DNA from: Humisphaera borealis
Lineage (GTDB): Bacteria > Planctomycetota > Phycisphaerae > Tepidisphaerales > Tepidisphaeraceae
Direction: 5' to 3'
Length of the DNA: 64,000 bases
Assembly (NCBI RefSeq): GCF_015169395.1
Contig: NZ_CP063458.1
Coordinates: 4,898,001 to 4,962,000 of the forward strand
The notes under the pieces were generated by a model that worked only from the letters and a program-made list of their open reading frames with translations, was not told the DNA's origin and made no database searches. Below, in pieces: positions 1-64,000 of the stretch (position 1 is the stretch's first letter; each line of letters starts with the position of its first letter). The position numbers and the translations under genes were made by a program.

Positions 1-1
1 G

Positions 2-883
2 TCGGCCGGGTGGGTAAGCGCCGAGGTCGCCAACGGCCCGCTCGCCGGGCGGTCGCTGCACTCGCTGATCGAAGAGTTCGGCGTCGCGATTCATGGCGAT
101 GTCCACTTGCTGCCGGTCGCGGGCTCGACAACCGGGCAGTTCCCGATCCTGATCAAGTTCCTCGACGCCAAGGAAGACCTGTCGGTCCAGGTCCACCCCG
201 ACGACGCCTACGCCAGCAGCCACCCCGGCGCGTACCTCAAGACCGAGGCCTGGTACGTCATGCAGCATGATCCCGGGTCGCGCATCCTTAAAGGGCTCAT
301 GCCCCATGTCTCGCGCGAGAAGTTCGAACGCGGCATCGAAGCCGGCATCGTTGAATCGATGATCCAGGCGATCGCGGTCAAAGACGGCGACTGCCACTTC
401 CTTCCCAGCGGCACGGTTCACGCGCTGGGCGCCGGCATTCTCGTCGCCGAGGTGCAGACGCCTAGCGACACGACTTACCGCGTGTTCGACTTCAACCGCA
501 TCGAGGCCGAGACCGGCAAGCCGCGCAAGCTACACGTCGCTGAGGCGCTCGAATGCATCGACTTCAGCGGCAAGCCCGAGCCGAAGCAGGAGCGCAGCCA
601 CGTCGGCGGCATGCACACCACCGTCAGCAAGCTGGTCGACTGCCCGTACTTCAAGATCGAAAAAGTGCGGTTCACCGAAGGCGTCCAGGAACCCATCCCG
701 TACGACGTTCCGGTCGTCTGGATGATGATGGAAGGCCAGGCCGAGATCCGCGTTAAAGGCGGCCCGGTGACGACCATCGGCAAAGGCGAAACAGTCCTCC
801 TTCCTGCCAAGATGAACGAGCCGACGATCAAAACACTGTCCGACTGCGTCTGGCTCGAGGTCACATTCCCGACCGGCGGATGA
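2..883 (+). CDS. manA: Class I mannose-6-phosphate isomerase, 5'-truncated by window edge
   Basis: Interconverts mannose 6-phosphate and fructose 6-phosphate in the cytoplasm. The frame is open from base 2, so the start lies outside the window; 293 residues are visible, close to the roughly 300-320 of short class I enzymes. Family signatures seen: ANGPLAG near the visible N-terminus, then KFLDAKEDLSVQVHPDD, whose Gln and His are zinc ligands, a Glu in KTEAWYV, and the third zinc region SGTVHALGAG followed by EVQTPSDTTYRVFDF. The C-terminal cupin half ends WLEVTFP. An internal TTG at 107 is not the start because homology continues upstream of it. No terminator is visible after the stop. Confidence 0.93.
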   Translation, partial: SAGWVSAEVANGPLAGRSLHSLIEEFGVAIHGDVHLLPVAGSTTGQFPILIKFLDAKEDLSVQVHPDDAYASSHPGAYLKTEAWYVMQHDPGSRILKGLMPHVSREKFERGIEAGIVESMIQAIAVKDGDCHFLPSGTVHALGAGILVAEVQTPSDTTYRVFDFNRIEAETGKPRKLHVAEALECIDFSGKPEPKQERSHVGGMHTTVSKLVDCPYFKIEKVRFTEGVQEPIPYDVPVVWMMMEGQAEIRVKGGPVTTIGKGETVLLPAKMNEPTIKTLSDCVWLEVTFPTGG

Positions 884-906
884 GCCGGGTGACCGCGACC
901 AGGTAC

Positions 907-1089
907 GCCAAACGAACCCGAGAAAGCGGCGCTGGCCGTGCGACGACGCGGCGCGACAACTGGGTGGCATGGGCAAGCGTATTCGCTTGCCCGTGGCGAT
1001 CGCCGTCCGACGTTCGCACCTCGGACCGCCGAACGAACCCAAGCCGCTCCGCCAAACGAACCCGAGGCGTTTTGCCAAACGAACCCGAG
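907..1089 (+). repeat. Dispersed 16-mer repeat, four copies
   Basis: GCCAAACGAACCCGAG occurs exactly at 907-922, 1051-1066 and 1074-1089, with a variant (GCCGAACGAACCCAAG) at 1028-1043. Spacing is irregular (144, 23, 23 bases). No copy was noticed elsewhere in the window. Confidence 0.85.
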
Positions 1090-1180
1090 ATCCAGCGCAG
1101 TTGGTCGCCCGACACGTCGCGATCCCTTTGCCTGATCCGACGTAACAGTTCTGGCGGTGCTCAATCGCCGCAGAAAACCC

Positions 1181-1209
1181 TTGCTATTCTCAATGCATGT
1201 TAGTATATT
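1181..1209 (+). promoter_or_regulatory. Possible orphan sigma-70 promoter
   Basis: TTGCTA (1181-1186), 17 bases, TATATT (1204-1209) in an unusually AT-rich pocket. No plus-strand gene follows; transcription would run antisense into the gene ending at 1275. It could be a small RNA promoter or a chance match. Confidence 0.25.
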
Positions 1210-1274
1210 GTACGGACGTATAAAGTCCAGCACGAAACTGGTCGTAGTGACCCGAGAACAACCGTCGCAGAGGG

Positions 1275-2540
1275 CTACCCGGGCGGGTGGGTTGGCGAGT
1301 GATTGCGCTTACGTCGCAGTCGGCGAATCGCGAACGGAATCACCGGTAGCAGCACCACCATCGACAAGGCATGGGTCTTCCATCGCCACAGCGACGAGAC
1401 GGCGTACTTCACGTCAGGCTCGTGCTGTTGGCCGGCGAACCATGGGCGGGTGACGTGCGCGTGCGCGACGATGATGTCGCCGATCGGAAGTTGACCGCCG
1501 ATGTAGCGCTTCTGGCCTTCCGATGTCCAGGGCATTCCGACCGTCTCCCCGGCTTGCGCGATCGCATCGGCCAGGGGCAGGTCGCCGTAGATTTGCGCGA
1601 TGCCCATCATCATCGCCGTCGCGGACGGACTGCGGCCGAAAATCAGCGGGCCACTATCGACATCGCCCGGCCCTTCGATCCCCGACGGGTACTCCAACAC
1701 GCATGGCACGCCAGCAAATGTGGTGACGAAGCGGTCTCGGAAGGTCTGGTACTGCGACCTGGCAAACGCCGGATCGATGTCAGGGAGATATCGCAGGATG
1801 ACGACCTGCGATGTCGCCCGCGCCACGCTGCCGGGCTGGCCGTCCGGAAGGCCGGCGGTGTGCGGGAACAGGCCGGTCGCCGGGTCGAGCCGGTTGCGAG
1901 CGGCACTGAGCCAGACCGCGATGACGTCGCGATAGCGATTCTCCCCCGTGACGCGGTCATAAGCCGCCAGCGCGTGGATCGCCGGCAATGTGTCGCACGG
2001 CCAAGCGGCGTTCTCGTACGACGGCGGGAACGGCGTTTTAGAATTGCCTAGGGTCGCGGCGATCGCATCGCAATCCCGTTGCAGATCGCGAAGCTGGTTC
2101 GGATCGCGTCCCTGCTGCAGCACGACGATGCCGGCCCGCAAGGAGCACTTCCACGCCGAGTAGAACATGCCCCGTTCCGGCGGCAGGTTCGGCGGGAACG
2201 GCTCGCGCCCTGCGGGCGACTCGAGCTGTGCCAGGCACCCGACGGCTTCGTCAATCGCCTGCCGAGTATGCGATGGATCGCGCATCGCGAGCTCGACCCA
2301 CGTCAGCCCGTGAAACACATAGCTGAAGTAGAAGCCTTCGGGGAACAGCTTCTGCATCTGTGCCGGCGAGCCCGCATCAAGGGCCGCGCGGTTGGCCGCC
2401 AATTGAGCGACCAGTGTCGGTGGCGCTTCGGACGGATGACGTGCCAGCGGCGACGCGCAATAGAGGCGGACATTGAAGAGCAGCACGGCACCGACCGCGA
2501 CAAGCCAGCACGCGATGAGTAGTCGTCGCAAGAGCCTCAT
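1275..2540 (-). CDS. Membrane-anchored protein of unknown function, probable alpha/alpha-toroid fold
   Basis: 421 residues from the ATG at 2540, which directly precedes a Sec-type N-terminal hydrophobic segment (MRLLRRLLIACWLVAVGAV). A longer upstream reading would overlap the next gene and lacks that logic. A second hydrophobic segment (ALSMVVLLPVIPFAI) followed by RRLRRKR sits at the C-terminus, so the protein looks anchored at both ends with a large extracytoplasmic middle. The middle has helical repeats with motifs such as WPCDTLPAIHALAAYDR and SGPLIFGRSPSATAMMMG, reminiscent of alpha/alpha-barrel enzymes (glycoside hydrolase or linalool dehydratase-like), but I cannot assign a family. 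It is preceded by the NTF2-like gene on the same strand. Confidence 0.7.
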   Translation of the reverse strand: MRLLRRLLIACWLVAVGAVLLFNVRLYCASPLARHPSEAPPTLVAQLAANRAALDAGSPAQMQKLFPEGFYFSYVFHGLTWVELAMRDPSHTRQAIDEAVGCLAQLESPAGREPFPPNLPPERGMFYSAWKCSLRAGIVVLQQGRDPNQLRDLQRDCDAIAATLGNSKTPFPPSYENAAWPCDTLPAIHALAAYDRVTGENRYRDVIAVWLSAARNRLDPATGLFPHTAGLPDGQPGSVARATSQVVILRYLPDIDPAFARSQYQTFRDRFVTTFAGVPCVLEYPSGIEGPGDVDSGPLIFGRSPSATAMMMGIAQIYGDLPLADAIAQAGETVGMPWTSEGQKRYIGGQLPIGDIIVAHAHVTRPWFAGQQHEPDVKYAVSSLWRWKTHALSMVVLLPVIPFAIRRLRRKRNHSPTHPPG

Positions 2541-2592
2541 CGTCCTCTTCTGCCGCCGTCCGCACGCTGACCGCGGGCGACCCTTCTCCGAT

Positions 2593-2955
2593 TCACCAGT
2601 TGCCTTCGTAGAAGAACTGCTCGCGGACGATCTTATCGGCGGCATTCACCGTATACACGCCCACCTCTTCCTGCGTCACGCGCTGGCCGGTGGCTTTTGG
2701 CGTGACTTCGAACGTGAAATGAACCGCGAACTGGTTGGGGCCATTAAAGAACGGCCCGCGGACCTTCTCGCCGTGCAGCGTCAGCCCGGCGGCCCAGTTC
2801 TTCGACTTCTGGATGACCGCTTCCTGCCCGGCAGTCTCGTTGCCGCTGGCTTCGACCGAGACGATGTCGGGGGCGTACATCGTCTGCATGACGTCGAAGT
2901 TCTTCCCCTGGTTGCACAGATCAACGAACTGCTTCGCGACGGATTGAAGGCTCAT
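2593..2955 (-). CDS. NTF2-like/SnoaL-like protein
   Basis: 120 residues from the ATG at 2955, which has a GGAG about 8 bases upstream; a longer reading from 2991 lacks a ribosome site. Pattern is that of the cone-shaped alpha+beta NTF2 fold: an N-terminal helix (SLQSVAKQFVDLCNQG), MYAPDIVSVEA, a helix containing GQEAVIQKSKNW, then strands ending VREQFFYEGNW. Such proteins are either small-ligand enzymes or orphan binding folds; substrate cannot be deduced. Same strand and 52 bases upstream of the membrane-anchored gene's start, so the two may be cotranscribed. Confidence 0.8.
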   Translation of the reverse strand: MSLQSVAKQFVDLCNQGKNFDVMQTMYAPDIVSVEASGNETAGQEAVIQKSKNWAAGLTLHGEKVRGPFFNGPNQFAVHFTFEVTPKATGQRVTQEEVGVYTVNAADKIVREQFFYEGNW

Positions 2956-3136
2956 AACGACTCCAGAACACGTGTGACGGGACAAACACAATTACGTTTG
3001 CACGGCTGGGCCCAGAAATAGCGATCACAGCCATTGCCCGCGATTGTAGGCAGGTGCCGCCGTCGGCGCAAACGAGCGTTGTTGGAAACACACAAGCCGC
3101 CAGTGCCGATGGGCCGCGGGCAGACGCCGTCTGCCC

Positions 3137-4108
3137 CTACCTCGCCGCCAACTTCGCCTCCAGCTTGTCGAACGAGCCGGTCCAGCCCATCGTCATTCCG
3201 GCGCGGGACTGCACGAATGTCGCGATCTCCTCGGCGGTCGAATTTCCGTGCGGCTGCCACTCGACCGTGACACGGGTCTTGTCCGGGCCTTCCTCGGTGA
3301 ACGTCACGATCGTCAGCATCGCCGGCGGCCAGGTGGGGGCCAGCGGATGTCGGCTGATGTTCTCCTGCTCGTCCACGAACTCCTGCGTGTAGACAAGCCG
3401 GTGTGGCCTGGCGATCTCGATGTAGTGCGCCCGGCCGTACATGGTGAGGTTGTTGCCGCCGGTCATCACATAGAACGTACTGCCGCCGGGGCGGATGTCG
3501 GCGCGGATGAACTTCATCGTGAAGCCGGTCGGCGGAATCCATTGCGAGAAGTGATCGGGGTTGGTCCACACCTCGAACATCGTCTCGATCGGCGCTGAGA
3601 ACGTTCGGTTGATGACAAACAGCTCTTTGCCGGCCCGTTCCTTGCCGAGGTACTCGGCCAGCCGGTCCCAGGTCGCTTCGCCGCCGGCTTTCTTGATGAA
3701 CTTCTTGATCTCCGTCGCCGCCTCGGGCGTGGCCAGGGACATGGTCATGTCCATGCGGGTCTTGCCGTCTTCTTCCGTGAAGAAAACGGTCACACGGAAC
3801 AACGGCGGGCGGTCGTCGCTGGCTCCGTGGTCGTAGACGAGCTTTCGGCCCGGTTCGACTTCGTAGTAGGTGGTCTTGTTCGGGTAGTCGGTGCCGTCAG
3901 GCCCGTGCATGATGTAGGTCCAGTGCCCGCCGACGCGGAGGTCTTTGCTATGCGTCGTCAGCGTGAAGCCGCGCGGCCCCCACCATTTGGCGACCTGCTC
4001 GGTGTCGGTCCAGGCGTCCCAGACCGCCGACACCGGCGCGTCGTAAACGCGGGTGATGTAAAGTTCGTCGGGGCGGTCGGCGGGGCGCTTGGGCGGGTTG
4101 GCGGGCAT
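3137..4108 (-). CDS. Two-domain AHSA1/SRPBCC protein
   Basis: 323 residues holding two tandem START-like (AHSA1/CalC, SRPBCC) domains. Domain 1 spans about residues 15-155 (ITRVYDAPVSAVWDAWTD, WWGPRGFT, GGHWTYIMHGPDG). Domain 2 spans about 165-320 (INRTFSAPIETMFEVWTN, WIPPTGFT, GGSTFYVMTGG). These helix-grip folds bind hydrophobic ligands in a cavity. It lies one base after the stop of the ArsR-family gene and is surely cotranscribed and coregulated with it, the common ArsR-AHSA1 arrangement. A domain duplication in one polypeptide is less usual than a single domain. Ligand unknown. Confidence 0.9.
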   Translation of the reverse strand: MPANPPKRPADRPDELYITRVYDAPVSAVWDAWTDTEQVAKWWGPRGFTLTTHSKDLRVGGHWTYIMHGPDGTDYPNKTTYYEVEPGRKLVYDHGASDDRPPLFRVTVFFTEEDGKTRMDMTMSLATPEAATEIKKFIKKAGGEATWDRLAEYLGKERAGKELFVINRTFSAPIETMFEVWTNPDHFSQWIPPTGFTMKFIRADIRPGGSTFYVMTGGNNLTMYGRAHYIEIARPHRLVYTQEFVDEQENISRHPLAPTWPPAMLTIVTFTEEGPDKTRVTVEWQPHGNSTAEEIATFVQSRAGMTMGWTGSFDKLEAKLAAR

Positions 4109-4109
4109 G

Positions 4110-4451
4110 TCACTTTCCTTTCTGGTTCTGTTTCGCGGTGATCGACTTCAGATGCTCGTCGAGGCGGTCGAAGCTCTCTTCCCAGAACACGCGGTACTGC
4201 TCGATCCAGTCGACCGCGACCTTCAACGCGTCCGGGTTGAGCTTGCACGGCCGCCGCTGGGCCTCCCGGCTCTTGCTGATCAGCCCGGCCTTTTCCAGCA
4301 CCTTCAGGTGCTTGGTGATCGCAGGCAGGCTCATGTCAAACGGTCGGGCCAGGTCCGAGACATTTGCCTCCCCCTTGGAAAGCCGATGCAGAATCGCCCG
4401 GCGGGTAGGGTCGGAAAGGGCGGCGAAGGTGAGGCTGAGCGTGTCGGGCAT
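4110..4451 (-). CDS. ArsR-family transcriptional repressor
   Basis: 113 residues with a winged helix-turn-helix: FAALSDPTRRAILHRLSKGE, then the recognition region MSLPAITKHLKVLEKAGLI and wing SREAQRRPCKL. No cysteine metal-binding motif (no CxC) is present, so it belongs to the non-metal ArsR branch found next to AHSA1 genes. The C-terminal helix WIEQYRVFWEESFDRLDEHL fits dimerisation. First gene of a two-gene operon; a palindromic operator overlaps its own promoter, indicating autorepression. Confidence 0.93.
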   Translation of the reverse strand: MPDTLSLTFAALSDPTRRAILHRLSKGEANVSDLARPFDMSLPAITKHLKVLEKAGLISKSREAQRRPCKLNPDALKVAVDWIEQYRVFWEESFDRLDEHLKSITAKQNQKGK

Positions 4452-4472
4452 CGAAGTTAACCAATCGACTAA

Positions 4473-4488
4473 TTAACTAATTAGTTAA
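4473..4488. promoter_or_regulatory. Operator palindrome for the ArsR repressor
   Basis: Perfect 16-base palindrome TTAACTAATTAGTTAA, abutting the -10 box and covering the expected transcription start of the ArsR gene, 22 bases before its start codon. Position and symmetry fit autorepression by a dimeric winged-helix protein. Confidence 0.8.
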
Positions 4489-4515
4489 GTATACACTCGT
4501 GCGGAGTTGGGTCAA
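4488..4515 (-). promoter_or_regulatory. Sigma-70 promoter of the ArsR-AHSA1 operon
   Basis: On the minus strand TTGACC (4515-4510), 16 bases, TATACT (4493-4488). The start of transcription would fall near 4481, inside the operator, about 30 bases before the start codon. Confidence 0.75.
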
Positions 4516-4622
4516 GGGCCCGTTGGAAACCGTCTCTCGATGCGGTTCTGCACTTACCAACGGACAACCGCGACGGACTTGCCGGCCGTCGTCATGAGCG
4601 AGGCGCAATGTCTCGGTTCACA

Positions 4623-6779
4623 TCAGGAGACGAGCAATTCCGGCTTGTTCGAGCCGGCTTCGCGGGAGTTGAAGCGGATGTACGGATCAGTCGCGGGATT
4701 CGGACTGATGTTGCGGAGCACGAGCGTCACGATGTTCCGCCCGGCCAGCTTTTCTGCGCGGATGAAGTTCGTGAGATCGAACTCGTACCACGCCGATGTC
4801 GTGCCGACGATCGTCGCGCTGGCCAGTACCGTGCTCGATACCGCCGGGCGATTGTTGTAGTTCAGCGAGCCTTCAGTCCAGGAGGTTGAACTCGACGAGC
4901 AGACCTGCGCCAGAAGGCTGGGAACGTTTGTGTTGTTCAACGAGCCGAACAGGCGGAGCCGCGCGGCACTGACGGTGGACACGGAGCTGAGGTCAAACTT
5001 GAGATACGCCTCCCGGTAGAGCCCGGAAGCCGGCGGCGCGTTCTTCACCTGGAGCGGCGTGGTCGCGCCAAAGTTGGTCCCGGACTGCCCACCGCTTTGC
5101 ACATACGTGTCGGCGGTGGCGCTAAGCGATCGCGGTGCGACGTCATTGTCATCGATGCGCAGCATGACCGACGACTTGGCGGCGTTGTTCGAATACGCGT
5201 TGTCGGCGGCGAGCGTAAAGATGACGGTTTCAGACGGCTCAACGAGCGTGTCGTTGACGGGCGTGATCGTCACCAGGGCGAACGTTTCATTCGCGGGGAT
5301 GTCCACGTAGTAGCGGTTGTCGAGCGGACCGATATTGGGCGTCAGGCCGGCGTAATCGATCGGGCCGGTGCGCGACTGCGGCCGGCTGGCCGTCCCTGAC
5401 ACGTTGAAGTAGACGCGCGTCGCCACGGGAAGCCTTTCCCCACGCGTGACGAATACCGTCGCGCTGTTGCCGGCTGTTTCGGACGCGACTGAGTCGATCG
5501 TACTAAGTTCAACGGTGGGGCCGAGATCCAGAACCCGGCCCAGTCGCGCGAAGCCGTCTGAAAAGATGAGCTTGTTCCCGGGGGCGTTGTAGAGCCGCCC
5601 GCCGACGAACGTATCGGCTGTACCGAGTTGCGCGGCGCCCGCATTTCCAAACGAGGTATCGATCTGGCCGTCTTTGGTGATGGCGTAAAGGTCGGCGTTG
5701 TTGAAGTCGCCGCTGAGCATGAGCTTGCCCCCGAACGTCTGCACCATGCTGACCTCGGACGAGTCGGTGGTGGTTCGAAGCGCGATGGGCCTGAAGCCGG
5801 CGGAACCGAAGGTGGTATCCACCACGCCGGCGGACGTGTACCGCACGACATTGGCCGTCTGGTTCCCGTTGCTGGGGTGTTGCTGCTTGCCGGCGACAAC
5901 GACCTTTCCACCGGGCTGCAGAACGACAGAAACAGCGGCAGCGATGTAGGTGGAGTTGAACGTCTGCGTGAGTCGTCCGTCGTCGCTGAAACTGTTGTCC
6001 ATGTCCCCGTTGGCCTTCAACCGGGCCACACCGAACTTGCCCCCGGCGTAACCAACAACGGAAATGTACCCATAGCGAGGGTTGGTCGTGGCCGTTCCCT
6101 GGTAATCGATCGCGCCTGCGTAGCCGCTGTCTTCTCCACCGAACCCCACGTAACGAATGCCGGTGCGTAAGCCGGGCGTCGCTCCGGGTGCGACGCTTGG
6201 GGTGCCGAACGTGACGTCGCGATTGCCCGAGGCCGTCAGGCGAAGAATCGAGACATCATCATTCGAGAAAACGTTTTCGGTTCCGCCAATCACTACGATC
6301 TTGCCGTCGCGCTGAATCAGGACCTGACCAGGCTGAGTGACCTGATCAGTACTGAAAACACCGTCGCCGTCGAACGAGGTATCCAGCTTTCCGTTGGGCA
6401 GGAACCGCATGACGCGCAGTCCATTGATTGGTACTGGTAGTTCGGAGTAGTCGACGGCGGCGACGACGATTTTTCCGTCGGGCTGAAGTGCGACGACACC
6501 GGGATTGTGTGAGGCCCAAATCGTCGGCGTGACGGGCAGTTTGAGGCTGCCTCCGGTTCCGAAGGTGGTATCGATCGACCCGTTGGCGTTCAGCCGGGTC
6601 AGGTTTCTGGCGTAGACGGTGAGAATCTTTCCGTCGGCCTGAACGGCAGCATCGATGACGTCGGTATCCAGTAGGCCGTCGCCGCTGAACGATGTATCAA
6701 GCTGTCCCGCCGCAAAAAGGCGGCGCGGTTCGAGGGCTTCGATCGTACGGACGGCGTCGGCATTCTGGCTTTGCGGCAT
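4623..6779 (-). CDS. LEPR-XLL surface protein with delta-60, Calx-beta and DNRLRE domains
   Basis: 718 residues from the ATG at 6779 (AAGGA upstream). The N-terminus carries VRTIEALEPRRLFAAG, the LEPR-XLL motif of planctomycete extracellular proteins. Residues about 20-430 are a string of delta-60 repeats (LDTSFSGDGLL, LQPDGKIVV, VDTTFGSAG), predicted to form a propeller or similar repeat structure. A Calx-beta-like region follows at about 435-555 (ARVYFNVSGTASRP, ITPVNDTLVEPSETVIFTL) and then a C-terminal DNRLRE-type domain (ATADTYVQSGG through YREAYLKFDLSSVS to the end). Likely secreted or surface-bound with a structural or adhesive role; no catalytic motif seen. Monocistronic by context. 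Confidence 0.88.
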   Translation of the reverse strand: MPQSQNADAVRTIEALEPRRLFAAGQLDTSFSGDGLLDTDVIDAAVQADGKILTVYARNLTRLNANGSIDTTFGTGGSLKLPVTPTIWASHNPGVVALQPDGKIVVAAVDYSELPVPINGLRVMRFLPNGKLDTSFDGDGVFSTDQVTQPGQVLIQRDGKIVVIGGTENVFSNDDVSILRLTASGNRDVTFGTPSVAPGATPGLRTGIRYVGFGGEDSGYAGAIDYQGTATTNPRYGYISVVGYAGGKFGVARLKANGDMDNSFSDDGRLTQTFNSTYIAAAVSVVLQPGGKVVVAGKQQHPSNGNQTANVVRYTSAGVVDTTFGSAGFRPIALRTTTDSSEVSMVQTFGGKLMLSGDFNNADLYAITKDGQIDTSFGNAGAAQLGTADTFVGGRLYNAPGNKLIFSDGFARLGRVLDLGPTVELSTIDSVASETAGNSATVFVTRGERLPVATRVYFNVSGTASRPQSRTGPIDYAGLTPNIGPLDNRYYVDIPANETFALVTITPVNDTLVEPSETVIFTLAADNAYSNNAAKSSVMLRIDDNDVAPRSLSATADTYVQSGGQSGTNFGATTPLQVKNAPPASGLYREAYLKFDLSSVSTVSAARLRLFGSLNNTNVPSLLAQVCSSSSTSWTEGSLNYNNRPAVSSTVLASATIVGTTSAWYEFDLTNFIRAEKLAGRNIVTLVLRNISPNPATDPYIRFNSREAGSNKPELLVS

Positions 6780-6956
6780 GTATCTGTCCTTCTCACGGGG
6801 CGCGGTTAGCGTGTAATCCAGTACGCAGAGCACGATACTGCAATTGTCTGCTCGCCGTCCAGATCACGCTTGATGTTTCTTGCCAAGGTCGTGGATTCAC
6901 CGGGGCGCCGATGCGGCAATACCGGGCAAGGCGTGATTGAAGTGACGGGGAAACGA

Positions 6957-6992
6957 AAACGCCCGCGGACGAGGTCTCGTCCGCGGGCGTTT
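6957..6992 (-). terminator. Rho-independent terminator of the RRM gene
   Basis: A 17-base inverted repeat centred on 6974-6975 with GCCCGCGGACGAG at the loop side, followed on the minus strand by TTTTCGTTT. It lies 33 bases after the stop of the RRM gene. Confidence 0.88.
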
Positions 6993-7024
6993 GAATTGAG
7001 ATCGGGGTTCAGCGAAAGGCTGGA

Positions 7025-7462
7025 TTAGTAGCGATCGCGGCCACCGCGGTCGCCGCCACGGCCACCGCCGCCACCACCACCACCGCCGTAGCCACCGCGG
7101 CCACCGCCGCCGCCGCTACGACCGCCACCACCACCGCCGTAGCCACCACGGCCACCGCCGCCGCCACCACCGTAGCCGCCACCACCACCACCACCACCGC
7201 CACGGGGGCGGTCTTCGCGGGGCTTGGCCACGTTGACGGTCAGGGTGCGGCCGTCGACTTCCTGGCCGTTGAGGGCGTCGATCGCGGCCTGGGCCTCGTC
7301 GTCCGAACCCATCTGCACGAAGCCGAAGCCCTTGCTGCGGCCGGTATCACGGTCGGAGATGATCTCAGCGCTCTGCACGGTGCCGTGCTGGGCGAAGAGC
7401 TGCTCGAGATCCGAGCTGCTCGTGTTATAGCTGAGGTTACCGACATACAACTTGCTGCCCAT
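7025..7462 (-). CDS. Glycine-rich RRM RNA-binding protein
   Basis: 145 residues. One RRM occupies residues 1-80: RNP2 is LYVGNLS (residues 4-10) and RNP1 is KGFGFVQM (about 43-50), with the usual DGRTLTVNVAKPRE end. The tail of about 60 residues is almost only Gly with Arg, Tyr and Ser and ends GGRDRY, like cyanobacterial and plant glycine-rich RRM proteins that act in RNA chaperoning or cold response. The start at 7462 is chosen because the RRM begins there; an in-frame upstream extension has no RRM sequence. Own terminator downstream; untranslated leader possibly long. Confidence 0.93.
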   Translation of the reverse strand: MGSKLYVGNLSYNTSSSDLEQLFAQHGTVQSAEIISDRDTGRSKGFGFVQMGSDDEAQAAIDALNGQEVDGRTLTVNVAKPREDRPRGGGGGGGGGYGGGGGGGRGGYGGGGGGRSGGGGGRGGYGGGGGGGGGRGGDRGGRDRY

Positions 7463-8027
7463 GGAATGTCTCCTGAATTGGGCCTGACAGGACCCCGTGT
7501 TTACTTTCCGGGTCCGATGCGAAAGAGGCCACGTTCCGGCCCAGGGAGGTAGGAGAGGCGAAGCGATGCAGCAGAACGGTCGTGACGTGTCAGACGCGTA
7601 GCAGAGCCCAGTTCGTCGAACATACCTAGCGTATTCTATCGACAATTGGCCGTCTGTCTCGGTGAAAATATTCACCACGTCCGCTATTAGCCGGGCGGAG
7701 AAACCTGGGTTGCGGGGGGCCGGGGAAGACCGCAAAAGATGGGGACCACCACGGAGGCACGGAGACACGGAGGGCAATTCGGCGAGTGGCATAACCTGTC
7801 ATCCGGAGAGCGAATGCGTTTTTGAGGAGCTGCGCACGAAGTAAGTGGGAACAGTCGGTCTCAGATCAAACTCCGCCTACTTCGTGCGCGGCTCTTCAAA
7901 AACTCACACGCCCTCCGAATGACAGGTTGGCGCTGTTCGCCAAGTTACCCTCCGTGTCTCCGTGCCTCCGTGGTGATCTCTCTTCCCTCGACTTGCGAAA
8001 GAGCCATCCTCTCATTGCAATACCGCT
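7463..8027. other. 565-base divergent intergenic region dominated by a long inverted repeat
   Basis: Lies between the divergently transcribed RRM gene and SGNH hydrolase gene. About 230 bases of it are the inverted repeat at 7744-7977; the part next to the RRM gene (7463-7740) should hold its promoter and leader, but no convincing -35/-10 pair was found. Confidence 0.6.
7744..7977. repeat. 234-base imperfect inverted repeat with octamer tandem ends
   Basis: Left arm about 7744-7848 and right arm about 7873-7977 are reverse complements with roughly 80-85% identity by eye. The outer ends are three tandem octamers (consensus CACGGAGR) at 7750-7773 and their complement at 7949-7972. Inner parts share CGCACGAAGTA and AACCTGTCAT. 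No coding capacity. Confidence 0.88.
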
Positions 8028-9320
8028 ATGAATCGACGCCTCTTCCCGCTCGTCGCGCTCGCCGTCCTGGCCGTGTCCTCTCTTGCCAGGTCGGCGGATT
8101 TTCCGCTCGCCAAGGCCGTGGAATGCAAGCCGCGCGCGGGGCTGCCCAACTTCTTTGCTAAGGCCGCGACCGACGGCGCGAGCCTGAAGATCGCCTACTT
8201 CGGCGGGTCGATTACCGCACAAGCGGGCTGGCGACCCAAGACACTCGCCCTTTTCCGCGACACCTACCCCAAGGCGAAGTTCGAAGAGATCAACGCGGCG
8301 ATCGGCGGCACCGGATCGGATCTGGGTGTCTTCCGCCTGCAGCAGGACGTGCTGGTTCACAAGCCCGATCTGCTGTTCGTCGAGTTTGCCGTGAACGACG
8401 GCGGGGCGGAGCCGGGTCAGATCTTCCGCTGCATGGAAGGCATCGTCCGCCAGACGTGGAAGGCACTGCCCGACTGCGACATCTGCTTCGTCTATACGCT
8501 GGTCGATGGTTTCGTCCCCACGCTGCAGGAAGGCAATTTCCCCCGCGCCGCCAGCGTGATGGAACGCGTCGCCGAGCACTACGGCATACCCAGCATCCAC
8601 ATGGGCATGGAGGTGGCGCGGCTCGTCAAAGATCAGAAGCTGATCATGAAGGGCACGCTGCCCAAAACCGACGAACAGAAGGCGGCCGCCGGCGGGAAGA
8701 TGGTCTTCTCCCCCGACGGCGTTCACCCCTTCCCCGAAACCGGTCACGAGCTTTACCTCAAGGCGATCATCCGCTCGCTGCCGGCGATTCAGAAAGCCAG
8801 CGGAAAACCCGCCAAGCACGAACTCAAGGCCCCGCTGACCGCCGACAACTACGAGAACGCGAAGATGATCCCCATCACCAAAGCGACGCTGTCCGAAGGC
8901 GTCGTCGCGCTGACGCCGGCGTCGAATGACATCGCCAAGCGGTTTGCCAACCGTGTCAGCACGCTTCACAAGGCCGATCAGCCGGGCCAGACGATTGCCT
9001 TCAAGTTCAAGGGCACGCGGGCAGCGATCTACGACATCATCGGCCCCGATTGCGGGCAGGTGACGATCACCATCGACGACAAGCCGCCGGTCACCCGGCC
9101 GCGGTTTGATGCCTACTGCACCTACCACCGCCTGGCGACGCTTCTGATCGGCACCGAACTCGCGGATGCCGTCCACACCGTCAAGATCGAGATCCATCCC
9201 GACCAGCCGGACAAGGCGAAGATCCTGTCGCAGCGGAACGAGAAGATCGACAAGCCCGAGCGGTTTGACGGCCGGGCGTTCTACCCGGCGGCGATTTTGC
9301 TGGTGGGGGACCTGGAGTAA
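8028..9320 (+). CDS. Secreted SGNH/GDSL-type esterase
   Basis: 430 residues with a Sec signal peptide (MNRRLFPLVALAVLAVSSLARSA). The SGNH blocks are intact: nucleophile Ser61 in GGSIT, Gly of block II in GGTGSD (about 93-98), Asn123 in AVND, and Asp229/His232 in SPDGVHP. The catalytic domain covers about residues 50-255; the remaining ~170 residues form a beta-rich C-terminal part (GQTIAFKFKGTRAAIYDIIG) that resembles an accessory carbohydrate-binding or jelly-roll module. Probable carbohydrate or acyl esterase acting outside the cytoplasm. Convergent with the SIMPL gene, with only 18 bases between stops. Confidence 0.87.
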   Translation: MNRRLFPLVALAVLAVSSLARSADFPLAKAVECKPRAGLPNFFAKAATDGASLKIAYFGGSITAQAGWRPKTLALFRDTYPKAKFEEINAAIGGTGSDLGVFRLQQDVLVHKPDLLFVEFAVNDGGAEPGQIFRCMEGIVRQTWKALPDCDICFVYTLVDGFVPTLQEGNFPRAASVMERVAEHYGIPSIHMGMEVARLVKDQKLIMKGTLPKTDEQKAAAGGKMVFSPDGVHPFPETGHELYLKAIIRSLPAIQKASGKPAKHELKAPLTADNYENAKMIPITKATLSEGVVALTPASNDIAKRFANRVSTLHKADQPGQTIAFKFKGTRAAIYDIIGPDCGQVTITIDDKPPVTRPRFDAYCTYHRLATLLIGTELADAVHTVKIEIHPDQPDKAKILSQRNEKIDKPERFDGRAFYPAAILLVGDLE

Positions 9321-9338
9321 CACCACGCCACGACCCGG

Positions 9339-10082
9339 TCATTCGATGGCATATTCGATCGTCACGGTCGCCTTGATCGTCTTGTCGATGCTCGAGGTAT
9401 CGTTCACGCCGGAATCGGAGATCTCGGTCGAGAAAGCGGGCGTGATCTGGAACACGCCCTGACTGGCTGAGCGCAACGTCCCGAGGCGGTTGTTGGAATT
9501 CTTCACCAGTGCCTCGCCCCGCAGGCGGGCGTTGCCGGTGGCCTCGGCGATCATCTGAAGTTTGACGTCATCGAGCTTGGTGTAGCTGTACTGCGGCGGA
9601 GACGCCGACAGCTCGACGCCGTCGCGGATGACGGTGCTGATGTCGCGGGCGGCGTCGGCGATCGACTTGACGGTTGCCGACGCGATCGTCACCGACTGGC
9701 TGACGGAGTGCAGTTCGATCTGATTGGTGGGGTTGCCCTTGGCGTCGCGCGAGTAGAGGGTGCGAATGGCGACGGGGCCGAGTTGCACCTGGTCCCCGGC
9801 AAACCCTTTGGTCGCCAGGAACGCCATGACCTTGGCGCGGTCGGCTTCGAGCTTGGTGTACGCGGCAGTGAGTTCCTTCTCGCGGGCGCCGATTTCTGCG
9901 GAGAACACCGCGCGGTCGGATGAGATCGGCCGCTCGGCGTACCCTTTCACGGTAATGGTCTGATCACGCAGCTTGACCTTTTCGAAGCTGCTGCGGGCCA
10001 GGTTTGTCGAAAGCACCACCGCCGCGGGCATGGCCGCGCCGAACAGGACCAGCAGAAAGATATTGAACTTGGTATTGGACAT
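9339..10082 (-). CDS. SIMPL-domain (DUF541) protein
   Basis: 247 residues. N-terminal transmembrane segment or uncleaved signal (FNIFLLVLFGAAMPAAVVLS), then a periplasmic SIMPL domain beginning QTITVKGYAERPISSDRAVFSAEI and ending ATVTIEYAIE. SIMPL proteins form large oligomers and have been tied to stress tolerance and outer-surface functions, but the biochemical role is unsettled. Single gene, divergent from the methyltransferase gene at 10267; a purine-rich GGAGG lies about 8 bases before the start. Confidence 0.87.
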   Translation of the reverse strand: MSNTKFNIFLLVLFGAAMPAAVVLSTNLARSSFEKVKLRDQTITVKGYAERPISSDRAVFSAEIGAREKELTAAYTKLEADRAKVMAFLATKGFAGDQVQLGPVAIRTLYSRDAKGNPTNQIELHSVSQSVTIASATVKSIADAARDISTVIRDGVELSASPPQYSYTKLDDVKLQMIAEATGNARLRGEALVKNSNNRLGTLRSASQGVFQITPAFSTEISDSGVNDTSSIDKTIKATVTIEYAIE

Positions 10083-10266
10083 GATGCGACCTCCTTGTCG
10101 CTGGGGAATGGGACGCTTCTGACGCTAACGGCTCGGGTGGGTGAATGCAATCCGAGGGATCACCAGGGCGTCAACGCTGTTGCGACGATCGGGTCAACGC
10201 GTATGCTCGCTGCCTCCTTCGCCACGCGGTGCGATCGAGGGTCGGCTTTTCACGGATCGCGTCGCC

Positions 10267-11463
10267 ATGAGCTTTATTCGAACAGAACAACAGGAACCCG
10301 TTCGCCTTCGCCTGGTCCGTGATCGGACGCGGGTCCTTAAGCAGGGATACCCGTGGATCTTCCGCGACTGGCTGAAAGATTTGCCGGCAGCGCCGGTGGG
10401 CAGCCGGGCGGTGGTGTTTGACAAGGACAGCAAGCTGCTCGCGTTCGGGATGTATGACCCTGCCGGTCCGCTCGCCGTCCGGGTGTGCGGCGTGGACGGG
10501 GAGAAGCTCAACGACGACCTGGTGCTCGCCAAGCTCGATGCAGCTTTGGAGCTTCGCCATGGCCTGTTCGATGAAAAGACCACGGGCTTCAGGCTCGTCG
10601 GCGGCGAAGGGGACGGCCTGCCCGGCCTCACCTGCGACCTGTACGGCGATCACGCCGTGCTGAAACTGGACGGCGACGCGCCCTCGGCGTTCTGGAATGT
10701 GGATGCCGTCGCCGACTGGCTCGCCGAGCGACTTTCGATCGCCAACGTCTACTTGAAGTTCCGGTCCGATGCGCCGACGCGCGGCCGCGCCGTGCGCGGC
10801 AAGACGCCGACGGCGCCTGTTGAGTTCCTCGAAAACGGAAAGCGCTTTGCCGCCAACCTGGTGGACGGACAGAAGACCGGCTTTTTCTTCGACCAGCGCG
10901 ACAACCGTGCCCGTATCGGCGACCTGGCCCGCGGGCGAACGGTGCTGAACCTCTTTTCCTACACCGGCGGATTCTCGATTTACGCCGGCGTCAACGGCGC
11001 TACAGACGTGACCAGTGTCGATCAGGCCAAGCCGGCGACGGAAGACGCCCGCCTGAACTGGCGATTGAACGATCTGCCCGAAGACGCTCACCACGCGGTT
11101 GCCGCCGACGTGTTCCAGTTCCTGGAAGAATCGCGCGCGGCGAAGCGAACGTGGGACCTGGTGATCGTCGATCCGCCGTCGTTCGCGCCGGCCGCCCGCT
11201 ACGTGGAGAAGGCGACGCAAAGCTACCAGACCTTGTTTGCGTCGGCGTTGGGTGTGGTTGCGCCCGGCGGCATCATCGCGCTGTCGTCCTGCTCCAGCCA
11301 TATCTCGTCGGAGATGTTCTTCGAACTGTCTGAGGTCGCGGTATCGCGAGCCCGGCGGCGGGCGACCGTCCTGGGCGTGTTCGGACAGCCGGCGGATCAT
11401 CCGTTTCCGCTGGTCTGCCGCGAATTGCAGTATCTCAAGCTCATCCTGTTGCAGGTCCGCTGA
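10267..11463 (+). CDS. rlmI: RlmI-like 23S rRNA (cytosine-5) methyltransferase
   Basis: 398 residues from the ATG at 10267, which begins the conserved N-terminal PUA-like part (LRLVRDRTRVLKQGYPWIF). It continues with VGGEGDGLPGLTCDLYGD, then the methyltransferase domain: GQKTGFFFDQRDNR, the SAM-binding VLNLFSYTGGFSIYA and catalytic DLVIVDPPSFA. This is the YccW/RlmI architecture that makes m5C in 23S rRNA with SAM. A longer reading from 10141 lacks similarity. Its stop overlaps the next start (TGATG), so the flavoprotein gene is translationally coupled. Exact target base is inferred from family only. Confidence 0.88.
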   Translation: MSFIRTEQQEPVRLRLVRDRTRVLKQGYPWIFRDWLKDLPAAPVGSRAVVFDKDSKLLAFGMYDPAGPLAVRVCGVDGEKLNDDLVLAKLDAALELRHGLFDEKTTGFRLVGGEGDGLPGLTCDLYGDHAVLKLDGDAPSAFWNVDAVADWLAERLSIANVYLKFRSDAPTRGRAVRGKTPTAPVEFLENGKRFAANLVDGQKTGFFFDQRDNRARIGDLARGRTVLNLFSYTGGFSIYAGVNGATDVTSVDQAKPATEDARLNWRLNDLPEDAHHAVAADVFQFLEESRAAKRTWDLVIVDPPSFAPAARYVEKATQSYQTLFASALGVVAPGGIIALSSCSSHISSEMFFELSEVAVSRARRRATVLGVFGQPADHPFPLVCRELQYLKLILLQVR

Positions 11464-12749
11464 TGGACGACCCGGCGAACAATACCGAGACGGCCGACCT
11501 AGCGATCGTTGGCGGCGGGGCGGCCGGGCTCGCCGCGGCAATCTTCGCCGCCGAGGCGGCCCCGCCCGGACGTCGCATCATCGTGCTTGACGGGGCCAAG
11601 ACACTCGGCGCGAAGATCCTCGTCGCCGGCGGCGGGCGGTGTAATGTCACCCACCACCAGGTTCGGCCACAGGATTTCAACGGTTCTCAGAACATCGTGC
11701 GCAACGTGATGTCGGCGTTCGACGTGGCGGCAACCATCCGCTGGTTCTCCGACATGGGCGTGGAATTGCGGCAGGAAGAGACCGGCAAGCTTTTCCCGGT
11801 CGCCAATACCGCGCGGGCGGTGCTGTCGGCGCTGCTGGAACGATGCCGGGCTCTGAATGTCGTGCTGCAAACCTCCAGCCGGGTGACGCGCATCGTTGCG
11901 CCGGATTCCGCCGAGACCACCGATGCAACCGACCGCCAATTTCGTATCGAGCACGCACAGGGCGTGACGTACTGCTCGCGGGTCATCGTGAGCACCGGCG
12001 GGCGATCTCTGCCCCGCAGCGGCAGCGACGGCTCGGGATGGGACATTCTTCGGCAGATGGGTCACACTGTGACACCAACCTACGCCGCGCTGGTGCCGCT
12101 GGTGCTCGATGCGAAGATGTTTCACGCGACGCTGGCGGGCGTATCACAGGACGTGGAACTGACGGTGACGTCCGGCGGCAAACGCATCGACCGCCGGACG
12201 GGGAGTCTGCTCTGGACGCACATCGGCATCAGCGGCCCGGTGGTGATGGACGCCAGTCGCCACTGGACGGTGGCGAAGGAGACCGGCGGCGAGCCGACGA
12301 TGAAGTGCAACCTGCTGCCTGGAGAGACCTTCGAGAGTATCGAGCAGGCGATGATGAAATGGACCGCCGACCGCCCGCGGGCGTCGATGCTGACACTGCT
12401 GTCCACCAAGCTGTCGGAGCGCGTTGCGGCGGCGATCCTCGCCCATGTCGATGTGGCCCCGACGACGATCGCCAGCCAGCTTTCCCGCGACGCCCGGCGG
12501 ACGCTGGCCCATGCCATCACCGGCCTGGTGCTGCCGGTGGCGCAGCACCGCGGCTGGAACTACGCCGAGGTCACCGCCGGCGGCGTGCCGCTGAACGAAA
12601 TCGACTATCGGACGATGGAATCGCGGAAGGTGCCCGGCTTGTACCTCGCCGGTGAGGTGCTCGACTGCGACGGCCGCATCGGCGGGTTCAATTTCCAATG
12701 GGCCTGGGCGACGGGGTACCTGGCCGGCCGAGCGGCGGCGAGCAGATGA
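11463..12749 (+). CDS. HI0933/BaiN-family NAD(P)/FAD-dependent flavoprotein
   Basis: 428 residues. N-terminal Rossmann FAD site [17 protein letters not shown] (about 14-30), then the family hallmark KILVAGGGRCNVTH (about 51-64), a mid-protein FPVANTARAVLSALLERC, STGGRSLPRSGSDGSG, and the C-terminal FAD contact LYLAGEVLDCDGRIGGFNFQ with WAWATGYLAGRAA. The family's characterised member BaiN reduces bile-acid intermediates, but most members are of unknown substrate. Overlaps the rlmI-like gene by one base, implying one operon. Confidence 0.9.
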   Translation: MDDPANNTETADLAIVGGGAAGLAAAIFAAEAAPPGRRIIVLDGAKTLGAKILVAGGGRCNVTHHQVRPQDFNGSQNIVRNVMSAFDVAATIRWFSDMGVELRQEETGKLFPVANTARAVLSALLERCRALNVVLQTSSRVTRIVAPDSAETTDATDRQFRIEHAQGVTYCSRVIVSTGGRSLPRSGSDGSGWDILRQMGHTVTPTYAALVPLVLDAKMFHATLAGVSQDVELTVTSGGKRIDRRTGSLLWTHIGISGPVVMDASRHWTVAKETGGEPTMKCNLLPGETFESIEQAMMKWTADRPRASMLTLLSTKLSERVAAAILAHVDVAPTTIASQLSRDARRTLAHAITGLVLPVAQHRGWNYAEVTAGGVPLNEIDYRTMESRKVPGLYLAGEVLDCDGRIGGFNFQWAWATGYLAGRAAASR

Positions 12750-12757
12750 GGTTTTTG

Positions 12758-12851
12758 GGTGCCATGGGCTGACGTACTCGTCTGCCCGTGGCGGTGTTCC
12801 TGAAGGTGACGCGTCACCACGGGCAGCGGAGTACCGCAGCCCATGGCACCC
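12758..12851. repeat. REP/BIME-like inverted repeat, GGGTGCCATGGGCTG family
   Basis: GGGTGCCATGGGCTG near 12758 is mirrored by CAGCCCATGGCACCC ending at 12851; inner parts (CTGCCCGTGG and CCACGGGCAG) also pair. It sits between convergent genes just after the flavoprotein stop. Confidence 0.85.
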
Positions 12852-12857
12852 AGCCCC

Positions 12858-12932
12858 ATTAGCGGTCGCACCGTAGGTGCACGTCTTCCGACGGCGGTGT
12901 CAAAAGGGTGCACCTTCGGTGCGACCGCTAAT
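12858..12932. repeat. REP/BIME-like inverted repeat, GCGGTCGCACCG family
   Basis: ATTAGCGGTCGCACCG... at 12858-12882 pairs with the complement at 12907-12932 around a ~24-base loop. The same sequence family recurs as a tight palindrome at 62164-62240. Confidence 0.87.
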
Positions 12933-12954
12933 CAGTCCTACGGAACGCCGCGAC

Positions 12955-13908
12955 CTACGCGAGCGCTTCCCGGCAGTACTGCAGGCACTTGGCGACTTCG
13001 GTGACCGAGTCGCTGCCTTCCGGCACCGGGTATTCCAGCTCGATGTCGGCGTAAATCGGCCACTTCTCCTTCTTCAGCAGTTGCAGCACTTCCTTGATCG
13101 GCGTGTTGCCCGCGCCCCAGGACATGTTCCGACCCTGGTTGGTCTTGTCCTTCAGGTGCAGGTTGATGATGCGGTCGTGGTACTTCTCGATCAGCGGGAT
13201 CGGGCTCTTGCCATTGGTACCGCCGACGTAGTGACCGATGTCGAGGTTGAAGGCGATGTACTTGCCGATTTCAAGCAGCGGATCGGGCTTGTCGAGCGAC
13301 GGGAAGTTGTTCTGGTGGTTGTGGAACGCCACGTACACCTTGTGCTTCTCGGCGAACGGTGCGACGCGCTTGGCGAGTTCTTCGTTGCGCTCGGTGGTGA
13401 TCGCGACGCAGCCCAGCGCCTTGGCGATCTGGAAGTTGAACTCGATGTCTTCGTCGGTCTTGCCGAACGGCGTCTTGTGGATGTGGATGTTCACACCGGC
13501 GTCGTTGTACATCTTCTTCAGCTCGGCGCACTTGGCGAGCTGCGCGGCACGGTCGGCGTCGGTCGGAGCGGCGGCGGGGGCCTTGGGGTCTTTCTTCGCG
13601 GGTCCGCCGATGCCGGTATACGCCTTGATCGGTCCGTCCATCAGTTCCGTCTCGCTCAGGCCGCTCTTGAGCAGCGCGGCAAGCGTGTCCTCGGCGGTGA
13701 CGATACGGCCGCGATAGCTGTAGGTGATGCAGCCGATCTTGACGCCGTCGATGACGGAGTTGGGCTTGGCCGCGGCGGGCGCATCGGCGAGAGCACCAAA
13801 CGCGCCGCGCGGCAGCATCGCCGCCGCGCCGAGCAGTGCCGCAGAACCCAGGAACGCGCGTCGGCTGACAGACTGGCCGGCCGATGGGCCGTCATTTCGC
13901 AAAATCAT
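12955..13908 (-). CDS. Tat-exported sugar phosphate isomerase/epimerase-like TIM-barrel protein
   Basis: 317 residues. N-terminal twin-arginine signal (SRRAFLGSAALLGAAAMLP). The mature part is a xylose isomerase-like AP endonuclease 2 TIM barrel: KIGCITYSYRGR, VNIHIHKTPFG, ALGCVAITTERNEE, VAFHNHQNNFPS, FNLDIGHYVGG, NLHLKDKT and IYADIELEYP. The His, Asp and Glu in these strand ends match metal-binding positions of the family. Substrate is unknown; secreted members are typical of Planctomycetota and are probably involved in sugar processing or binding. Monocistronic. Confidence 0.87.
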   Translation of the reverse strand: MILRNDGPSAGQSVSRRAFLGSAALLGAAAMLPRGAFGALADAPAAAKPNSVIDGVKIGCITYSYRGRIVTAEDTLAALLKSGLSETELMDGPIKAYTGIGGPAKKDPKAPAAAPTDADRAAQLAKCAELKKMYNDAGVNIHIHKTPFGKTDEDIEFNFQIAKALGCVAITTERNEELAKRVAPFAEKHKVYVAFHNHQNNFPSLDKPDPLLEIGKYIAFNLDIGHYVGGTNGKSPIPLIEKYHDRIINLHLKDKTNQGRNMSWGAGNTPIKEVLQLLKKEKWPIYADIELEYPVPEGSDSVTEVAKCLQYCREALA

Positions 13909-14314
13909 GGCTGTTTCCTCCGGGAGACAAAGACAGGGTCGATTCGCAAGGCGACAGGCTTGTGAGCATATCAGGGGCCTCGGCGACAGGCCACGATTTG
14001 CTCAGCAGGGCCGGTAGCCGAATTTCACACGCCGGCACGAAGACCCACATCGCGATAGACGCGCAACCAAAGACGGGGAAGCCACAGAGACACTGAGACA
14101 CAGAGGGCCGACCGCCTCCACTGTTGATCAGTCATTTCAGCGATGCTTCTGTGAAAATGGGAACATGCGTCGAAACGCCCTCTGTGTCTCCGTGCCTCTG
14201 CTGCTCCTCCGCCTTTTGCTGCGGCTTGGCCGCGCTGTTTCTTCTTGTGCCCTTCGTGTTAAAACGGGGTGCCGACACGCATGAATATCCGGCGATCTCT
14301 CAAGGAACCATCCG
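13909..14314. other. 406-base divergent intergenic region
   Basis: Upstream of both the Tat sugar isomerase-like gene and the secreted hydrolase gene. The middle is an inverted pair of octamer tandem arrays (14083-14200). No gene seen. The hydrolase gene has AAGGA at about 14302 before its start. Confidence 0.6.
14083..14200. repeat. Inverted pair of octamer tandem repeats
   Basis: Three tandem octamers (CACAGAGA type) at 14083-14106 face their complement (CCTCTGTG, TCTCCGTG, CCTCTG) at 14179-14200. Same layout and related octamer as the arms of the 7744-7977 element, but the interior is different. Confidence 0.85.
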
Positions 14315-15667
14315 ATGCCCAACCGACCGCTACCCGCTCTGTTCCTCGTCGTTCTGGTGTTGTCCTTCCCTGCGGCGTCGCCGGCGCAGCAGGCACCGTA
14401 CGACGTCTTCCCCGCGGCCGAGCCGCCATACTACCGCGTGCGGTACGAGGCCTCGAAGACGCCGGGGGAGCTGATCTATTCCGTCAACTACACGATCTGG
14501 ATTCCAAAAGACGTCAAAACCCTGCGTGGCGTGATCGTTCATCAGCACGGCTGTGGCGAGGGCTCGTGCAAGTCGGGGCTGACCGGCGCGTTCGACCTGC
14601 ACTGGCACGCACTGGCCAGAAAGCATGACTGCGCCCTGCTCGCCCCGGCGTACGAACAACCCGATAAGGCCGACTGCCAGATGTGGTGCGATCCGCGGAA
14701 CGGCTCCAGCACCGCGTTCCAGAAATGCCTGGTCGATCTGGGCGAAAAATCGGGTCATCCGGAACTGGCTAAAGTGCCCTGGGCGCTATGGGGCCACAGC
14801 GGCGGCGGCCACTGGGCCGGCGGCATGGTGATGCTCCACCCCGAACGCGTCGCCGCCGCCTGGCTGCGATCCGGCGTGCCGATGCTCAAAGCCAACCCTG
14901 TCGGCTCGACCATCAAGGCGCACATCCTGCATGAGGCGGCCCTGAAGGTGCCCATCCTGTGCAACTTGGGCACGAAGGAAGGCGTTACCGTGAAGGAAGG
15001 GCGATTCGCGGGCGTGTGGCCATCCAACGAGACGTTTTTCAGCGAGATCCGGTCCAGGGGCGGGTTGATCGGCGTCGCCGTCGATCCGCTGACCGCGCAC
15101 GAGTGCGGCAATCAGCGGTACCTGGCGATCCCCTGGCTCGACGCCTGCCTGAGTGCCCGTCTGCCGAAGGTCGCTGGTGATCCGCTGAACGCGATGCCCA
15201 CCGACAAGGCCTGGCTGGCCCCACTCGCCGGCGGCGACGCCGTGATTGCAGACAAGTTCGCCGGCGATCCTCTCAAGGCGGTCTGGCTGCCGAACGAAGC
15301 GATCGCGCGGGCGTGGATGCAGTACATCGAAGACACCGCGGTGACGGACACCACGCCGCCTCCCGCGCCGACGAACCTGAAGGTCGCCGGCAATGAGTTG
15401 ACGTGGGACTGCGAGGCCGACCTGGAAAGCGGCCTGGCCGGTTTCATCATCGAGCGCGACGGCCAGTTGCTGGCCAATGTCCCCGAGCAGGGCAAGAACC
15501 CCTTCGGCCGGCCGCTGTTCCAGAACCTGCAATACAGCGACACACCCGGACAGCCGCTGGTCGTCATGAAGTACACCGACACCAAGGCCGAAGCGGGGAA
15601 GAAGTACGCGTATCGGGTGATCGCGGTGAATACGGCGGGGCTGAAGTCGAAAGGCGACGCGGAATAG
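14315..15667 (+). CDS. Secreted alpha/beta-hydrolase family protein
   Basis: 450 residues with a Sec signal peptide ([21 protein letters not shown]). The hydrolase core has [11 protein letters not shown] (oxyanion region), the nucleophile elbow [14 protein letters not shown], and a likely catalytic His in [16 protein letters not shown]. Several cysteines suggest disulfides in the extracytoplasmic form. From about residue 350, [22 protein letters not shown] begins a fibronectin-III-like domain ending [15 protein letters not shown]. Related planctomycete proteins are annotated only as hydrolases, and substrate is unknown. Convergent with the esterase gene at 15771. Confidence 0.82.
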
Positions 15668-15770
15668 GCCGACAGTCAAGAATAACTGCCACTTCTCGCC
15701 AGGTCGGCACCCAGCCATCTGTCTATACGCTGCTGCGAGGGCAGCAAGTGGAAGGCTTCAGCCACTTCGA

Positions 15771-16640
15771 TCAGTGCTGCTTCTTGAACACCAACTTCGC
15801 AAATTGATACAGGTCGCTCCGCCACACTTTGAAGTCATGGCCGCCACCCGGGATCACGTTGTAGACGTGGGGAACCTTGTTCTGCTCGAGCATCTCGTGG
15901 ACGTTCTGGCTGATGCGGAATAGGCCGTCCTTGTTGCCGCAAGCGACGTAGAGCAACCGGAGCTTCTTGGTCGCTTCGGCGTGATCTTTGATGAGTGCCC
16001 CTGGCGGTCGGGTATTGGGGGCCGACGAGAAGCCGCCGACCCAGGCGAACGTGTCGAGGTTGCCGAGCCCGAAGTTGAGCGACTGTCCGCCACCCATCGA
16101 CAGGCCGGCGAGCGCACGCGACTCGCGGCCGGTCTCCACAGCGTAGGTTTTCTCGATGAACGGGATCAGGTCTTTGAGTAGGTCGCTCTCGAACGCCGCA
16201 AAGGCAGGGGACTGTTTCGGGATCGGATCGCGCGGGCCGACATCTTTCGAGGCTCGCCCGTTGGGCAACACGACAATCATCGGGACCGCCTGCTTGTCGG
16301 CGTACAGGTTGTCGAGGATGACGTCGGGCACGCCGCCACGGACCCATTCGTTCTCGTCGCCGCCGATGCCATGGAGCAGGTACAGGACGGGGTATTTCTT
16401 GTTCGGCGTGTAACCCGGCGGGGTGTAGACGCGGGCCTTGCGTTTGGTGCCGACGGTGGACGAGTCGTACTCGACCAGTGCGACCTTCCCGCGGTCGATG
16501 TCTGCACGGCGGACGTCATACCCTTCGGGCGGTGGAGAAAGCACAGCGGTTTGCGTCGCGGCGGGGCTTTGTCCATGTGCGCTGAACGCACCGAGGGTGA
16601 TCACAAATGCCAGCCAAAGCCAGTGTTGAGCGATTTTCAT
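15771..16640 (-). CDS. Secreted CE1-type (esterase D-like) carbohydrate esterase
   Basis: 289 residues with signal peptide (WLWLAFVITLGAFSAHGQ). The alpha/beta-hydrolase motifs are those of the XynZ/feruloyl esterase group: RKARVYTPPGYTPNKKYPVLYLLHGIGGDENEW, written here as its parts RVYTPPGY and LLHGIGGDENEW, then the nucleophile elbow AGLSMGGGQSLNFGL, a probable acid in VACGNKDGLF, and the catalytic His in GGGHDFKVW. Such enzymes remove feruloyl or acetyl groups from hemicellulose. Divergent from the helicase gene; acts outside the cytoplasm. Confidence 0.87.
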   Translation of the reverse strand: MKIAQHWLWLAFVITLGAFSAHGQSPAATQTAVLSPPPEGYDVRRADIDRGKVALVEYDSSTVGTKRKARVYTPPGYTPNKKYPVLYLLHGIGGDENEWVRGGVPDVILDNLYADKQAVPMIVVLPNGRASKDVGPRDPIPKQSPAFAAFESDLLKDLIPFIEKTYAVETGRESRALAGLSMGGGQSLNFGLGNLDTFAWVGGFSSAPNTRPPGALIKDHAEATKKLRLLYVACGNKDGLFRISQNVHEMLEQNKVPHVYNVIPGGGHDFKVWRSDLYQFAKLVFKKQH

Positions 16641-16800
16641 GTGAGTCCTAAGAGGTTTGACGCGACCGCCGGTCTGGCAGTGTCCTTTACTCGTACAGTT
16701 GTTCGCGGCCCGGGAATAATTTCGGGCCCGGTTTACATACCGTGCCGCGTGTGCTGCCCCCGTACTTTCCCCGCACGGCCGCCCCTGTTACAACTCCGGC

Positions 16801-18873
16801 ATGCGAGCCTCAGGCATGGACGCCGAACTCCCCGATTCCCTCTATTCCAAGCTGAACGACCAGCAGCGTGCCGCGGCGACGGCGGGCGATGCGCCACTGC
16901 TAATCGTCGCCGGGGCGGGGACGGGGAAGACCAATACACTGGCGTATCGCGTCGCCCACCTGATCGCCAAGGGCGCCGATCCCGGGCGGATCTTGCTTCT
17001 GACGTTCAGCCGCCGCGCCGCCGCCGAGATGGGCAAGCGCGTGCGATCGATTCTTGAATCTGCTTCTGCTGCCCAACTTCCCCACCGCCCGGTCTCGCTA
17101 CTTTCCAAACTTTGGTCCGGTACTTTTCACGCCGTCGGCAATCGCCTCCTTCGGCTGCACGGCCAGGCGCTGGGCATTGGCGACAGCTTTACCGTGCTCG
17201 ATCGTTCCGATGCCGAAGACCTGCTCAACAGCGTGCGGTCGGAGCTGGAACTGGATAAAGGCGACGTTCGCTTCCCGCGCAAAGAGACGTGCCTGGCGAT
17301 CTACAGCCGGTGCGTGAATGCGACTGATACCGTCGAAGACGTGCTGAAGAACCAATTCCCCTGGTGCTCGGGATATCCGGAGCAACTCAAGAAGCTGTTC
17401 AAGGCGTTCGTCGCCCGGAAGCAGGAGCAGAACACCCTCGACTACGACGACCTGCTGCTCTACTGGTTTCACCTGATGCAGGACGAGGAACTGGCCGCCG
17501 GCGTGCGGGCGCGGTTCGATCATGTATTAGTCGACGAGTACCAGGACACCAATCGGCTGCAATCCGGCATCCTGCGAAAGCTCAAGCCCGATGGCGTCGG
17601 CCTGACCGTGGTCGGCGACGATGCCCAGAGCATTTACAGCTTCCGGGCCGCGACGGTACACAACATCCTGGAGTTCCCGCAGCACTTCCCCGGGACTACC
17701 GTCGCGAAGCTCGAACAGAACTACCGAAGCGTTCAGCCGATCCTGTCCGCGACGAATGCGGTGATCGCCGAGTGCCCGCACCGGTACAACAAGGACCTGT
17801 TCACCACGAAGAAGGGCGGCGCACTGCCTCGGCTGGTGACGGTGCAGGACGAAGACAAGCAGAGCGATTACCTGATCGGCCGAATCCTGCAGCATGTCGA
17901 AGCCGGTATTCCGCTGAAGAAGCAGGCCGTGCTGTTCCGCACGTCGCACCACTCCGATGCACTGGAAGTCGAACTGAGCCGACGGAACATCCCGTTCGTG
18001 AAGTACGGCGGTTTGAAGTTCCTCGAGGCGGCGCACGTCAAAGACACGCTGGCGATACTGCGATTGGCGGAGAACCCGAAAGACGCCATCAGCGCCCAGC
18101 GCGTCCTGCAACTGATCGACGGCATCGGCCCGGCGGTCGCGAAGAAGGCCGTCCAGCACCTGTCATCGCGGCACTTTGATTTGAAGGCGTGGGAAAGCTT
18201 TTCGTGCCCGTCGGCGGCGTGGGAGCAGTGGCCGCCGTTCGTGGCGATGATGATCTCACTCCGCAATGACAAGCTGCCGCTGCCCGACCAGGTGGCAAAA
18301 GTGCGGGAGTTTTACGCGCCCGTGCTGGAGAAGAGGTACGACAACCCGACGGTGCGGAAGCGCGATCTGGAGCAGATGGAGCAGATCTCCGCCGGCTTCA
18401 CGAGCCGCAGCCAGATGCTGGCCGAACTGACGCTCGATCCGCCCAACAGCACGCAGGATTTGGCCGGTCCGCCGTTGCGGGAAGAGGACTACCTGATTCT
18501 GTCGACGATCCACTCGGCCAAAGGGTGCGAGTGGGACTGCGTGTATGTCATCCACGCCGCCGACGGCAACATCCCCAGCGACATGGCGACCGGCACGGCC
18601 GAGGACATCGAAGAAGAACGCCGTCTGTTCTACGTCGCGCTCACGCGGGCGAAGGACTTTCTGGAGGTACTGTTCCCCCTGAAGTACTACGCCAAGAAGC
18701 ACGCGATGGGAGACCGCCACAGCTACGCGCAGCTCACGCGGTTCCTGCCGGAGAACGTGTCGGAGAAGTTTGAAAAAGTGAAAGTCGCCGCCCCCGAGGC
18801 TGTCAGCGATACGCCCGTGCGGGTGGGACAGCCGAGCGAGGTGAAGCGCAAAATCGCGGCGATGTTCGGGTGA
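16801..18873 (+). CDS. UvrD/Rep/PcrA superfamily 1A DNA helicase
   Basis: 690 residues, an ATP-dependent 3'-5' helicase of the UvrD/PcrA group in the cytoplasm. Motifs in order: Q-motif LNDQQRAAA (18-26), Walker A AGAGTGKT (37-44), motif Ia LLLTFSRRAAAEM, motif II DEYQDT (245-250), motif III VVGDDAQSIYSFRAA, motif IV QNYRS, motif V ILSTIHSAKGCEWDCVYV, motif VI EERRLFYVALTRAK. All are intact. ATG at 16816 is an alternative start. It lies tail-to-tail with scpA (6 bases). Role in repair or replication restart is inferred from the family. Confidence 0.93.
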   Translation: MRASGMDAELPDSLYSKLNDQQRAAATAGDAPLLIVAGAGTGKTNTLAYRVAHLIAKGADPGRILLLTFSRRAAAEMGKRVRSILESASAAQLPHRPVSLLSKLWSGTFHAVGNRLLRLHGQALGIGDSFTVLDRSDAEDLLNSVRSELELDKGDVRFPRKETCLAIYSRCVNATDTVEDVLKNQFPWCSGYPEQLKKLFKAFVARKQEQNTLDYDDLLLYWFHLMQDEELAAGVRARFDHVLVDEYQDTNRLQSGILRKLKPDGVGLTVVGDDAQSIYSFRAATVHNILEFPQHFPGTTVAKLEQNYRSVQPILSATNAVIAECPHRYNKDLFTTKKGGALPRLVTVQDEDKQSDYLIGRILQHVEAGIPLKKQAVLFRTSHHSDALEVELSRRNIPFVKYGGLKFLEAAHVKDTLAILRLAENPKDAISAQRVLQLIDGIGPAVAKKAVQHLSSRHFDLKAWESFSCPSAAWEQWPPFVAMMISLRNDKLPLPDQVAKVREFYAPVLEKRYDNPTVRKRDLEQMEQISAGFTSRSQMLAELTLDPPNSTQDLAGPPLREEDYLILSTIHSAKGCEWDCVYVIHAADGNIPSDMATGTAEDIEEERRLFYVALTRAKDFLEVLFPLKYYAKKHAMGDRHSYAQLTRFLPENVSEKFEKVKVAAPEAVSDTPVRVGQPSEVKRKIAAMFG

Positions 18874-18879
18874 ACGAGT

Positions 18880-19767
18880 TCAGCGATCGGAATCACCAGC
18901 GGCCGGCACATCCGTCGCTTCCGCGTCTCGCGTCTGTTCCGCTCCTTCGCTCAGCGCCAGGCTCGCGTGCTCGTACGTTCGGCGGTGTTCTTCGGGGGCG
19001 GGGTCGATCTCCAGGTCGTTCAGATCATCCCCCTGGTGAACCAGGATTTTCTTCTGGCGGATCAGTTCCAGCAGCGCCAGGAAGACGCCGATGATCTCGC
19101 TCTTGCTCGTCCGGCCGACGATGAGCTGCTTGAGCGTCAGCTTGCCTTCGCGCTTCAACCGGTCTTCGATGTCGGTGGCGTGCAGCTCGATCGGGGTGTC
19201 GTCGTAATTGACTTCATGAACCTTCGGCTTTCGCTGGCCGATCTCGCTCATCAGCTTGCTGAACGCCGACAGCAGGTCCCAGACCTGCACCTCGTCCATG
19301 TCAACCGGCGGCGGTTCGTCGCCGGTCGTATCGCGTTTGGCGGGGTAGCGGGCGAAACGGTCCTGGTGCTCGTGCTGTTTGCGGTCCAGTAGAACCGCCG
19401 TGTCTTTGAACCGCTTGTACTCCAGCAGTTGCTGCACGAGTTCGTACCGCGGGTCGGCCAGGTCCTGAGCGGCCGATCGGCCTTCCTTGCCCTCGTCGGG
19501 CTTGAGCTTCGGCAGCAGCATGGCCGACTTGATCTCCATCAGCGTCGCGGCCATCACCAAAAAGTCGCCGGCGACGTTGATGTCCAGGCCGGACTTGGCG
19601 CTGAAGTCCTTCAGCAGGTCCACGTAGTGCATGTACGAATCGAGGATCTGCGTGATGGGGATGTCGTAGATGTCTACCTCGTCCTTCTTGAGGAGGTAGA
19701 GCAGCAGGTCGAGCGGGCCGTTGTAGACGTCGAGTTCGACGCGGTATTCACGATGTTCCACGACCAT
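18880..19767 (-). CDS. scpA: Segregation and condensation protein A
   Basis: 295 residues. Kleisin subunit of the SMC-ScpAB condensin-like complex. N-terminal domain signature YRVELDVYNGPLDLLLYLLKKDEVDIYDIPI and AGDFLVMAATLMEIKSAMLLP; C-terminal winged-helix part EIIGVFLALLELIRQKKILVHQ, which would bind the SMC ATPase head. The middle (about 100-190) is charged, and a ~30-residue Asp/Glu-rich tail follows the winged helix. scpB is not adjacent in this window. Confidence 0.94.
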   Translation of the reverse strand: MVVEHREYRVELDVYNGPLDLLLYLLKKDEVDIYDIPITQILDSYMHYVDLLKDFSAKSGLDINVAGDFLVMAATLMEIKSAMLLPKLKPDEGKEGRSAAQDLADPRYELVQQLLEYKRFKDTAVLLDRKQHEHQDRFARYPAKRDTTGDEPPPVDMDEVQVWDLLSAFSKLMSEIGQRKPKVHEVNYDDTPIELHATDIEDRLKREGKLTLKQLIVGRTSKSEIIGVFLALLELIRQKKILVHQGDDLNDLEIDPAPEEHRRTYEHASLALSEGAEQTRDAEATDVPAAGDSDR

Positions 19768-19852
19768 CCTTGGCAGAAGCGCGGTTCGGACCCACGGATT
19801 CTAAGGCGGGGGGCGCGGTGGTGAAAGGTTGGGGGAGAACTCGGTGAGCCAG

Positions 19853-21928
19853 TTACTGCGAAAAGGCGCAGCCGGAGGTCGGATCTTTCGGCGCGGCGTC
19901 GAACGACAAAGCCGGCGGCGTCGTCCCACTGAGCCTGGCGACATTGGCCGACAGCTCGCCGAGTATTGTCGCGCTGTAACCGGGAAAGACCTTCTCTATG
20001 GCGCCACCGGGCGCCACCAGGATTGAGCTGGCGCTGGAGGTCACGCGATAAGCGTTGATCAGCTCCAACTTCGGGTCTGCGATCAGCGGGAACCCTGCGC
20101 CGGTTTCTTTCACCCAGTTCCTGGCGGTCTCGGTGTCGGCATTAATGACGCCGACGACCGAGCAGTTCTGGCCGTACTGCACGGACAGCCGCCCGAAGTA
20201 CTTGGCCGCATCACGCGAGCAGGGGCAGTCCTTCTCGATGAAGAACAGGACCACCGGCCGCTTCTGCGCCAGGGCAGCCAGCCGCAGGGGTTTGCCGGCC
20301 AGGTCGGTTGCTTCAACTGGGGGCGCGGCCGTGCCGACCTGACGGTCGGCCGTGGCGGTCATGGCCGGTGTGATCGCATGCCGCGCACGGTCGGCCAGCC
20401 GGATCACGCCGCTGGCATCGGGTTTGAGCGTCGCGGGGTCATTGACCACGAGGAACTGGCCCATGAGGCCCCCGTCCTCGTGATTGGCCATGTGGCAGTG
20501 ATACATGAAGGCGTCGGTATCGCTGGCGAAGTCGTCGAAGCGGGTCACAAATGTCGCCGACTGACCGCGTGGTATGTACAGCGAATCCTTCCAGCCCTGC
20601 TCGTAGTCGGGCACTGGCCCGTCGCTGCGTGCGACGATTTTGAACTGCACATCATGAATATGAAACGAGTGCCCGAAGGTCCGATCGTTCACGATCGTCC
20701 AGGCTTCCACCGCGCCGAGCTTGACGACATGATTCACCGTGTGCATGTCGTAATACTTGCGATCAAACGCGAACTCCCGATTTGGCGGACCGAAGCGGAG
20801 GATGTTCAAGGTGCGGCGCTCGGTCGCATCGGCTTCGCTCCAGAATTTGTTGCGGGTCAGTTCCGGTGGCAGCTTCGTGATCGGAGCGGCGGTGGGGGCC
20901 GCGACGTTCACGCGCAGCAGCCGAAAGTCGAGGTTGTTGAGATAGCTGCCGTTCGGCGGCGATCGTCCGGGCTCGCCGCCGGGGAATCCGAACGGCTGTC
21001 GGGCGTTGTACGCCATCAGGTCCACGGTCGCGCCCGGCTTGTCGCCGCTCAGGTCCACCAGGATCTCAATGCGCTCGCCGACCATGAGCTTGATCCGCGA
21101 AAGTGGCACCGGCTTATCGACCAGGCCGCCATCGGTGGCGATCAGATAAAACTTCCGGTTGTCGCTAAAACCGAGTTGGTAGCCGCGCTCGATCTCCGCG
21201 TTCAGGATCCGCAGTCGCACGAACTGGGCGGGAAGGCTGACCTTGGGGTCGAGCGTTCCGTTGACCAGTGAAAAGTCGCCGTATTTGTCGTTATCGCCGG
21301 CGAAAGTGAACTGGTCTGCAAGATTGAATCGCCGGCTGGTGAGCACCAGTGGGATATCGTCAACACCATAGGCACGTGGCAGCGCCAGCTTCGCCTCGAT
21401 CGGGTCACGGATGATGATAAGCCCGCCTGCGCCCATCGCGATCTGCTTCTGAGTGCTTTCGTGCGGATGGGGGTGGTACCAATAGGTGCCGGCGTTGTTC
21501 CGAACGGTGAAAGATGGCGACCAGGTCGCACCGGCCGCGATGAGCTGGTGTGGGCCGCCGTCGGTCGCCGCCGGCAGGTGCAGGCCGTGCCAGTGGACGG
21601 TGGTCGGTTCGTCGAGGTTGTTCTTGACGTTGATCCGCACGGTCTCGCCCTGTTCGAAAACGAGAGTCGGACCCCAGAACCTGGCATCGTTGTAGCCGTA
21701 TGTGTGCGTGGTCGCCCCTGGCCAGAGCGATTTGCTCGACTTGCCCAGCGCCAGGTCGAAGGTTTTGCCAGTGATCAGCGGTGGAATCCACAGGTCCTGG
21801 AATGCCCGCACCGATGTTGCCGCGGAAGGACTGGAGCCGGTCGTTGCCGTCTGGGCCGAGCACGGCGTCACGGCGACGAGGGTCGCCAGGGCAATCGTTG
21901 CCAACCGGAATGTCTGTTTCACGGGCAT
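19853..21928 (-). CDS. Multicopper oxidase fused to a C-terminal AhpC/TSA (redoxin) domain
   Basis: 691 residues from the ATG at 21928, which opens a signal peptide (FRLATIALATLVAVTPCSAQ); a start at 21997 would only add a non-signal extension. Cupredoxin copper sites are complete: HWHGLH, WYHPHPHES, HSFHIHDVQF and YHCHMANHEDGGLM, giving a CotA/CueO/bilirubin-oxidase-like three-domain laccase of about 490 residues. After a linker, about residues 520-670 form a thioredoxin-like domain (VGTAAPPVEATDLAGKPL, VLFFIEKDCPCSRDAAKYF, FPLIADPKLELINAYRV). The redoxin active site is CPCS rather than CxxC. Likely exported; oxidises metals or phenolics with O2. Neighbours are unrelated. Confidence 0.9.
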   Translation of the reverse strand: MPVKQTFRLATIALATLVAVTPCSAQTATTGSSPSAATSVRAFQDLWIPPLITGKTFDLALGKSSKSLWPGATTHTYGYNDARFWGPTLVFEQGETVRINVKNNLDEPTTVHWHGLHLPAATDGGPHQLIAAGATWSPSFTVRNNAGTYWYHPHPHESTQKQIAMGAGGLIIIRDPIEAKLALPRAYGVDDIPLVLTSRRFNLADQFTFAGDNDKYGDFSLVNGTLDPKVSLPAQFVRLRILNAEIERGYQLGFSDNRKFYLIATDGGLVDKPVPLSRIKLMVGERIEILVDLSGDKPGATVDLMAYNARQPFGFPGGEPGRSPPNGSYLNNLDFRLLRVNVAAPTAAPITKLPPELTRNKFWSEADATERRTLNILRFGPPNREFAFDRKYYDMHTVNHVVKLGAVEAWTIVNDRTFGHSFHIHDVQFKIVARSDGPVPDYEQGWKDSLYIPRGQSATFVTRFDDFASDTDAFMYHCHMANHEDGGLMGQFLVVNDPATLKPDASGVIRLADRARHAITPAMTATADRQVGTAAPPVEATDLAGKPLRLAALAQKRPVVLFFIEKDCPCSRDAAKYFGRLSVQYGQNCSVVGVINADTETARNWVKETGAGFPLIADPKLELINAYRVTSSASSILVAPGGAIEKVFPGYSATILGELSANVARLSGTTPPALSFDAAPKDPTSGCAFSQ

Positions 21929-22224
21929 GGATAAGGCCTTGGCCAATGGGGTCAGTGCAGGAAGATCGAGAGAGACTAGATAGTGTGTGTCGTTCACTCA
22001 GGGCGTTAAGAGGCCGGTGGCGACCCGGGAAGGCTCCGGTTCACCACCGTCGCTTTGCGTCGATTGGTACTGCCGGCAGGCCAGAGCGCCGGTTGATGAC
22101 CGACCGGACGGAGAGCTGAGTTGGCCAAGGCCCGTTGACCATCCCTATTACGCATGGGGCGGGCGCGGGTACACCGACCACGCCAAGAATCGCCAGGGAC
22201 GACCGACCGTGCGGGGGCGACGGG

Positions 22225-25215
22225 CTACTTCTGCGATTTGGACGTTGCCGTCTGGATGGGGACCTCGCAGAAGGTGAGCGCGGCAATTCCGTTTTCGCCG
22301 CGCAGTAATGTCTTCTGGCTCCATGCCTTGCTATCGAGATAGGTCAGGGTTTTGGCGGCGAGCGGGGCCGACAGCTGCAGCGTCACAACGTTCCCATTGC
22401 ACACGCCCGAAGCGATGCCGCCTGATACGCCGTCCAGGTAGAACTGCCCCTTCAGGCTGTCATCCCACTTCACCGGCTGGTCGAATTCCATCACCAGGCG
22501 GTCCGTCGTCCCGCTGGCGGCATAGGCACGACGAAGGTTCGGCGGCGTGATCGGGGCGGTGGGAACTTTGCCGTAGTGGTCGCGCTCGATCAGCGGCAGG
22601 ATCAATCGCGCGAACTCGGCATACCCTTCGGGCGGGTAGTGGCAGCCGCCCGGTGGATCGATCCCCAGGGTCGACATCAGGCTGAGCCGGGAGAACGCCG
22701 TCGACAGGTTTCGCTGGACCTCGCGCAGGCGGTTGTCGGAGCCGTCGATGCCCATGGCACAGGATTTCGGCCAGATCTGGAAGACGTAATAGTGCTGGAT
22801 GTTGGGGTAGTCCTGCTTCCATGCACCGGCCATCTCGACAAAGAGCTGGCGGTACGTCTGCCAGCCGAAGCCGCCGGTCGGCCCGTCGGCGCCCTGGTCG
22901 TTTTCGCCCTGGTGCCAAAGGACGCCCCGAATGCCATGCGTCAGGCCCGCCTGGCGGACCCGCCAGAGCAGACGGCCGTAGATGGTGGTCACGTCTTCGG
23001 GATCGGCGAAGTTGCGTTGGTGCTGATCGATGCGCGTTCCGCCGACTGCGCCGTTGATGATGCAGATCGGCATCTTCTGGCTTTCGACCAGCCGACGGGC
23101 AAGATCGAGCCCCCAGTAGCCGACCTGAAGTTTCGCGCCCTTGCCGCGGGCGACGGCATCGCCCCAGACGATCTGTCGCGATCCCTGGGGACTGCCTTCC
23201 ATGCTGCCGAAGGTTCGAATCCATGTGCTGGTGAAGTTGACCTCGTCCTTGCCCCACGCGGTCGCTTCGGCGTTGGATTGGCCGTCGATCAAGTATGCGT
23301 CGCCGCAGACCAGGTTCGTCGCAGCGTGCAGGATCTTTTCGTCGTCGCCGGTTTTGGTCCCGAGTTTTACTGCGTACTTCACCAGGCCGGGCTTGAGCTT
23401 GACGGTGAATGCGTATCGTCCTTCGGCGTCGAGCTTCTGGCTCAGGTCCTGGTACGGCTTGTCATCAGCGGTCACGCGCAGAAACACTGAATCCGGCCGC
23501 TCGGCCAGTCCGCCATTGCAGAAGAGCGTGCCTTCGTTGCGGTCGTCGCGGGCGTAGAACTGGTTATCGATCGGCTTCTCGTCCTTTGTCGCCGTTCGAT
23601 AGACCCAGGGGTCCTGCACCGGCTCGGTGACGGCAATCTCGATGGTTTGGGTGATGGCGGGCCCGCCGTTGCTGATCGTGGCCGTAATGCTCAGCTTGCC
23701 GCTGTTATGAGCGCGCGACAGGAGAAGGCCGCCCGGGATTTCCGATGAGGTGGCCGCGATGCCGGCGATCGCCCAGCGATAGGTCAGGGGGCCGGACCGC
23801 GTCGCCGTCAGGGTGTCGCGATTGCTGATATTCGCCTTGATTTCGATCGGTTCGCGTCCGTCCCACGTCGCCGGTGCTTCAAGAGTGAACTGGGGCTCGG
23901 GGATCGCTTCCTTGATCAGGACGTCGATCTCCTTGTTTTTCACCTCTGACGGAAAGACCGCCTTGCAGACGATGGTCGCGTTCTGATCTCCGGTGACGCG
24001 ACCGGGGGCGAACATCAGCGAGAATCGGTCGACCGCCAGGGGGGTCTCAGTGCCGTCGCGCTTCAGGCTCCAATAGATCTTCAGGGCACCGGCGGCATCC
24101 GCGGTAAGGGTGGCGGTTGAGCCTTCCTTTACCTCGATCTTCGCCGGCGTCACACCGAACGACGAGCCGGGCCTGACCACCGGGCCGACGAGCGTTTGCA
24201 GCGGCTTCTGGTTCTCGTAGCAGAGTTTGACCCAGTCGGCCGACCGGGTGACCTTCGAAATGCGCACTTCGTCCATGTCACCGACGAAGCTGAAGTTGTT
24301 GTACCAACCGCCGATCCAGAACCGCGCGGGCGTCCGGACATTGAGTGGAGAGCCGGCGGATTTATTCGTGCCGTCGAGCACACCGTTCACATAGACGCGC
24401 GATTCGCCCTGTTGGTAGGAATGAGTGACATACACCCACTCGTCGGTCGGAACCCGGCTCGCACCGGACACGTTGCCGCCCGAGAAGTAGCAGTCCATCT
24501 GGATGTGTGGCGGGCTGCGAAACTGCATGACCACCTTGCCCTGCGCCTGCTCATTGCCCCAGGCAATGATCGTGCCGTTGGAACGCCGCGCGCGAATCCA
24601 CGCTTCCGAGGTGTGCGGTGCCGCGCCGGCGGGGAAATTGGCGATCTTCTCGCCGCAGGCGATGCCTTGCCTTTCGGCGAACGTGCGGGCGGCACCGATC
24701 GGACCGGTGGTGGCTGTGGTGCCGCCATTCTTCGGCTGAACCGATCCTGCGTCGTCTGCCAGTGCCTCGTCCATGTGCAGAACGCTGAGGAACCCATTGT
24801 TGTCGTTGAAGACAGCCCGGCCGTCGGATTCGGACTTGGCGTCTGATCTGCCCCAGTGCACGCGGATCTCCTGGCGCTCGTTCCCTTTCAGGATCGGAAG
24901 TCTTACCCAGATGCTCGCTGCCCCGGCCTTGGCATCCCACTCGTCAATCTGGTACGCCAGCGGATCGCCACCAGGTGTCGAGAAACGGATGTCCTGGCCA
25001 TTGGGCTGGGCCTGTGCGAAGTCGAAGAAGTCCCGGTGAAGCCGGACGAGGATCGGGAAATCTTTCTCCGAGGCTGATGCCGGGAGATTCGCGCCCTCGG
25101 GCGTCGTGAGAACGAAGATGGAACCCGTGTGTTTCCAGTCGCCGTAACCTGCCGCCGCGACTGATGAACCCGCGAGAACCAACACCGCGAGAAGCATTTT
25201 TGCCAGATGGGCCAT
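22225..25215 (-). CDS. Secreted DUF2341-LamG-SASA (sialate O-acetylesterase-type) protein
   Basis: 996 residues with a signal peptide (MLLAVLVLAGSSVAAAG). Domains in order: DUF2341 at about 40-125 (FPILVRLHRDFFDFAQ through IRVHWGRSDA); a LamG/concanavalin-like domain at about 140-345 (SEAWIRARRSNGTIIAW, SRVYVNGVLDG, FVGDMDEVRISKVTRS); Ig-like beta-rich regions at about 350-540; and a SASA esterase at about 640-900 with nucleophile block LIDGQSNAEA and GVLWHQGENDQG. The SASA fold removes O-acetyl groups from glycans, so a role in de-acetylating complex polysaccharide is likely. The C-terminal ~90 residues look like a beta-sandwich. Same strand as ThuA upstream (130 bases). Confidence 0.88.
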   Translation of the reverse strand: MAHLAKMLLAVLVLAGSSVAAAGYGDWKHTGSIFVLTTPEGANLPASASEKDFPILVRLHRDFFDFAQAQPNGQDIRFSTPGGDPLAYQIDEWDAKAGAASIWVRLPILKGNERQEIRVHWGRSDAKSESDGRAVFNDNNGFLSVLHMDEALADDAGSVQPKNGGTTATTGPIGAARTFAERQGIACGEKIANFPAGAAPHTSEAWIRARRSNGTIIAWGNEQAQGKVVMQFRSPPHIQMDCYFSGGNVSGASRVPTDEWVYVTHSYQQGESRVYVNGVLDGTNKSAGSPLNVRTPARFWIGGWYNNFSFVGDMDEVRISKVTRSADWVKLCYENQKPLQTLVGPVVRPGSSFGVTPAKIEVKEGSTATLTADAAGALKIYWSLKRDGTETPLAVDRFSLMFAPGRVTGDQNATIVCKAVFPSEVKNKEIDVLIKEAIPEPQFTLEAPATWDGREPIEIKANISNRDTLTATRSGPLTYRWAIAGIAATSSEIPGGLLLSRAHNSGKLSITATISNGGPAITQTIEIAVTEPVQDPWVYRTATKDEKPIDNQFYARDDRNEGTLFCNGGLAERPDSVFLRVTADDKPYQDLSQKLDAEGRYAFTVKLKPGLVKYAVKLGTKTGDDEKILHAATNLVCGDAYLIDGQSNAEATAWGKDEVNFTSTWIRTFGSMEGSPQGSRQIVWGDAVARGKGAKLQVGYWGLDLARRLVESQKMPICIINGAVGGTRIDQHQRNFADPEDVTTIYGRLLWRVRQAGLTHGIRGVLWHQGENDQGADGPTGGFGWQTYRQLFVEMAGAWKQDYPNIQHYYVFQIWPKSCAMGIDGSDNRLREVQRNLSTAFSRLSLMSTLGIDPPGGCHYPPEGYAEFARLILPLIERDHYGKVPTAPITPPNLRRAYAASGTTDRLVMEFDQPVKWDDSLKGQFYLDGVSGGIASGVCNGNVVTLQLSAPLAAKTLTYLDSKAWSQKTLLRGENGIAALTFCEVPIQTATSKSQK

Positions 25216-25345
25216 GGGAGTTGCCGTCTTGTAGATGGGGATTCGGAACCGGCCGATATTGAACGCGGCTCGAACGAGTACATCGTTCGAGCCGCGGATG
25301 TGATGCGTAAGGTCGTCGATCTATCGCTGCAACGAGGCGGCGGTG

Positions 25346-26383
25346 CTATTTGCCGGCTGCGAACTGCTTGGCGTCTGCGTCGGGCGTGACCTGTTTGATG
25401 TTTGGCGTCACATCGACCTCGATCTGCCCGGTGATCCACTGCATGGCGCCGACGACCAGGCCTTCGAACTCCGGCCGCTGCCAGACGTCTTCGCGGTGGC
25501 CCATCGATGTGTAGAACACCCTGCCCTTGCCGTGCATCCGCGCCCAGGTCTCGGGGAAAGGCTTGCGCTGGTACATCGGGCCGGTCATCTTCGCCGGGTC
25601 CTGCACCAGGATCACGTGCAGGTCGGGCGCGAAGTTTTTCAGCGAGTACCACTCTTCGGAGAAGTCGGCGTTGTCGTACGCCTTGGCGCCGGGGAACTTC
25701 GGGTCCACGGCTTTGAGCAGCGACTTCTGCTGAGCGCCGTGGACGATGAATTCGCCGCCAATCATCTGGATATAGGGGTCGAACGCGTCCTGGCCCTTGT
25801 CATCGACGTCGCGGATCAGTTCGCCCTTCTGGTGCTTGGCGCTGTGGAAAGTGTCGGTCGCTGAGTGGAAGGCCATGAAGCCCTTGCCCTGCTTGATCGC
25901 CTCCAGGAAGGCGGCCTTGCCGGCGTCGCCCATGCCGGGTTCTTTCCAGAGGAGGGCACCCTTTTCCACGATCGCTTTGCCCTTATCGTCTTTCAGGGCT
26001 TTGCCATCGGGTCCCTTCTTGGGGACGGAAGCGTACTTGTCCGAATCCTTGGTCAGGTCGCCGGTGGTGTAAAACGCGAAGGCGTCGAACTTTGCGATGT
26101 TTTCGGGGGTGAACATCGTGCCGTCCTTCGAGCAGACGACCTCAAAGCCGTGCTTGGCGCCGATGTCGGTCAGGTACTGCTCGGCGAATGCGAGCTTGGT
26201 CGGCGCATCGGCAGGGCGGGTAATGGCGCTGTGCTGAAATCCGCTGGATTTGGTGAAAAAGAGAATCCGCTTCTTCGGCCCGTCGGCGGCTTGCGCCAGG
26301 CGATCGGCGAGCGGGGACAACAGTGCACCGCCGGCGAACAGACCGGCGAACTTCAGAACATCGCGACGATTCAATTGAGACAT
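25346..26383 (-). CDS. Tat-exported ThuA-domain protein
   Basis: 345 residues. Tat signal NRRDVLKFAGLFAGGALLSPLA. ThuA (class I glutamine amidotransferase-like) domain from about residue 38: KRILFFTKSSGFQHSAI, DAFAFYTTGDLT, GKGFMAFHSATDTFH and GRVFYTSMGHREDVWQ. ThuA proteins occur next to sugar-utilisation genes, and some act in trehalose or other disaccharide handling; the glutaminase cysteine is not obvious here. Exported ThuA proteins are abundant in Planctomycetota. Probably cotranscribed with the SASA gene below it. Confidence 0.9.
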   Translation of the reverse strand: MSQLNRRDVLKFAGLFAGGALLSPLADRLAQAADGPKKRILFFTKSSGFQHSAITRPADAPTKLAFAEQYLTDIGAKHGFEVVCSKDGTMFTPENIAKFDAFAFYTTGDLTKDSDKYASVPKKGPDGKALKDDKGKAIVEKGALLWKEPGMGDAGKAAFLEAIKQGKGFMAFHSATDTFHSAKHQKGELIRDVDDKGQDAFDPYIQMIGGEFIVHGAQQKSLLKAVDPKFPGAKAYDNADFSEEWYSLKNFAPDLHVILVQDPAKMTGPMYQRKPFPETWARMHGKGRVFYTSMGHREDVWQRPEFEGLVVGAMQWITGQIEVDVTPNIKQVTPDADAKQFAAGK

Positions 26384-26522
26384 CTCGTGGCTCCTGCGAC
26401 TTATGTAAAGTTTGGACGACTACTACTTGTACTACTCCCGATCGCGACAAATGTGCACAACGGACCGATTCCGGCCGTCGCTCGTTCGGGGTTTCAGCAT
26501 CCGAGAAGACCGGACTTGGCTG

Positions 26523-28250
26523 CTACGCCGGCAATCCCGCAAGCTCCTCTTCGATCGCCCTGACCAGCGGCGCGAGCGTCTTTTCCGAGAAATCGAACCG
26601 AATCCCCGCGGCGGCGAAGAGGTCGGGGAGGGTGCGTGTTCCGCCCAGCGTCAGGGCTGTGCGGTAGTTGGCCAGCGCGCGGTGCGGGTCTTCCTTGGCC
26701 TTCATCCAGAGCTGCAGCGCACCGAGTTGGGCGATGCCGTACTCGATGTAATAGAACGGGGCGTGGAACAAGTGCAGTTGCCGCTGCCAGAGCGTCCGCC
26801 GTGCCAACTCGTGACCGGTCCAATCGACGCCTTTCCCGAAGCGGTCCATCAGCATCAGCCAATGCGCCGCGCGCTCCTCACGGCTATGACCCTGGTGCGT
26901 GTAGATCCAGTGCTGGAACTGGTCGATGGTTGCCATCCAGGGGAAGAACCGCAGGATGCCTTCCAGCTTTTTGCGGGCGGCGCGGGCCTGGCCCTCGGCG
27001 TCGTAGAACACGTCGAGGTGTTCGCCGCCGAGCAGCTCCATCGCCATGCTCGCGACTTCGCAGAACTCCATGGGTGCCGATCGCAGGAACACCAACGGCT
27101 CTTTGCGGCACGCCCACTGGTAGTGGAAGGCGTGGCCGCCTTCGTGCAGCAGCGTTTCCACATCGCGGTGCAGGCCCGCGGCATTCATGAAGATGAACGG
27201 CTGTTTGCTCTCTTCGAGCGAACACTGGTATCCGCCGGGCTGTTTGCCCTTTCGGCTGGCCAAGTCGAGGTTGCCGTGCAGTTTGAGCTGGTCGAAGTCG
27301 GCCGCGATGTCGGGTGACAGCCGATCGAAGATCTCGCGTGTCTTGGCGACGAACCCGTCAACATCATTCTCGGCGAACGGATGCAACGGCGAACGGTTCT
27401 GCGGATCGACTTCCAGATCCCACGGGCGAACCGAATCGATACCGAGATCTTTCGCCCGATCGGCGTGAAGCTTGGCCACCAGGGGCACCACGGTCGCGGC
27501 GATCGCGTCGGCGAAGCGCTGGCAGTCGGCCGGGGTGTAGTCGAACCGCTTGTTCGCCTTCCAGGCCAGGTCGCGGTAGTTGCGCATGCCGGCGTTCTGG
27601 GCGATGGTCTGCCGCAGCGGCAATTGCTTGTCGAAGATGGTCTCGATCCGCTCGGCATCCTGCAGCCTGCGGCTGGTAGCCGCCTCCCACGCGCCTTGAC
27701 GGGTCGGGCGGTCGGTCTGCTCGTAGAACCGGGCGATCTGTTGCGGCGTGTATTCCTTGCCCTTGAACGTGACCATCTGCTCGCCGCTGATTTTGTCGTA
27801 TTCGTTAGTCAGCTTCGTGACTTGCGTCTCTAACGGTACGTTCTCGGCGCGGAAGACCTCGACATCCGCCTTCCACTTGCGCTCGAGCATGGCGTACCAG
27901 CGGTCGCCGCGAAGTTGTTCCAACGCGGGGGAGGCCAGGAACTTCTTCTGCATCTCGAATGCCAGCGGCTTGACCTTCGGGTCCACATTTTCGACGTAGT
28001 GGAGATAGGCTTTTTCCAGGGCCGGGTCGTCGGTGTGGCAGGAATTGTCGATGTAGCGCCGGTTGCCGTACTCGTCGATCGCCGCCGACAGTTCCGATGC
28101 ATCCTTCAGCCACGACTGAAGTTGCGCAACTGTTTCGACCGGCCGATCGAGCAGGATACGGTATAGCGGCTCGATCCGGTCGAAGTCGGCCAGGTCGATA
28201 TCGGCCGGTACAAATGTTCGGCTGGTGGTGGCGGGCGCGGCAGCGGTCAT
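26523..28250 (-). CDS. M3-family oligoendopeptidase (PepF-like)
   Basis: 575 residues from the ATG at 28250; upstream in-frame codons have no similarity and run toward the divergent lepB promoter. Zinc metallopeptidase with the HEXXH-type motif LLHEGGHAFHY and the downstream ligand region EFCEVASMAMELL. The C-terminal PFYYIEYGIAQLGALQLW is typical of M3B oligopeptidases. Expected to hydrolyse cytoplasmic oligopeptides. No signal peptide. Divergent from lepB, with 116 bases between starts. Confidence 0.92.
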   Translation of the reverse strand: MTAAAPATTSRTFVPADIDLADFDRIEPLYRILLDRPVETVAQLQSWLKDASELSAAIDEYGNRRYIDNSCHTDDPALEKAYLHYVENVDPKVKPLAFEMQKKFLASPALEQLRGDRWYAMLERKWKADVEVFRAENVPLETQVTKLTNEYDKISGEQMVTFKGKEYTPQQIARFYEQTDRPTRQGAWEAATSRRLQDAERIETIFDKQLPLRQTIAQNAGMRNYRDLAWKANKRFDYTPADCQRFADAIAATVVPLVAKLHADRAKDLGIDSVRPWDLEVDPQNRSPLHPFAENDVDGFVAKTREIFDRLSPDIAADFDQLKLHGNLDLASRKGKQPGGYQCSLEESKQPFIFMNAAGLHRDVETLLHEGGHAFHYQWACRKEPLVFLRSAPMEFCEVASMAMELLGGEHLDVFYDAEGQARAARKKLEGILRFFPWMATIDQFQHWIYTHQGHSREERAAHWLMLMDRFGKGVDWTGHELARRTLWQRQLHLFHAPFYYIEYGIAQLGALQLWMKAKEDPHRALANYRTALTLGGTRTLPDLFAAAGIRFDFSEKTLAPLVRAIEEELAGLPA

Positions 28251-28366
28251 GTCGTTGCTCTCCTGTGGGTGACGTATGTTAGGATGCCCGGCCGCAACGG
28301 CAAAGCCGTGTCGCCCGGCAAAGCCATGGCTGCCGGTAAGCCGTGATTGTGTCGTCTGGAGAAACG

Positions 28367-29152
28367 ATGTCCCAAGAGATCGCAAACAGCCCGAATCCCA
28401 GCCCCGAGAACTCGCCGAGCGCGCCATCTGCCGCGAGCCCGACGACGAACGCGACCGAACCGAAGCCGAAGTGGACGTTCGGCCGGTTCTTTCGCGAGCA
28501 GATCCGCCCGCTGATCGTGCTCATCCTCGTGCTGATGGCCGCTCGCTCGACGCTCGCCGACTGGAATGACGTTCCGACCGGCTCGATGAACCCGACGATC
28601 CTCGAAGGGGATCGGATCTTCGTGAACAAGCTGTCGTACGGCCTGAAGATCCCCTTCACGACCATTCACGTCACCCGCTGGGGGCATCCCGAGCGGGGAG
28701 AAGTGGTGGTGTTCTTCGCGCCTCACGATGGCACGCGCATGGTAAAGCGCGTGCTGGGCGCGCCCGGCGATGTCATCGAGCTGGTGAACAACCGCCTGAT
28801 CGTCAACGGCAAACACGCCGATTACCTGCCGCCCGATGCGAAAGTGATCGGCGACTATCCCGTGGTCCGGTCGGTCGGTGTGAAGTTCGGCACCGAAGCG
28901 CTCGGCGATCAGAAACACCCGGTCATGTTCACGCCCGCTCGATCGGGCAAGCCCGATTTCGGGCCGATCACCGTCCCCGAGGGTAAGTATCTGCTGATCG
29001 GCGACAACCGCGACAACAGCTTCGATTCCCGCTACTGGGGCATGGTCGATGAGAGCGAGATCGTCGGCAGGGCGATCGGCGTTGCCGCGTCGTTCGAGCC
29101 GGGTGGATTTCTGTCGGCACGGTGGGGACGGTTCTTCCGGTCGCTTCCCTAA
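28367..29152 (+). CDS. lepB: Signal peptidase I
   Basis: 261 residues from the ATG at 28367 (GGAG nine bases upstream). Cleaves Sec and Tat signal peptides at the outer face of the inner membrane. A Pro/Ser/Asn-rich N-terminus precedes one membrane segment (PLIVLILVLMAARS). Catalytic Ser is in PTGSMNPTI, general-base Lys in RMVKRVLGAPGD, and box E is IGDNRDNSFDSRYWG. All catalytic boxes are intact. It fits the many exported proteins encoded nearby. Confidence 0.95.
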   Translation: MSQEIANSPNPSPENSPSAPSAASPTTNATEPKPKWTFGRFFREQIRPLIVLILVLMAARSTLADWNDVPTGSMNPTILEGDRIFVNKLSYGLKIPFTTIHVTRWGHPERGEVVVFFAPHDGTRMVKRVLGAPGDVIELVNNRLIVNGKHADYLPPDAKVIGDYPVVRSVGVKFGTEALGDQKHPVMFTPARSGKPDFGPITVPEGKYLLIGDNRDNSFDSRYWGMVDESEIVGRAIGVAASFEPGGFLSARWGRFFRSLP

Positions 29153-29199
29153 TGCGTTGTCTCGAATAGTGTGCTCACGTTTCGTAGTGTGCTCGTCTC

Positions 29200-29262
29200 G
29201 CGCTCCGCGTCGCGTTGTGGCCAACCGAGTGATCCGGTTAGCCGCGACGCCAAGCGGAGCGC
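29200..29262. repeat. REP-like inverted repeat between lepB and the dehydratase gene
   Basis: GCGCTCCGC at 29200-29208 pairs with GCGGAGCGC at 29254-29262, and inner segments (GGCCAACCG and CCGGTTAGCC) pair imperfectly. It covers most of the gap before the IlvD/Edd gene. Confidence 0.75.
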
Positions 29263-29306
29263 GGGGTATTCGGAGACCCGACAGCAACCCCTTTCCGTTC
29301 CAACCC

Positions 29307-31046
29307 ATGTCGCAAACCAAATCGTCGCGCAAGACCCCCGATCAACTCCGCTCCGCACGCTGGTTCGCGCCAGACGACCTGCGATCCTTCGGCCATCGCT
29401 CCCGGCTGAAGCAGATGGGTTTCTCCGAGGCCGATTATGTCGGCAAGCCGGTCATCGCCATCCTGAACACCTGGAATGATCTCTCGCAGTGCCACACGCA
29501 TTTCCCCGAACGTGTCGAGCAGATCAAGCGTGGCATCCTGCAGGCCGGCGGATTTCCGGTCGAGATCCCCGTGATGTCGCTCTCGGAAATGTTCATGAAG
29601 CCGTCGGCGATGTATTACCGCAATCTGCTGGCGATGGAGGTGGAGGAGAACCTGCGATGCCACCCGATTGACGGCGCGGTGCTCGTCGGCGGGTGCGACA
29701 AGACCACGCCGGGGCTGATCATGGGGGCGACGTCCGCCGACCTGCCTTGCATTTACGTGCCCGCCGGGCCCATGCTCGCCGGCAACTGGAAGGGCACTCG
29801 CCTCGGCAGCGGCACCGACAGCTGGAAGTACTGGGCCGAGAAGTGCGCCGGGAACCTCCCCGATTGCGATTGGCGGGGCGTCGAAGAAGGCATCGCCCGC
29901 AGCCCCGGCACCTGTATGACCATGGGTACCGCCAGCACCATGACCGCAATCGCCGAGACGCTGGGGTTGTCGCTGCCTGGCGCCAGCAGCATTCCCGCGG
30001 TTCACTCGGCACACGGCCGAATGGCAGCCGAGAGCGGGCGGCGGGCGGTCGAGCTCGTCTGGCAGGATCTGCGGCCGTCAAAACTGCTCGCCAGGGAAGC
30101 GTTCGACAACGCGATTACCGTGGATATGGCGATTGGCGGATCGACCAACGCGATCGTTCACCTGATCGCGATGGCGGGGCGGGCCGGCATCAAGCTGCCG
30201 CTCGAGCGCTTTGACGAGCTGAGCCAGCGCACGCCCGTCGTCGCCAACCTTCGCCCCAGCGGCGAATACCTGATGGAGGACTTCTACGACGCCGGCGGCC
30301 TGCCCGCGCTGCTGAACCGTATCCGCCATCTGCTGCACACGGACGTCATCACGGTCAACGGAAGGACACTCGGCGAGAACGTCGCCGGGGCCGAGATCAT
30401 CAACTCGAAAGTGATCGTTCCCGAGGGGAAGGAGCTGAGCCAGGCGGGTGCCACGTTCATCCTGCGCGGCAATCTCGCCCCTGACGGCTGCGTGATCAAA
30501 CCGACCGCCGCCGAGCCGCGACTGCTCAAGCACACCGGCCCCGCGGTGGTGTTCGAAAACTACGAGGAGCTCAAGAAGGGGATTGACGACGAATCGCTGC
30601 CGATCACGGCCGACAGCGTGATCGTGCTGAAGTGTGGCGGGCCGATCGGGGCACCCAGCATGCCCGAGTGGGGGATGTTGCCGATTCCCAAGCGGCTCCT
30701 GAAGCAGGGCATCCGCGACATGGTGCGCATCAGCGACGCCCGCATGAGCGGCACCAGTTACGGGACGTGCGTTCTACATGTGGCTCCCGAAAGCGCCGTA
30801 GGCGGGCCGTTCGCCCTGGTTCGGACCGGGGATCTGATCGAGCTCGACGTTCAGGCTCGCAGAATCCATCTTCATGTCAGCGACGAAGAACTGGCCGTTC
30901 GTCGAAGCCAATGGATCGCGCCGGAGCGTCGATACGAGCGCGGCTATGCTGCTTTGTTTGCACATGAAGTGACCCAAGCCAACGAAGGGTGCGACTTCAG
31001 GTTCCTGCACGCCGGGAAAGCAACTCCAGAGCCCGACATCTATTGA
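29307..31046 (+). CDS. IlvD/Edd-family dehydratase, probably a sugar-acid (L-arabinonate-type) dehydratase
   Basis: 579 residues from the ATG at 29307. Fe-S dehydratase with three conserved cysteines: Cys62 (SQCHTHF), Cys130 (VGGCDKTTP) and Cys203 (GTCMTMGTAS). The N-terminal RSARWFAPDDLRSFGHRSR is typical of the arabinonate/xylonate/gluconate-acting branch rather than of branched-chain amino-acid IlvD. The C-terminal part has RISDARMSGTSYG and VAPESAVGGP, the family signature. It would convert an aldonic acid to a 2-keto-3-deoxy acid. No ilvB/C or kdg genes are adjacent. Sugar versus dihydroxy-acid substrate is inferred from sequence style. Confidence 0.88.
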   Translation: MSQTKSSRKTPDQLRSARWFAPDDLRSFGHRSRLKQMGFSEADYVGKPVIAILNTWNDLSQCHTHFPERVEQIKRGILQAGGFPVEIPVMSLSEMFMKPSAMYYRNLLAMEVEENLRCHPIDGAVLVGGCDKTTPGLIMGATSADLPCIYVPAGPMLAGNWKGTRLGSGTDSWKYWAEKCAGNLPDCDWRGVEEGIARSPGTCMTMGTASTMTAIAETLGLSLPGASSIPAVHSAHGRMAAESGRRAVELVWQDLRPSKLLAREAFDNAITVDMAIGGSTNAIVHLIAMAGRAGIKLPLERFDELSQRTPVVANLRPSGEYLMEDFYDAGGLPALLNRIRHLLHTDVITVNGRTLGENVAGAEIINSKVIVPEGKELSQAGATFILRGNLAPDGCVIKPTAAEPRLLKHTGPAVVFENYEELKKGIDDESLPITADSVIVLKCGGPIGAPSMPEWGMLPIPKRLLKQGIRDMVRISDARMSGTSYGTCVLHVAPESAVGGPFALVRTGDLIELDVQARRIHLHVSDEELAVRRSQWIAPERRYERGYAALFAHEVTQANEGCDFRFLHAGKATPEPDIY

Positions 31047-31418
31047 ACGGCGGCAGTCTTCGATCCGTTCGCCGATCAGGACGCACGCCAGCGTCCGACT
31101 GCGGCCGAGGCCTGTAGGTTCTTGCGATGTGCACGGAGCGCTGCAGGCGCTTCATGTTGCACCACCCGCCACTGGGAAACATCAATTTCCATAAAGAACA
31201 GCGTCACAGTCCCCGCCACCGGTGCAAAGCGACCGATCGGGGAATCCAATTTGCGCATTGGACCGACGATTGCTTGTTCGAGGGGTTCAATCGGCTAAAC
31301 TCTGCGCACCAACCGCATTGTTTCGTTTTGCACTCTGAAGCAAGCCAGATTGTGACCCATTCCGCCTCGTAACCGATCGCCAGGTCCGTCCAGGACCTGG
31401 CCTGGTTGGAGTTTAACC
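31047..31418. other. 372-base leader/intergenic region upstream of the STAS gene
   Basis: No gene seen. It contains a promoter candidate (31274-31301) and, just before the STAS gene, the hairpin CCAGGTCC-gtcca-GGACCTGG at 31380-31400 followed by GTTGGAG and the start codon. Confidence 0.55.
31274..31301 (+). promoter_or_regulatory. Candidate promoter for the STAS-cNMP gene pair
   Basis: TTGTTC (31274-31279), 16 bases, TAAACT (31296-31301). It would give a leader of about 110 bases that includes the hairpin at 31380-31400. Confidence 0.4.
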
Positions 31419-31754
31419 ATGGATTTCCAGGTCGAACCGGCTGTCATCACCCCAATTCCCGAGGGGTTCTCGGCAAAACTCATCGGGTCGATCCATACCA
31501 ACACGGCGTGGATTGAAGGGGAGTTCAAGAAGGTGGTCGCGGCCAAGCCGAAGCTGGTGGAGGTCGACCTTTCCGAGACGACGTTCCTGTCATCGATGGG
31601 AATTGGCGTCCTGGTATGGCTTTACAACCACGTCCAGGAAACGGGCGGAGTTGTAAAGATTGTCGCGATTCGCAAGCGCGTTCTGTCGAGCCTGAAGCTT
31701 TCCCGGCTTGATTCGCTGTTCAAGACGGCATCGGCCCGCATTGTGCCTGATTAG
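31419..31754 (+). CDS. STAS-domain anti-sigma factor antagonist-like protein
   Basis: 111 residues, a single STAS domain: IPEGFSAKLIGSIHT, VVAAKPKLVEVDLSETTFLSSMGIGVLVWLYNH (seen as parts VEVDLSETTF and LSSMGIGVL) and KRVLSSLKLSRLDSLF. The Ser-Ser-Met-Gly turn is where SpoIIAA-type proteins are phosphorylated. Such proteins release sigma factors or other partners by binding anti-sigma kinases; no kinase or sigma gene is in this window. It is 47 bases upstream of the cNMP-binding gene and likely cotranscribed. Confidence 0.9.
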   Translation: MDFQVEPAVITPIPEGFSAKLIGSIHTNTAWIEGEFKKVVAAKPKLVEVDLSETTFLSSMGIGVLVWLYNHVQETGGVVKIVAIRKRVLSSLKLSRLDSLFKTASARIVPD

Positions 31755-31801
31755 ATGTTCGCGCCATCGGTAAGCAGACGAAGTCCGGAGTTGGGTTCGC
31801 C

Positions 31802-32713
31802 ATGGACAGTAAGTTTCTTGAAGGCATTCCACTCTTTTCGTCGCTGACGCCGCTCGAGCGAGACAAGCTCGCGGTCTACTTTGAGGTTCGCCAGGTTGCG
31901 ATGGGAACGACCCTGTTCTGGGTCGGGGAGATCGGGGACGAGTTCTTCTTAATCAAGCGGGGTCAGGTCTCGATCAGCGTTCCGGACCAGGGTGGTAAAG
32001 AGATCATTCTGGCCGACCTCGGGCCCGGAGCGGTTTTCGGCGAAATCGCGTTGTTGGATAGCGGCCCGCGCACTGCGACCGCCAGGGCACGGTCGGACGC
32101 GGAGGTTCTTGTTCTTCAGCGTTCGGCGTTTGCCGATTTTATTACGGAGCATCCGCCTTTCGCCCTGCATGTCATGAAGGTGCTGGGCACCCGTCAACGG
32201 CAGACGGTGGAAAAACTCCGCGGTATCAGGAATCTTGACGAGATCATCGAAGAGCGGCTCACCCGGTGGGAACAGATCGCGACGGGCATCGCGACGATGG
32301 CCAGCAGCAAGTGGTTCCTGCTGACCCACGCCGTCGCGTTTGTGAGCTGGATTATCGCGAATCTCGTCCTCCCACCAAAAGTCGCGATTGACCCGTTTCC
32401 GTTCCCCTTTCTGTGTTTCTGGGCCTCGACCGAAGCCATTTTCCTCTCGCTGTTCATCCTCGTCGCCCAGGATCAGCAGTCGCGCAAAGATCGAACCCGT
32501 ACAGAGTTGGAGTACCAGGTTGCCCTGAAGATGCAGGTCGAGATGATGCAGTTGCATCAGAAACTCGACACGCTTATCGATGGCCAGGAAGCTGACCTTG
32601 AACGTCGCCGCAAGGAAGATAAAGACATCCCACGGTCACCCTTGCATCTGACGCTGAGAACGGACCTGGCGCGAACGGCGTCGGATCTGTCGCAATCGGA
32701 TGCCGCTGTGTGA
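31802..32713 (+). CDS. Cyclic nucleotide-binding domain fused to DUF1003 membrane domain
   Basis: 303 residues. N-terminal cNMP-binding domain at about 5-125 (LFSSLTPLERDKLAVYFEV, the phosphate-binding cassette FGEIALLDSGPRTATARA). Then DUF1003 at about 145-265: RLTRWEQIATGIATMASSKWF, a membrane helix FLLTHAVAFVSWIIANLVL, a second FLCFWASTEAIFLSLFILVAQ, and DQQSRKDRTRTELEYQVALKMQVEMM, a cytoplasmic helix. Probably a membrane sensor of cAMP or a related ligand. Sits between the STAS gene and the ribosomal cluster. Confidence 0.9.
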   Translation: MDSKFLEGIPLFSSLTPLERDKLAVYFEVRQVAMGTTLFWVGEIGDEFFLIKRGQVSISVPDQGGKEIILADLGPGAVFGEIALLDSGPRTATARARSDAEVLVLQRSAFADFITEHPPFALHVMKVLGTRQRQTVEKLRGIRNLDEIIEERLTRWEQIATGIATMASSKWFLLTHAVAFVSWIIANLVLPPKVAIDPFPFPFLCFWASTEAIFLSLFILVAQDQQSRKDRTRTELEYQVALKMQVEMMQLHQKLDTLIDGQEADLERRRKEDKDIPRSPLHLTLRTDLARTASDLSQSDAAV

Positions 32714-32801
32714 GTGTCTTCCGGGCGCGTCAGCAAGGGTGGCGCGTCCGGTCATACCAGCCTCGACCCGCCAGCTTTTCACGATTTACGTTCAGCAGCC
32801 C

Positions 32802-32829
32802 TTGACACAGTTTTCATGGACTGTATCTT
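32802..32829 (+). promoter_or_regulatory. Sigma-70 promoter of the S10 ribosomal operon
   Basis: Consensus TTGACA (32802-32807), 16 bases, TATCTT (32824-32829). Transcription would start near 32836, about 110 bases before rpsJ. The rpsO promoter candidate has the same -10 hexamer. Confidence 0.75.
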
Positions 32830-32948
32830 CTCCCCTCCACCTGCGGGCAGGAGCGAGACGCTTCCGGCGACGCGGTGGATGGAAGACGCGGTCGAAAGCA
32901 AGTAGTTTCGCGGCTTCCGAGGCTCTTTGAAACGTCAGGACGGATGCG

Positions 32949-33257
32949 ATGACCGGTGACCGGATTAGAATTCGTATGGAAGCCTACGACCATCGGGCCC
33001 TGGATGCCTCGGCAAAAGAAATTGTCGAGCATGCCAAGCGGACCAATGCCCGTGTGTGCGGCCCGATTCCCTTGCCGACCCGTGTCGAGCGTTACACCGT
33101 CCTGCGTAGCCCTCACATCGATAAGAAGTCCCGTGAACAGTTCGAGATGCGGACCCACAAACGCATTATCGACATTCTCGACTTCGGTCCCCGGACCGTC
33201 GATGCGCTGAACCGCCTGGTCGTTCCGGCCGGTGTGTTCGTGAAGATCAAGGCCTGA
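32949..33257 (+). CDS. rpsJ: 30S ribosomal protein S10
   Basis: 102 residues, the standard length. Recognised by [21 protein letters not shown], the tRNA-proximal loop [19 protein letters not shown] and the end [16 protein letters not shown] variant ([16 protein letters not shown]). Component of the 30S head and NusE transcription factor partner in NusB/E complexes. First gene of the cluster; unlike many bacteria it is not preceded by the str operon (rpsL, rpsG, fusA, tuf) but by a cNMP-binding protein gene. Confidence 0.97.
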
Positions 33258-33271
33258 AAATAGATACAAAC

Positions 33272-33331
33272 GCGATTCTGCTTGCGGGTTTGCCCGCAGT
33301 AAGGAGGGGCTGTCCTCCTGATAAGAATCGC
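33272..33331 (+). promoter_or_regulatory. Three-way-junction RNA structure in the rpsJ-rplC gap
   Basis: Closing stem GCGATTCT (33272-33279) with AGAATCGC (33324-33331); hairpin TGCGGG-tttg-CCCGCA (33283-33298); hairpin AGGAGG-ggctgt-CCTCCT (33302-33319). All three stems are perfect and nested in only 60 bases. The second hairpin would hide an anti-SD-like AGGAGG. It lies 260 bases before rplC in a 334-base gap without a gene. Confidence 0.72.
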
Positions 33332-33591
33332 CAATATTTGCAGCCGGGCCGCGGGGTTCATCCAAGAACCCACTCGCCTTTCGAATCGATTGAGCAATCA
33401 ATCGAGGGATAAGGGCCGCGGTCGCCGGGTTTTCTTTTCGCCCGAATCGGCCGCTTAAGGGTCGGAACGGCGAAAAGGCTCTTACGGCAAGTGTCCGTGA
33501 GGCAGACTGATAGGCTCCTTTTTGCGGAGCGGGTTACGAGATCGGGTTGGCGGCACGAGCCGTTTTTCCTTCTCTCCTCTGCCCGGTTTCA
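33332..33591 (+). other. Remainder of the long rplC leader
   Basis: 260 non-coding bases after the three-way junction. Smaller potential stems are visible (GGGTTCATCCAAGAACCC at about 33355-33372; GCTCC-tttttgc-GGAGC near 33514-33530). No promoter was clear. An in-frame extension of rplC to 33547 is not supported by homology. Confidence 0.55.
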
Positions 33592-34254
33592 ATGACACCA
33601 GCACTGCTCGGCAAGAAAATCGGCATGACCCGCGTCTATGACGCGGCCGGCAAGGTGATTCCCGTCACCGTCGTCGAATGTCAGCCCAACGCGATTACCC
33701 AGATCAAAACGGTCGAGACCGACGGCTACAACGCCGTTCAGCTCGGCTTTGACGACATCCGCGCCAAGCTCAGCAATTTCCCGCTGATTGGTCACTGTGC
33801 CAAGGCGGGCGTAGGCCCCAAGCGCAGCTTCGCCGAGATTCGTCTGAAGAACCCCACTGACAAGAAGGCCGGAGAGGCCGTTGCAGTGGGGATTTTTGAT
33901 GGCGTTCAGTACGTTGACGTCATCGGAACCAGCAAGGGCAAGGGTTTCGCCGGTGCGATGAAGCGGCATCACTTCGGTGGTCAGCCCGCGTCGCACGGTA
34001 CCGAACGCAAGCACCGCTCGCGTGGTTCGATCTGTTCGTACGCCAGCAACCGTGGTCACACCGGCAAGCCCAAGAAGGGGCTTCGCATGGCCGGCCACAT
34101 GGGCAACGAACGCGTCACCTGCAGCAACCTGGCCCTGGTGAAGGTTGACGCCGAGAAGAACATTCTCCTCATCAAGGGTGCGGTGCCGGGTTCCAACGGC
34201 GGCCTGGTGTTCGTTCGCAAGGCGCTGACCGCCCGCGACAAGAAGCCGGCTTAA
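33592..34254 (+). CDS. rplC: 50S ribosomal protein L3
   Basis: 220 residues from the ATG at 33592, where the family start ALLGKKIGMTRVYDAAGKVIPV begins. The central extension reaching the peptidyl transferase centre is present (GTSKGKGFAGAMKRHHFGG, SHGTERKHRSRGSI), as is HMGNERVTCSNL. Binds 23S rRNA early in assembly. Preceded by an unusually long non-coding gap containing a predicted structured RNA. Confidence 0.97.
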   Translation: MTPALLGKKIGMTRVYDAAGKVIPVTVVECQPNAITQIKTVETDGYNAVQLGFDDIRAKLSNFPLIGHCAKAGVGPKRSFAEIRLKNPTDKKAGEAVAVGIFDGVQYVDVIGTSKGKGFAGAMKRHHFGGQPASHGTERKHRSRGSICSYASNRGHTGKPKKGLRMAGHMGNERVTCSNLALVKVDAEKNILLIKGAVPGSNGGLVFVRKALTARDKKPA

Positions 34255-34361
34255 AACAAGCCATCGGAATGTCGCACTGAACCCGCTGAAACAAGACCAA
34301 CGCTGAGTAACGCAGCACGCTGAGATACGAAGGACGACGTCGCCGCGGCGTCGAGACGAAC
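34255..34361. other. rplC-rplD gap with degenerate repeat words
   Basis: CGCTGAG occurs twice (near 34302 and 34319) and the end is a GC-rich stem-like ACGACGTCGCCGCGGCGTCG. Heptamer periodicity is weak here compared with the gaps further on. Confidence 0.45.
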
Positions 34362-35000
34362 ATGATCGAAGTCCCAGTATTCAATCAGAACGGCCAGGAG
34401 ATCGAAAAGCTCCAGGTCGACGAAGCCAAGCTCGGCGGCAAGATCAACAACGCGCTGCTCAAGCAGGCCGTTGTGATGTACCACGCCAACAAGCGTCAGG
34501 GCACCGTCCGGACGCAGGCCCGTGGTGAAGTCGCCGGCTCGACCCGAAAGATGTTCAAGCAGAAGGGCACCGGCAACGCCCGTACCGGCGGTATCCGCAA
34601 CCCGATCAAGGTCGGTGGCGGTCACGCCAAGCAGCGTCGTCCGAAGGACTGGCGCCAAGCCCTGCCGAAGAAGGCCCGCCGCGCCGCCCGCAACGCCGCG
34701 ATCCTGTCGAAGATCGAATCCAAGGAGATTCGCATTATCGACGACATCAAGCTCGATCAGCCCAAGACCAAGCTGATGGCCCAGATCTTCAAGGCCCTCG
34801 GCATCGAGCGGACCTGCCTGTTCGCGGTTGACGGTCGCAACGAGACCATCGAGCGATCGGCCCGCAACATCGACCGCACCACGCTCACGACGGTGGCCCA
34901 GCTCAATGCCTGGGACATCCTCAAGAACCGCGTGCTGCTGGTGACCAAGGCCGGGTTCCAGGAGATCCTGGACGGCAAGAAGAAAGAAGCGACGGTCTAA
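34362..35000 (+). CDS. rplD: 50S ribosomal protein L4
   Basis: 212 residues. Exit-tunnel protein; the tunnel loop is VAGSTRKMFKQKGTGNARTG followed by RNPIKVGGGHAKQRRPKDW. The globular part has LKQAVVMYHANKRQGT near the start and AWDILKNRVLLVTKAGF at the end. In Escherichia coli L4 also represses its operon; a comparable site is not proven here, but the structured leader before rplC is a candidate target. Confidence 0.97.
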   Translation: MIEVPVFNQNGQEIEKLQVDEAKLGGKINNALLKQAVVMYHANKRQGTVRTQARGEVAGSTRKMFKQKGTGNARTGGIRNPIKVGGGHAKQRRPKDWRQALPKKARRAARNAAILSKIESKEIRIIDDIKLDQPKTKLMAQIFKALGIERTCLFAVDGRNETIERSARNIDRTTLTTVAQLNAWDILKNRVLLVTKAGFQEILDGKKKEATV

Positions 35001-35043
35001 CGGCGGTCGAACGGCCACGCTCCCTGAACTTTGAGGTTGTCCG

Positions 35044-35322
35044 ATGGAACACACACGAATCATCATCCGCCCCCTGGTGACGGAAAAGAGCACTCACCAG
35101 CAGGCCACCCGCAACGTTTACTCGTTCGAGGTGGACAAGCGTGCGGATAAGACGCAGATCAAGCAGGCCGTCGAAAAGCTGTACGACGTCAAGGTCGTCG
35201 ATGTCCGCACAATGACCCGCAAGGGCAAGAGCCGCCGCACGAAGGTCGGCTTCGTCGAAGGCAGCAACTGGAAGCGCGCACTGGTCGTGCTGGATGAGAA
35301 CTCGAGGATTGAACTGTTCTAA
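35044..35322 (+). CDS. rplW: 50S ribosomal protein L23
   Basis: 92 residues, usual bacterial length. Signature RPLVTEKSTHQQATRNVYSFEVDKRADKTQIKQAVEKLYDVKV seen as RPLVTEKS, YSFEVDKRADKTQIK and VEKLYDVKV; then GKSRRTKVGFVEGSNWKRALV. Located at the exit of the ribosomal tunnel, docking site for trigger factor and SRP. The 43-base gap from rplD has no repeat. Confidence 0.97.
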   Translation: MEHTRIIIRPLVTEKSTHQQATRNVYSFEVDKRADKTQIKQAVEKLYDVKVVDVRTMTRKGKSRRTKVGFVEGSNWKRALVVLDENSRIELF

Positions 35323-35330
35323 GGAGAGTC

Positions 35331-35404
35331 GTCGGTAGCCGGTAGTCAGCGGTCAGAAGGATTTTCCTCTGACCACCGACCACTGATCACTGATCACTGA
35401 CAAG
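35331..35404. repeat. Inverted heptamer arrays, rplW-rplB gap
   Basis: Left array 35331-35358 (four units, G[TC]C[AG]Gxx type) and right array 35370-35404 (five units, for example TGACCAC, TGATCAC, TGATCAC) read as the same TGACNAC-like heptamer on opposite strands. The loop is about 11 bases. The right array ends three bases before the rplB start codon, and no Shine-Dalgarno is visible. Confidence 0.85.
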
Positions 35405-35407
35405 ACA

Positions 35408-36274
35408 ATGGCAATCAAGTTTTACAACCCGACGACTCCCGGCCGCCGCCAAGGCTCCGTGCTCGACTACAAGTCGGTCATCACGAAGAACAAGCCCGAG
35501 CGATCGCTGACGGTCGGCCAGACCCGCGCCAATGGGCGCAACCACCATGGTGTCATCACGGCTCATGGCAAGGGTGGTGGTAACAAGCGGCTCTATCGGT
35601 TGATCGACTTCCGCCGCGACAAGGACGGCGTCGACGCCGTCGTCGAGGCGATCGAATACGATCCCAATCGCTCCTGCCACATCGCCCTCCTGAAGTACAC
35701 GGACGGCGAAAAGCGCTACATCCTAGCCCCCAACGGCCTGGTCGTCGGTGCCAAGGTGCAGAGCGGTGAGACCGCCGCTCCTGAAGTCGGCAACGCCATG
35801 CCGCTGTCGGCGATCCCGACGGGCCTGGAAATCCACAACATCGAAATGAACCCCGGGCAGGGCGGCAAGCTCGTTCGCGCCGCCGGCATGGTCGCCCGGC
35901 TGTCGGCCAAAGAAGGCGAGTGGTCGGTCGTCATTCTGCCCTCCGGCGAAATGCGTCGGGTGAAGAGCAAGTGCCGCGCCACCATCGGCCAGGTCGGCAA
36001 CCTCGACTGGATCAACGTCAGCATCGGCAAGGCCGGTCGCAATCGTCATCGCGGCATTCGCCCGAAGACCCGCGCCAAGGCCAAGAACCCGATCGACCAT
36101 CCGCTGGGTGGTGGTGAAGGTCGCAGCAACGGCGGTCGTCATCCGGTCAGCAAGACGGGTGTCCCGGCCAAGGGTGGCATCACCCGCAGCCCGAAGAAGG
36201 CCAGCGAGAAGCTGATCCTCCGCCGTCGCAAGTTCGGCCGATTCCAGCAGCGGCCGCAGACGGTGAATGTTTAA
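35408..36274 (+). CDS. rplB: 50S ribosomal protein L2
   Basis: 288 residues. Signature parts: MAIKFYNPTTPGRRQGSV, GRNHHGVITAHGKGGGNKR, GDWINVSIGKAGRNRH variant (LDWINVSIGKAGRNRHRG) and IDHPLGGGEGRSNGGRHPV. The His of IDHP corresponds to the position known to be important near the peptidyl transferase centre. Start codon directly follows the right heptamer array, so initiation may not use a Shine-Dalgarno. Confidence 0.97.
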   Translation: MAIKFYNPTTPGRRQGSVLDYKSVITKNKPERSLTVGQTRANGRNHHGVITAHGKGGGNKRLYRLIDFRRDKDGVDAVVEAIEYDPNRSCHIALLKYTDGEKRYILAPNGLVVGAKVQSGETAAPEVGNAMPLSAIPTGLEIHNIEMNPGQGGKLVRAAGMVARLSAKEGEWSVVILPSGEMRRVKSKCRATIGQVGNLDWINVSIGKAGRNRHRGIRPKTRAKAKNPIDHPLGGGEGRSNGGRHPVSKTGVPAKGGITRSPKKASEKLILRRRKFGRFQQRPQTVNV

Positions 36275-36277
36275 CGC

Positions 36278-36409
36278 GTAGTAGGCAGTACGCAGTAAGC
36301 AGTACGCAGAGAAGATTAAGGCGGTCAGCAGGAGTGGTAGCGACAGACAGGCGTCGAGCAGGGTCCATCCCTCCTTACTGCCTACTGCCTACTGCGTACT
36401 GCTTACTGA
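36278..36409. repeat. Inverted heptamer arrays, rplB-rpsS gap
   Basis: Left array 36281-36308 (GTAGGCA, GTACGCA, GTAAGCA, GTACGCA) and right array 36375-36409 (five [TCG]TACTGC units). CAGTAAGCAGTACGCAG (36293-36309) is perfectly complementary to CTGCGTACTGCTTACTG (36392-36408). The left array starts four bases after the rplB stop, and the right one ends six bases before the rpsS start. Confidence 0.9.
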
Positions 36410-36415
36410 AGAACA

Positions 36416-36694
36416 ATGAGCAGAAGCGCAAAAAAAGGCCCGTTCGTCAACGAGAAGCTGTTCCGCAAGGTCGCGGTTCTCAACGAGCGTCGTGCCAAGT
36501 CGCCGATCAAGACCTGGGCCCGGGCTTGCACGATCATCCCGGAGTTCGTCGGACATACGTTCGAGGTCCACAACGGGAACAAGCACGTGCGCGTGTTCGT
36601 GACCGAGGACATGGTCGGACACAAGCTCGGTGAGTTTTCGCCGACCCGTACGTTCCGCGGCCATACCGCCAAGAAGGCCGGCCCGGCGGCTTAA
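36416..36694 (+). CDS. rpsS: 30S ribosomal protein S19
   Basis: 92 residues. [19 protein letters not shown] at the start, [22 protein letters not shown] in the middle and [12 protein letters not shown] at the end. 30S head protein that contacts S13 and the intersubunit bridge. The expected Shine-Dalgarno position is filled by the right heptamer array; GAAGAACA precedes ATG. Confidence 0.97.
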
Positions 36695-36734
36695 GCAGAG
36701 CTAGTACCGAGTACTGATACTCAAAGAGGAAGTC

Positions 36735-37073
36735 ATGGCGTTCACAGCCAAACATCGGTATGCCCGCATCAGCCCCCGCAAGGCCCGGCTGTTGATGGAC
36801 CTGATCCGCGGTCGCAAGGTCGACGACGCATTGACGCTTCTGCGTTTCAGCAAGAAGCGTGCGAGCGTGATGGTCGAGAAGGTCGTCCGCTCCGCCGTCG
36901 CCAACGCGACCGAGCAGGACGTCGCCCCGAAGCGGAACGCGCTGGTCGTGTCCGCCGCCTGGGTGGACGAGGGCCCGACGATCAAGCGGTTTCAACCGAA
37001 GGATCGCGGCAAAGCGTATTCGATCAAGAAGCGCACGAGCCACCTGGTCGTCGAGGTGGACGCAAAGGAATAG
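36735..37073 (+). CDS. rplV: 50S ribosomal protein L22
   Basis: 112 residues. FTAKHRYARISPRKARLLMDLIRGRKVDDAL and LVVSAAWVDEGPTIKRF with the tail KKRTSHLVVEVDAKE. The beta-hairpin that lines the exit tunnel is the PKDRGKAYSIKKRTSH segment. Has a conventional AGAGGAAG Shine-Dalgarno; the 40-base gap holds only two or three weak heptamer units (AGTACCG, AGTACTG). Confidence 0.96.
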   Translation: MAFTAKHRYARISPRKARLLMDLIRGRKVDDALTLLRFSKKRASVMVEKVVRSAVANATEQDVAPKRNALVVSAAWVDEGPTIKRFQPKDRGKAYSIKKRTSHLVVEVDAKE

Positions 37074-37099
37074 TTCGTCGCTTGTCTCGTCACGAGCAA

Positions 37100-37134
37100 C
37101 GACTACTGATCACGGACTACTGACTACGGACTGA
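37100..37134 (+). repeat. Heptamer array, rplV-rpsC gap
   Basis: Five tandem units of consensus NGACTAC (CGACTAC, TGATCAC, GGACTAC, TGACTAC, GGACTGA). It ends three bases before the rpsC start. No obvious complementary left array. Confidence 0.85.
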
Positions 37135-37137
37135 ATC

Positions 37138-37842
37138 ATGGGTCAAAAGGTCAATCCAACCGGCTTCCGCGTCGGCATCACCGAAGACTGGAAGAGCAAG
37201 TGGTACGCCCCCAAGGCGGCCTACGGCAACTTCCTCGTTGAGGACTTCAAGGTCCGCAACTACATCGACAACAAGCTGAACCGGCGTCCGCCGTTCGCCG
37301 GGATCAGTGAGATCCTGATCGAGCGCACCCGCGAAGAGGTGACGGTCACGCTGAAGACCGCCCGTCCGGGCCTGGTCATCGGACCGAAGGGTGCTGAAGT
37401 CGACAAGCTCCGCGAAGAGCTCGAAGACATGATCCACCGTAAGGTGGCCCCGATCAAGGTCATCGAGGTTAAGAACCCGGACCTCAACGCCCAGCTGGTC
37501 GCCGAGGCGATCGCCGAGCAGTTGAAGAAGCGTGCCAGCTTCCGTCGCGTCCTGAAGATGCGCATCGAAAGCAGCAAGCAGGCCGGTGCCAAGGGCATCA
37601 AGATCCAGATCAGTGGTCGGCTCGGCGGGGCGGAAATCGCCCGTACTGAGAAGGTCACCAGCGGATCGGTTCCCCTGACCACGCTGCAGGCCGACGTGAA
37701 CTACGGCTACGCGATCGCCCTGACGACATTCGGAACCATCGGCGTGAAGGTCTGGATCTTCCGCGGGATGTACGGCGACTCGAACCAGGTCTTGGAGACC
37801 GACGTTCGACCGGGTGGCCCGATGCGTCGCGGCCGTCGGTAA
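37138..37842 (+). CDS. rpsC: 30S ribosomal protein S3
   Basis: 234 residues. N-terminal GQKVNPTGFRVGITEDWKSKW; type 2 KH domain with VIGPKGAEVDKLREEL; C-terminal domain with ISGRLGGAEIARTEK, TLQADVNYGYAIALTTFG and the mRNA-entry region GVKVWIFRGM. Helps form the mRNA entry tunnel and ribosomal helicase. Start is directly behind a heptamer array with no Shine-Dalgarno. Confidence 0.97.
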   Translation: MGQKVNPTGFRVGITEDWKSKWYAPKAAYGNFLVEDFKVRNYIDNKLNRRPPFAGISEILIERTREEVTVTLKTARPGLVIGPKGAEVDKLREELEDMIHRKVAPIKVIEVKNPDLNAQLVAEAIAEQLKKRASFRRVLKMRIESSKQAGAKGIKIQISGRLGGAEIARTEKVTSGSVPLTTLQADVNYGYAIALTTFGTIGVKVWIFRGMYGDSNQVLETDVRPGGPMRRGRR

Positions 37843-37877
37843 ACGGATGTGCCGAAGTACTGGTTGGGCATTGGCCC

Positions 37878-37898
37878 TTACGCATTAAGCATTACGCA
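37878..37898 (+). repeat. Short heptamer array, rpsC-rplP gap
   Basis: Three units TTACGCA, TTAAGCA, TTACGCA. It is followed by a conventional AAGGTGA before rplP. Confidence 0.75.
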
Positions 37899-37915
37899 GT
37901 TGATTAAGGTGACTT

Positions 37916-38338
37916 ATGGCAATGATGCCCAAGCGGGTGAAGTTCCGCAAAAGCCAGCGTGGCAAGATGACGGGTGTCGCCACCCGCGGTAACACGGTCG
38001 CGTTCGGCGAGTACGGTCTGCAGGCGCTCAAGCCCGCATGGATCACCGCCCGCCAGATCGAAGCCGGTCGTGTGGCGTGCATGCACTTTCTGCGTCGCGA
38101 AGGCCGGTTGTACATCCGCGTCTTCCCGCACAAGCCCGTGTCCAGCAAGCCGCTCGAAGTTCGTATGGGCAGCGGTAAGGGCGAACCGGAGTTCTGGTGC
38201 GCCGTGGTGAAGCCCGGCACCATCCTGTTCGAGATCCAGGGCGTCGAAGAGAAGATCGCGAAGCAGGCGCTGGCCCGCGTGGCGATCAAGATGCCGATCG
38301 CGACCCGGTTTGTGACCCGCAAGCACGCAATCGGCTGA
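37916..38338 (+). CDS. rplP: 50S ribosomal protein L16
   Basis: 140 residues. [18 protein letters not shown] at the start, signature [18 protein letters not shown] in the middle and the loop of basic residues near the A and P sites. A late assembly protein needed for peptidyl-transferase activity. AAGGTGA precedes the start. Only 61 bases separate it from rpmC. Confidence 0.97.
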
Positions 38339-38399
38339 TGTGACTGTGGCAAGGGCAGGTAAGCCTGTTCCCCGCCGCGGCTCGAAGACGGAGACGACG

Positions 38400-38606
38400 A
38401 TGAAGATCAAAGACATCCGCGAAAAAAGTGAAGAGGCCCTCAAGGCCGAACTGGCCGAAAGGCAGAAGCACCTGTTCGATCTCCGCAGCCAGGCGGTCAC
38501 GGAGAAGCTGGAAGACCCGAGCCAGTTGGGCAAGACCCGCAAGGACATTGCCCGGCTGAAGACCGTCATCCACCAGCGCAAGCTCGAGAAGGCCAAGAAG
38601 GCGTAA
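38400..38606 (+). CDS. rpmC: 50S ribosomal protein L29
   Basis: 68 residues from the ATG at 38400, the first position with L29 similarity (MKIKDIREKSEEALKAEL). Two helices with LFDLRSQAVTEKLEDPSQLGKTRKDIARLKTV form the coiled hairpin at the tunnel exit beside L23. A longer reading from 38340 adds 20 non-homologous residues right after the rplP stop. Confidence 0.95.
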   Translation: MKIKDIREKSEEALKAELAERQKHLFDLRSQAVTEKLEDPSQLGKTRKDIARLKTVIHQRKLEKAKKA

Positions 38607-38652
38607 CCGACGCAAGCGTAATTGAGACAGAACGCAACACGGATCCAAAGCC

Positions 38653-39006
38653 ATGGCAGACACGCAGACATCCACCGAATCGACCGAAACCGCCCGCAAG
38701 CCAATGCGCACGGTCATCGGGTTGGTCGCCTCCGACAAGGGCGACAAGACGATCAAGGTCGTCGTCAATTACCAGACCCGTCATGAGAAGTACGGAAAGT
38801 ACCTGAAGCGTCGGACGGTGTATCACGCCCATGACGAAGCGAATGAGGCCCGCGAAGGCGATCGCGTCGAGATCGCCGAGTGCCGCCCGATGAGCAAGAC
38901 CAAGCATCACCGCCTGGTTCGCGTCGTCGAGAAGGCCCCGGCCGAGAAACTGGTACAGGTGTCGGCGGAAGAAGTGATGACCGGCAAGGCTCCGGAAGCG
39001 CGATGA
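38653..39006 (+). CDS. rpsQ: 30S ribosomal protein S17, extended at both ends
   Basis: 117 residues compared with about 80-90 usual. The core from about residue 18 is MRTVIGLVASDKGDKTIKVVVNYQTRHEKYGKYLKRRT, seen as VASDKGDKTIKV and HEKYGKYLKR, then ECRPMSKTKHHRLVRVVEKA. An N-terminal Thr/Ser/Glu-rich tail (ADTQTSTESTETARKP) and a C-terminal EKLVQVSAEEV extension are added. Binds helix 11 region of 16S rRNA. Confidence 0.95.
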   Translation: MADTQTSTESTETARKPMRTVIGLVASDKGDKTIKVVVNYQTRHEKYGKYLKRRTVYHAHDEANEAREGDRVEIAECRPMSKTKHHRLVRVVEKAPAEKLVQVSAEEVMTGKAPEAR

Positions 39007-39013
39007 AGGTGGA

Positions 39014-39104
39014 GTGTTGATCGTTGATGGTGGATCGTCGGCCAGGCCCGGCGAACACCTGCGACCCTCAACCCTCGACATACGACAATCAACAGTCAAC
39101 GGTC
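39014..39104. repeat. Inverted heptamer arrays, rpsQ-rplN gap
   Basis: Left array 39014-39041 (GTGTTGA, TCGTTGA, TGGTGGA, TCGTCGG) and right array 39063-39104 (six [GA]AC(N)3C units such as AACAGTC, AACGGTC). The left reverse complement contains TCAACGA and TCAACAC, matching the right. The right array ends six bases before rplN, and no Shine-Dalgarno is visible. Confidence 0.82.
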
Positions 39105-39110
39105 GATCCC

Positions 39111-39497
39111 ATGATTCAACAGCAATCCTATCTCGATATCGCCGACAACACCGGTGCCAAGCAGGCGATGTGCATCAAGGTGCTCGGCGGCAGCTCTTCG
39201 AGGGGCAAGTTCAAGCGTCGTGTTGCCGGCGTCGGCGACGTGATCATCTGTGCCGTCAAGAAGGTGCTGCCCGGCGGCGACGTGAAGAACGGCTCGATCA
39301 TCCGCTGCGTCATCGTCCGCACGAAGCAGGTCACCCGTCGCGTCGACGGTAGCTATGTCCGCTTCGACAACAACGCGGCCGTCACGATCAGCAAGGAAGG
39401 CGATCCCGTCGGTACCCGTATCTTCGGTGCCGTCGCCCGAGAGCTTCGCGACAAGAACATGATGAAGATCGTTTCGCTGGCCACCGAAGTGGTTTGA
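39111..39497 (+). CDS. rplN: 50S ribosomal protein L14
   Basis: 128 residues from the ATG at 39111 (122 is usual; a small insertion GSSSRGK is visible near residue 27). [27 protein letters not shown], seen as [18 protein letters not shown], then [31 protein letters not shown] and [10 protein letters not shown]. Contacts 16S rRNA at an intersubunit bridge. Upstream in-frame codons translate the repeat array and are excluded. Confidence 0.96.
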
Positions 39498-39509
39498 AGA
39501 TTGTCATGG

Positions 39510-39581
39510 GTCGCCAGTCACCTGTCACTCGTATCTACAAGTGACCGCTGACCGGTGACAAATGACCAGTGACGAAGGACA
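39510..39581. repeat. Inverted heptamer arrays, rplN-rplX gap
   Basis: Left array 39510-39537 (GTCGCCA, GTCACCT, GTCACTC, GTATCTA) and right array 39540-39581 (six NNTGACN units such as AGTGACC, GGTGACA). The arrays are practically back to back. The right array itself contains GAAGGA, which can serve rplX as Shine-Dalgarno. Confidence 0.87.
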
Positions 39582-39587
39582 AGTACG

Positions 39588-39944
39588 ATGTCTAGCAGAA
39601 TCAAAAAAGGCGACAACGTGATCGTCATCACCGGTGCCGACAAGGGCAAAACCGGCAAGGTGCTCAAGGTCATGTCGGACGACGGCAAGGTGCTGGTCGA
39701 AGGCATCAACCGCGTGTGGAAGCACGTTCGCCCGTCGCAGCGTTACCCGCAGGGTGGCCGCATCCAGAAGGATGCCCCGATCCAGCTGAGCAACGTCCAG
39801 GTCGTCGATCCGACGACTGGCAAGGGAACTCGGATCCGTTTCGAGACGCGTAACGGCGTCAAGCACCGGATCGCCGTCAAGAGCGGCACCGACCTGGGTG
39901 CCGACGGCAAGGTCAGCACCAAGGCGGAGAAGGCCGAAGCCTGA
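39588..39944 (+). CDS. rplX: 50S ribosomal protein L24
   Basis: 118 residues. KOW motif IKKGDNVIVITGADKGKTGKV at the start, here read as KGDNVIVITGADKGKTG, then VEGINRVWKHVRPSQRYPQGG and QLSNVQVVDP. Assembly initiator near the tunnel exit. The C-terminal ~20 residues are Lys/Ala/Glu-rich and extend beyond the usual end. Confidence 0.96.
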   Translation: MSSRIKKGDNVIVITGADKGKTGKVLKVMSDDGKVLVEGINRVWKHVRPSQRYPQGGRIQKDAPIQLSNVQVVDPTTGKGTRIRFETRNGVKHRIAVKSGTDLGADGKVSTKAEKAEA

Positions 39945-40047
39945 GTTCGCGTGACGCAGGCGTTTCGCCTGGGGCACGATTCCGAGTGATGCATCCCCTT
40001 GATTGAGGGATCACAGGCGACAAGCCTGTGCTACATGAGAAGTCGCC
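39945..40047. other. rplX-rplE gap with two REP-like hairpins
   Basis: Holds GCAGGCG-ttt-CGCCTG near 39958 and CACAGGC-gacaa-GCCTGTG at about 40013-40031. No heptamer array; both hairpins use the same AGGCG/CGCCT core. Confidence 0.6.
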
Positions 40048-40776
40048 ATGGCAGACAAGAAGCCCGATAACCAGAAGAACGCCGAGAACCAGAAGAAGCA
40101 GGCGGAGATCGCCAAGAAGCAGGCCGAAGCCAAGGCCCGCAAGGCCAAGAAGCAGGACGAGGGTGCCGACGAGGAGGTCGTCGTATCCGAGCCCGCGCCG
40201 CCGGCCCGGCTTTCGATCAAGTATCGCCAGGAGATCGTCCCCGCGTTGCAGGCCAAGCTGGGCGTCAAGAACATCTATGCCGTTCCGAAGCTCGAGAAGA
40301 TCGTGATCTCGATGGGCGTCGGCCGCTTCGCCACCGAAGGTGGCGAGGGCAAGGCGAAGATGGAAAAGGTCGAGAAAGAGTTGAGCGTCATCGCCGGCCA
40401 GAAGCCGCTGCGTTGCAAGGCCAAGAAGTCGGTCGCCAACTATAAGGTTCGCGAAGGTCAGGAGACCGGCCTGAAGGTCACCCTCCGCGGCACCCGGATG
40501 TACGAGTTCCTCGACCGCATGATCACCCTGGCGTTCCCCCGCGTGAAGGACTTTCGCGGCGTGAACCCCAACGGATTCGACAAGGACGGCAACTACAACT
40601 TCGGTTTCACCGAACAGACGGTGTTCCCGGAAGTCGACGGTGCTACCGTTACCTTCCAGCAGGGCATGAATGTCACCATGGTGACGTCGGCCAAGAAGGC
40701 CGAGGACGGCCGTGAACTGCTCAAGCAGTTCGGGTTCCCGTTCCGCACGGATGAGAAGGATAAGGCGATGGGCTGA
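40048..40776 (+). CDS. rplE: 50S ribosomal protein L5 with long Lys/Ala-rich N-terminal extension
   Basis: 242 residues compared with about 180 usual. The normal protein starts near residue 55 (LSIKYRQEIVPALQAKLGVKNIYAVPKLEKIVIS, seen as YRQEIVPALQAKLG and VPKLEKIVISMGVG) and ends NVTMVTSAKKAEDGRELLKQFGFPF. Residues 1-52 are a charged, predicted helical stretch of Lys, Ala, Gln and Glu (NQKKQAEIAKKQAEAKARKA). L5 binds 5S rRNA and the P-site tRNA. Its ATG at 40048 is the only plausible start before the extension. Confidence 0.95.
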   Translation: MADKKPDNQKNAENQKKQAEIAKKQAEAKARKAKKQDEGADEEVVVSEPAPPARLSIKYRQEIVPALQAKLGVKNIYAVPKLEKIVISMGVGRFATEGGEGKAKMEKVEKELSVIAGQKPLRCKAKKSVANYKVREGQETGLKVTLRGTRMYEFLDRMITLAFPRVKDFRGVNPNGFDKDGNYNFGFTEQTVFPEVDGATVTFQQGMNVTMVTSAKKAEDGRELLKQFGFPFRTDEKDKAMG

Positions 40777-40785
40777 TCGGGTGCC

Positions 40786-40857
40786 GTAGGGTCCGCCTTG
40801 GCGGACGCGGCCCGTGTGACAGGTGTCGCCGGAGATGTCCGCCAAGGCGGACCCTAC
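40786..40857. repeat. Perfect BIME-like inverted repeat, rplE-rpsN gap
   Basis: A 21-base arm at 40786-40806 (starts GTAGGGTCCGCC) is exactly repeated in reverse complement at 40837-40857; each arm is itself a palindrome around CCGCCTTGGCGG. Loop of 30 bases. A second, slightly diverged copy is at 52376-52458. Confidence 0.92.
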
Positions 40858-40897
40858 GATGCAGCACCACGAGTAGAGCTGATTTAAGGATAGAGAT

Positions 40898-41167
40898 ATG
40901 GCCACGAAAGCCTGGGTATCCAAGCAATTGCGTCGACAGGAGCTGGTGAAGCGTTTCGAAGAGACGCGCCGGCAACTGAAGAAAGAAAAGAACTATGCCG
41001 CGCTGGCAAAGCTTCCGCGCGACAGCAGCCCGACCCGGTCGCACAATCGGTGCCTCCTGACGGGCCGTGGCCGCGGCTATCTGCGGAAGTTCAAGATCTC
41101 CCGCATCATGCTCCGCGAGCTGGCGCTGGCGGGGAAGATCCCAGGCCTCAAGAAGGCAAGCTGGTAA
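40898..41167 (+). CDS. rpsN: 30S ribosomal protein S14, zinc-free type
   Basis: 89 residues. [27 protein letters not shown] then [27 protein letters not shown] and [10 protein letters not shown]. The CxxC zinc pairs of the short S14 form are absent; only one Cys remains, so this is the C-minus form. Located in the 30S head near S3 and S10. Confidence 0.96.
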
Positions 41168-41177
41168 ACAGAGAAGG

Positions 41178-41265
41178 GTCGGCGGTCAGTGGACGCTAGT
41201 CAGTGAAGACTATCGTTCAACAGAGACTACCGACTACTGACAACTGACTTCTGACTACTGACTTC
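41178..41265. repeat. Inverted heptamer arrays, rpsN-rpsH gap
   Basis: Left array 41178-41205 (GTCGGCG, GTCAGTG, GACGCTA, GTCAGTG) and right array 41224-41265 (six units: AGACTAC, CGACTAC, TGACAAC, TGACTTC, TGACTAC, TGACTTC). The right array stops two bases before the rpsH start codon, leaving no Shine-Dalgarno. Confidence 0.9.
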
Positions 41266-41267
41266 TC

Positions 41268-41666
41268 ATGAACAACCAAGACCCCATCGCGGACATGCTG
41301 ACCCGGATTCGTAACGCCACCCGTGTGGGTCGTCGTTTCGTCCAGGTCCCGCGCAGCAAGATCTGTCTCGGCATCGCCCAGGTGCTGAAGGACGAAGGCT
41401 ACGTCGAAGACTACGACAGTGTCGACGACGAGCAGCAGGGACAGATCCGCATCAAGCTCAAGTACGCCACCAACGGCCAGAAGGTCATCCAGACCATCGA
41501 CCGCACGAGCAAGCCCGGATGCCGCGTGTACCGCAGCGTCAAGGACCTGCCCAGCATCCTGAACGGGATGGGCATCTGCGTCATCAGCACGTCCAAGGGC
41601 GTGATGAGCGACCGCAGGGCGCGTGAACAGAATGTCGGTGGCGAGCTGCTTTGCACGATCAGCTAA
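41268..41666 (+). CDS. rpsH: 30S ribosomal protein S8
   Basis: 132 residues. NNQDPIADMLTRIRNATRVG, then LKDEGYVEDYDSVDD and the C-terminal signature ILNGMGICVISTSKGVMSDRRAREQNVGGELL. Central 16S rRNA binder, and in Escherichia coli the repressor of the spc operon. Start is fused to the end of the heptamer array. Confidence 0.97.
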   Translation: MNNQDPIADMLTRIRNATRVGRRFVQVPRSKICLGIAQVLKDEGYVEDYDSVDDEQQGQIRIKLKYATNGQKVIQTIDRTSKPGCRVYRSVKDLPSILNGMGICVISTSKGVMSDRRAREQNVGGELLCTIS

Positions 41667-41670
41667 ACAC

Positions 41671-41745
41671 GTGCCGAGTTGAGAGTGCTGCGTGCTGATC
41701 AGGTATCGGCCGGCACTTGGCACTCGGCACTTTTTCTCAGCACTT
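41671..41745. repeat. Inverted heptamer arrays, rpsH-rplF gap
   Basis: Left array 41671-41698 (GTGCCGA, GTTGAGA, GTGCTGC, GTGCTGA) and right array 41711-41745 (CGGCACT, TGGCACT, CGGCACT, TTTTCTC, AGCACTT). The left array starts four bases after the rpsH stop. A further 59 bases with a normal AAGGAG separate it from rplF. Confidence 0.87.
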
Positions 41746-41804
41746 TAGAGGCACGCGGGAAGCCGGCCTGGACAAGGCCGTGAGCAGACCGCAAGGAGAA
41801 CCGA

Positions 41805-42350
41805 ATGAGCCGTCTAGGAAAGAAACCCGTCGCGATCGGCAAGGCCAAGGTGACCATCAACGGTCAGAAGGTCAATGTCGAAGGCGCCAAGGGCAAGCTT
41901 GAGATCACTGTCCATCCGCTCATCACGGTGAAGCTGGAAGGTGCAGAGCTCGTGGTCACCCGCCCGAACGACGAGCGGCAGAGCAAGGCCCTTCACGGGC
42001 TGACGCGTGCTCTTCTGGCCAACATGGTCGAAGGTGCAACCACCGGTTACAAGAAGACCCTTGAAATCCAGGGTGTCGGCTACAAGGCCGAGATGAAGGG
42101 CAAGAACCTGGTTCTCTCGGTTGGCTTTGCCAACCCGGTGACGATGCCGGTTCCTGCCAACGTGCAGCTGGCCCTTGAGGGTGCCAAGATGCACATCACC
42201 GGCGCCGACAAGCAGGCGGTCGGTCAGTTCGCCGCGGAAATCCGCAAGGTCCGCAAACCCGAGCCGTACAAGGGCAAGGGCATTCGCTACGAAGGCGAGC
42301 AGGTCAAGATCAAGCCGGGCAAGGCGTTTGCCGGTGCCGGCGCCAAGTAA
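41805..42350 (+). CDS. rplF: 50S ribosomal protein L6
   Basis: 181 residues, typical length. Two repeated domains; SRLGKKPVAIGKAKVTINGQ at the start and the signature RKPEPYKGKGIRYEGEQV at the end. Located near the factor-binding site. Preceded by a good Shine-Dalgarno (CAAGGAGA). Confidence 0.97.
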   Translation: MSRLGKKPVAIGKAKVTINGQKVNVEGAKGKLEITVHPLITVKLEGAELVVTRPNDERQSKALHGLTRALLANMVEGATTGYKKTLEIQGVGYKAEMKGKNLVLSVGFANPVTMPVPANVQLALEGAKMHITGADKQAVGQFAAEIRKVRKPEPYKGKGIRYEGEQVKIKPGKAFAGAGAK

Positions 42351-42461
42351 GGCTGCCCGCGATAAGTTGCCGCGAGATCCGTCGGCTCGAAGTCACAACG
42401 AAATACGAACCTTGGACGCTCGGTTGGGAATCGACGTCCCGAGAAGGTTGCAGAGGTCATC

Positions 42462-42833
42462 ATGCCGGACAAACAAACACTCAGGGCCGCCCGTCTTCAG
42501 CGGCGCAAGTACAGCATTCGCAAGACGCTCTCTGGCGACGCGGCTCGTCCGCGACTGGCGGTCTTCCGCAGCGACAAGCACATTTACGCCCAGATCATCG
42601 ACGATATCGCCGGCAAGACACTCGTCTCGGCGGCCACGACCGAGAAGGACGTCCGGGGCGAGCTGCCCAACGGTGGAAACATCAAGGGCGCCGTCCTGGT
42701 TGGCAAGGCGATTGCCGAGCGTGCCAAGGCTGCGGGCGTGACGAAGATCGCGTTCGATCGTGGTGGCCAGCGGTATCACGGCCGTATCAAGGCCCTCGCC
42801 GATGCCGCTCGTGAAGGTGGATTGCAGTTCTAA
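42462..42833 (+). CDS. rplR: 50S ribosomal protein L18
   Basis: 123 residues. [42 protein letters not shown], seen as [20 protein letters not shown], and the end [26 protein letters not shown] ([19 protein letters not shown]). Binds 5S rRNA with L5. The 111-base gap before it shows no heptamer array. Confidence 0.97.
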
Positions 42834-42931
42834 TTCGACTTTGAAACTTACATTGTGGTGCAGGCCTGATGGCCCGCGTACTGCAGCCGGGGACGGCCGC
42901 ATTACCACATAAGAAATCGAGAACGAGACTC

Positions 42932-43672
42932 ATGGCTGAAGAACAGAACCAACCGGCCGAACAGGCAGCACCCCAGTCCGCTCCGGAAGCCGCAGCACCC
43001 GTAGCCGACGCTGCCGCAGCTGTTGCACCGACAGGTACGATGACCGGTGGCGGTCTGGCCGGCAGCCGCGGGCAGGGCGGCGGGCAGGGCGGTGGTCGTG
43101 GTGGTCAGGGCGGTGGTCGAGGCGGCCAGGGTGGCGGCGGCGGCCGAGGCGGCCCGCGTCGCGATCGTCAGCCCGACGACTCGGGCATCGAGTCCTCCGT
43201 GGTCCGCATCTACCGTTGTGCCAAGGTCGTCAAGGGCGGCCGTACGTTCAGCTTCGGTGCACTCGTCGTCGCCGGCGACCGTAAGGGCAACATCGGCATC
43301 GGCTACGGCAAGGCCAACGAAGTCCCCAACGCCGTCGAGAAGGCGTCCAAGGACGCCAAGAAGAGCATGTTCAAGGTGAACCTCAAGGGTACCACCATCC
43401 CGCACACGGCCAAGGGCACCAGCGGGGCGAGCACGGTCATCCTGGTTCCGGCTCGTCCGGGTACCGGCGTCACCGCCGGCAAGAGTGTCCGTCCGTGCCT
43501 GGAACTCACCGGCGTCACCGATATTCTTTCCAAGGCGTACGGCTCCACGAGCCCGAAGAACCTGGTGAAGGCGACCATCGCCGCTCTCCGTCAGTTGCAG
43601 AACAAGGACTACGTGGAGAACATCCGTGGCGTCACCCTTGAGAAGGGTGCCGGCGAACTCACCGGCGTGTAA
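42932..43672 (+). CDS. rpsE: 30S ribosomal protein S5 with RGG-rich N-terminal domain
   Basis: 246 residues compared with about 165-175 usual. The normal S5 begins near residue 85 (IESSVVRIYRCAKVVKGGRTFSF) with the dsRBD-like fold, VVAGDRKGNIGIGYGKANEV, and the C-terminal domain with VTDILSKAYGSTSPKNLVKAT. Residues 1-35 are Ala/Glu/Gln/Pro-rich and 39-75 are a Gly/Arg/Gln repeat (GGQGGGRGGQGGGRGG). The start at 42932 is the first ATG in frame after a codon run translating the repeat upstream. RpmD does not follow. Confidence 0.95.
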   Translation: MAEEQNQPAEQAAPQSAPEAAAPVADAAAAVAPTGTMTGGGLAGSRGQGGGQGGGRGGQGGGRGGQGGGGGRGGPRRDRQPDDSGIESSVVRIYRCAKVVKGGRTFSFGALVVAGDRKGNIGIGYGKANEVPNAVEKASKDAKKSMFKVNLKGTTIPHTAKGTSGASTVILVPARPGTGVTAGKSVRPCLELTGVTDILSKAYGSTSPKNLVKATIAALRQLQNKDYVENIRGVTLEKGAGELTGV

Positions 43673-43678
43673 GGAATA

Positions 43679-43759
43679 GTGCTGAGTGAACTGTGCTGAG
43701 TGCTGAGTAAGATCGCATCCGGCCCCCACTCAGTGCTCAGCAGTTTCGACTCAGCACTC
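43679..43759. repeat. Inverted heptamer arrays, rpsE-rplO gap
   Basis: Left array 43679-43706 (GTGCTGA, GTGAACT, GTGCTGA, GTGCTGA) and right array 43725-43759 (CCCACTC, AGTGCTC, AGCAGTT, TCGACTC, AGCACTC). The loop is about 18 bases. The gap starts six bases after the rpsE stop and ends fourteen before rplO. Confidence 0.88.
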
Positions 43760-43773
43760 TGTAGGTATCGATT

Positions 43774-44376
43774 ATGGCAATGCTACACGACATCACCGGC
43801 CTCGTCCCGCGCAACAAGAAGCCGACGCGCAAGGGTCGTGGCAAGGCTGCCGGCAAGGGCAAGACCGCCGGCCGCGGCACCAAGGGTTCCGGCGCGCACG
43901 GTGGCGACGTCCACTGGAAGCCCGGCCACGAAGGTGGCCAGACGCCGCTGTTCCGCCGCTGGCCCAAGCGTGGTTTCAGCAACTTCAAGTTCGAGCGTAA
44001 GTTCAACGTTGTGAACCTTGACGCCCTCGAGCAGTTCGACAACGGCGCGACGGTTGATGCCGCCGCCCTGATCGCTCTGGGCAGCGTCCCCGATGCCAAG
44101 CTCCCGCTGAAGGTGCTCGGCGACGGCACGCTGACCAAGAAGCTCACGGTTATCGCCGGTGCCTACAGCAAGACGGCGCTGGAGAAGATCAAGGCTGTCG
44201 GCGGCGTCGCCCAGACCGTCAAGGGCGAAGCTTACGTCACCCGCAAGGAAAAGCCCGCTGTCGACCCGGCCAAGGCCTGGGAACGCAAGCAGCAGCAGAA
44301 GAACAGCAGCGGCAAGAAGGCCGCTCCGGCCGCGGCGGCTGAAGCGCCCGCCGCCGAGGCTCCCAAGGCTGAATAG
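43774..44376 (+). CDS. rplO: 50S ribosomal protein L15 with Ala/Lys-rich C-terminal tail
   Basis: 200 residues compared with about 145 usual. Start MAMLHDITGLVPRNKKPTRKGRGKAAGKGKTAGRGTKGSGAH is the conserved basic, glycine-rich rRNA-binding arm (GKGKTAGRGTKGSGAH). Core includes PLFRRWPKRGFSNFKF and LKVLGDGTLTKKLTV. The final ~45 residues (KAWERKQQQKNSSGKKAAPAAAAEAPA) are low-complexity and extra. Confidence 0.96.
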   Translation: MAMLHDITGLVPRNKKPTRKGRGKAAGKGKTAGRGTKGSGAHGGDVHWKPGHEGGQTPLFRRWPKRGFSNFKFERKFNVVNLDALEQFDNGATVDAAALIALGSVPDAKLPLKVLGDGTLTKKLTVIAGAYSKTALEKIKAVGGVAQTVKGEAYVTRKEKPAVDPAKAWERKQQQKNSSGKKAAPAAAAEAPAAEAPKAE

Positions 44377-44402
44377 GCCTGTCCGTCTGCCGAGAGAGCA
44401 AC

Positions 44403-44494
44403 TTAGCCATAGATGCACACAGATGAACACAGATAAGAGAGCAGCTACAATGCTTGTCTCTTGTCTGTGTTCATCTGCATATATCTGTGGCTGA
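44403..44494. repeat. Inverted repeat with decamer periodicity, rplO-secY gap
   Basis: Arms 44403-44440 and 44457-44494 match as reverse complements at about 31 of 38 positions by eye. The core is CACAGATGAACACAGAT, a ten-base periodic word of a type common in several phyla. 16-base loop. Confidence 0.87.
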
Positions 44495-44591
44495 TTCTCT
44501 TGCCGAGTTTCGCGAACTTGGCGGCTTTGATCGTACCATCCATTGTTGCCGGCGTCCGTTGCCGGTGGCCGCCCTTGCGGTGGAGTGAAGA

Positions 44592-46013
44592 ATGCTCAAG
44601 ACGTTCCTCAATATTTTCCGCGTCCCCGAACTGCGGAACAAGGTGCTCTTCACCCTGTTCATGCTGATGATCTACCGCATCGGCTTCCACGTGCCGATTC
44701 CGGGCGTCGATCAGACGGCCTTCGAAGAAATGGCCAAGAAGCAGTCCGAAGGTGGCGACGCCTTCGGCCGCATCACCGCCTACCTGTCCATCTTTTCCGG
44801 CGGCAGCCTCAGCCAGAGCACGATCTTCGGGCTTGGCGTTATGCCGTACATCTCGGCGTCGATCATCTTCCAGCTCCTGGCGACGGTCGTGCCGTCGCTC
44901 GAGAAGCTGCGTAAAGAAGGCGAAACCGGCCGGCGGAAGATTCAGGAATGGACGCGTTACGCGACCGTGCCCCTGTGCATTATCCAGGGGGCATTCTGGA
45001 TCAAGTACATGCAGAGCCCGGGTGGGGGCGTGAGCTCCCTCGTCCAGTCGCAGTTTGCACACACTTTCGGGTTCTGGTTCATGGCGCTGACCTGCCTGAC
45101 GGCCGGTTGCCTGTTCCTGATGTGGCTCGGTGAACAGATCGACGAGTACGGCCTGGGTAATGGCATTTCGCTGTTGATCCTCGCCGGCATCGTGGCCCGC
45201 ATGCCGTTCGCGCTGACGCTCCTGGCCCAGCAGACGAACTTCACGGCGGTAAACGATCCCAGCCGGCCGATCGGTATCGGACACATCCTGTTCCTGATGT
45301 TCGCGTTCGTGTTCATCATCGCTGGCTCGATCCTGATCACTCAGGCCCAGCGGCGGATTCCGATCCAGCAGGCAAAGCACACTCGCGGTCGTCGTGTTTA
45401 TGGCGGCCAGCGGCAGTACCTGCCGCTCCGCGTCAATCACGGCGGCGTGATGCCGATCATCTTCGCCCAGTCCCTGATGCTCTTTCCGGGCCTGGCTCTG
45501 GACGCCATCAAGTCCTGGGTGGTTCCCTCGGGCAACCCGGACGGCTTCTTTGCCAACCTGGTCCTCTTTCTCCAGGTTGAGTTCCAGCGCGGCGGGTTCC
45601 TCTACATCCTGACTGAAATCGTCATGATCTACTTCTTCAGCTACTTCTGGACCACCGTCCAGTTCCAGCCGAAGGAGATGGCCAACCAGCTTCGCGATTA
45701 CGGCAGCTTTATCCCGGGCCTTCGACCGGGCAAGCGAACCGCGGATTACCTCGAGAAGGTCATGATGCGAATGACCTATGTCGGTGCGGCGTTCCTGTGC
45801 ATTATCGCCGTCATCCCGACTGCGATCACCGCCTGGCTCAAGATCGACCCGAACATCTCCGCGTTCCTGGGCGGCACCGGCCTGCTGATCGTCGTCAGCG
45901 TCGCGCTGGATATGGTTCAGCGGATCGAAGCCAACCTGCTCATGCGAAACTACAGCGGCTTCCTCAGCGGGCCCGGCCAGAAGGGCAAGCGGATCAAGGG
46001 ACGACAATATTGA
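44592..46013 (+). CDS. secY: Preprotein translocase subunit SecY
   Basis: 473 residues. Channel subunit of the Sec translocon with ten predicted membrane helices. N-terminal LKTFLNIFRVPELRNKVLFTLFMLMIYRIG, seen as FRVPELRNKVLFTLFML; plug and helix 2 region IFSGGSLSQSTIFGLGVMPYISASII; helix 5 LGEQIDEYGLGNGISLLI; loop RRIPIQQAKHTRGRR; and the C-terminal LLMRNYSGFLSGPGQKGKR. Gene order L15-SecY is standard, but Adk does not follow. Confidence 0.97.
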   Translation: MLKTFLNIFRVPELRNKVLFTLFMLMIYRIGFHVPIPGVDQTAFEEMAKKQSEGGDAFGRITAYLSIFSGGSLSQSTIFGLGVMPYISASIIFQLLATVVPSLEKLRKEGETGRRKIQEWTRYATVPLCIIQGAFWIKYMQSPGGGVSSLVQSQFAHTFGFWFMALTCLTAGCLFLMWLGEQIDEYGLGNGISLLILAGIVARMPFALTLLAQQTNFTAVNDPSRPIGIGHILFLMFAFVFIIAGSILITQAQRRIPIQQAKHTRGRRVYGGQRQYLPLRVNHGGVMPIIFAQSLMLFPGLALDAIKSWVVPSGNPDGFFANLVLFLQVEFQRGGFLYILTEIVMIYFFSYFWTTVQFQPKEMANQLRDYGSFIPGLRPGKRTADYLEKVMMRMTYVGAAFLCIIAVIPTAITAWLKIDPNISAFLGGTGLLIVVSVALDMVQRIEANLLMRNYSGFLSGPGQKGKRIKGRQY

Positions 46014-46015
46014 GC

Positions 46016-46102
46016 AAGGATGACGGCGGACGGATGAAGGATGAATTGAAGGCATCCGCGTCCCAGACTTCATCCTTCAGGCTTCCGCCTTCATCTTTAC
46101 GC
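46016..46102. repeat. Inverted heptamer arrays, secY-map gap
   Basis: Left array 46016-46043 (AAGGATG, ACGGCGG, ACGGATG, AAGGATG) and right array 46068-46102 (CTTCATC, CTTCAGG, CTTCCGC, CTTCATC, TTTACGC). The arrays fill the gap from two bases after the secY stop to two bases before the map start. The pyrimidine-rich right array leaves no Shine-Dalgarno. Confidence 0.9.
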
Positions 46103-46104
46103 CT

Positions 46105-46896
46105 ATGTACGTTCTGAAGAGCCGACGAGAGATTGAGATGATGCGGCGAGCAGGCCAGATCGCCTGCAACGTCCTGGCGAAGATGCGCGAAGCGGCGGTG
46201 GCCGGTATCAGCACCGGCGAACTGGACATGATCGCCCGCGAGGAAATGCTTCGCGAGGGTGCCGTCTCCGGGTCGCGGTTCTACCCGACCTACGAAGAGG
46301 GCAAAGGCTTTCCCGGCTGGACCTGTGTCAGCATCAACGAAGAGATCGTCCACGGCATCCCCGGCAAACGCGTGCTGAAGGATGGCGATGTGGTATCTCT
46401 CGACGTCGCGTTGCACCTGAACGGCTATTGTGCCGACACGTGCGCGACCGTTCCCGTGGGAACCGTTTCGCCGCTGGCCCAGAAGCTGCTGGATGTCACG
46501 AAGGCGACGCTTTCGATGGCGATCGAGAACATTCGTCCCGGCCGGCGGTGGTCGGAGGTCGCCAGGCTCGTGCAGAAGAATGTCGAGCGAAACGGCTTCG
46601 CGGTGGTGCGGGAGTTTGTCGGTCACGGGATCGGTCGTCAGATGCACGAGGACCCGAAGGTGCCGAACTTCGTGACCGGCGAAGGGTTACGCGGCGACTT
46701 TGAGCTCCGTCCGGGCATGACGCTCGCCGTCGAGCCGATGGTCGTTGCCGGCAAGCGGGACGTGAAGCAGTTGAAAGACAACTGGACGATGGTGACCGTC
46801 GATCACAAGCCGGCGGCTCACTTCGAGCATACGATCGCGGTCACGGAGGTAGGCGTCGACGTGCTCACTGATGGGCGTCGGCCTTTCACACTTTAG
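46105..46896 (+). CDS. map: Type I methionine aminopeptidase
   Basis: 263 residues. Removes initiator Met from nascent proteins. LKSRREIEMMRRAGQIA at the start; metal ligands are Asp in VSLDVALHLNGYCADT (two), His in GHGIGRQMHEDPKVPNF, Glu in LAVEPMVV and Glu in FEHTIAVTEVG. All five are present. It lies between secY and rpmJ, the common position, though infA does not follow it. Confidence 0.96.
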   Translation: MYVLKSRREIEMMRRAGQIACNVLAKMREAAVAGISTGELDMIAREEMLREGAVSGSRFYPTYEEGKGFPGWTCVSINEEIVHGIPGKRVLKDGDVVSLDVALHLNGYCADTCATVPVGTVSPLAQKLLDVTKATLSMAIENIRPGRRWSEVARLVQKNVERNGFAVVREFVGHGIGRQMHEDPKVPNFVTGEGLRGDFELRPGMTLAVEPMVVAGKRDVKQLKDNWTMVTVDHKPAAHFEHTIAVTEVGVDVLTDGRRPFTL

Positions 46897-46964
46897 AGTC
46901 GCTCGTTAGCGGCTCTGAGGACGCCTTGAAGCGGATGTCAAGGTATTGGGACGAAATAGTTAGC

Positions 46965-46981
46965 GGCCCCCTTGAGGGGCC
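46965..46981. promoter_or_regulatory. Hairpin overlapping the rpmJ promoter
   Basis: GGCCCC-cttga-GGGGCC immediately after map. It may act as a weak terminator or processing stem, and its loop includes the -35 box of the promoter candidate below. Confidence 0.45.
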
Positions 46982-47000
46982 AGCGGTTTTCGGCTATACT
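46972..47000 (+). promoter_or_regulatory. Internal promoter for rpmJ-rpsM-rpsK-rpoA-rplQ
   Basis: TTGAGG (46972-46977), 17 bases, TATACT (46995-47000), about 38 bases before the expected rpmJ ribosome site. Fits a separate alpha-operon transcript. Confidence 0.6.
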
Positions 47001-47044
47001 CGCCGATTCGCCGTTTTTCAAGTGATTGTAAGAGGTTGACAGCC

Positions 47045-47158
47045 ATGAAGGTACGAGCAAGCGTCAGGCGGATCTGCGAGAACTGCAAGATTGTCCGCCG
47101 TAAAGGTACGGTGCGGGTGATCTGCACGAACACCAAGCACAAGCAGAAGCAGGGTTGA
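47045..47158 (+). CDS. rpmJ: 50S ribosomal protein L36
   Basis: 37 residues, a short gene. [20 protein letters not shown] with a zinc ribbon made by Cys11, Cys14, Cys27 and His32 ([11 protein letters not shown]). Standard length and the zinc-binding form. AAGAGG lies nine bases before the start. Located in the usual place before rpsM. InfA, often between map and rpmJ, is missing. Confidence 0.96.
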
Positions 47159-47247
47159 ACCTACTCCGTGCCGGCGTCCGGTGATCGCGATGCGATCGTC
47201 GGCGGCGGGGCGGCCTTCAGACTAATTATCAGAATCGGAGCAGCGTT

Positions 47248-47634
47248 ATGCCGCGTATCTCGGGCATCGATATCCCCAACGACAAGAAGATCAAGATCAG
47301 CCTGCGCTACATCTACGGCGTCGGGCCGACCAATGCCCTGGCGATCCTGAAGGAAGCCGGCATCGATCCGGAGCGTCGCGCCAAGGACATGACGGAAGAT
47401 GAGCTTGCCAAGATCATCGGCATCATCGACCGCAGCATCTTGGTCGAAGGTGCTCTCCGCCGGAATATCCAGCAGAACGTCGGTCGGCTGCGCGACATCA
47501 ACAGCTTCCGCGGCAACCGTCATCGCCGCTCGCTCCCGACCCGCGGCCAGCGCACGCGTTCTAACGCCCGCACCCGTAAGGGTCCGCGCAAGACCGTCGC
47601 CGGCAAGAAGGGCGTGAAGGAACTCGGTAAGTAA
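47248..47634 (+). CDS. rpsM: 30S ribosomal protein S13
   Basis: 128 residues. [30 protein letters not shown], seen as [21 protein letters not shown]'s core, then [24 protein letters not shown] and the tail [20 protein letters not shown]. Head protein contacting the P-site tRNA and intersubunit bridge. The stop codon's last base is also the first base of the following heptamer array. Confidence 0.97.
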
Positions 47635-47711
47635 GGATGAACGATGAGGGCTGAAGGATGAAAGTGGATGAGCTGATTCATCCGTCGTCCTTCCGGCTTC
47701 ATCCTGATTCA
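47634..47711. repeat. Inverted heptamer arrays, rpsM-rpsK gap
   Basis: Left array 47634-47668 (AGGATGA, ACGATGA, GGGCTGA, AGGATGA, AAGTGGA) and right array 47677-47711 (TTCATCC, GTCGTCC, TTCCGGC, TTCATCC, TGATTCA). The loop is only about 8 bases. The left array overlaps the last base of the rpsM stop codon. Confidence 0.9.
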
Positions 47712-47759
47712 ACTGCGGGTACGGCCATGGCCGGATGATCCGCGAAGGATAGACGACAG

Positions 47760-48167
47760 ATGGCAGATAAGGCAGTTACGCCGGCCGCCAAGGCCGCCGC
47801 GAAGAAGAAGATCCGCAAGGGTGTCACCAAGGCGGTGGCGCACATCAAGGCGACCTTCAACAACACGATCATCACGATCACCGATACCAACGGCGAAACG
47901 CTGTCGTGGGCGTCAGCCGGGACGGTCGGATTCAAGGGTGCCCGCAAGAGCACGCCGTTTGCCGCCGGTCGCGCCGCTGAGACGGCCGCTAACCAGGCCC
48001 GTAAGCACGGCGTGGTCGAGATCGAGGTCAAGGTGAAGGGTCCGGGCGCGGGTCGCGAACAGGCGATCATCCAGATCCAGCACGCCGGCCTGAAGGTCAC
48101 CGGCATCGAAGACGTCACCCCGTTGCCGCACAACGGTTGCCGTCCCCCGAAGAAGCGCCGCGTGTAA
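47760..48167 (+). CDS. rpsK: 30S ribosomal protein S11
   Basis: 135 residues. A Lys/Ala N-terminal tail ([20 protein letters not shown]) then [29 protein letters not shown], seen as [18 protein letters not shown], and the C-terminal [18 protein letters not shown] variant with [17 protein letters not shown]. Platform protein at the E-site side of the mRNA channel. RpsD does not follow, unlike most bacteria. Confidence 0.97.
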
Positions 48168-48370
48168 TGCAAGCAGTAGGGCACGTCGGATGCAGGGATG
48201 TAGAAGTCCTTCAGTACCCGACATCCTTACTCCCTACACCCCTACTCATCACAAGCAACGCGCCTCCCTGGCGAGGTGGAAGAACAGATGGCCCCCATTG
48301 GTCGGGGCGGGAACCTTCCGCGATCCGGGTTTGAGGTGCTCAGAGGCTCGGCCTCCAGAGGAGATTGACT
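48168..48370. repeat. Heptamer array and leader, rpsK-rpoA gap
   Basis: The right array 48218-48245 has four CCNNACN units (CCGACAT, CCTTACT, CCCTACA, CCCCTAC). A left counterpart near 48175-48203 (AGTAGGG, then GATGCAG, GGATGTAG) is degenerate. The other 125 bases up to rpoA have no repeat; GAGGAGAT serves as the Shine-Dalgarno. Confidence 0.65.
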
Positions 48371-49456
48371 ATGCGTATTCGCTGGCGTGGATTGGAACTT
48401 CCCAGCCGGGTGGTTCGCGACGAACAGGTTTCCACCGAAACGTTTGGCCGGTTCACCGCCGAGCCTTTCGAGCGCGGTTTCGGCACGACCGTGGGCAACA
48501 GCCTGCGTCGAATTCTTTTGTCGAGCCTCGAAGGCGCAGCCGTCACGCACATCAAGCTCAAGGGCGCTCAGCACGAGTTTTCGTCGCTGGCCGGTGTGAT
48601 GGAAGATGTCACTGACATCATCCTGAACATCAAGAGCCTGATCGTGAAGTGCGAATCGGACGAGCCCAAGGAGATCAAGCTGGTCGCCAAGAAGGCCGGC
48701 CCGGTCACCGCGGGAATGATCGAGACCGATCCTTCGGTCACGATCTTCAACAAGAACATGGTCATCGCGACGCTGACGGAAGACGTCAACTTCGAGATGA
48801 CGCTGAAGGTTGCCAAGGGTCGCGGGTACAAGACCGCGTCCGAAAACAACGCCGAGCTTGAAGAGCAGGAAATCGGCCAGATCGCGGTCGATTCGATCTT
48901 CTCGCCGGTCACCCGCGTTCGTTACAGCACGGAAGACGCCCGCGTTGGTCAGAAGACCGACTACGACCGTCTCGTGCTGGAGATCTGGACCAACGGCACG
49001 ATCAGCCCGGAGATGGCACTGGTCGAGGCCAGCAAGATCCTCCGCAAGCATCTCAATCCGTTCGTTCAGTACTTCGAACTCGGTTCGGAACTGGCCAACG
49101 AAGATGCGATCGACGCGCTGCGTGACGCCAACAAGGCGATGGTCGATCCGGAGCTCGAGAACAAGCTGAACATGACCGTTCAGGAACTGGATTTGTCGGT
49201 CCGGGCGAACAACTGCCTGGAATCGGCCAAGATCCAGACGGTTCGCGAACTGGTGCAGAAGACCGACCTGGACCTGTTGAAGGTCCGCAGCTTCGGCAAG
49301 ACGAGCCTGCGTGAAGTCAAGCGTAAGCTTGCCGACATGGGCCTGAGCCTCGGCATGGACCTCTCGGTCGTGCAGCAGGGTGGCATGGACGCGGCGGTCA
49401 TGCCGGATGACGATGAAGACGAGATGGCCGAATCGGACGAGCAGGCCGCTCGGTAA
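48371..49456 (+). CDS. rpoA: DNA-directed RNA polymerase subunit alpha
   Basis: 361 residues from the ATG at 48371 (a TTG two codons upstream lacks support). N-terminal dimerisation domain: FTAEPFERGFGTTVGNSLRRILLSS and SLAGVMEDVTDIILNIK, with EIWTNGTISPEMALVEASKIL. C-terminal domain from about 265: LDLSVRANNCLESAKIQTVRELV and LLKVRSFGKTSLREVKRKLADMGLSLGM, the DNA- and activator-binding helix-hairpin-helix. The last 30 residues are acidic (DDDEDEMAESDEQ). Confidence 0.97.
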   Translation: MRIRWRGLELPSRVVRDEQVSTETFGRFTAEPFERGFGTTVGNSLRRILLSSLEGAAVTHIKLKGAQHEFSSLAGVMEDVTDIILNIKSLIVKCESDEPKEIKLVAKKAGPVTAGMIETDPSVTIFNKNMVIATLTEDVNFEMTLKVAKGRGYKTASENNAELEEQEIGQIAVDSIFSPVTRVRYSTEDARVGQKTDYDRLVLEIWTNGTISPEMALVEASKILRKHLNPFVQYFELGSELANEDAIDALRDANKAMVDPELENKLNMTVQELDLSVRANNCLESAKIQTVRELVQKTDLDLLKVRSFGKTSLREVKRKLADMGLSLGMDLSVVQQGGMDAAVMPDDDEDEMAESDEQAAR

Positions 49457-49553
49457 TTGTGGTGCAGGCTTAGCGGCCTGCACGATTTGACTTTCGATTG
49501 AATTGCAGGCATTGCCTGCGTAAAAGCGTGCCGGCTGAATGCCTGCACCACAA
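49457..49553. repeat. BIME-like mosaic, rpoA-rplQ gap
   Basis: Outer arms TTGTGGTGCAGGC (49457-49469) and GCCTGCACCACAA (49541-49553) are perfect complements. Inside are further GCAGGC/GCCTGC hairpins. It starts one base after the rpoA stop. A degenerate relative lies near 42853 in the rplR-rpsE gap. Confidence 0.9.
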
Positions 49554-49567
49554 CGATAGGTGATGTC

Positions 49568-50110
49568 ATGCGTCACATGATCCGCGGCCGCCAGTTGAGC
49601 CGTGACACCGAGCACCGCAAGGCGCTCCGTCGCAACCTGGCTCAGAGCCTCTTCGAGCACGGCAAGATTCGCACGACCCTTCCGAAAGCCAAGGAAGTGC
49701 GTGCATTCGTCGAGAAGCTGATCACGCTCGCCCGCCAGAACAACCTGAACAACCGCCGCCGGGTTATCCAGCTCATGCAGGACCGCCGGCTGGTGGACGA
49801 CGAGCAGGAGTTCACCGGGCAGACGGTGATCCAGAAGCTGTTTGATGAAATCGGACCGGCGTTCGCCGACCGCGCGGGTGGTTACACCCGCATCATCAAG
49901 ACCAGCGACTTCCGCATTGGTGACGGCGGCGACATTGTCGTGCTGCAGCTGATCACCGTCGATGCGGCCCCCACGGGCACCGCCCGCCGGACCGCCGGCC
50001 TGCGTCGCAAGCGCAACGAGCGTCGTCGGCTGTTTGCCAGCCGGTCGCTCAAGAAGACCGACGCCAAGCCGGAGGCTGCGGCCGAAGCCAAGGCTGAGCC
50101 CCAGGCCTGA
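49568..50110 (+). CDS. rplQ: 50S ribosomal protein L17 with C-terminal extension
   Basis: 180 residues compared with about 120 usual. MRHMIRGRQLSRDTEHRKALRRNLAQSLFEHGKIRTTLPKAKEVR, seen as QLSRDTEHRKALRRNLAQSL and IRTTLPKAKEVR, then GPAFADRAGGYTRIIKTSDFRIGDGG. The last ~50 residues are Arg-rich then Ala/Glu/Lys-rich (AAAEAKAEPQA). Last gene of the cluster, followed by a terminator. Confidence 0.96.
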   Translation: MRHMIRGRQLSRDTEHRKALRRNLAQSLFEHGKIRTTLPKAKEVRAFVEKLITLARQNNLNNRRRVIQLMQDRRLVDDEQEFTGQTVIQKLFDEIGPAFADRAGGYTRIIKTSDFRIGDGGDIVVLQLITVDAAPTGTARRTAGLRRKRNERRRLFASRSLKKTDAKPEAAAEAKAEPQA

Positions 50111-50173
50111 TCGACAGTCAATGGCGGGAGTTTGAGGGCCCTGCGGGTCGTGACTTCCGCGAAACGGGATATC

Positions 50174-50219
50174 GAAGGCAGGCGACGTTGGTGACGACGT
50201 CGCCTGCCTTCCTCGTTTT
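50174..50219 (+). terminator. Terminator of the ribosomal cluster
   Basis: Perfect 14-base stem GAAGGCAGGCGACG (50174-50187) with its complement (50198-50211), then CTCGTTTTG. It is 64 bases after the rplQ stop. Confidence 0.85.
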
Positions 50220-50372
50220 GCAGCCATGGTCGAACGACCGCTTTGCTATCCCGCCGCAGGCGAAGACCTGGCCTTCACCGAAAACGTTATGCAAGTCCCG
50301 AGAAAGCAGTCGCTTGCGAATACAGGATACGCCGCATAAGCCGGTTTCGGCGGAGGACACCGTAGTCGAATG

Positions 50373-50402
50373 TTGACAGGCAAGGCCAGTCAACTTTAGA
50401 AT
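50373..50402 (+). promoter_or_regulatory. Sigma-70 promoter of the GT2 gene
   Basis: TTGACA (50373-50378), 18 bases, TAGAAT (50397-50402). Predicted transcript start near 50409, giving a leader of about 268 bases. Confidence 0.72.
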
Positions 50403-50676
50403 CCCAGCCTACTCTCGGGGATGCCGACCTACCCATTGCCCTCCGGCATTCGGACGCAAGGCATTCACCATCCCGGTTCGGGCCTGCTGGATCCCTTCGA
50501 TGGGTCAGTGTCAGCCCGGCGAACCCACGCACCGAGGCAACGGTTCGTTCCTGACGCGGGAGATCGATCTCGGACTTCCTGCCCTGCATGGACCGCAGAC
50601 GCGAATGAGTCGGCCTTTTAAAGGCGTCCATTTGCAGTCCGAGGTTCGTCCGGGCATTTCAGGTCGGAACTGAACG

Positions 50677-52335
50677 ATGACAGTAATCAACGAGACGCTC
50701 GCCCTGGTGAATTGGATCGCTTCCAGCGACCCCACCGCTCCGATGAGCGAAGAGACTCGCCGCGCGATCGGCATCTGGAAGTCTGTCGGTCTGTTCACGT
50801 ACCTGGGTATCTGCCTTGCAGTTGCGCTGTATGGGTTTCACCGCTACGTGCTGGTGTACCTGTACATGAAGCACCGCAAGGACATCAAGGAGCCCAAGAG
50901 CCGCTACACCGATCTCCCGCGCATCACGATTCAGCTTCCGATGTTCAATGAGGCCGCTGTCGCCGAGCGGATCATCAAGCACACCTGCCTCATCGACTAC
51001 CCGCTGGACAAGCTTGATATTCAGGTCCTCGACGATAGCACCGACGAATCGGCCGAAATCGCCCGCCGCTGCGTAGACGACTGGGCCGCCAAAGGCTATC
51101 CGGTCACGTATCTGCACCGTACCAACCGGGTGGGATACAAGGCCGGCGCGCTGGAAGAAGGCATGAAGACCGCCACCGGCGAGTTCATCGCGATCTTCGA
51201 TGCCGACTTTGTCCCCCCGCGTGACATCCTCCAGAACCTCGTTCACTACTTCACCGACGACAAGATCGGTATGATCCAAGTCCGCTGGGACCACCTCAAC
51301 CGCGACGCATCCCTGCTGACCAAGAGCCAGGCGATCTTCCTCGACGGCCACTTTGTCATTGAACACACGGCGCGTAACCGTTCCGGCCGGTTCATGCACT
51401 TCAACGGTACGGCGGGTGTCTGGCGTCGCAGCACCATCACCGATGGCGGTGGCTGGCAGCACGACACGCTCACCGAAGACCTGGACCTGAGCTACCGCTG
51501 TCAGCTCAAGGGCTGGCAGTTCCTTTACCTTCCCCAGTACGCCGCCCCGGCCGAACTTCCGCCGGAAATGCTCGGTTTCAAGCAGCAGGCACACCGCTGG
51601 ACCAAGGGTTCGATGCAGACCTGCATCAAGCTCCTGCCGCGTATCCTCAAGAGCAAGCACCTGCCGTATACGGTCAAGTCGGAAGCGTTCTTCCACCTCA
51701 CCAACACGCTGGTTTACCCACTGATGGTGTTGTTGACGCTGATGATCTACCCCGTGTTCTACATGTACAGCCCGACCGTCGGCGAAGCCCCGCTGAAGGG
51801 CCCGGCCTGGGGTCACTGGATCTTCGCCGGCACGCTCTTCGTCCTGGCAACCTGCTCGGCGAGCATGTTCTTTGTCTTCGGCCAGCGGGAACTGTTCGGC
51901 AAGCAGGCCGGCTGGAAAACCGTCCTTCATCTGCCGTTCCTGATGAGCCTGGGTGTTGGTGTCGGTCTGAACAACGCAAAAGCGGTTCTGGAAGCGATCT
52001 GGGGCGCGATCCATCGCAAGCCCAGCGAGTTCGTTCGCACGCCCAAGTACGGGACATCAGGCCAGCAGAAGTGGAAAGCCGCCCGCGTCTTCACGCCCAA
52101 GCGCCTTTGGCTGCCGCTGCTGGAAGTGGCGATGGGCCTGTACATGACCACCTGCGTCTATATCAGCATCGCCTACGGCTTCGGCTACTCGTCCGTGCCG
52201 TTCATGATCATCTTCGCCACCGGCTACCTCTACGTCGGCTGCAGCTCGCTCTGGACGCTCTGGAAGATGCACCTCGACGCCCAGCGTGAAGACGAAACCG
52301 AACTCCCCGGCGACCCGAGCACCGAACCGGCTTGA
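50677..52335 (+). CDS. GT2 membrane glycosyltransferase, mannan/cellulose synthase-like
   Basis: 552 residues. N-terminal membrane segment (LFTYLGICLAVALYGF), a GT2 catalytic domain at about 75-330, and three or four C-terminal membrane segments (LVYPLMVLLTLMIYPVFYM, IFAGTLFVLATCSASMFFVF, FMIIFATGYLYVGCSSLW). Catalytic features are LPMFNEAAVAERII, DDSTDESAEI, IFDADFVPP (DxD), EDLDLSYRC and QQAHRW (QxxRW). This matches processive inverting enzymes of the CslA (beta-mannan) and cellulose synthase group, using a nucleotide sugar to make and perhaps export a beta-linked polysaccharide. No PilZ domain is visible. Long leader upstream. Confidence 0.9.
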   Translation: MTVINETLALVNWIASSDPTAPMSEETRRAIGIWKSVGLFTYLGICLAVALYGFHRYVLVYLYMKHRKDIKEPKSRYTDLPRITIQLPMFNEAAVAERIIKHTCLIDYPLDKLDIQVLDDSTDESAEIARRCVDDWAAKGYPVTYLHRTNRVGYKAGALEEGMKTATGEFIAIFDADFVPPRDILQNLVHYFTDDKIGMIQVRWDHLNRDASLLTKSQAIFLDGHFVIEHTARNRSGRFMHFNGTAGVWRRSTITDGGGWQHDTLTEDLDLSYRCQLKGWQFLYLPQYAAPAELPPEMLGFKQQAHRWTKGSMQTCIKLLPRILKSKHLPYTVKSEAFFHLTNTLVYPLMVLLTLMIYPVFYMYSPTVGEAPLKGPAWGHWIFAGTLFVLATCSASMFFVFGQRELFGKQAGWKTVLHLPFLMSLGVGVGLNNAKAVLEAIWGAIHRKPSEFVRTPKYGTSGQQKWKAARVFTPKRLWLPLLEVAMGLYMTTCVYISIAYGFGYSSVPFMIIFATGYLYVGCSSLWTLWKMHLDAQREDETELPGDPSTEPA

Positions 52336-52375
52336 AGTGGTGTTAGGATGTGGGGGGTGAGTATCGCCGTATTCC

Positions 52376-52458
52376 GTAGGGTCGGCCTTGGCGGATGCGT
52401 GCGGCTCGAGAGTAATTCTGCCCTGCGATGCCATCGCGTCCGCCAAGGCGGACCCTAC
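52376..52458. repeat. BIME-like inverted repeat, GTAGGGTCCGCC family
   Basis: Left arm 52376-52396 (two mismatches) and right arm 52438-52458 match the 21-base arm found at 40786-40857. It lies between the convergent GT2 and corA genes. Confidence 0.9.
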
Positions 52459-52480
52459 ATTGTTGAGTTTCGCCGCTTCT

Positions 52481-53575
52481 TCACGATTCCTTCTCCCCCT
52501 CTTCGTGGGGCCTTCGGCCGGCGCGTGTCCAATCCTCCGGCAGCTCGTTGATCCTCTCCTCACGGCGTAGCCACCCTTTGCGATAGAACCAGTAGAAGAT
52601 CCCGCCGATGGTTCCGACCGTGAGTGCCGTGGCGATCCAGAACCCCATCGGGTGGGTCAGCATCCAATCGAAGAATGACACGTCCTCTTTGAAGTTCATC
52701 CCGAAGAAGCCCGTCCCCACGGTCAGCGGCAATGCGAAGACGGTGATCATCGTCAGCGTCTTCATGATCTCATTGAGCCGGTTGCTGATGCTCGAGAGAT
52801 AGATGTCGCGCGCGCCCACGACCAGGTCGCGATAAAGTTCGACCATTTCCACGATGCGGATCAGGTGGTCCTGCACGTCGCGCATGAAGACACGGGTGCC
52901 TTCGCGGATGAAGGGGACATCGCCGCGGGTGAGTTGCGCCACCACTTCCCGCTGTGGCGCCACGATCCGCCGCAGGTTCAGCAGCTCGCGCTTCTTTACA
53001 GAGATTGACGTCAGCACGCTTGGCTCCGGCCGGAGCAGCGCCCGCTCTTCAAGGTCGTCCAGCGCATCCTGCAGGTAGTCCAGGATCGGCTCGTAGTTGT
53101 CGATCATGTGGTCGAGGATGCTGTAGAGCAGCACATCCGTGCCCCGCGCCAGCACACGCTCCGGGCCGGCTTCGGCCTTACCGAGCACTTCGTCCACGCT
53201 TTTGATCCGTTCATCGCGGATGGTCACCATGTACCGATCCGAGACGAAGATATCGAGTTCCTTCGTCCGCAGCTTCTGACGAAAGGTCTCGAGGTCGGGA
53301 CCGTGAAACACCATGTAGAAATAGCCGCTCTTGCAGGCATCGCCAATGTGGTTGTAGCTTTCAATCTTGGGCCGCTGGCTGTAGCCGATGGTGTCTTCGA
53401 TCGCGAGTGGATGGAAGCCGAAGACGTCGTCGAGCAGCGAGATCTCTTCGTCGGTCGGCTTGCACATGTCGAGCCAGAAGGTCGTCTGCGGGTCGCGAAC
53501 CGCCGCGGCGAGCGACGCTTCACTGGAGTCGCGGGACACGGTTCCGTCTGCGCTGAGAATGAATGCGGTGAGCAT
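52481..53575 (-). CDS. corA: CorA-family Mg2+/Co2+ transporter
   Basis: 364 residues. Long cytoplasmic N-terminal domain (FWLDMCKPTDEEISLLDDVF, HPLAIEDTIGYSQRPKIESY), coiled helices, then two C-terminal membrane helices: the first ends in the selectivity motif GMN (292-294, in TGFFGMNFKED), the second is FWIATALTVGTIGGIFYWFY, followed by a basic tail. A pentameric divalent cation channel. Convergent with the GT2 gene. Confidence 0.94.
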   Translation of the reverse strand: MLTAFILSADGTVSRDSSEASLAAAVRDPQTTFWLDMCKPTDEEISLLDDVFGFHPLAIEDTIGYSQRPKIESYNHIGDACKSGYFYMVFHGPDLETFRQKLRTKELDIFVSDRYMVTIRDERIKSVDEVLGKAEAGPERVLARGTDVLLYSILDHMIDNYEPILDYLQDALDDLEERALLRPEPSVLTSISVKKRELLNLRRIVAPQREVVAQLTRGDVPFIREGTRVFMRDVQDHLIRIVEMVELYRDLVVGARDIYLSSISNRLNEIMKTLTMITVFALPLTVGTGFFGMNFKEDVSFFDWMLTHPMGFWIATALTVGTIGGIFYWFYRKGWLRREERINELPEDWTRAGRRPHEEGEKES

Positions 53576-53683
53576 AGAAGTTGCCGATCTCCGAAGACCG
53601 ATCGCCGAGCCGTTCGAATGCTATACTATCGGCAGGAAAGCCGGGCCGGGCTCCGGAGACGATTTTGAATCGGAAATCAGCAC

Positions 53684-54196
53684 TTGAGTATCAGCAGATC
53701 CACTAGCGCGATCGAATTGCCCCACACCGCCGGCTGCCTGGTCTGCGGCCGCGAGAACCCGCACGGCCTGCACCTGCATCTCTATGTCGATCCGGCGACA
53801 GGCGTCGTCACCACGCGTTTCGCGCCCGGCCCTAATCACATCGGCTTCACCGGCGTCGCCCACGGCGGCATCCTCGCGACAGTCTTCGATGAAGCGATGG
53901 TCTGGGCCGCCACCTGGAGCGGCAAGCGCTTCTGCCTCTGTGGCGAGATGACCGTCCGCTTTCGCCAGCCGGCCCTGGTCGGCATGAACCTGACTTTCGC
54001 GGCGAGTATCGAAACCGCCCGGTCGCGCATCATCACCACCACCGCGACGGCGCACGACGACGCCGGCACCCTGATCGCCGAGGCATCGGCGAAGTACGTT
54101 CCTTTACCGCCCGACAAGAACCGCGAATTTGTCGCGACGCTGGTGGACGAAGCATCGACACGCGACGCCGCGAGAAGATTCCACGAACTTTCGTAG
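53684..54196 (+). CDS. PaaI-family hotdog thioesterase
   Basis: 170 residues with a TTG start, the first possible after an in-frame TGA at 53666. Near the start is CLVCGRENPHGL, the Cys/Gly lead seen in THEM4-like thioesterases; the hotdog core is FTGVAHGGILATVFDEAMVWA (HGG and Asp are the active region), then CLCGEMTVRFRQPALVG and AEASAKYV. Expected to hydrolyse an acyl-CoA. Its stop codon lies within the first bases of the BIME-like repeat that follows. Confidence 0.85.
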   Translation: MSISRSTSAIELPHTAGCLVCGRENPHGLHLHLYVDPATGVVTTRFAPGPNHIGFTGVAHGGILATVFDEAMVWAATWSGKRFCLCGEMTVRFRQPALVGMNLTFAASIETARSRIITTTATAHDDAGTLIAEASAKYVPLPPDKNREFVATLVDEASTRDAARRFHELS

Positions 54197-54369
54197 GGTG
54201 GGCTTCAGCCCACCGCAATACTTTCGAATGCAACAACCTGTTCACTCGCAAGGCGGCTGGCGTTCTCCAATCGCGTGTCGCTAAAACGCGCTCCCGCCCC
54301 CATCCAGCAAACCCGCTCCGTCACACCTCCCGGCTCCGACGGGTTGCGGTGGGCTGAAGCCCACCCTAC
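54193..54369. repeat. Perfect 26-base inverted repeat, GTAGGGTGGGCTTC family
   Basis: A 26-base arm at 54193-54218 (GTAGGGTGGGCTTCAGCCCA and on) is exactly mirrored at 54344-54369; each arm is internally palindromic (GGGCTTCAGCCC). The first arm contains the TAG stop of the thioesterase, and the second ends ten bases before the M20 gene start. The interior 125 bases have no gene. Confidence 0.93.
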
Positions 54370-54378
54370 AAAAGAGGC

Positions 54379-55752
54379 ATGCTCGACCGCGTACTGGACA
54401 CCATCGATTCCCGCAAAGACCAATCCCTCGCGCTGCTCAAGGATTTCCTGCGCATTCCCAGCGTCAGCACGAAGCCCGAGAACGCCAACGACGTCAAACA
54501 TTGTGCCGAATGGCTCGCCGACCAGATTCGCCAGACCGGCCTGTCGGCGACGGTCTATCCGACCGACGGCCATCCGATCGTCGTCGCGAAGAATAGCCAC
54601 CAGCCCGGCCGACCCACGGTGTTGATGTACGGCCACTACGATGTGCAGCCCCCCGAGCCACTGGACCTCTGGACGACCCCGGCGTTCGAGCCCGACGTCC
54701 GCAAGGACGAGAACGGCTTCGACGCCGTCTATGCCCGGGGTGCGGTCGATGACAAAGGGCAGGTCTGGTGCCATGTCGAAGCGATCCGCGCCTTCGCCGG
54801 GAATCTGCCGGTCAACGTGACCATGCTCATCGAAGGCGAAGAAGAGTGCGGCAGCGGCCACCTCGACGCGTTCGTGGAGCAGCACGCCGATCTGCTTAAG
54901 GCCGACGTCTGCGTCATCAGCGACACCAACCAGTTTGCTCGCGGCCTGCCGGCGATCACCTATGGCCTGCGCGGCCTGTGCTACATGGAGGTCTTCGTCA
55001 CAGGTCCCGATCACGACCTGCACTCCGGCATGTACGGCGGGGCGGTGCCGAACCCGGCCAACGTCCTATGCCAGCTCATCGCCAGTCTGCACGACACAGA
55101 CGGCCGGGTGACGATCCCCGGTTTCTACGACGATGTCGTGCCGCTCTCGCAGGAGGAGCGCGACCAGTGGAAAAAGCTCCCCCTGACCGAAGAGCAATTC
55201 GCCGCCGGCGTCGGAATCCCCTTTGGTAATGGCGAAGTGGGTTTCACGTCGATCGAACGTAAATGGGCCAGGCCGACACTGGATGTGAACGGTCTGACAT
55301 CCGGCTACCAGGGCGTTGGCGCCAAGACGGTCATCGCATCGAAGGCGTCGGCCAAGGTGTCCATGCGGCTGGTGCCGAAGCAGGACCCGGCCAAGATCCG
55401 TGCCGCGTTCGAGAAACACCTCCGCGACCGCTGCCCGAAGAACGTGAAGATCGAGTTCGTCGGCCACGGCCTGTCTCCAGGCGTCCTGACGCCGGTCGAG
55501 TCGCCCGCCGTCCAGTTGGCCCGCGAGGCGTTGGAGATCGGCTTCGGCGTCAAGCCGACGATCATGCGCGAAGGCGGCAGCATTCCGGTGGTGGGGCTGA
55601 TCAAGAAGGTGCTAGGCATCGACACCCTGCTGGTAGGTTTCGGCCTGCCCGATGATCGCGTGCACTCGCCGAACGAGAAGTTCGACCTCGACGCGCTGCA
55701 CAAAGGCACAAGGACGGCGGCGCTGCTCTACGCGAAGCTTGCTTCCTTGTAG
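54379..55752 (+). CDS. M20-family zinc dipeptidase
   Basis: 457 residues of the M20/CNDP type. Zinc-site motifs: LMYGHYDVQPPEP (first His and Asp), ARGAVDDKGQVWCHVEA (bridging Asp), IEGEEECGSGHL (Glu-Glu catalytic base and ligand), CVISDTNQFARG, and the late His in DRVHSPNEKFDLDAL. The lid domain has GPDHDLHSGMYGG. Cleaves dipeptides in the cytoplasm. AAAGAGG lies about 6 bases before the start. Confidence 0.93.
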   Translation: MLDRVLDTIDSRKDQSLALLKDFLRIPSVSTKPENANDVKHCAEWLADQIRQTGLSATVYPTDGHPIVVAKNSHQPGRPTVLMYGHYDVQPPEPLDLWTTPAFEPDVRKDENGFDAVYARGAVDDKGQVWCHVEAIRAFAGNLPVNVTMLIEGEEECGSGHLDAFVEQHADLLKADVCVISDTNQFARGLPAITYGLRGLCYMEVFVTGPDHDLHSGMYGGAVPNPANVLCQLIASLHDTDGRVTIPGFYDDVVPLSQEERDQWKKLPLTEEQFAAGVGIPFGNGEVGFTSIERKWARPTLDVNGLTSGYQGVGAKTVIASKASAKVSMRLVPKQDPAKIRAAFEKHLRDRCPKNVKIEFVGHGLSPGVLTPVESPAVQLAREALEIGFGVKPTIMREGGSIPVVGLIKKVLGIDTLLVGFGLPDDRVHSPNEKFDLDALHKGTRTAALLYAKLASL

Positions 55753-55804
55753 GTTGGGGCGTGTAACCTCGCCAAGGCTCCTGCGGGGGCAAGGGGATCT
55801 GAAG

Positions 55805-56134
55805 ATGAAAGATACACAAACGATTCCGTACGCGACGCCCGCGACGCGACCGAACTACGGCAAGGCATTTCTTCGTTTGTTCCTGACGACAGTCGCCAGC
55901 GGCGTAATCTTCGCGGTTGTCGGCGGCGTTTCCGGTTGTGTCATTGGCACTCACGCCGGCGACTACTACAGCACCGTCTTCGGAAATGACGGAATTGATG
56001 CACCAAAAGTTGGTTCGGTTCTCGGCACGGTGCAAGGCGGCGCGCTCGGCGTTGTGGTCGGGCTGGTGCTCTCGGTAGTCCTGACCTGGCGGGAAATTCG
56101 TCTGGCGCAGGCGTCAGCACCGCGTGGAAACTAG
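55805..56134 (+). CDS. Small two-helix membrane protein, unknown
   Basis: 109 residues from the ATG at 55805. Two hydrophobic helices, AFLRLFLTTVASGVIFAVVGGVSGCVIG and GTVQGGALGVVVGLVLSVVLTW (parts shown under the limit as FLTTVASGVIFAVVGG and GVVVGLVLSVVLTW), glycine-rich, linked by about 25 residues. Short N-terminal hydrophilic part. No family recognised. Follows the M20 gene by 52 bases and converges on the CpsB-like gene. Confidence 0.6.
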   Translation: MKDTQTIPYATPATRPNYGKAFLRLFLTTVASGVIFAVVGGVSGCVIGTHAGDYYSTVFGNDGIDAPKVGSVLGTVQGGALGVVVGLVLSVVLTWREIRLAQASAPRGN

Positions 56135-56162
56135 TGCGGGTTGAAGCTCAGGCCGCGCGACA

Positions 56163-56897
56163 TCACAGAAGCTGTCGTGGATTGGTAATCGTAAGCCGGT
56201 CGACGACCTCGTTGCCCACCAGCGCGATCGCCTGCTTCAAACCTCTCAGCCGAATGTCCAGCGTCTGCGGATTGTGCAGGTCGCTGCCGAGGACGAAGTA
56301 CTCCCCCTTGACCAGCAGATTCTCGACGACCACCCGGGTGGGTGTGCCGAGCGGGTCGCTCAGGCATTGCAGATTCCCCTGCAGCAGCAGGCCCAGTTCG
56401 TCTTTAAAGAACCGGATGAGCCCAGGGTCGTCCTGGACGGCTTTCATGCGCTCGGGATGGGCCATCATCACCGTCACGCCCTGGCTCTTGAGCCACTCGA
56501 CGCAGGGCCGGAAGAACGCCGGCAGCTTGTCGGCCCAGATGTCGAACAGGACGAACTTGCGGCGCATGCCGTAGCTGACGATGTCGTCGGCGGCCGAGGC
56601 GGGCATCTCGGGGCGCAGGTTCAACTCGCCGCCGGGGAAGAGCTTCAACGCGACGCCCTCGGCGTCGAAAATCTCCTGAAGGTGCGCCACCCGCTGGGTG
56701 ATACCGTCGATCGTGTTATGCGGCAGATCGGGCCAGATGTGCGGCGTGCAGAAGCTGTGCGTGTAGCCGGCGGCGACCATACGCTTGGCACACTCGACAG
56801 AGTCGGCCGGCGTTTTGCAGCCGTCGTCGATGCCGGGCAGCAGGTGGGAGTGGACGTCGATACGGCCTGTTTTCATGGTGGGGACGGCGTCTTTCAT
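56163..56897 (-). CDS. CpsB/CapC-type PHP tyrosine-protein phosphatase
   Basis: 244 residues. PHP metalloenzyme: IDVHSHLLPGIDDGCKTPADSVE carries the first metal motif (DVHSHLLPGIDDG), then HSFCTPHIWPDL, LNLRPEM, TVMMAHPERM and FVLGSDLHNP. Such enzymes dephosphorylate tyrosine kinases that control capsule or exopolysaccharide synthesis. An alternative start is seven codons in (56876); neither has a strong ribosome site. The GT2 gene 4 kb away is a possible functional partner, by inference only. Confidence 0.88.
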   Translation of the reverse strand: MKDAVPTMKTGRIDVHSHLLPGIDDGCKTPADSVECAKRMVAAGYTHSFCTPHIWPDLPHNTIDGITQRVAHLQEIFDAEGVALKLFPGGELNLRPEMPASAADDIVSYGMRRKFVLFDIWADKLPAFFRPCVEWLKSQGVTVMMAHPERMKAVQDDPGLIRFFKDELGLLLQGNLQCLSDPLGTPTRVVVENLLVKGEYFVLGSDLHNPQTLDIRLRGLKQAIALVGNEVVDRLTITNPRQLL

Positions 56898-56960
56898 GGG
56901 GCTTGGGGGATTGTAGCGTGTTTTCCGGGGGTTTGAGGGTGGGAAGGAGGAGGTTCCACA

Positions 56961-57002
56961 GGAAAAGACAAACCGCGAGGATTGCGCCTCGCGGTTTGTC
57001 TT
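56961..57002 (-). terminator. Rho-independent terminator of pnp
   Basis: Perfect 16-base stem (AAGACAAACCGCGAGG at 56965-56980 with its complement at 56987-57002) and six-base loop; on the minus strand it is followed by TTTTCC. It begins 53 bases after the pnp stop. Confidence 0.88.
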
Positions 57003-57015
57003 AGTTGTTTTGAAT

Positions 57016-57037
57016 CATGGTCGCTGCAGCGACCATG
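57016..57037. repeat. 22-base perfect palindrome after pnp
   Basis: CATGGTCGCTG is followed by its exact reverse complement, with no loop. It lies between the pnp stop and the terminator. Function unknown; might be a REP-like unit or a protein-binding site. Confidence 0.8.
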
Positions 57038-57054
57038 CCGGGGTGCGTCGTTGA

Positions 57055-59361
57055 TCAGTCGCGGCGCGGGCCGCGACCACCACCGCCGCCACCGTCGCGA
57101 CGGGGGCCGCGATCGCCGCCGCCATCACGACGGGGTCCGCGATCGTCGCGGCGCGGGGGACGGTCACCACCGCCGCCGCCACCACCTTCGCCGCGGTCTT
57201 CGCCTTCGCCGCGCGGCTGGGGCTTGCCGGTCGCGCCGTCGGTGCTGCCTTCTTCACGAAGGGCCTGCTTGCGCGACAGCTTGATACGGCCGGTGTCGTC
57301 GATCAGGACGACCTTCACGCGGATCTCGTCGCCGACGTTCACCACGTCGGTCACGCGTTCCACATAGTCGTCCGACAGCTCGCTGACGTGGCACAGGCCG
57401 TCGGTCTCCGGGGCGATCTCGACGAACGCGCCGAAGTCCTTGATGCTGACCACGCGGCCGGCGTAGATCTTGCCCGGCTTCACCTCGGCGGTCATCGCCT
57501 CGATGATGTCGCGGCAACGCTCGGCACCAGCGCCATCCACGCTGCTGATGTACACCGTGCCGTCGTCTTCGATATCGATCTGAGCGCCGGTGTCGGCCTG
57601 GAGGGCCTTAATGTTCTTGCCGCCCGGTCCGATGATCTTGCCGATCTTCTCGGGGTCGATCTTGATCGTGAGCAGCCGCGGGGCGTACTCGCTGATCTTG
57701 GCGCGCGGCTTGCCCAGCGTCTGGGCCATCTTATCGAGGATGACCAGGCGGGCTTCCTTGGCGCGGTGCAGGCTGTCGCGGACCACGTCGTGGCCGATGC
57801 CTTCGATCTTGATGTCGAGCTGAATGGCGGTGATGCCGTCCTTCGTGCCACAGACCTTGAAGTCCATGTCGCCGAAGTGATCTTCTTCGCCAATGATGTC
57901 GGTCAGCAGGACCTGCTTGTTGCCTTCCTTCACCAGGCCGATCGAGATGCCCGCGACCGGCTTGGAGATCGGGACGCCGGCGTCCATGAGGGCCAGCGTG
58001 CCGGCACAGCTCGAGGCCATCGACGACGAGCCGTTGCTCTCAAGGATGTCGGAGATGACGCGGACGGTGTAGGGGAACTCTTCGATCGTCGGCAGGACGG
58101 GGATCAGGCTGCGCTCGGCGAGGGCACCGTGACCGATTTCACGACGGCCGGGGCCGCGGATCGGCCGTACTTCGCCCACGCTGTAGCTGGGGAAGTTGTA
58201 GTGCAACATGAACTTCTGGCTGTACTCGGGGATCAGACCGTCGACCATCTGCTCGTCGGAGCTGGTGCCGAGGGTGATCGTACACATCGACTGCGTTTCG
58301 CCGCGGGTGAACACGGATGAGCCGTGAACGCGGGGCAGCACGCCGACTTCGCACGAGATCGGGCGGATGGTGTGGTAGTCGCGGCCGTCGGGGCGCTTGC
58401 CGGCGAGGATCGCCTCACGCGTGACGGCTTCTTCGATCTCGCTGAACGCCGCCCGGACCTTCTTGGCCTGGTCCTTCTGGGCGATGATCGACATGTAGCT
58501 GGCATTGGGGTCGGTGACGGCGGGGGCCATCTCGGCCAGCAGCGCGGTCTTGATCTCGTCGACGGCGTCGTTGCGGTCCTGCTTGCCGGCGATGCCCTTG
58601 ACCTTGCGGAGCTTGTCTTCGACGCGGGCGCGGACGGCGTCGAGCAGGCCCGGATCCAGGTGCTTCGGCTCGCCGACCTTCTCGCGGCCGGCCTTCTTCA
58701 CCAGGTCGTCGATCACGCCGACGATCTGCTTGATGATGCCATGACCTTCTTCGATCGCGTCGGCGATCTCGTCTTCGCCGGCCTCGCGGGCGCCGACTTC
58801 GATCATGTTGACGGCGAGCTTGGTGCCGGCGACGACGATGTCAAAGTCGCTGGCATCGGTCTGTTCGATCGTCGGGAACATGACGATCTTGCCGTCCACC
58901 CGGCCGACGCGGACGTGGGCCGTCGGGCGGATGAAGGGGATGTCGGAGATCGCGATCGCGGCGCTGGCGGCGATGCCGGCCAACACGTCGGGGTCGTTCT
59001 CGCCGTCGAACGCGAGCACGTTCAGGTGCACCTGCACTTCGTCCATGAACCCCTTGGGGAACAGCGGGCGAAGGGGGCGGTCGATCAGGCGGGCGGTCAG
59101 GATTTCCTTGGTGGTCGGGCGGCCTTCGCGCTTCAGGAACCCGCCGGGGAACTTACCGGCGGCGGCGCGGCGCTCGCGGTAGTCGACCTGCATGGGGAAG
59201 AAGTCGATGCCTTCGCGGGGCTGTGCCCGGACGACGGCGGCGAAGACGACCGTTTCGCCGTATTGCACGCTGACGGCCCCGTGGGCCAACTTGGCGTACG
59301 AACCGGTCTCGATGATGAGCTTGCGCCCGCCGATTTCCTTCTCTACTCGAATCGCCTGCAT
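57055..59361 (-). CDS. pnp: Polyribonucleotide nucleotidyltransferase (PNPase) with RGG tail
   Basis: 768 residues from the ATG at 59361, where family similarity starts (RVEKEIGGRKLIIETG). Two RNase PH domains (first with QVDYRERRAAAGKFPGGFLKREGRP, seen as YRERRAAAGKFPGGFLKREG; second with RGETQSMCTITLGT and RREIGHGALAERSL), KH domain (KIIGPGGKNIKALQADTGA), and S1 domain (GKIYAGRVVSIKDFGAFVEI). After S1 the protein ends with about 75 residues rich in Gly, Arg and Asp (GEGGGGGGGDRPPRRDDRG). Degrades RNA 3'-5' with phosphate. The rpsO-pnp order is conserved. Confidence 0.96.
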   Translation of the reverse strand: MQAIRVEKEIGGRKLIIETGSYAKLAHGAVSVQYGETVVFAAVVRAQPREGIDFFPMQVDYRERRAAAGKFPGGFLKREGRPTTKEILTARLIDRPLRPLFPKGFMDEVQVHLNVLAFDGENDPDVLAGIAASAAIAISDIPFIRPTAHVRVGRVDGKIVMFPTIEQTDASDFDIVVAGTKLAVNMIEVGAREAGEDEIADAIEEGHGIIKQIVGVIDDLVKKAGREKVGEPKHLDPGLLDAVRARVEDKLRKVKGIAGKQDRNDAVDEIKTALLAEMAPAVTDPNASYMSIIAQKDQAKKVRAAFSEIEEAVTREAILAGKRPDGRDYHTIRPISCEVGVLPRVHGSSVFTRGETQSMCTITLGTSSDEQMVDGLIPEYSQKFMLHYNFPSYSVGEVRPIRGPGRREIGHGALAERSLIPVLPTIEEFPYTVRVISDILESNGSSSMASSCAGTLALMDAGVPISKPVAGISIGLVKEGNKQVLLTDIIGEEDHFGDMDFKVCGTKDGITAIQLDIKIEGIGHDVVRDSLHRAKEARLVILDKMAQTLGKPRAKISEYAPRLLTIKIDPEKIGKIIGPGGKNIKALQADTGAQIDIEDDGTVYISSVDGAGAERCRDIIEAMTAEVKPGKIYAGRVVSIKDFGAFVEIAPETDGLCHVSELSDDYVERVTDVVNVGDEIRVKVVLIDDTGRIKLSRKQALREEGSTDGATGKPQPRGEGEDRGEGGGGGGGDRPPRRDDRGPRRDGGGDRGPRRDGGGGGGRGPRRD

Positions 59362-59491
59362 GGGTTTCCTCTTTTGCGCCCCCGGGATGGTCGGTGACCA
59401 GGCAAGGACATCGGCAACGCATGCGTACAAACGCAGATGCTCCGAAAGCCTTGGGTCCGATGGTCCGGGTGTACGCTCGTATGCGAATGAA

Positions 59492-59661
59492 TGATGGGGT
59501 GGTGAGGGGGCTCTCGGGAGAGGTGTCGGGGTGGTCGGGTGGAAGGGTGTTGAAGCAGCCGTTCTACAAATCCCTCGTCGGACTTGCTCGCCGGCAACCA
59601 CAACACGCCACCACCCAAGCACTCCGGCATCGCCTCCGAGAGCCGCCTGACGACACCATCA
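59492..59661. repeat. Long inverted repeat in the pnp leader
   Basis: Arms 59492-59547 and 59608-59661 match as reverse complements at roughly 40 of 54 positions by eye, with GGCTCTCGG and GGGTGG cores; the loop is about 60 bases. On the minus strand it lies about 130-300 bases before the pnp start. Confidence 0.75.
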
Positions 59662-59846
59662 CCCGACGCACGCGTTCGTGACGCACCCGATTCGGTGCCA
59701 ACGGTGACCGGATGATGAATCTCCGCCAGCATCGCCTTGATCGGGGGCGCCGACTCAAGTCAGTTCAGGCGGGCTTGCACGTATACGCTTCGCGAGCCGT
59801 CGACCGATGCAAGCCGGATGCGACGGGGGTAACAGGTACGGTTGAC

Positions 59847-59879
59847 AAAAAAGCATGGGCACCCGCGAGGGTGCCCATG
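59847..59879 (-). terminator. Rho-independent terminator of rpsO
   Basis: CATGGGCACCC-gcga-GGGTGCCCATG at 59854-59879, followed on the minus strand by CTTTTTTGTC. It overlaps no gene and starts 13 bases after the rpsO stop. Confidence 0.92.
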
Positions 59880-59892
59880 AGTGTCGACGGTA

Positions 59893-60162
59893 TTACTTTC
59901 GCAGTCCCAGCCGCTGAATCGTCTGCTGGTAGCGCGTTCGATCGGTGCGGGTCAGGTACTTCAACAGCTGATTTCGCCGGCTGACCAGCTTCAGCAGGCC
60001 ACGGCGGGAGGAGTGATCCTTCTTGTGAGCCTTGAAGTGGTCCTGCAACTGGTTGATTCGGGTGGTCAGCAACGCGATCTGGACTTCCGGCGAACCGGTG
60101 TCTTTTTCGTGAATCCTGTAGTCCGAAACGATCTGGTTCTTTTCTTCGACGGGCAGCGACAT
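59893..60162 (-). CDS. rpsO: 30S ribosomal protein S15
   Basis: 89 residues, standard length. Four-helix protein binding the central domain of 16S r[32 protein letters not shown] at the start region ([19 protein letters not shown]), [22 protein letters not shown] and the end [17 protein letters not shown] lies 11-15 bases before the start. Own promoter and terminator make it largely monocistronic, with pnp downstream. Confidence 0.97.
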
Positions 60163-60351
60163 GGAACTCTAACTCCTGACACCTGCGTTACCTGCGGGCG
60201 GCGATGTCACCCGACACCGCCAGACGTTCACCCGGGTAACAAGCCACCAGCGTCTGTGCAACCACTGAAGGAACCGATACATGCACAAAGCCAAAGGCCG
60301 GTCTATAGGTCTCGCGGGAACGCATCGGCGGTGCCCGGCGAGAGTCGGGGG

Positions 60352-60380
60352 AAGATAAGGGACGTCGCGGGGTAACGCAA
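60352..60380 (-). promoter_or_regulatory. Sigma-70 promoter of rpsO
   Basis: On the minus strand TTGCGT (60380-60375), 17 bases, TATCTT (60357-60352). Shares the TATCTT -10 with the rpsJ promoter. Confidence 0.6.
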
Positions 60381-60506
60381 GGACCGGCGATCCCGGCACC
60401 GGATTTCCAGAATCCCCCGCACCTCCTGGCCGTGTGATTCTGTCATGAAGTGTAAGATCGCGACCCTGTCGAGAGGCACGAACGATCAAGCGTTGCTGTA
60501 TTGATG

Positions 60507-60515
60507 TGCTATAAG
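60507..60515 (+). promoter_or_regulatory. Extended -10 promoter candidate for the LEGR gene
   Basis: TGCTATAAG matches an extended -10 (TGnTATAAT) in an AT-rich stretch, about 120 bases before the start codon. No good -35 at the expected distance. Confidence 0.4.
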
Positions 60516-60634
60516 TCGTTTATTTGATTGTGGTTGTAGAAAAATAGGCGATCCCGGCCAGATGGCTGGCGAACTTCCGAATCTCTAGTGTCAAAGCCCT
60601 CGCACGTCGCGGCGGCAACACACTGGAGAACGCA

Positions 60635-62104
60635 ATGTCCGCCCTGAATAACACCACCGTCCGCCCCGTGATCGAAACCCTTGAAGGCCGCCAGCTCATG
60701 GCCGCCCAAGTGCTCTACACCGAGACCTTCGAAGCCGGCATGAACGGCTGGACCGAAGACCGGATCACCGATCAGCGCCAGGCCTGGGGCGTCACCGCCG
60801 GCTTCGCCCATTCGGGTAGCAAGTCTGCCGCCACGATGTATGCCGGCCGCGACGCCGTCCTCCACAGCCCGACGATCAATCTTCCCAAGGTCGACCAGTA
60901 CAACGACCACCTGTTCTTCCGCTACTGGCAGTTCACCGACTACCAGTCCAAGGGCGGCTACGGCACGTCGGCCCCGGTCGTCCGCGGCTGGGATACCGAG
61001 AACAACATGTGGAGCGGCTGGTTCCCGGTCGAAATCAACATGACGACCGCCCCGCAGCGCACCAACGCCTGGGGCTACTGCGGCCTCGACCTCACCCTCT
61101 GGGGCGGGGCGAGCGTGCAGGTCGGCTTCAGTCATGTCGGCACCGCCAACGGCGCCCGCGGCTGGGCCGTCGACGATGTCACCATCACCAAGGAACCGAT
61201 CCAGCGCCGCTGGACCGCCGACACCAGCTTCGAAAACGGCTGGAACGGCTGGTGGTCCACGAACGGCATGTGGAATGTCGGCCAGGCCAACGGCATCGGC
61301 GCGGCTTCCGGCACCAAGCTGGCCGGCACCGGTCTGCAGGGCAGCGCGGGAAGCCTCGAAAGCAGCGCGCTGGTGTCCCCGGCGTTCTACCTGCCGGCCG
61401 ACCCGGGCCGGACCATCAACCTTCAGTTCAAGAGCTACATGGACCAGCCGTTCGTCTCGCTCTGCGGTGTCGAGCTGCAGAAGTGGGCGCCCAGCTACGG
61501 CTGGATGTCGGTCGACTACCTCAGCACGACCGGCATCGACACCAACATCAACGGCGACCAGCCCGCCGGTCGCTGGAAGACCTTCACGCTCGGCGCCGGC
61601 TTCACCGGCTCGACCGCGCTGCCGTACCGCATCCTGTTCAACATGAACAACGGCATGGGCAACAACCGCGGCTGGTTCATCGACGATGTCAAGCTCAACT
61701 ACCCCGGCAAGGTCGCCCAGAACCCGACGCCGAGCCCGACACCCGCGCCGACCGTCAAGAAGCCGGAGATCGCCGTCTCCAACCCGTTCGGCAACATCAC
61801 CGACGGCGTCACCCGCGTGCTCTGGGGCACCCACAACCGCAACAGCGGTTCGAAGGACCTGTCGTTCACGATCCGCAACACCGGATCGGCCACGCTGAAC
61901 GTCGGCACGATCACGCTGCTGAACAACCGTGGCTTCACGATCGTTCAGCAGCCGGCCAAGACCGTCGCCGCCGGCGGGTTCACGACGTTCAAGGTCCGCC
62001 TGTTGACCACGGTCGCCGGAACCAAATCCGCCACGCTGCAGTTCCTTACGAATGACAGCGACGAAGGGACGTTTAACTTCAATATCAGTGGCGTGGTGAA
62101 GTGA
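60635..62104 (+). CDS. LEPR-XLL-type surface protein with MAM-like and choice-of-anchor domains
   Basis: 489 residues. N-terminus PVIETLEGRQLMAAQ is a variant of the planctomycete LEPR-XLL motif. Two related beta-sandwich modules follow: about 25-185 (YTETFEAGMNGWTED, FRYWQFTDYQSKGGYG, GFSHVGTANGARGWAVDDVTI) and about 190-360 (TSFENGWNGWWSTNGMWNVGQ, LFNMNNGMGNNRGWFIDDVKL), both of the MAM/adhesion-like type. After a Pro/Thr linker (NPTPSPTPAPT) the last ~115 residues are a HYDIN/choice-of-anchor domain (DLSFTIRNTGSATLNVG, ATLQFLTNDSDEGTF). Likely secreted; the function may be adhesion or glycan binding. Confidence 0.87.
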   Translation: MSALNNTTVRPVIETLEGRQLMAAQVLYTETFEAGMNGWTEDRITDQRQAWGVTAGFAHSGSKSAATMYAGRDAVLHSPTINLPKVDQYNDHLFFRYWQFTDYQSKGGYGTSAPVVRGWDTENNMWSGWFPVEINMTTAPQRTNAWGYCGLDLTLWGGASVQVGFSHVGTANGARGWAVDDVTITKEPIQRRWTADTSFENGWNGWWSTNGMWNVGQANGIGAASGTKLAGTGLQGSAGSLESSALVSPAFYLPADPGRTINLQFKSYMDQPFVSLCGVELQKWAPSYGWMSVDYLSTTGIDTNINGDQPAGRWKTFTLGAGFTGSTALPYRILFNMNNGMGNNRGWFIDDVKLNYPGKVAQNPTPSPTPAPTVKKPEIAVSNPFGNITDGVTRVLWGTHNRNSGSKDLSFTIRNTGSATLNVGTITLLNNRGFTIVQQPAKTVAAGGFTTFKVRLLTTVAGTKSATLQFLTNDSDEGTFNFNISGVVK

Positions 62105-62163
62105 CGTTAACAGAGTGGGCGCAACCAGCGGGTACGCCCACTCTGCGGCGTGCAGCAGTAAAA

Positions 62164-62240
62164 CAGAAGAACGTGCACCTCCGGCGCGACCGCTAAACAG
62201 TCACTGTTTAGCGGTCGCACCGAAGGTGCGCGTCTTCGTT
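62164..62240. repeat. REP/BIME-like palindrome, GCGGTCGCACCG family
   Basis: Arms of about 37 bases at 62164-62201 and 62203-62240 around a single central base; the core is ACTGTTTAGCGGTCGCACCG. Related to 12858-12932. Confidence 0.9.
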
Positions 62241-62272
62241 TCTTAAGCAGTCTTTGCGTTCGGCGATTCGAG

Positions 62273-62713
62273 TTATCCGACCGCGATCTTTCGCGGCTTG
62301 GTCTCTTCCCGCTTGTTCAGCGAGACTGTCAGCACGCCGTCTTCGAGCCGTGCATTGACCGTCTTCTCGTCGACGGTCGGCGGGAGCGTGAAGCTGCGGA
62401 GGAAGCGGCTGTACCGGCGTTCATTGAGCAGGTAGTCGCCTTTCTTCTCGTCGCGACGCTCTTCCTTCTTCTCGGCGGAAATCGTCAGCGTCTGGTTCTC
62501 AAGCGTGATATCGACTTCCTCTTTCCTGAAGCCCGGGAGCTCCGCTTCGACGACGAGCGTGTCGCCGTCTTCGCGGATATCGACGCCATACGGTGCCAGG
62601 CGGGCACCGTTGCTCTGGCCGCTGTTGAAGATGCGGTTGAGCACGTCAAACTCACGGGTGATGTTTTCGAACGGATCCACAAAACCTCTGGCAACACGTG
62701 TGGGCAGTGACAT
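62273..62713 (-). CDS. Hsp20 small heat shock protein
   Basis: 146 residues. Alpha-crystallin domain at about 40-135: GVDIREDGDTLVVEAELPGFRKEEVDITLEN (parts DTLVVEAELPGF and EDVDI-type EEVDITLEN), RRYSRFLRSFTLPPTVDEKTV and the end motif LEDGVLTVSLNKRE. N-terminus VDPFENITREFDVLNRIF, C-terminus KPRKIAV with the I-x-V-like oligomerisation motif. ATP-independent chaperone holding unfolded proteins. AAGGAG lies before the start. Confidence 0.95.
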   Translation of the reverse strand: MSLPTRVARGFVDPFENITREFDVLNRIFNSGQSNGARLAPYGVDIREDGDTLVVEAELPGFRKEEVDITLENQTLTISAEKKEERRDEKKGDYLLNERRYSRFLRSFTLPPTVDEKTVNARLEDGVLTVSLNKREETKPRKIAVG

Positions 62714-62794
62714 GGTGGTTCTCCTTTCGTTTACTCTCTATGCTCTGGACGTATCGCTCTGCGGCGACCGTTCGTCGCGGCGACAGAACACCAT

Positions 62795-62813
62795 GAAACA
62801 AAGCCTGTGCCAA
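62795..62813 (-). promoter_or_regulatory. Sigma-54-like element upstream of hsp20
   Basis: On the minus strand TTGGCACAGGCTTTGTTTC resembles the -24/-12 consensus TGGCAC-N5-TTGC but has T instead of the key C at -12. About 85 bases before the hsp20 start. No CIRCE element was seen. Confidence 0.3.
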
Positions 62814-62923
62814 AAACTCCGTTCGTATTGAACTCCCCTAATCGTCTCATTTGATGGCACTTACGAATTACCCCGGAAGAGCCCGTTTCACTGGATAAAA
62901 CTGCCACTTTTGCAGTGGTTGTC

Positions 62924-63838
62924 ATGATGGCAGAGAGACCCTCCTTGTACGTTATTCTCGGACCGACCGCGTCGGGTAAATCGGCGTTGGCGATGGCTTT
63001 GGCCAGGCGGCATAAGGGCGAAATCCTGTCGGTCGACTCGATGCAGGTCTACCGCGACATGGACATCGGCACCGCCAAGCCGACGGCGGAAGAGCAGGCG
63101 GAGATCCGCCACCATCTGATCGACCTGCTTACGCCCGATGCCGAGTTCACGGTCGCACGGTTCGTGGAACTCGCCGATGCAGTCATCGCCGGTGCCGCGG
63201 CCCGCGGCGTCCCACTCATCGCCACCGGCGGCACGCCGCTGTACTACAAGGCGCTGTTCGAAGGTTTGTTTGAAGGGCCCGGTGCCGACGACGAAATCCG
63301 CCGACGCCTGGCCGAGCAGACCAATGAGGCCCTGCATGCCCGACTGCTTGAGGTCGATCCGGCAGCGGGGGCGCGCATCCATGTGAACGACCACAAACGG
63401 CTCGTCCGCGCCCTGGAAGTCTTCGAACTGACCGGCCAGCCCATCTCATCCTTCCAGACGCACTGGACAAGCCCGCAGCCGCGCCACGCCGCGACGTGGA
63501 TCGGCCTGGACTGGGAAAAGGAAGCAATCAATCGACGGATCAACGCGCGAACCAAGGCCATGCTGTCGGCTGGTTGGGTGGATGAGGTCAGGACACTGCT
63601 CGCGAAGTACCCCACGCTCAGCAAGACCGCCGGCGAGGCGACCGGATACCGCGAACTGATCGACCACGTTCAAGGGAAGATCTCGCTGGACGACGCGTTC
63701 GAGCAGATCAAGATCGCCACCCGGCAATTGGCCCGCCGACAGATGAAATGGTTTCGAAGGTTTCCGGGCGTTCGCTGGACCAGCGGCGACGTACCCGCGG
63801 AATCGCTGGTCAATCAGGTCGTTTCCACGGGCACCTGA
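62924..63838 (+). CDS. miaA: tRNA dimethylallyltransferase
   Basis: 304 residues from the ATG at 62924 (62927 and a GTG at 62915 are alternatives; none has a clear ribosome site, and CCACT-tttgc-AGTGG forms a small hairpin just upstream). Transfers dimethylallyl to A37 of tRNAs that read UNN codons. P-loop LGPTASGKSALA, then SVDSMQVYRDMDIGTAKP, DLLTPDAEFTVARF, ATGGTPLYYKALFEG and the C-terminal helix region GEATGYRELIDHVQG. All key motifs present. Confidence 0.95.
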   Translation: MMAERPSLYVILGPTASGKSALAMALARRHKGEILSVDSMQVYRDMDIGTAKPTAEEQAEIRHHLIDLLTPDAEFTVARFVELADAVIAGAAARGVPLIATGGTPLYYKALFEGLFEGPGADDEIRRRLAEQTNEALHARLLEVDPAAGARIHVNDHKRLVRALEVFELTGQPISSFQTHWTSPQPRHAATWIGLDWEKEAINRRINARTKAMLSAGWVDEVRTLLAKYPTLSKTAGEATGYRELIDHVQGKISLDDAFEQIKIATRQLARRQMKWFRRFPGVRWTSGDVPAESLVNQVVSTGT

Positions 63839-63908
63839 GTTGGCGTTTTCTCGCGCTTGGCCACGAGCGGTGCACCGCTTGGTGTGAATGTGGGAATCCC
63901 GTCAGGGG

Positions 63909-64000
63909 TCAATGGGCCGTCCAGCCGCCGTCGACCGACAACATGCTTCCGGTCATATAGCTGGAGGCGTCGCTCGCCAGCAGCAGGGCGGGGCCCTGGA
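63909..64000 (-). CDS. C-terminus of a short-chain dehydrogenase/reductase, truncated by window edge
   Basis: About 30 residues, reading GPALLLASDASSYMTGSM then LSVDGGWTAH and a TGA stop at 63911-63909. This end (LASDASSYMTG, VDGG) is that of classical SDR oxidoreductases, where the glycine-rich loop closes the substrate pocket. It converges on miaA. Substrate cannot be known from this piece. Confidence 0.85.
   Translation of the reverse strand, partial: QGPALLLASDASSYMTGSMLSVDGGWTAH

Follow-up and report, generated by a model that had tools for sequence, protein, structure and literature searches.

The stretch of DNA analysed here, called the window in what follows, covers 64 kb of the genome of Humisphaera borealis, a single contig of 7.19 Mb in which it lies at 4.90-4.96 Mb. 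On the forward strand of the window, rpsJ is followed by a ribosomal protein (r-protein) operon that encodes L3, L4, L23, L2 and others, and the gap between the rpsJ stop codon and the rplC ATG at 33592 measures 334 nt (33258-33591). An earlier note had drawn attention to a compact RNA fold within this gap. The genes, the fold flagged first and a pair of hairpins further downstream are as follows:

32949-33257, + strand: rpsJ (S10), the upstream gene; open reading frame, 82-91% identity to family relatives
33272-33331, + strand: three-way junction flagged first, from folding (z -4.07); relatives mostly carry a single hairpin here, directly after rpsJ
33434-33503, + strand: two lineage-specific hairpins (33434-33477 and 33478-33503), from folding; absent from the gaps of relatives
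33592-34254, + strand: rplC (L3), first gene of the operon rplC-rplD-rplW-rplB onward; open reading frame, 58-72% identity to family relatives

The gap had been described as unusually long, which holds within the family, where it is the longest (others span 129-292 nt), but not within the class, where gaps reach up to about 415 nt. As a whole it is unusually structured (-142.9 kcal/mol, z -3.5), so that the 60-mer at 33272-33331 is one piece of a larger structured region. The two hairpins at 33434-33503 are stable, lie between the conserved junction and the Shine-Dalgarno hairpin described below, and explain much of the longer gap. Rfam returned nothing matching in the window or its relatives, neither at the gathering threshold nor meaningfully below it, in line with the earlier remark that the RNA resembles no known leader; a CyVA-1 match (E 1.3, minus strand) and miRNA matches in one relative lie far below the gathering score and were discarded as chance. 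Initiation signals within the operon are mixed: in the window, good Shine-Dalgarno sequences precede rpsJ, rplW, rplV, rpmC and rplX, and those of rplB, rpsS and rplN (34362-39600) are weak or absent.

The 60-mer does fold as a three-way junction, with a minimum free energy of -30.6 kcal/mol (z -4.07) that none of 200 shuffled sequences equalled: the closing stem has 8 bp (33272-33279/33324-33331), one inner hairpin has 3+5 bp with one bulge, and the other is a 7-bp AGGAGGG/UCCUCCU pairing. The AGGAGG is indeed sequestered in the latter. It is not the Shine-Dalgarno sequence of rplC, however, whose start codon is about 280 nt away, and no other start codon is nearby. Such a fold is rare in the window, not unique, since 12 of 3395 GC-matched 60-nt segments are at least as stable and 2 of the 478 that fold as multiloops reach about -30.5 or lower. 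No homologue was found among 19 family relatives, and the locus is missing from the only genome of the same genus. There is hence no covariation for the 60-mer, and by the refuting condition that the earlier note had set, its candidacy as a conserved element fails; as far as can be tested by sequence comparison, it is specific to this genome. About a dozen relatives carry a terminator-like hairpin after rpsJ (GCCCCUG-n-AAGGGGC, then a U-rich run), in place of which the window has the three-way junction without a good U-run, and the 60-mer may be a remodelled form of this end-of-rpsJ structure.

When the gap was compared at the DNA level with about 200 class genomes, many members of the window's family (labelled f1) gave short, almost identical matches in their own rpsJ-rplC gaps. 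These matches fall at gap positions 84-124, all downstream of the 60-mer, within a domain built as follows:

33338-33436, + strand: conserved leader domain; match to covariance model R1 (56.6 bits, E 2.5e-15), covariation
33344-33353, + strand: 5' strand of P0 (33344-33347) and P1 (33348-33353), partner 33417-33428; folding
33354-33371, + strand: P2 hairpin, GGGUUC-AUCCAA-GAACCC; folding and alignment
33376-33416, + strand: P3 hairpin, extended here, GCCUUU/AAGGGC plus an inner GCAA-capped stem (33386-33405); folding
33417-33428, + strand: 3' strand of P1 and P0; folding

P2, a UCAUCCAAGA hairpin that hardly varies, sits within a helix together with a second hairpin downstream of it, and the whole forms a three-way junction distinct from the 60-mer. 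The general form of P2 is NNNNUC-AUCCAA-GANNNN: the loop and two closing pairs are invariant, apart from one U-to-G change in two genomes, and the lower stem covaries (GGGUUC/GAACCC, GGCUC/GAGCC, GGCGUUC/GAACGC, GGGUC/GACCC, AGGUUC/GAACCU). Covariation was measured on a MAFFT alignment of 20 sequences that had not been fitted to the structure. In this alignment 10 of 16 pairs are changed on both sides, with covariation in all three stems; 89.6% of cells are paired, as compared to 80.5 +/- 1.0 after shuffling, and the covariation score is 0.318 versus 0.164, with none of 500 shuffles as good. Versions of the structure slid along the alignment leave only 32-49% paired. Judged by this pattern of substitutions, 33338-33436 is a conserved, covarying RNA structure.

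Model R1 was searched in 397 genomes of the class and 392 of the phylum. Strong matches (37-79 bits) are all in f1, one in each of 20 genomes and always in the rpsJ-rplC gap, which amounts to every f1 genome with a readable gap (20/20). Outside these gaps the 397 class genomes hold no convincing R1 site, and among the 392 phylum genomes only the window's own is strong; the weaker matches in class and phylum that were examined adjoin no gene of the rplC operon and were rejected. In the assemblies of the other f1 genomes rplC is missing. One of these (G127) carries rpsJ on a short contig and lacks the element in the 250 nt available; there (L172, C441:1-900), a strong GC-rich hairpin resembling a terminator comes after rpsJ, the sequence beyond it is unrelated and rplC was not found, which means either that the contig is misassembled or that rpsJ has become separated from the operon. 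A further observation concerns rplC matches with one stop codon inside (TAA, TAG or TGA), seen in families f10, f16, f19 and f14 (G049, G087, G042, G043, G165 and others); these may be the true end of the gene, reached where the match ends, or may come from faulty assembly.

The second conserved part of the gap surrounds the rplC start. Shine-Dalgarno sequences were scanned for by complementarity to the 16S tail CCUCC, read from one of the loci (L132), and their positions were set by hand. The elements in the window are:

33526-33529, + strand: Shine-Dalgarno GGAG of rplC, 66 nt upstream of the AUG in linear distance; best anti-Shine-Dalgarno match within 110 nt
33530-33585, + strand: hairpin between Shine-Dalgarno and AUG; folding, geometry and covariation
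33530-33534/33581-33585 and 33538-33541/33573-33576, + strand: outer and inner stem of this hairpin; folding
33577-33579, + strand: CUC of the internal loop of this hairpin; folding
33586-33591, + strand: 6-nt spacer from hairpin to AUG; geometry

In the window, GGAG pairs with the 16S tail at -6.2 kcal/mol, as compared to -2.4 for the best match in the linear zone. The same arrangement of an upstream match, a hairpin and a weak match near the AUG is found in 15 of 20 family genomes, where the hairpin starts right after the Shine-Dalgarno sequence and stops 6-9 nt before the AUG. This geometry, taken strictly, holds in 13 of the 15, versus 0.9 expected when the intervening sequence is shuffled, and the other two are near misses (in L014 the hairpin starts two nt later; L131 fits with an earlier AUG as the start). 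With the register set by hand, 73 of 75 cells of the outer stem are paired versus 60 with reshuffled arms (P<5e-5); pair 2 occurs as GC, CG, AU and GU, and pair 4 as GC, AU, UA and CG. In the window alone, the significance of the hairpin is modest (z -1.75). From its geometry and covariation, the rplC start is a hairpin-bridged split ribosome-binding site, in which an over-long Shine-Dalgarno spacing would be restored to 6-9 nt.

The five other family genomes lack the hairpin: three with short gaps have a linear Shine-Dalgarno sequence (L003, -4.9; L004, -7.2; L009, -5.7), and in two (L002, L112) the adjacent matches are weak. All five keep the three-way junction, and the two parts may therefore act independently. 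An upstream anti-Shine-Dalgarno sequence that could form an OFF state, seen by eye in the window and some relatives, was dropped, being present in 7 of 15 versus 5.6 expected from shuffles. A literature search of partial coverage returned no bacterial chromosomal hairpin-bridged site, which is weak evidence.

In the bridging hairpins of f1, GGCA-N-GAG in the 5' arm faces CUC-CUC-UGCC in the 3' arm. The internal loop that these form, A-N-GA / UC-CUC-U, recurs with its strands swapped upstream of rplC in other families of Phycisphaerae, for instance as GGUC-CUC-UGGC gagc GCCA-A-GACC (L034) and GUUC-CUC-UGCC..GGCA-A-GAAC (L250). A strict scan of the first set of regions gave 9 permuted matches outside f1 versus 0.75 expected, and 8 matches of the f1 form within f1 versus 0.6 expected. 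A second scan covered another 100 class regions preceding rplC, a few of which overlap the first set so that the two are not fully independent. It gave 10 permuted matches versus 0.76 expected (6/7 in f18, 2/2 in f4, 1/1 in f15, and also in f3), as well as two matches with the f1 form versus 0.68 expected, one in f23 and one in f3. Throughout the collected loops UC-CUC-U and A-N-GA are constant and the flanking pairs change in step; as these loops were chosen by pairing, statistics on the collected set are overstated, and the scan of 100 regions is to be preferred as a test. The internal-loop hairpin of f18 and f15 folds within a larger three-way junction, which is followed by an ordinary Shine-Dalgarno sequence. 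At the level of sequence, the permuted loops fit one binding site that the same factor would recognize in different leaders.

Taken with the position of the conserved domain, which in 20/20 family genomes lies upstream of r-protein genes and only in the rpsJ-rplC gap, these data make it likely that the gap is a cis-acting autoregulatory r-leader for rplC-rplD-rplW-rplB with its operator in the split ribosome-binding site; the protein ligand and the repression are what we infer. When in excess over rRNA, one of the operon's r-proteins (L4 as first candidate, L3 as second) would bind the internal-loop hairpin and/or the three-way junction. Since the hairpin lies between the Shine-Dalgarno sequence and the AUG, protein bound to it would keep the 30S subunit out; rplC would thereby be repressed, and the downstream genes by coupling to it. 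With no protein bound, the same hairpin would align Shine-Dalgarno sequence and AUG for initiation. The rpsJ gene would escape this control, as it lies upstream and, in about a dozen relatives, has a terminator-like hairpin behind it. The earlier proposal that RNA in this gap sets rplC-rplD expression apart from rpsJ thus probably stands as regards a structured RNA in the gap, but the conserved element is not the 60-mer to which it was attached. The more specific model, which we regard as a little short of an even call, is that the hairpin bridging a split Shine-Dalgarno site contains an r-protein operator, that this internal-loop binding site is circularly permuted between families of Phycisphaerae and in f1 has moved in between Shine-Dalgarno sequence and AUG, and that one hairpin thus both enables and gates initiation.

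As to the ligand, r-leaders bind proteins encoded in the operon they control, and the same ligands are often met again in other lineages (PMC7247131); in E. coli, L4 controls the S10 operon (PMC10931766). Both point to L4, which by this analogy would be our tentative first choice. L3, the product of the first gene, is a possible but more doubtful ligand, and another r-protein of the operon is unlikely. Neither the P2 loop nor the CUC internal loop has a convincing counterpart in the organism's 23S rRNA at the level of sequence, so that rRNA mimicry, common but not obligatory among r-leaders, lends no argument for a ligand here.

Other readings of the same RNA have to be weighed. That the conserved RNA is a transcription attenuator or antiterminator instead of a translational operator would fit the terminator-like hairpin after rpsJ in about a dozen family members, and L4 of E. 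coli also acts by attenuation (PMC10931766). That hairpin, however, lies upstream of the conserved RNA, which therefore could not control it in cis during synthesis, and nothing like a terminator separates the conserved domain of the window from the Shine-Dalgarno hairpin: the only match to a terminator consensus in the gap (33549-33564) occurs at chance frequency inside the hairpin between Shine-Dalgarno sequence and AUG. As the second conserved element is moreover centred on the ribosome-binding site, we find attenuation rather improbable. The RNA is found only before rplC in 20 genomes, and the internal-loop hairpin before rplC in other families points to a ligand tied to the operon. For these reasons a function with no r-protein ligand, be it as a riboswitch or structured untranslated region that senses a small molecule or as an element for RNA processing or stability, is quite improbable, even if so compact a three-way junction, with a loop that hardly varies, would be apt for a small ligand.

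The 60-mer could itself be a regulatory receptor for L3 or L4, given its stable fold (z -4.07) and its gene context, which is the right one. Its absence from 19 family genomes, most of which have simple hairpins in its place, and the retention in all of them of the adjoining 33338-33436 domain instead, render this very improbable. Finally, the Shine-Dalgarno sequence at 33526-33529 might serve a short leader open reading frame, with the hairpin incidental; two members (L005 and L010) do have an AUG about 5 nt after it, but the other 13, the window included, have no AUG, GUG or UUG there, and the covariation of the hairpin and its fixed spacing to the rplC AUG make such a reading scarcely credible.

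The autoregulatory r-leader that we favour belongs to a known class; what is new is the split-site architecture and the permuted loop. It shares with the L4-binding S10 leader of E. coli the operon, a structured RNA before the L3 and L4 genes and L4 as the likely ligand here. The E. coli leader, however, precedes rpsJ, so that S10 is also controlled, and acts by attenuation and translation (PMC10931766), whereas the planctomycete RNA is placed after rpsJ. A scan of the E. coli leader for the internal loop gave a single chance-like match, and Rfam provides no link either. Like the r-leader motifs of Eckert and Weinberg 2020 (L4 in Archaeoglobi, L2 in Alphaproteobacteria and others), the RNA is conserved, covaries and precedes r-protein genes, and the Archaeoglobi L4 motif also precedes rplC-rplD-rplW-rplB; none of the 20 motifs in Table 1 of that survey is planctomycete (PMC7247131).

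Phage T4 genes 38 and 25 also have a hairpin between Shine-Dalgarno sequence and AUG that shortens an over-long spacing, from 22 to 5 nt and from 27 to 11 nt (PMC3014915). Here, by contrast, the site belongs to a chromosomal r-protein operon, the intervening hairpin is much longer (35-61 nt), and it holds an internal loop that is found elsewhere in related leaders. In the E. coli spc operon, S8 bound at the initiation region represses translation (PMC10931766), as proposed here for another operon, RNA and protein, with the difference that the bound structure would separate the Shine-Dalgarno sequence from the AUG.

Most of the work on how L4 controls the S10 operon autogenously concerns gamma-proteobacteria, where the leader comes before rpsJ. 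S10 also serves transcription as NusE. If our reading is true, the planctomycete solution is placed after rpsJ, consistent with S10 outside the control. With a covarying hairpin-bridged Shine-Dalgarno site in a housekeeping operon of the chromosome, a mechanism described for T4 phage genes would gain a wider range, and the loop permuted across families, at which binding is predicted, offers a clean case for testing which r-protein reads it.

Other structured RNAs were seen near rplC in the class. A different, strongly conserved leader lies 100-300 nt upstream of the gene at L037, L041, L048, L053 and the f5 loci among L180-L226; this leader consists of a hairpin CCACCUGAGUGAUCUCGGGUGG and CGGACGGGAUAUCCGGGAGAACCUGACACCGC..GCGGANAACGGGUUCCC, and has no Rfam match. 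A similar UGAG..AUCG loop on changing stems (e.g. UCGCGUGAGCCUCAUCGCGCGA) is found upstream of rplC at L224, L253, L257, L259 and L261 (f3) and at L032, L066, L069 and L075, and these hairpins are possibly a further type of r-leader.
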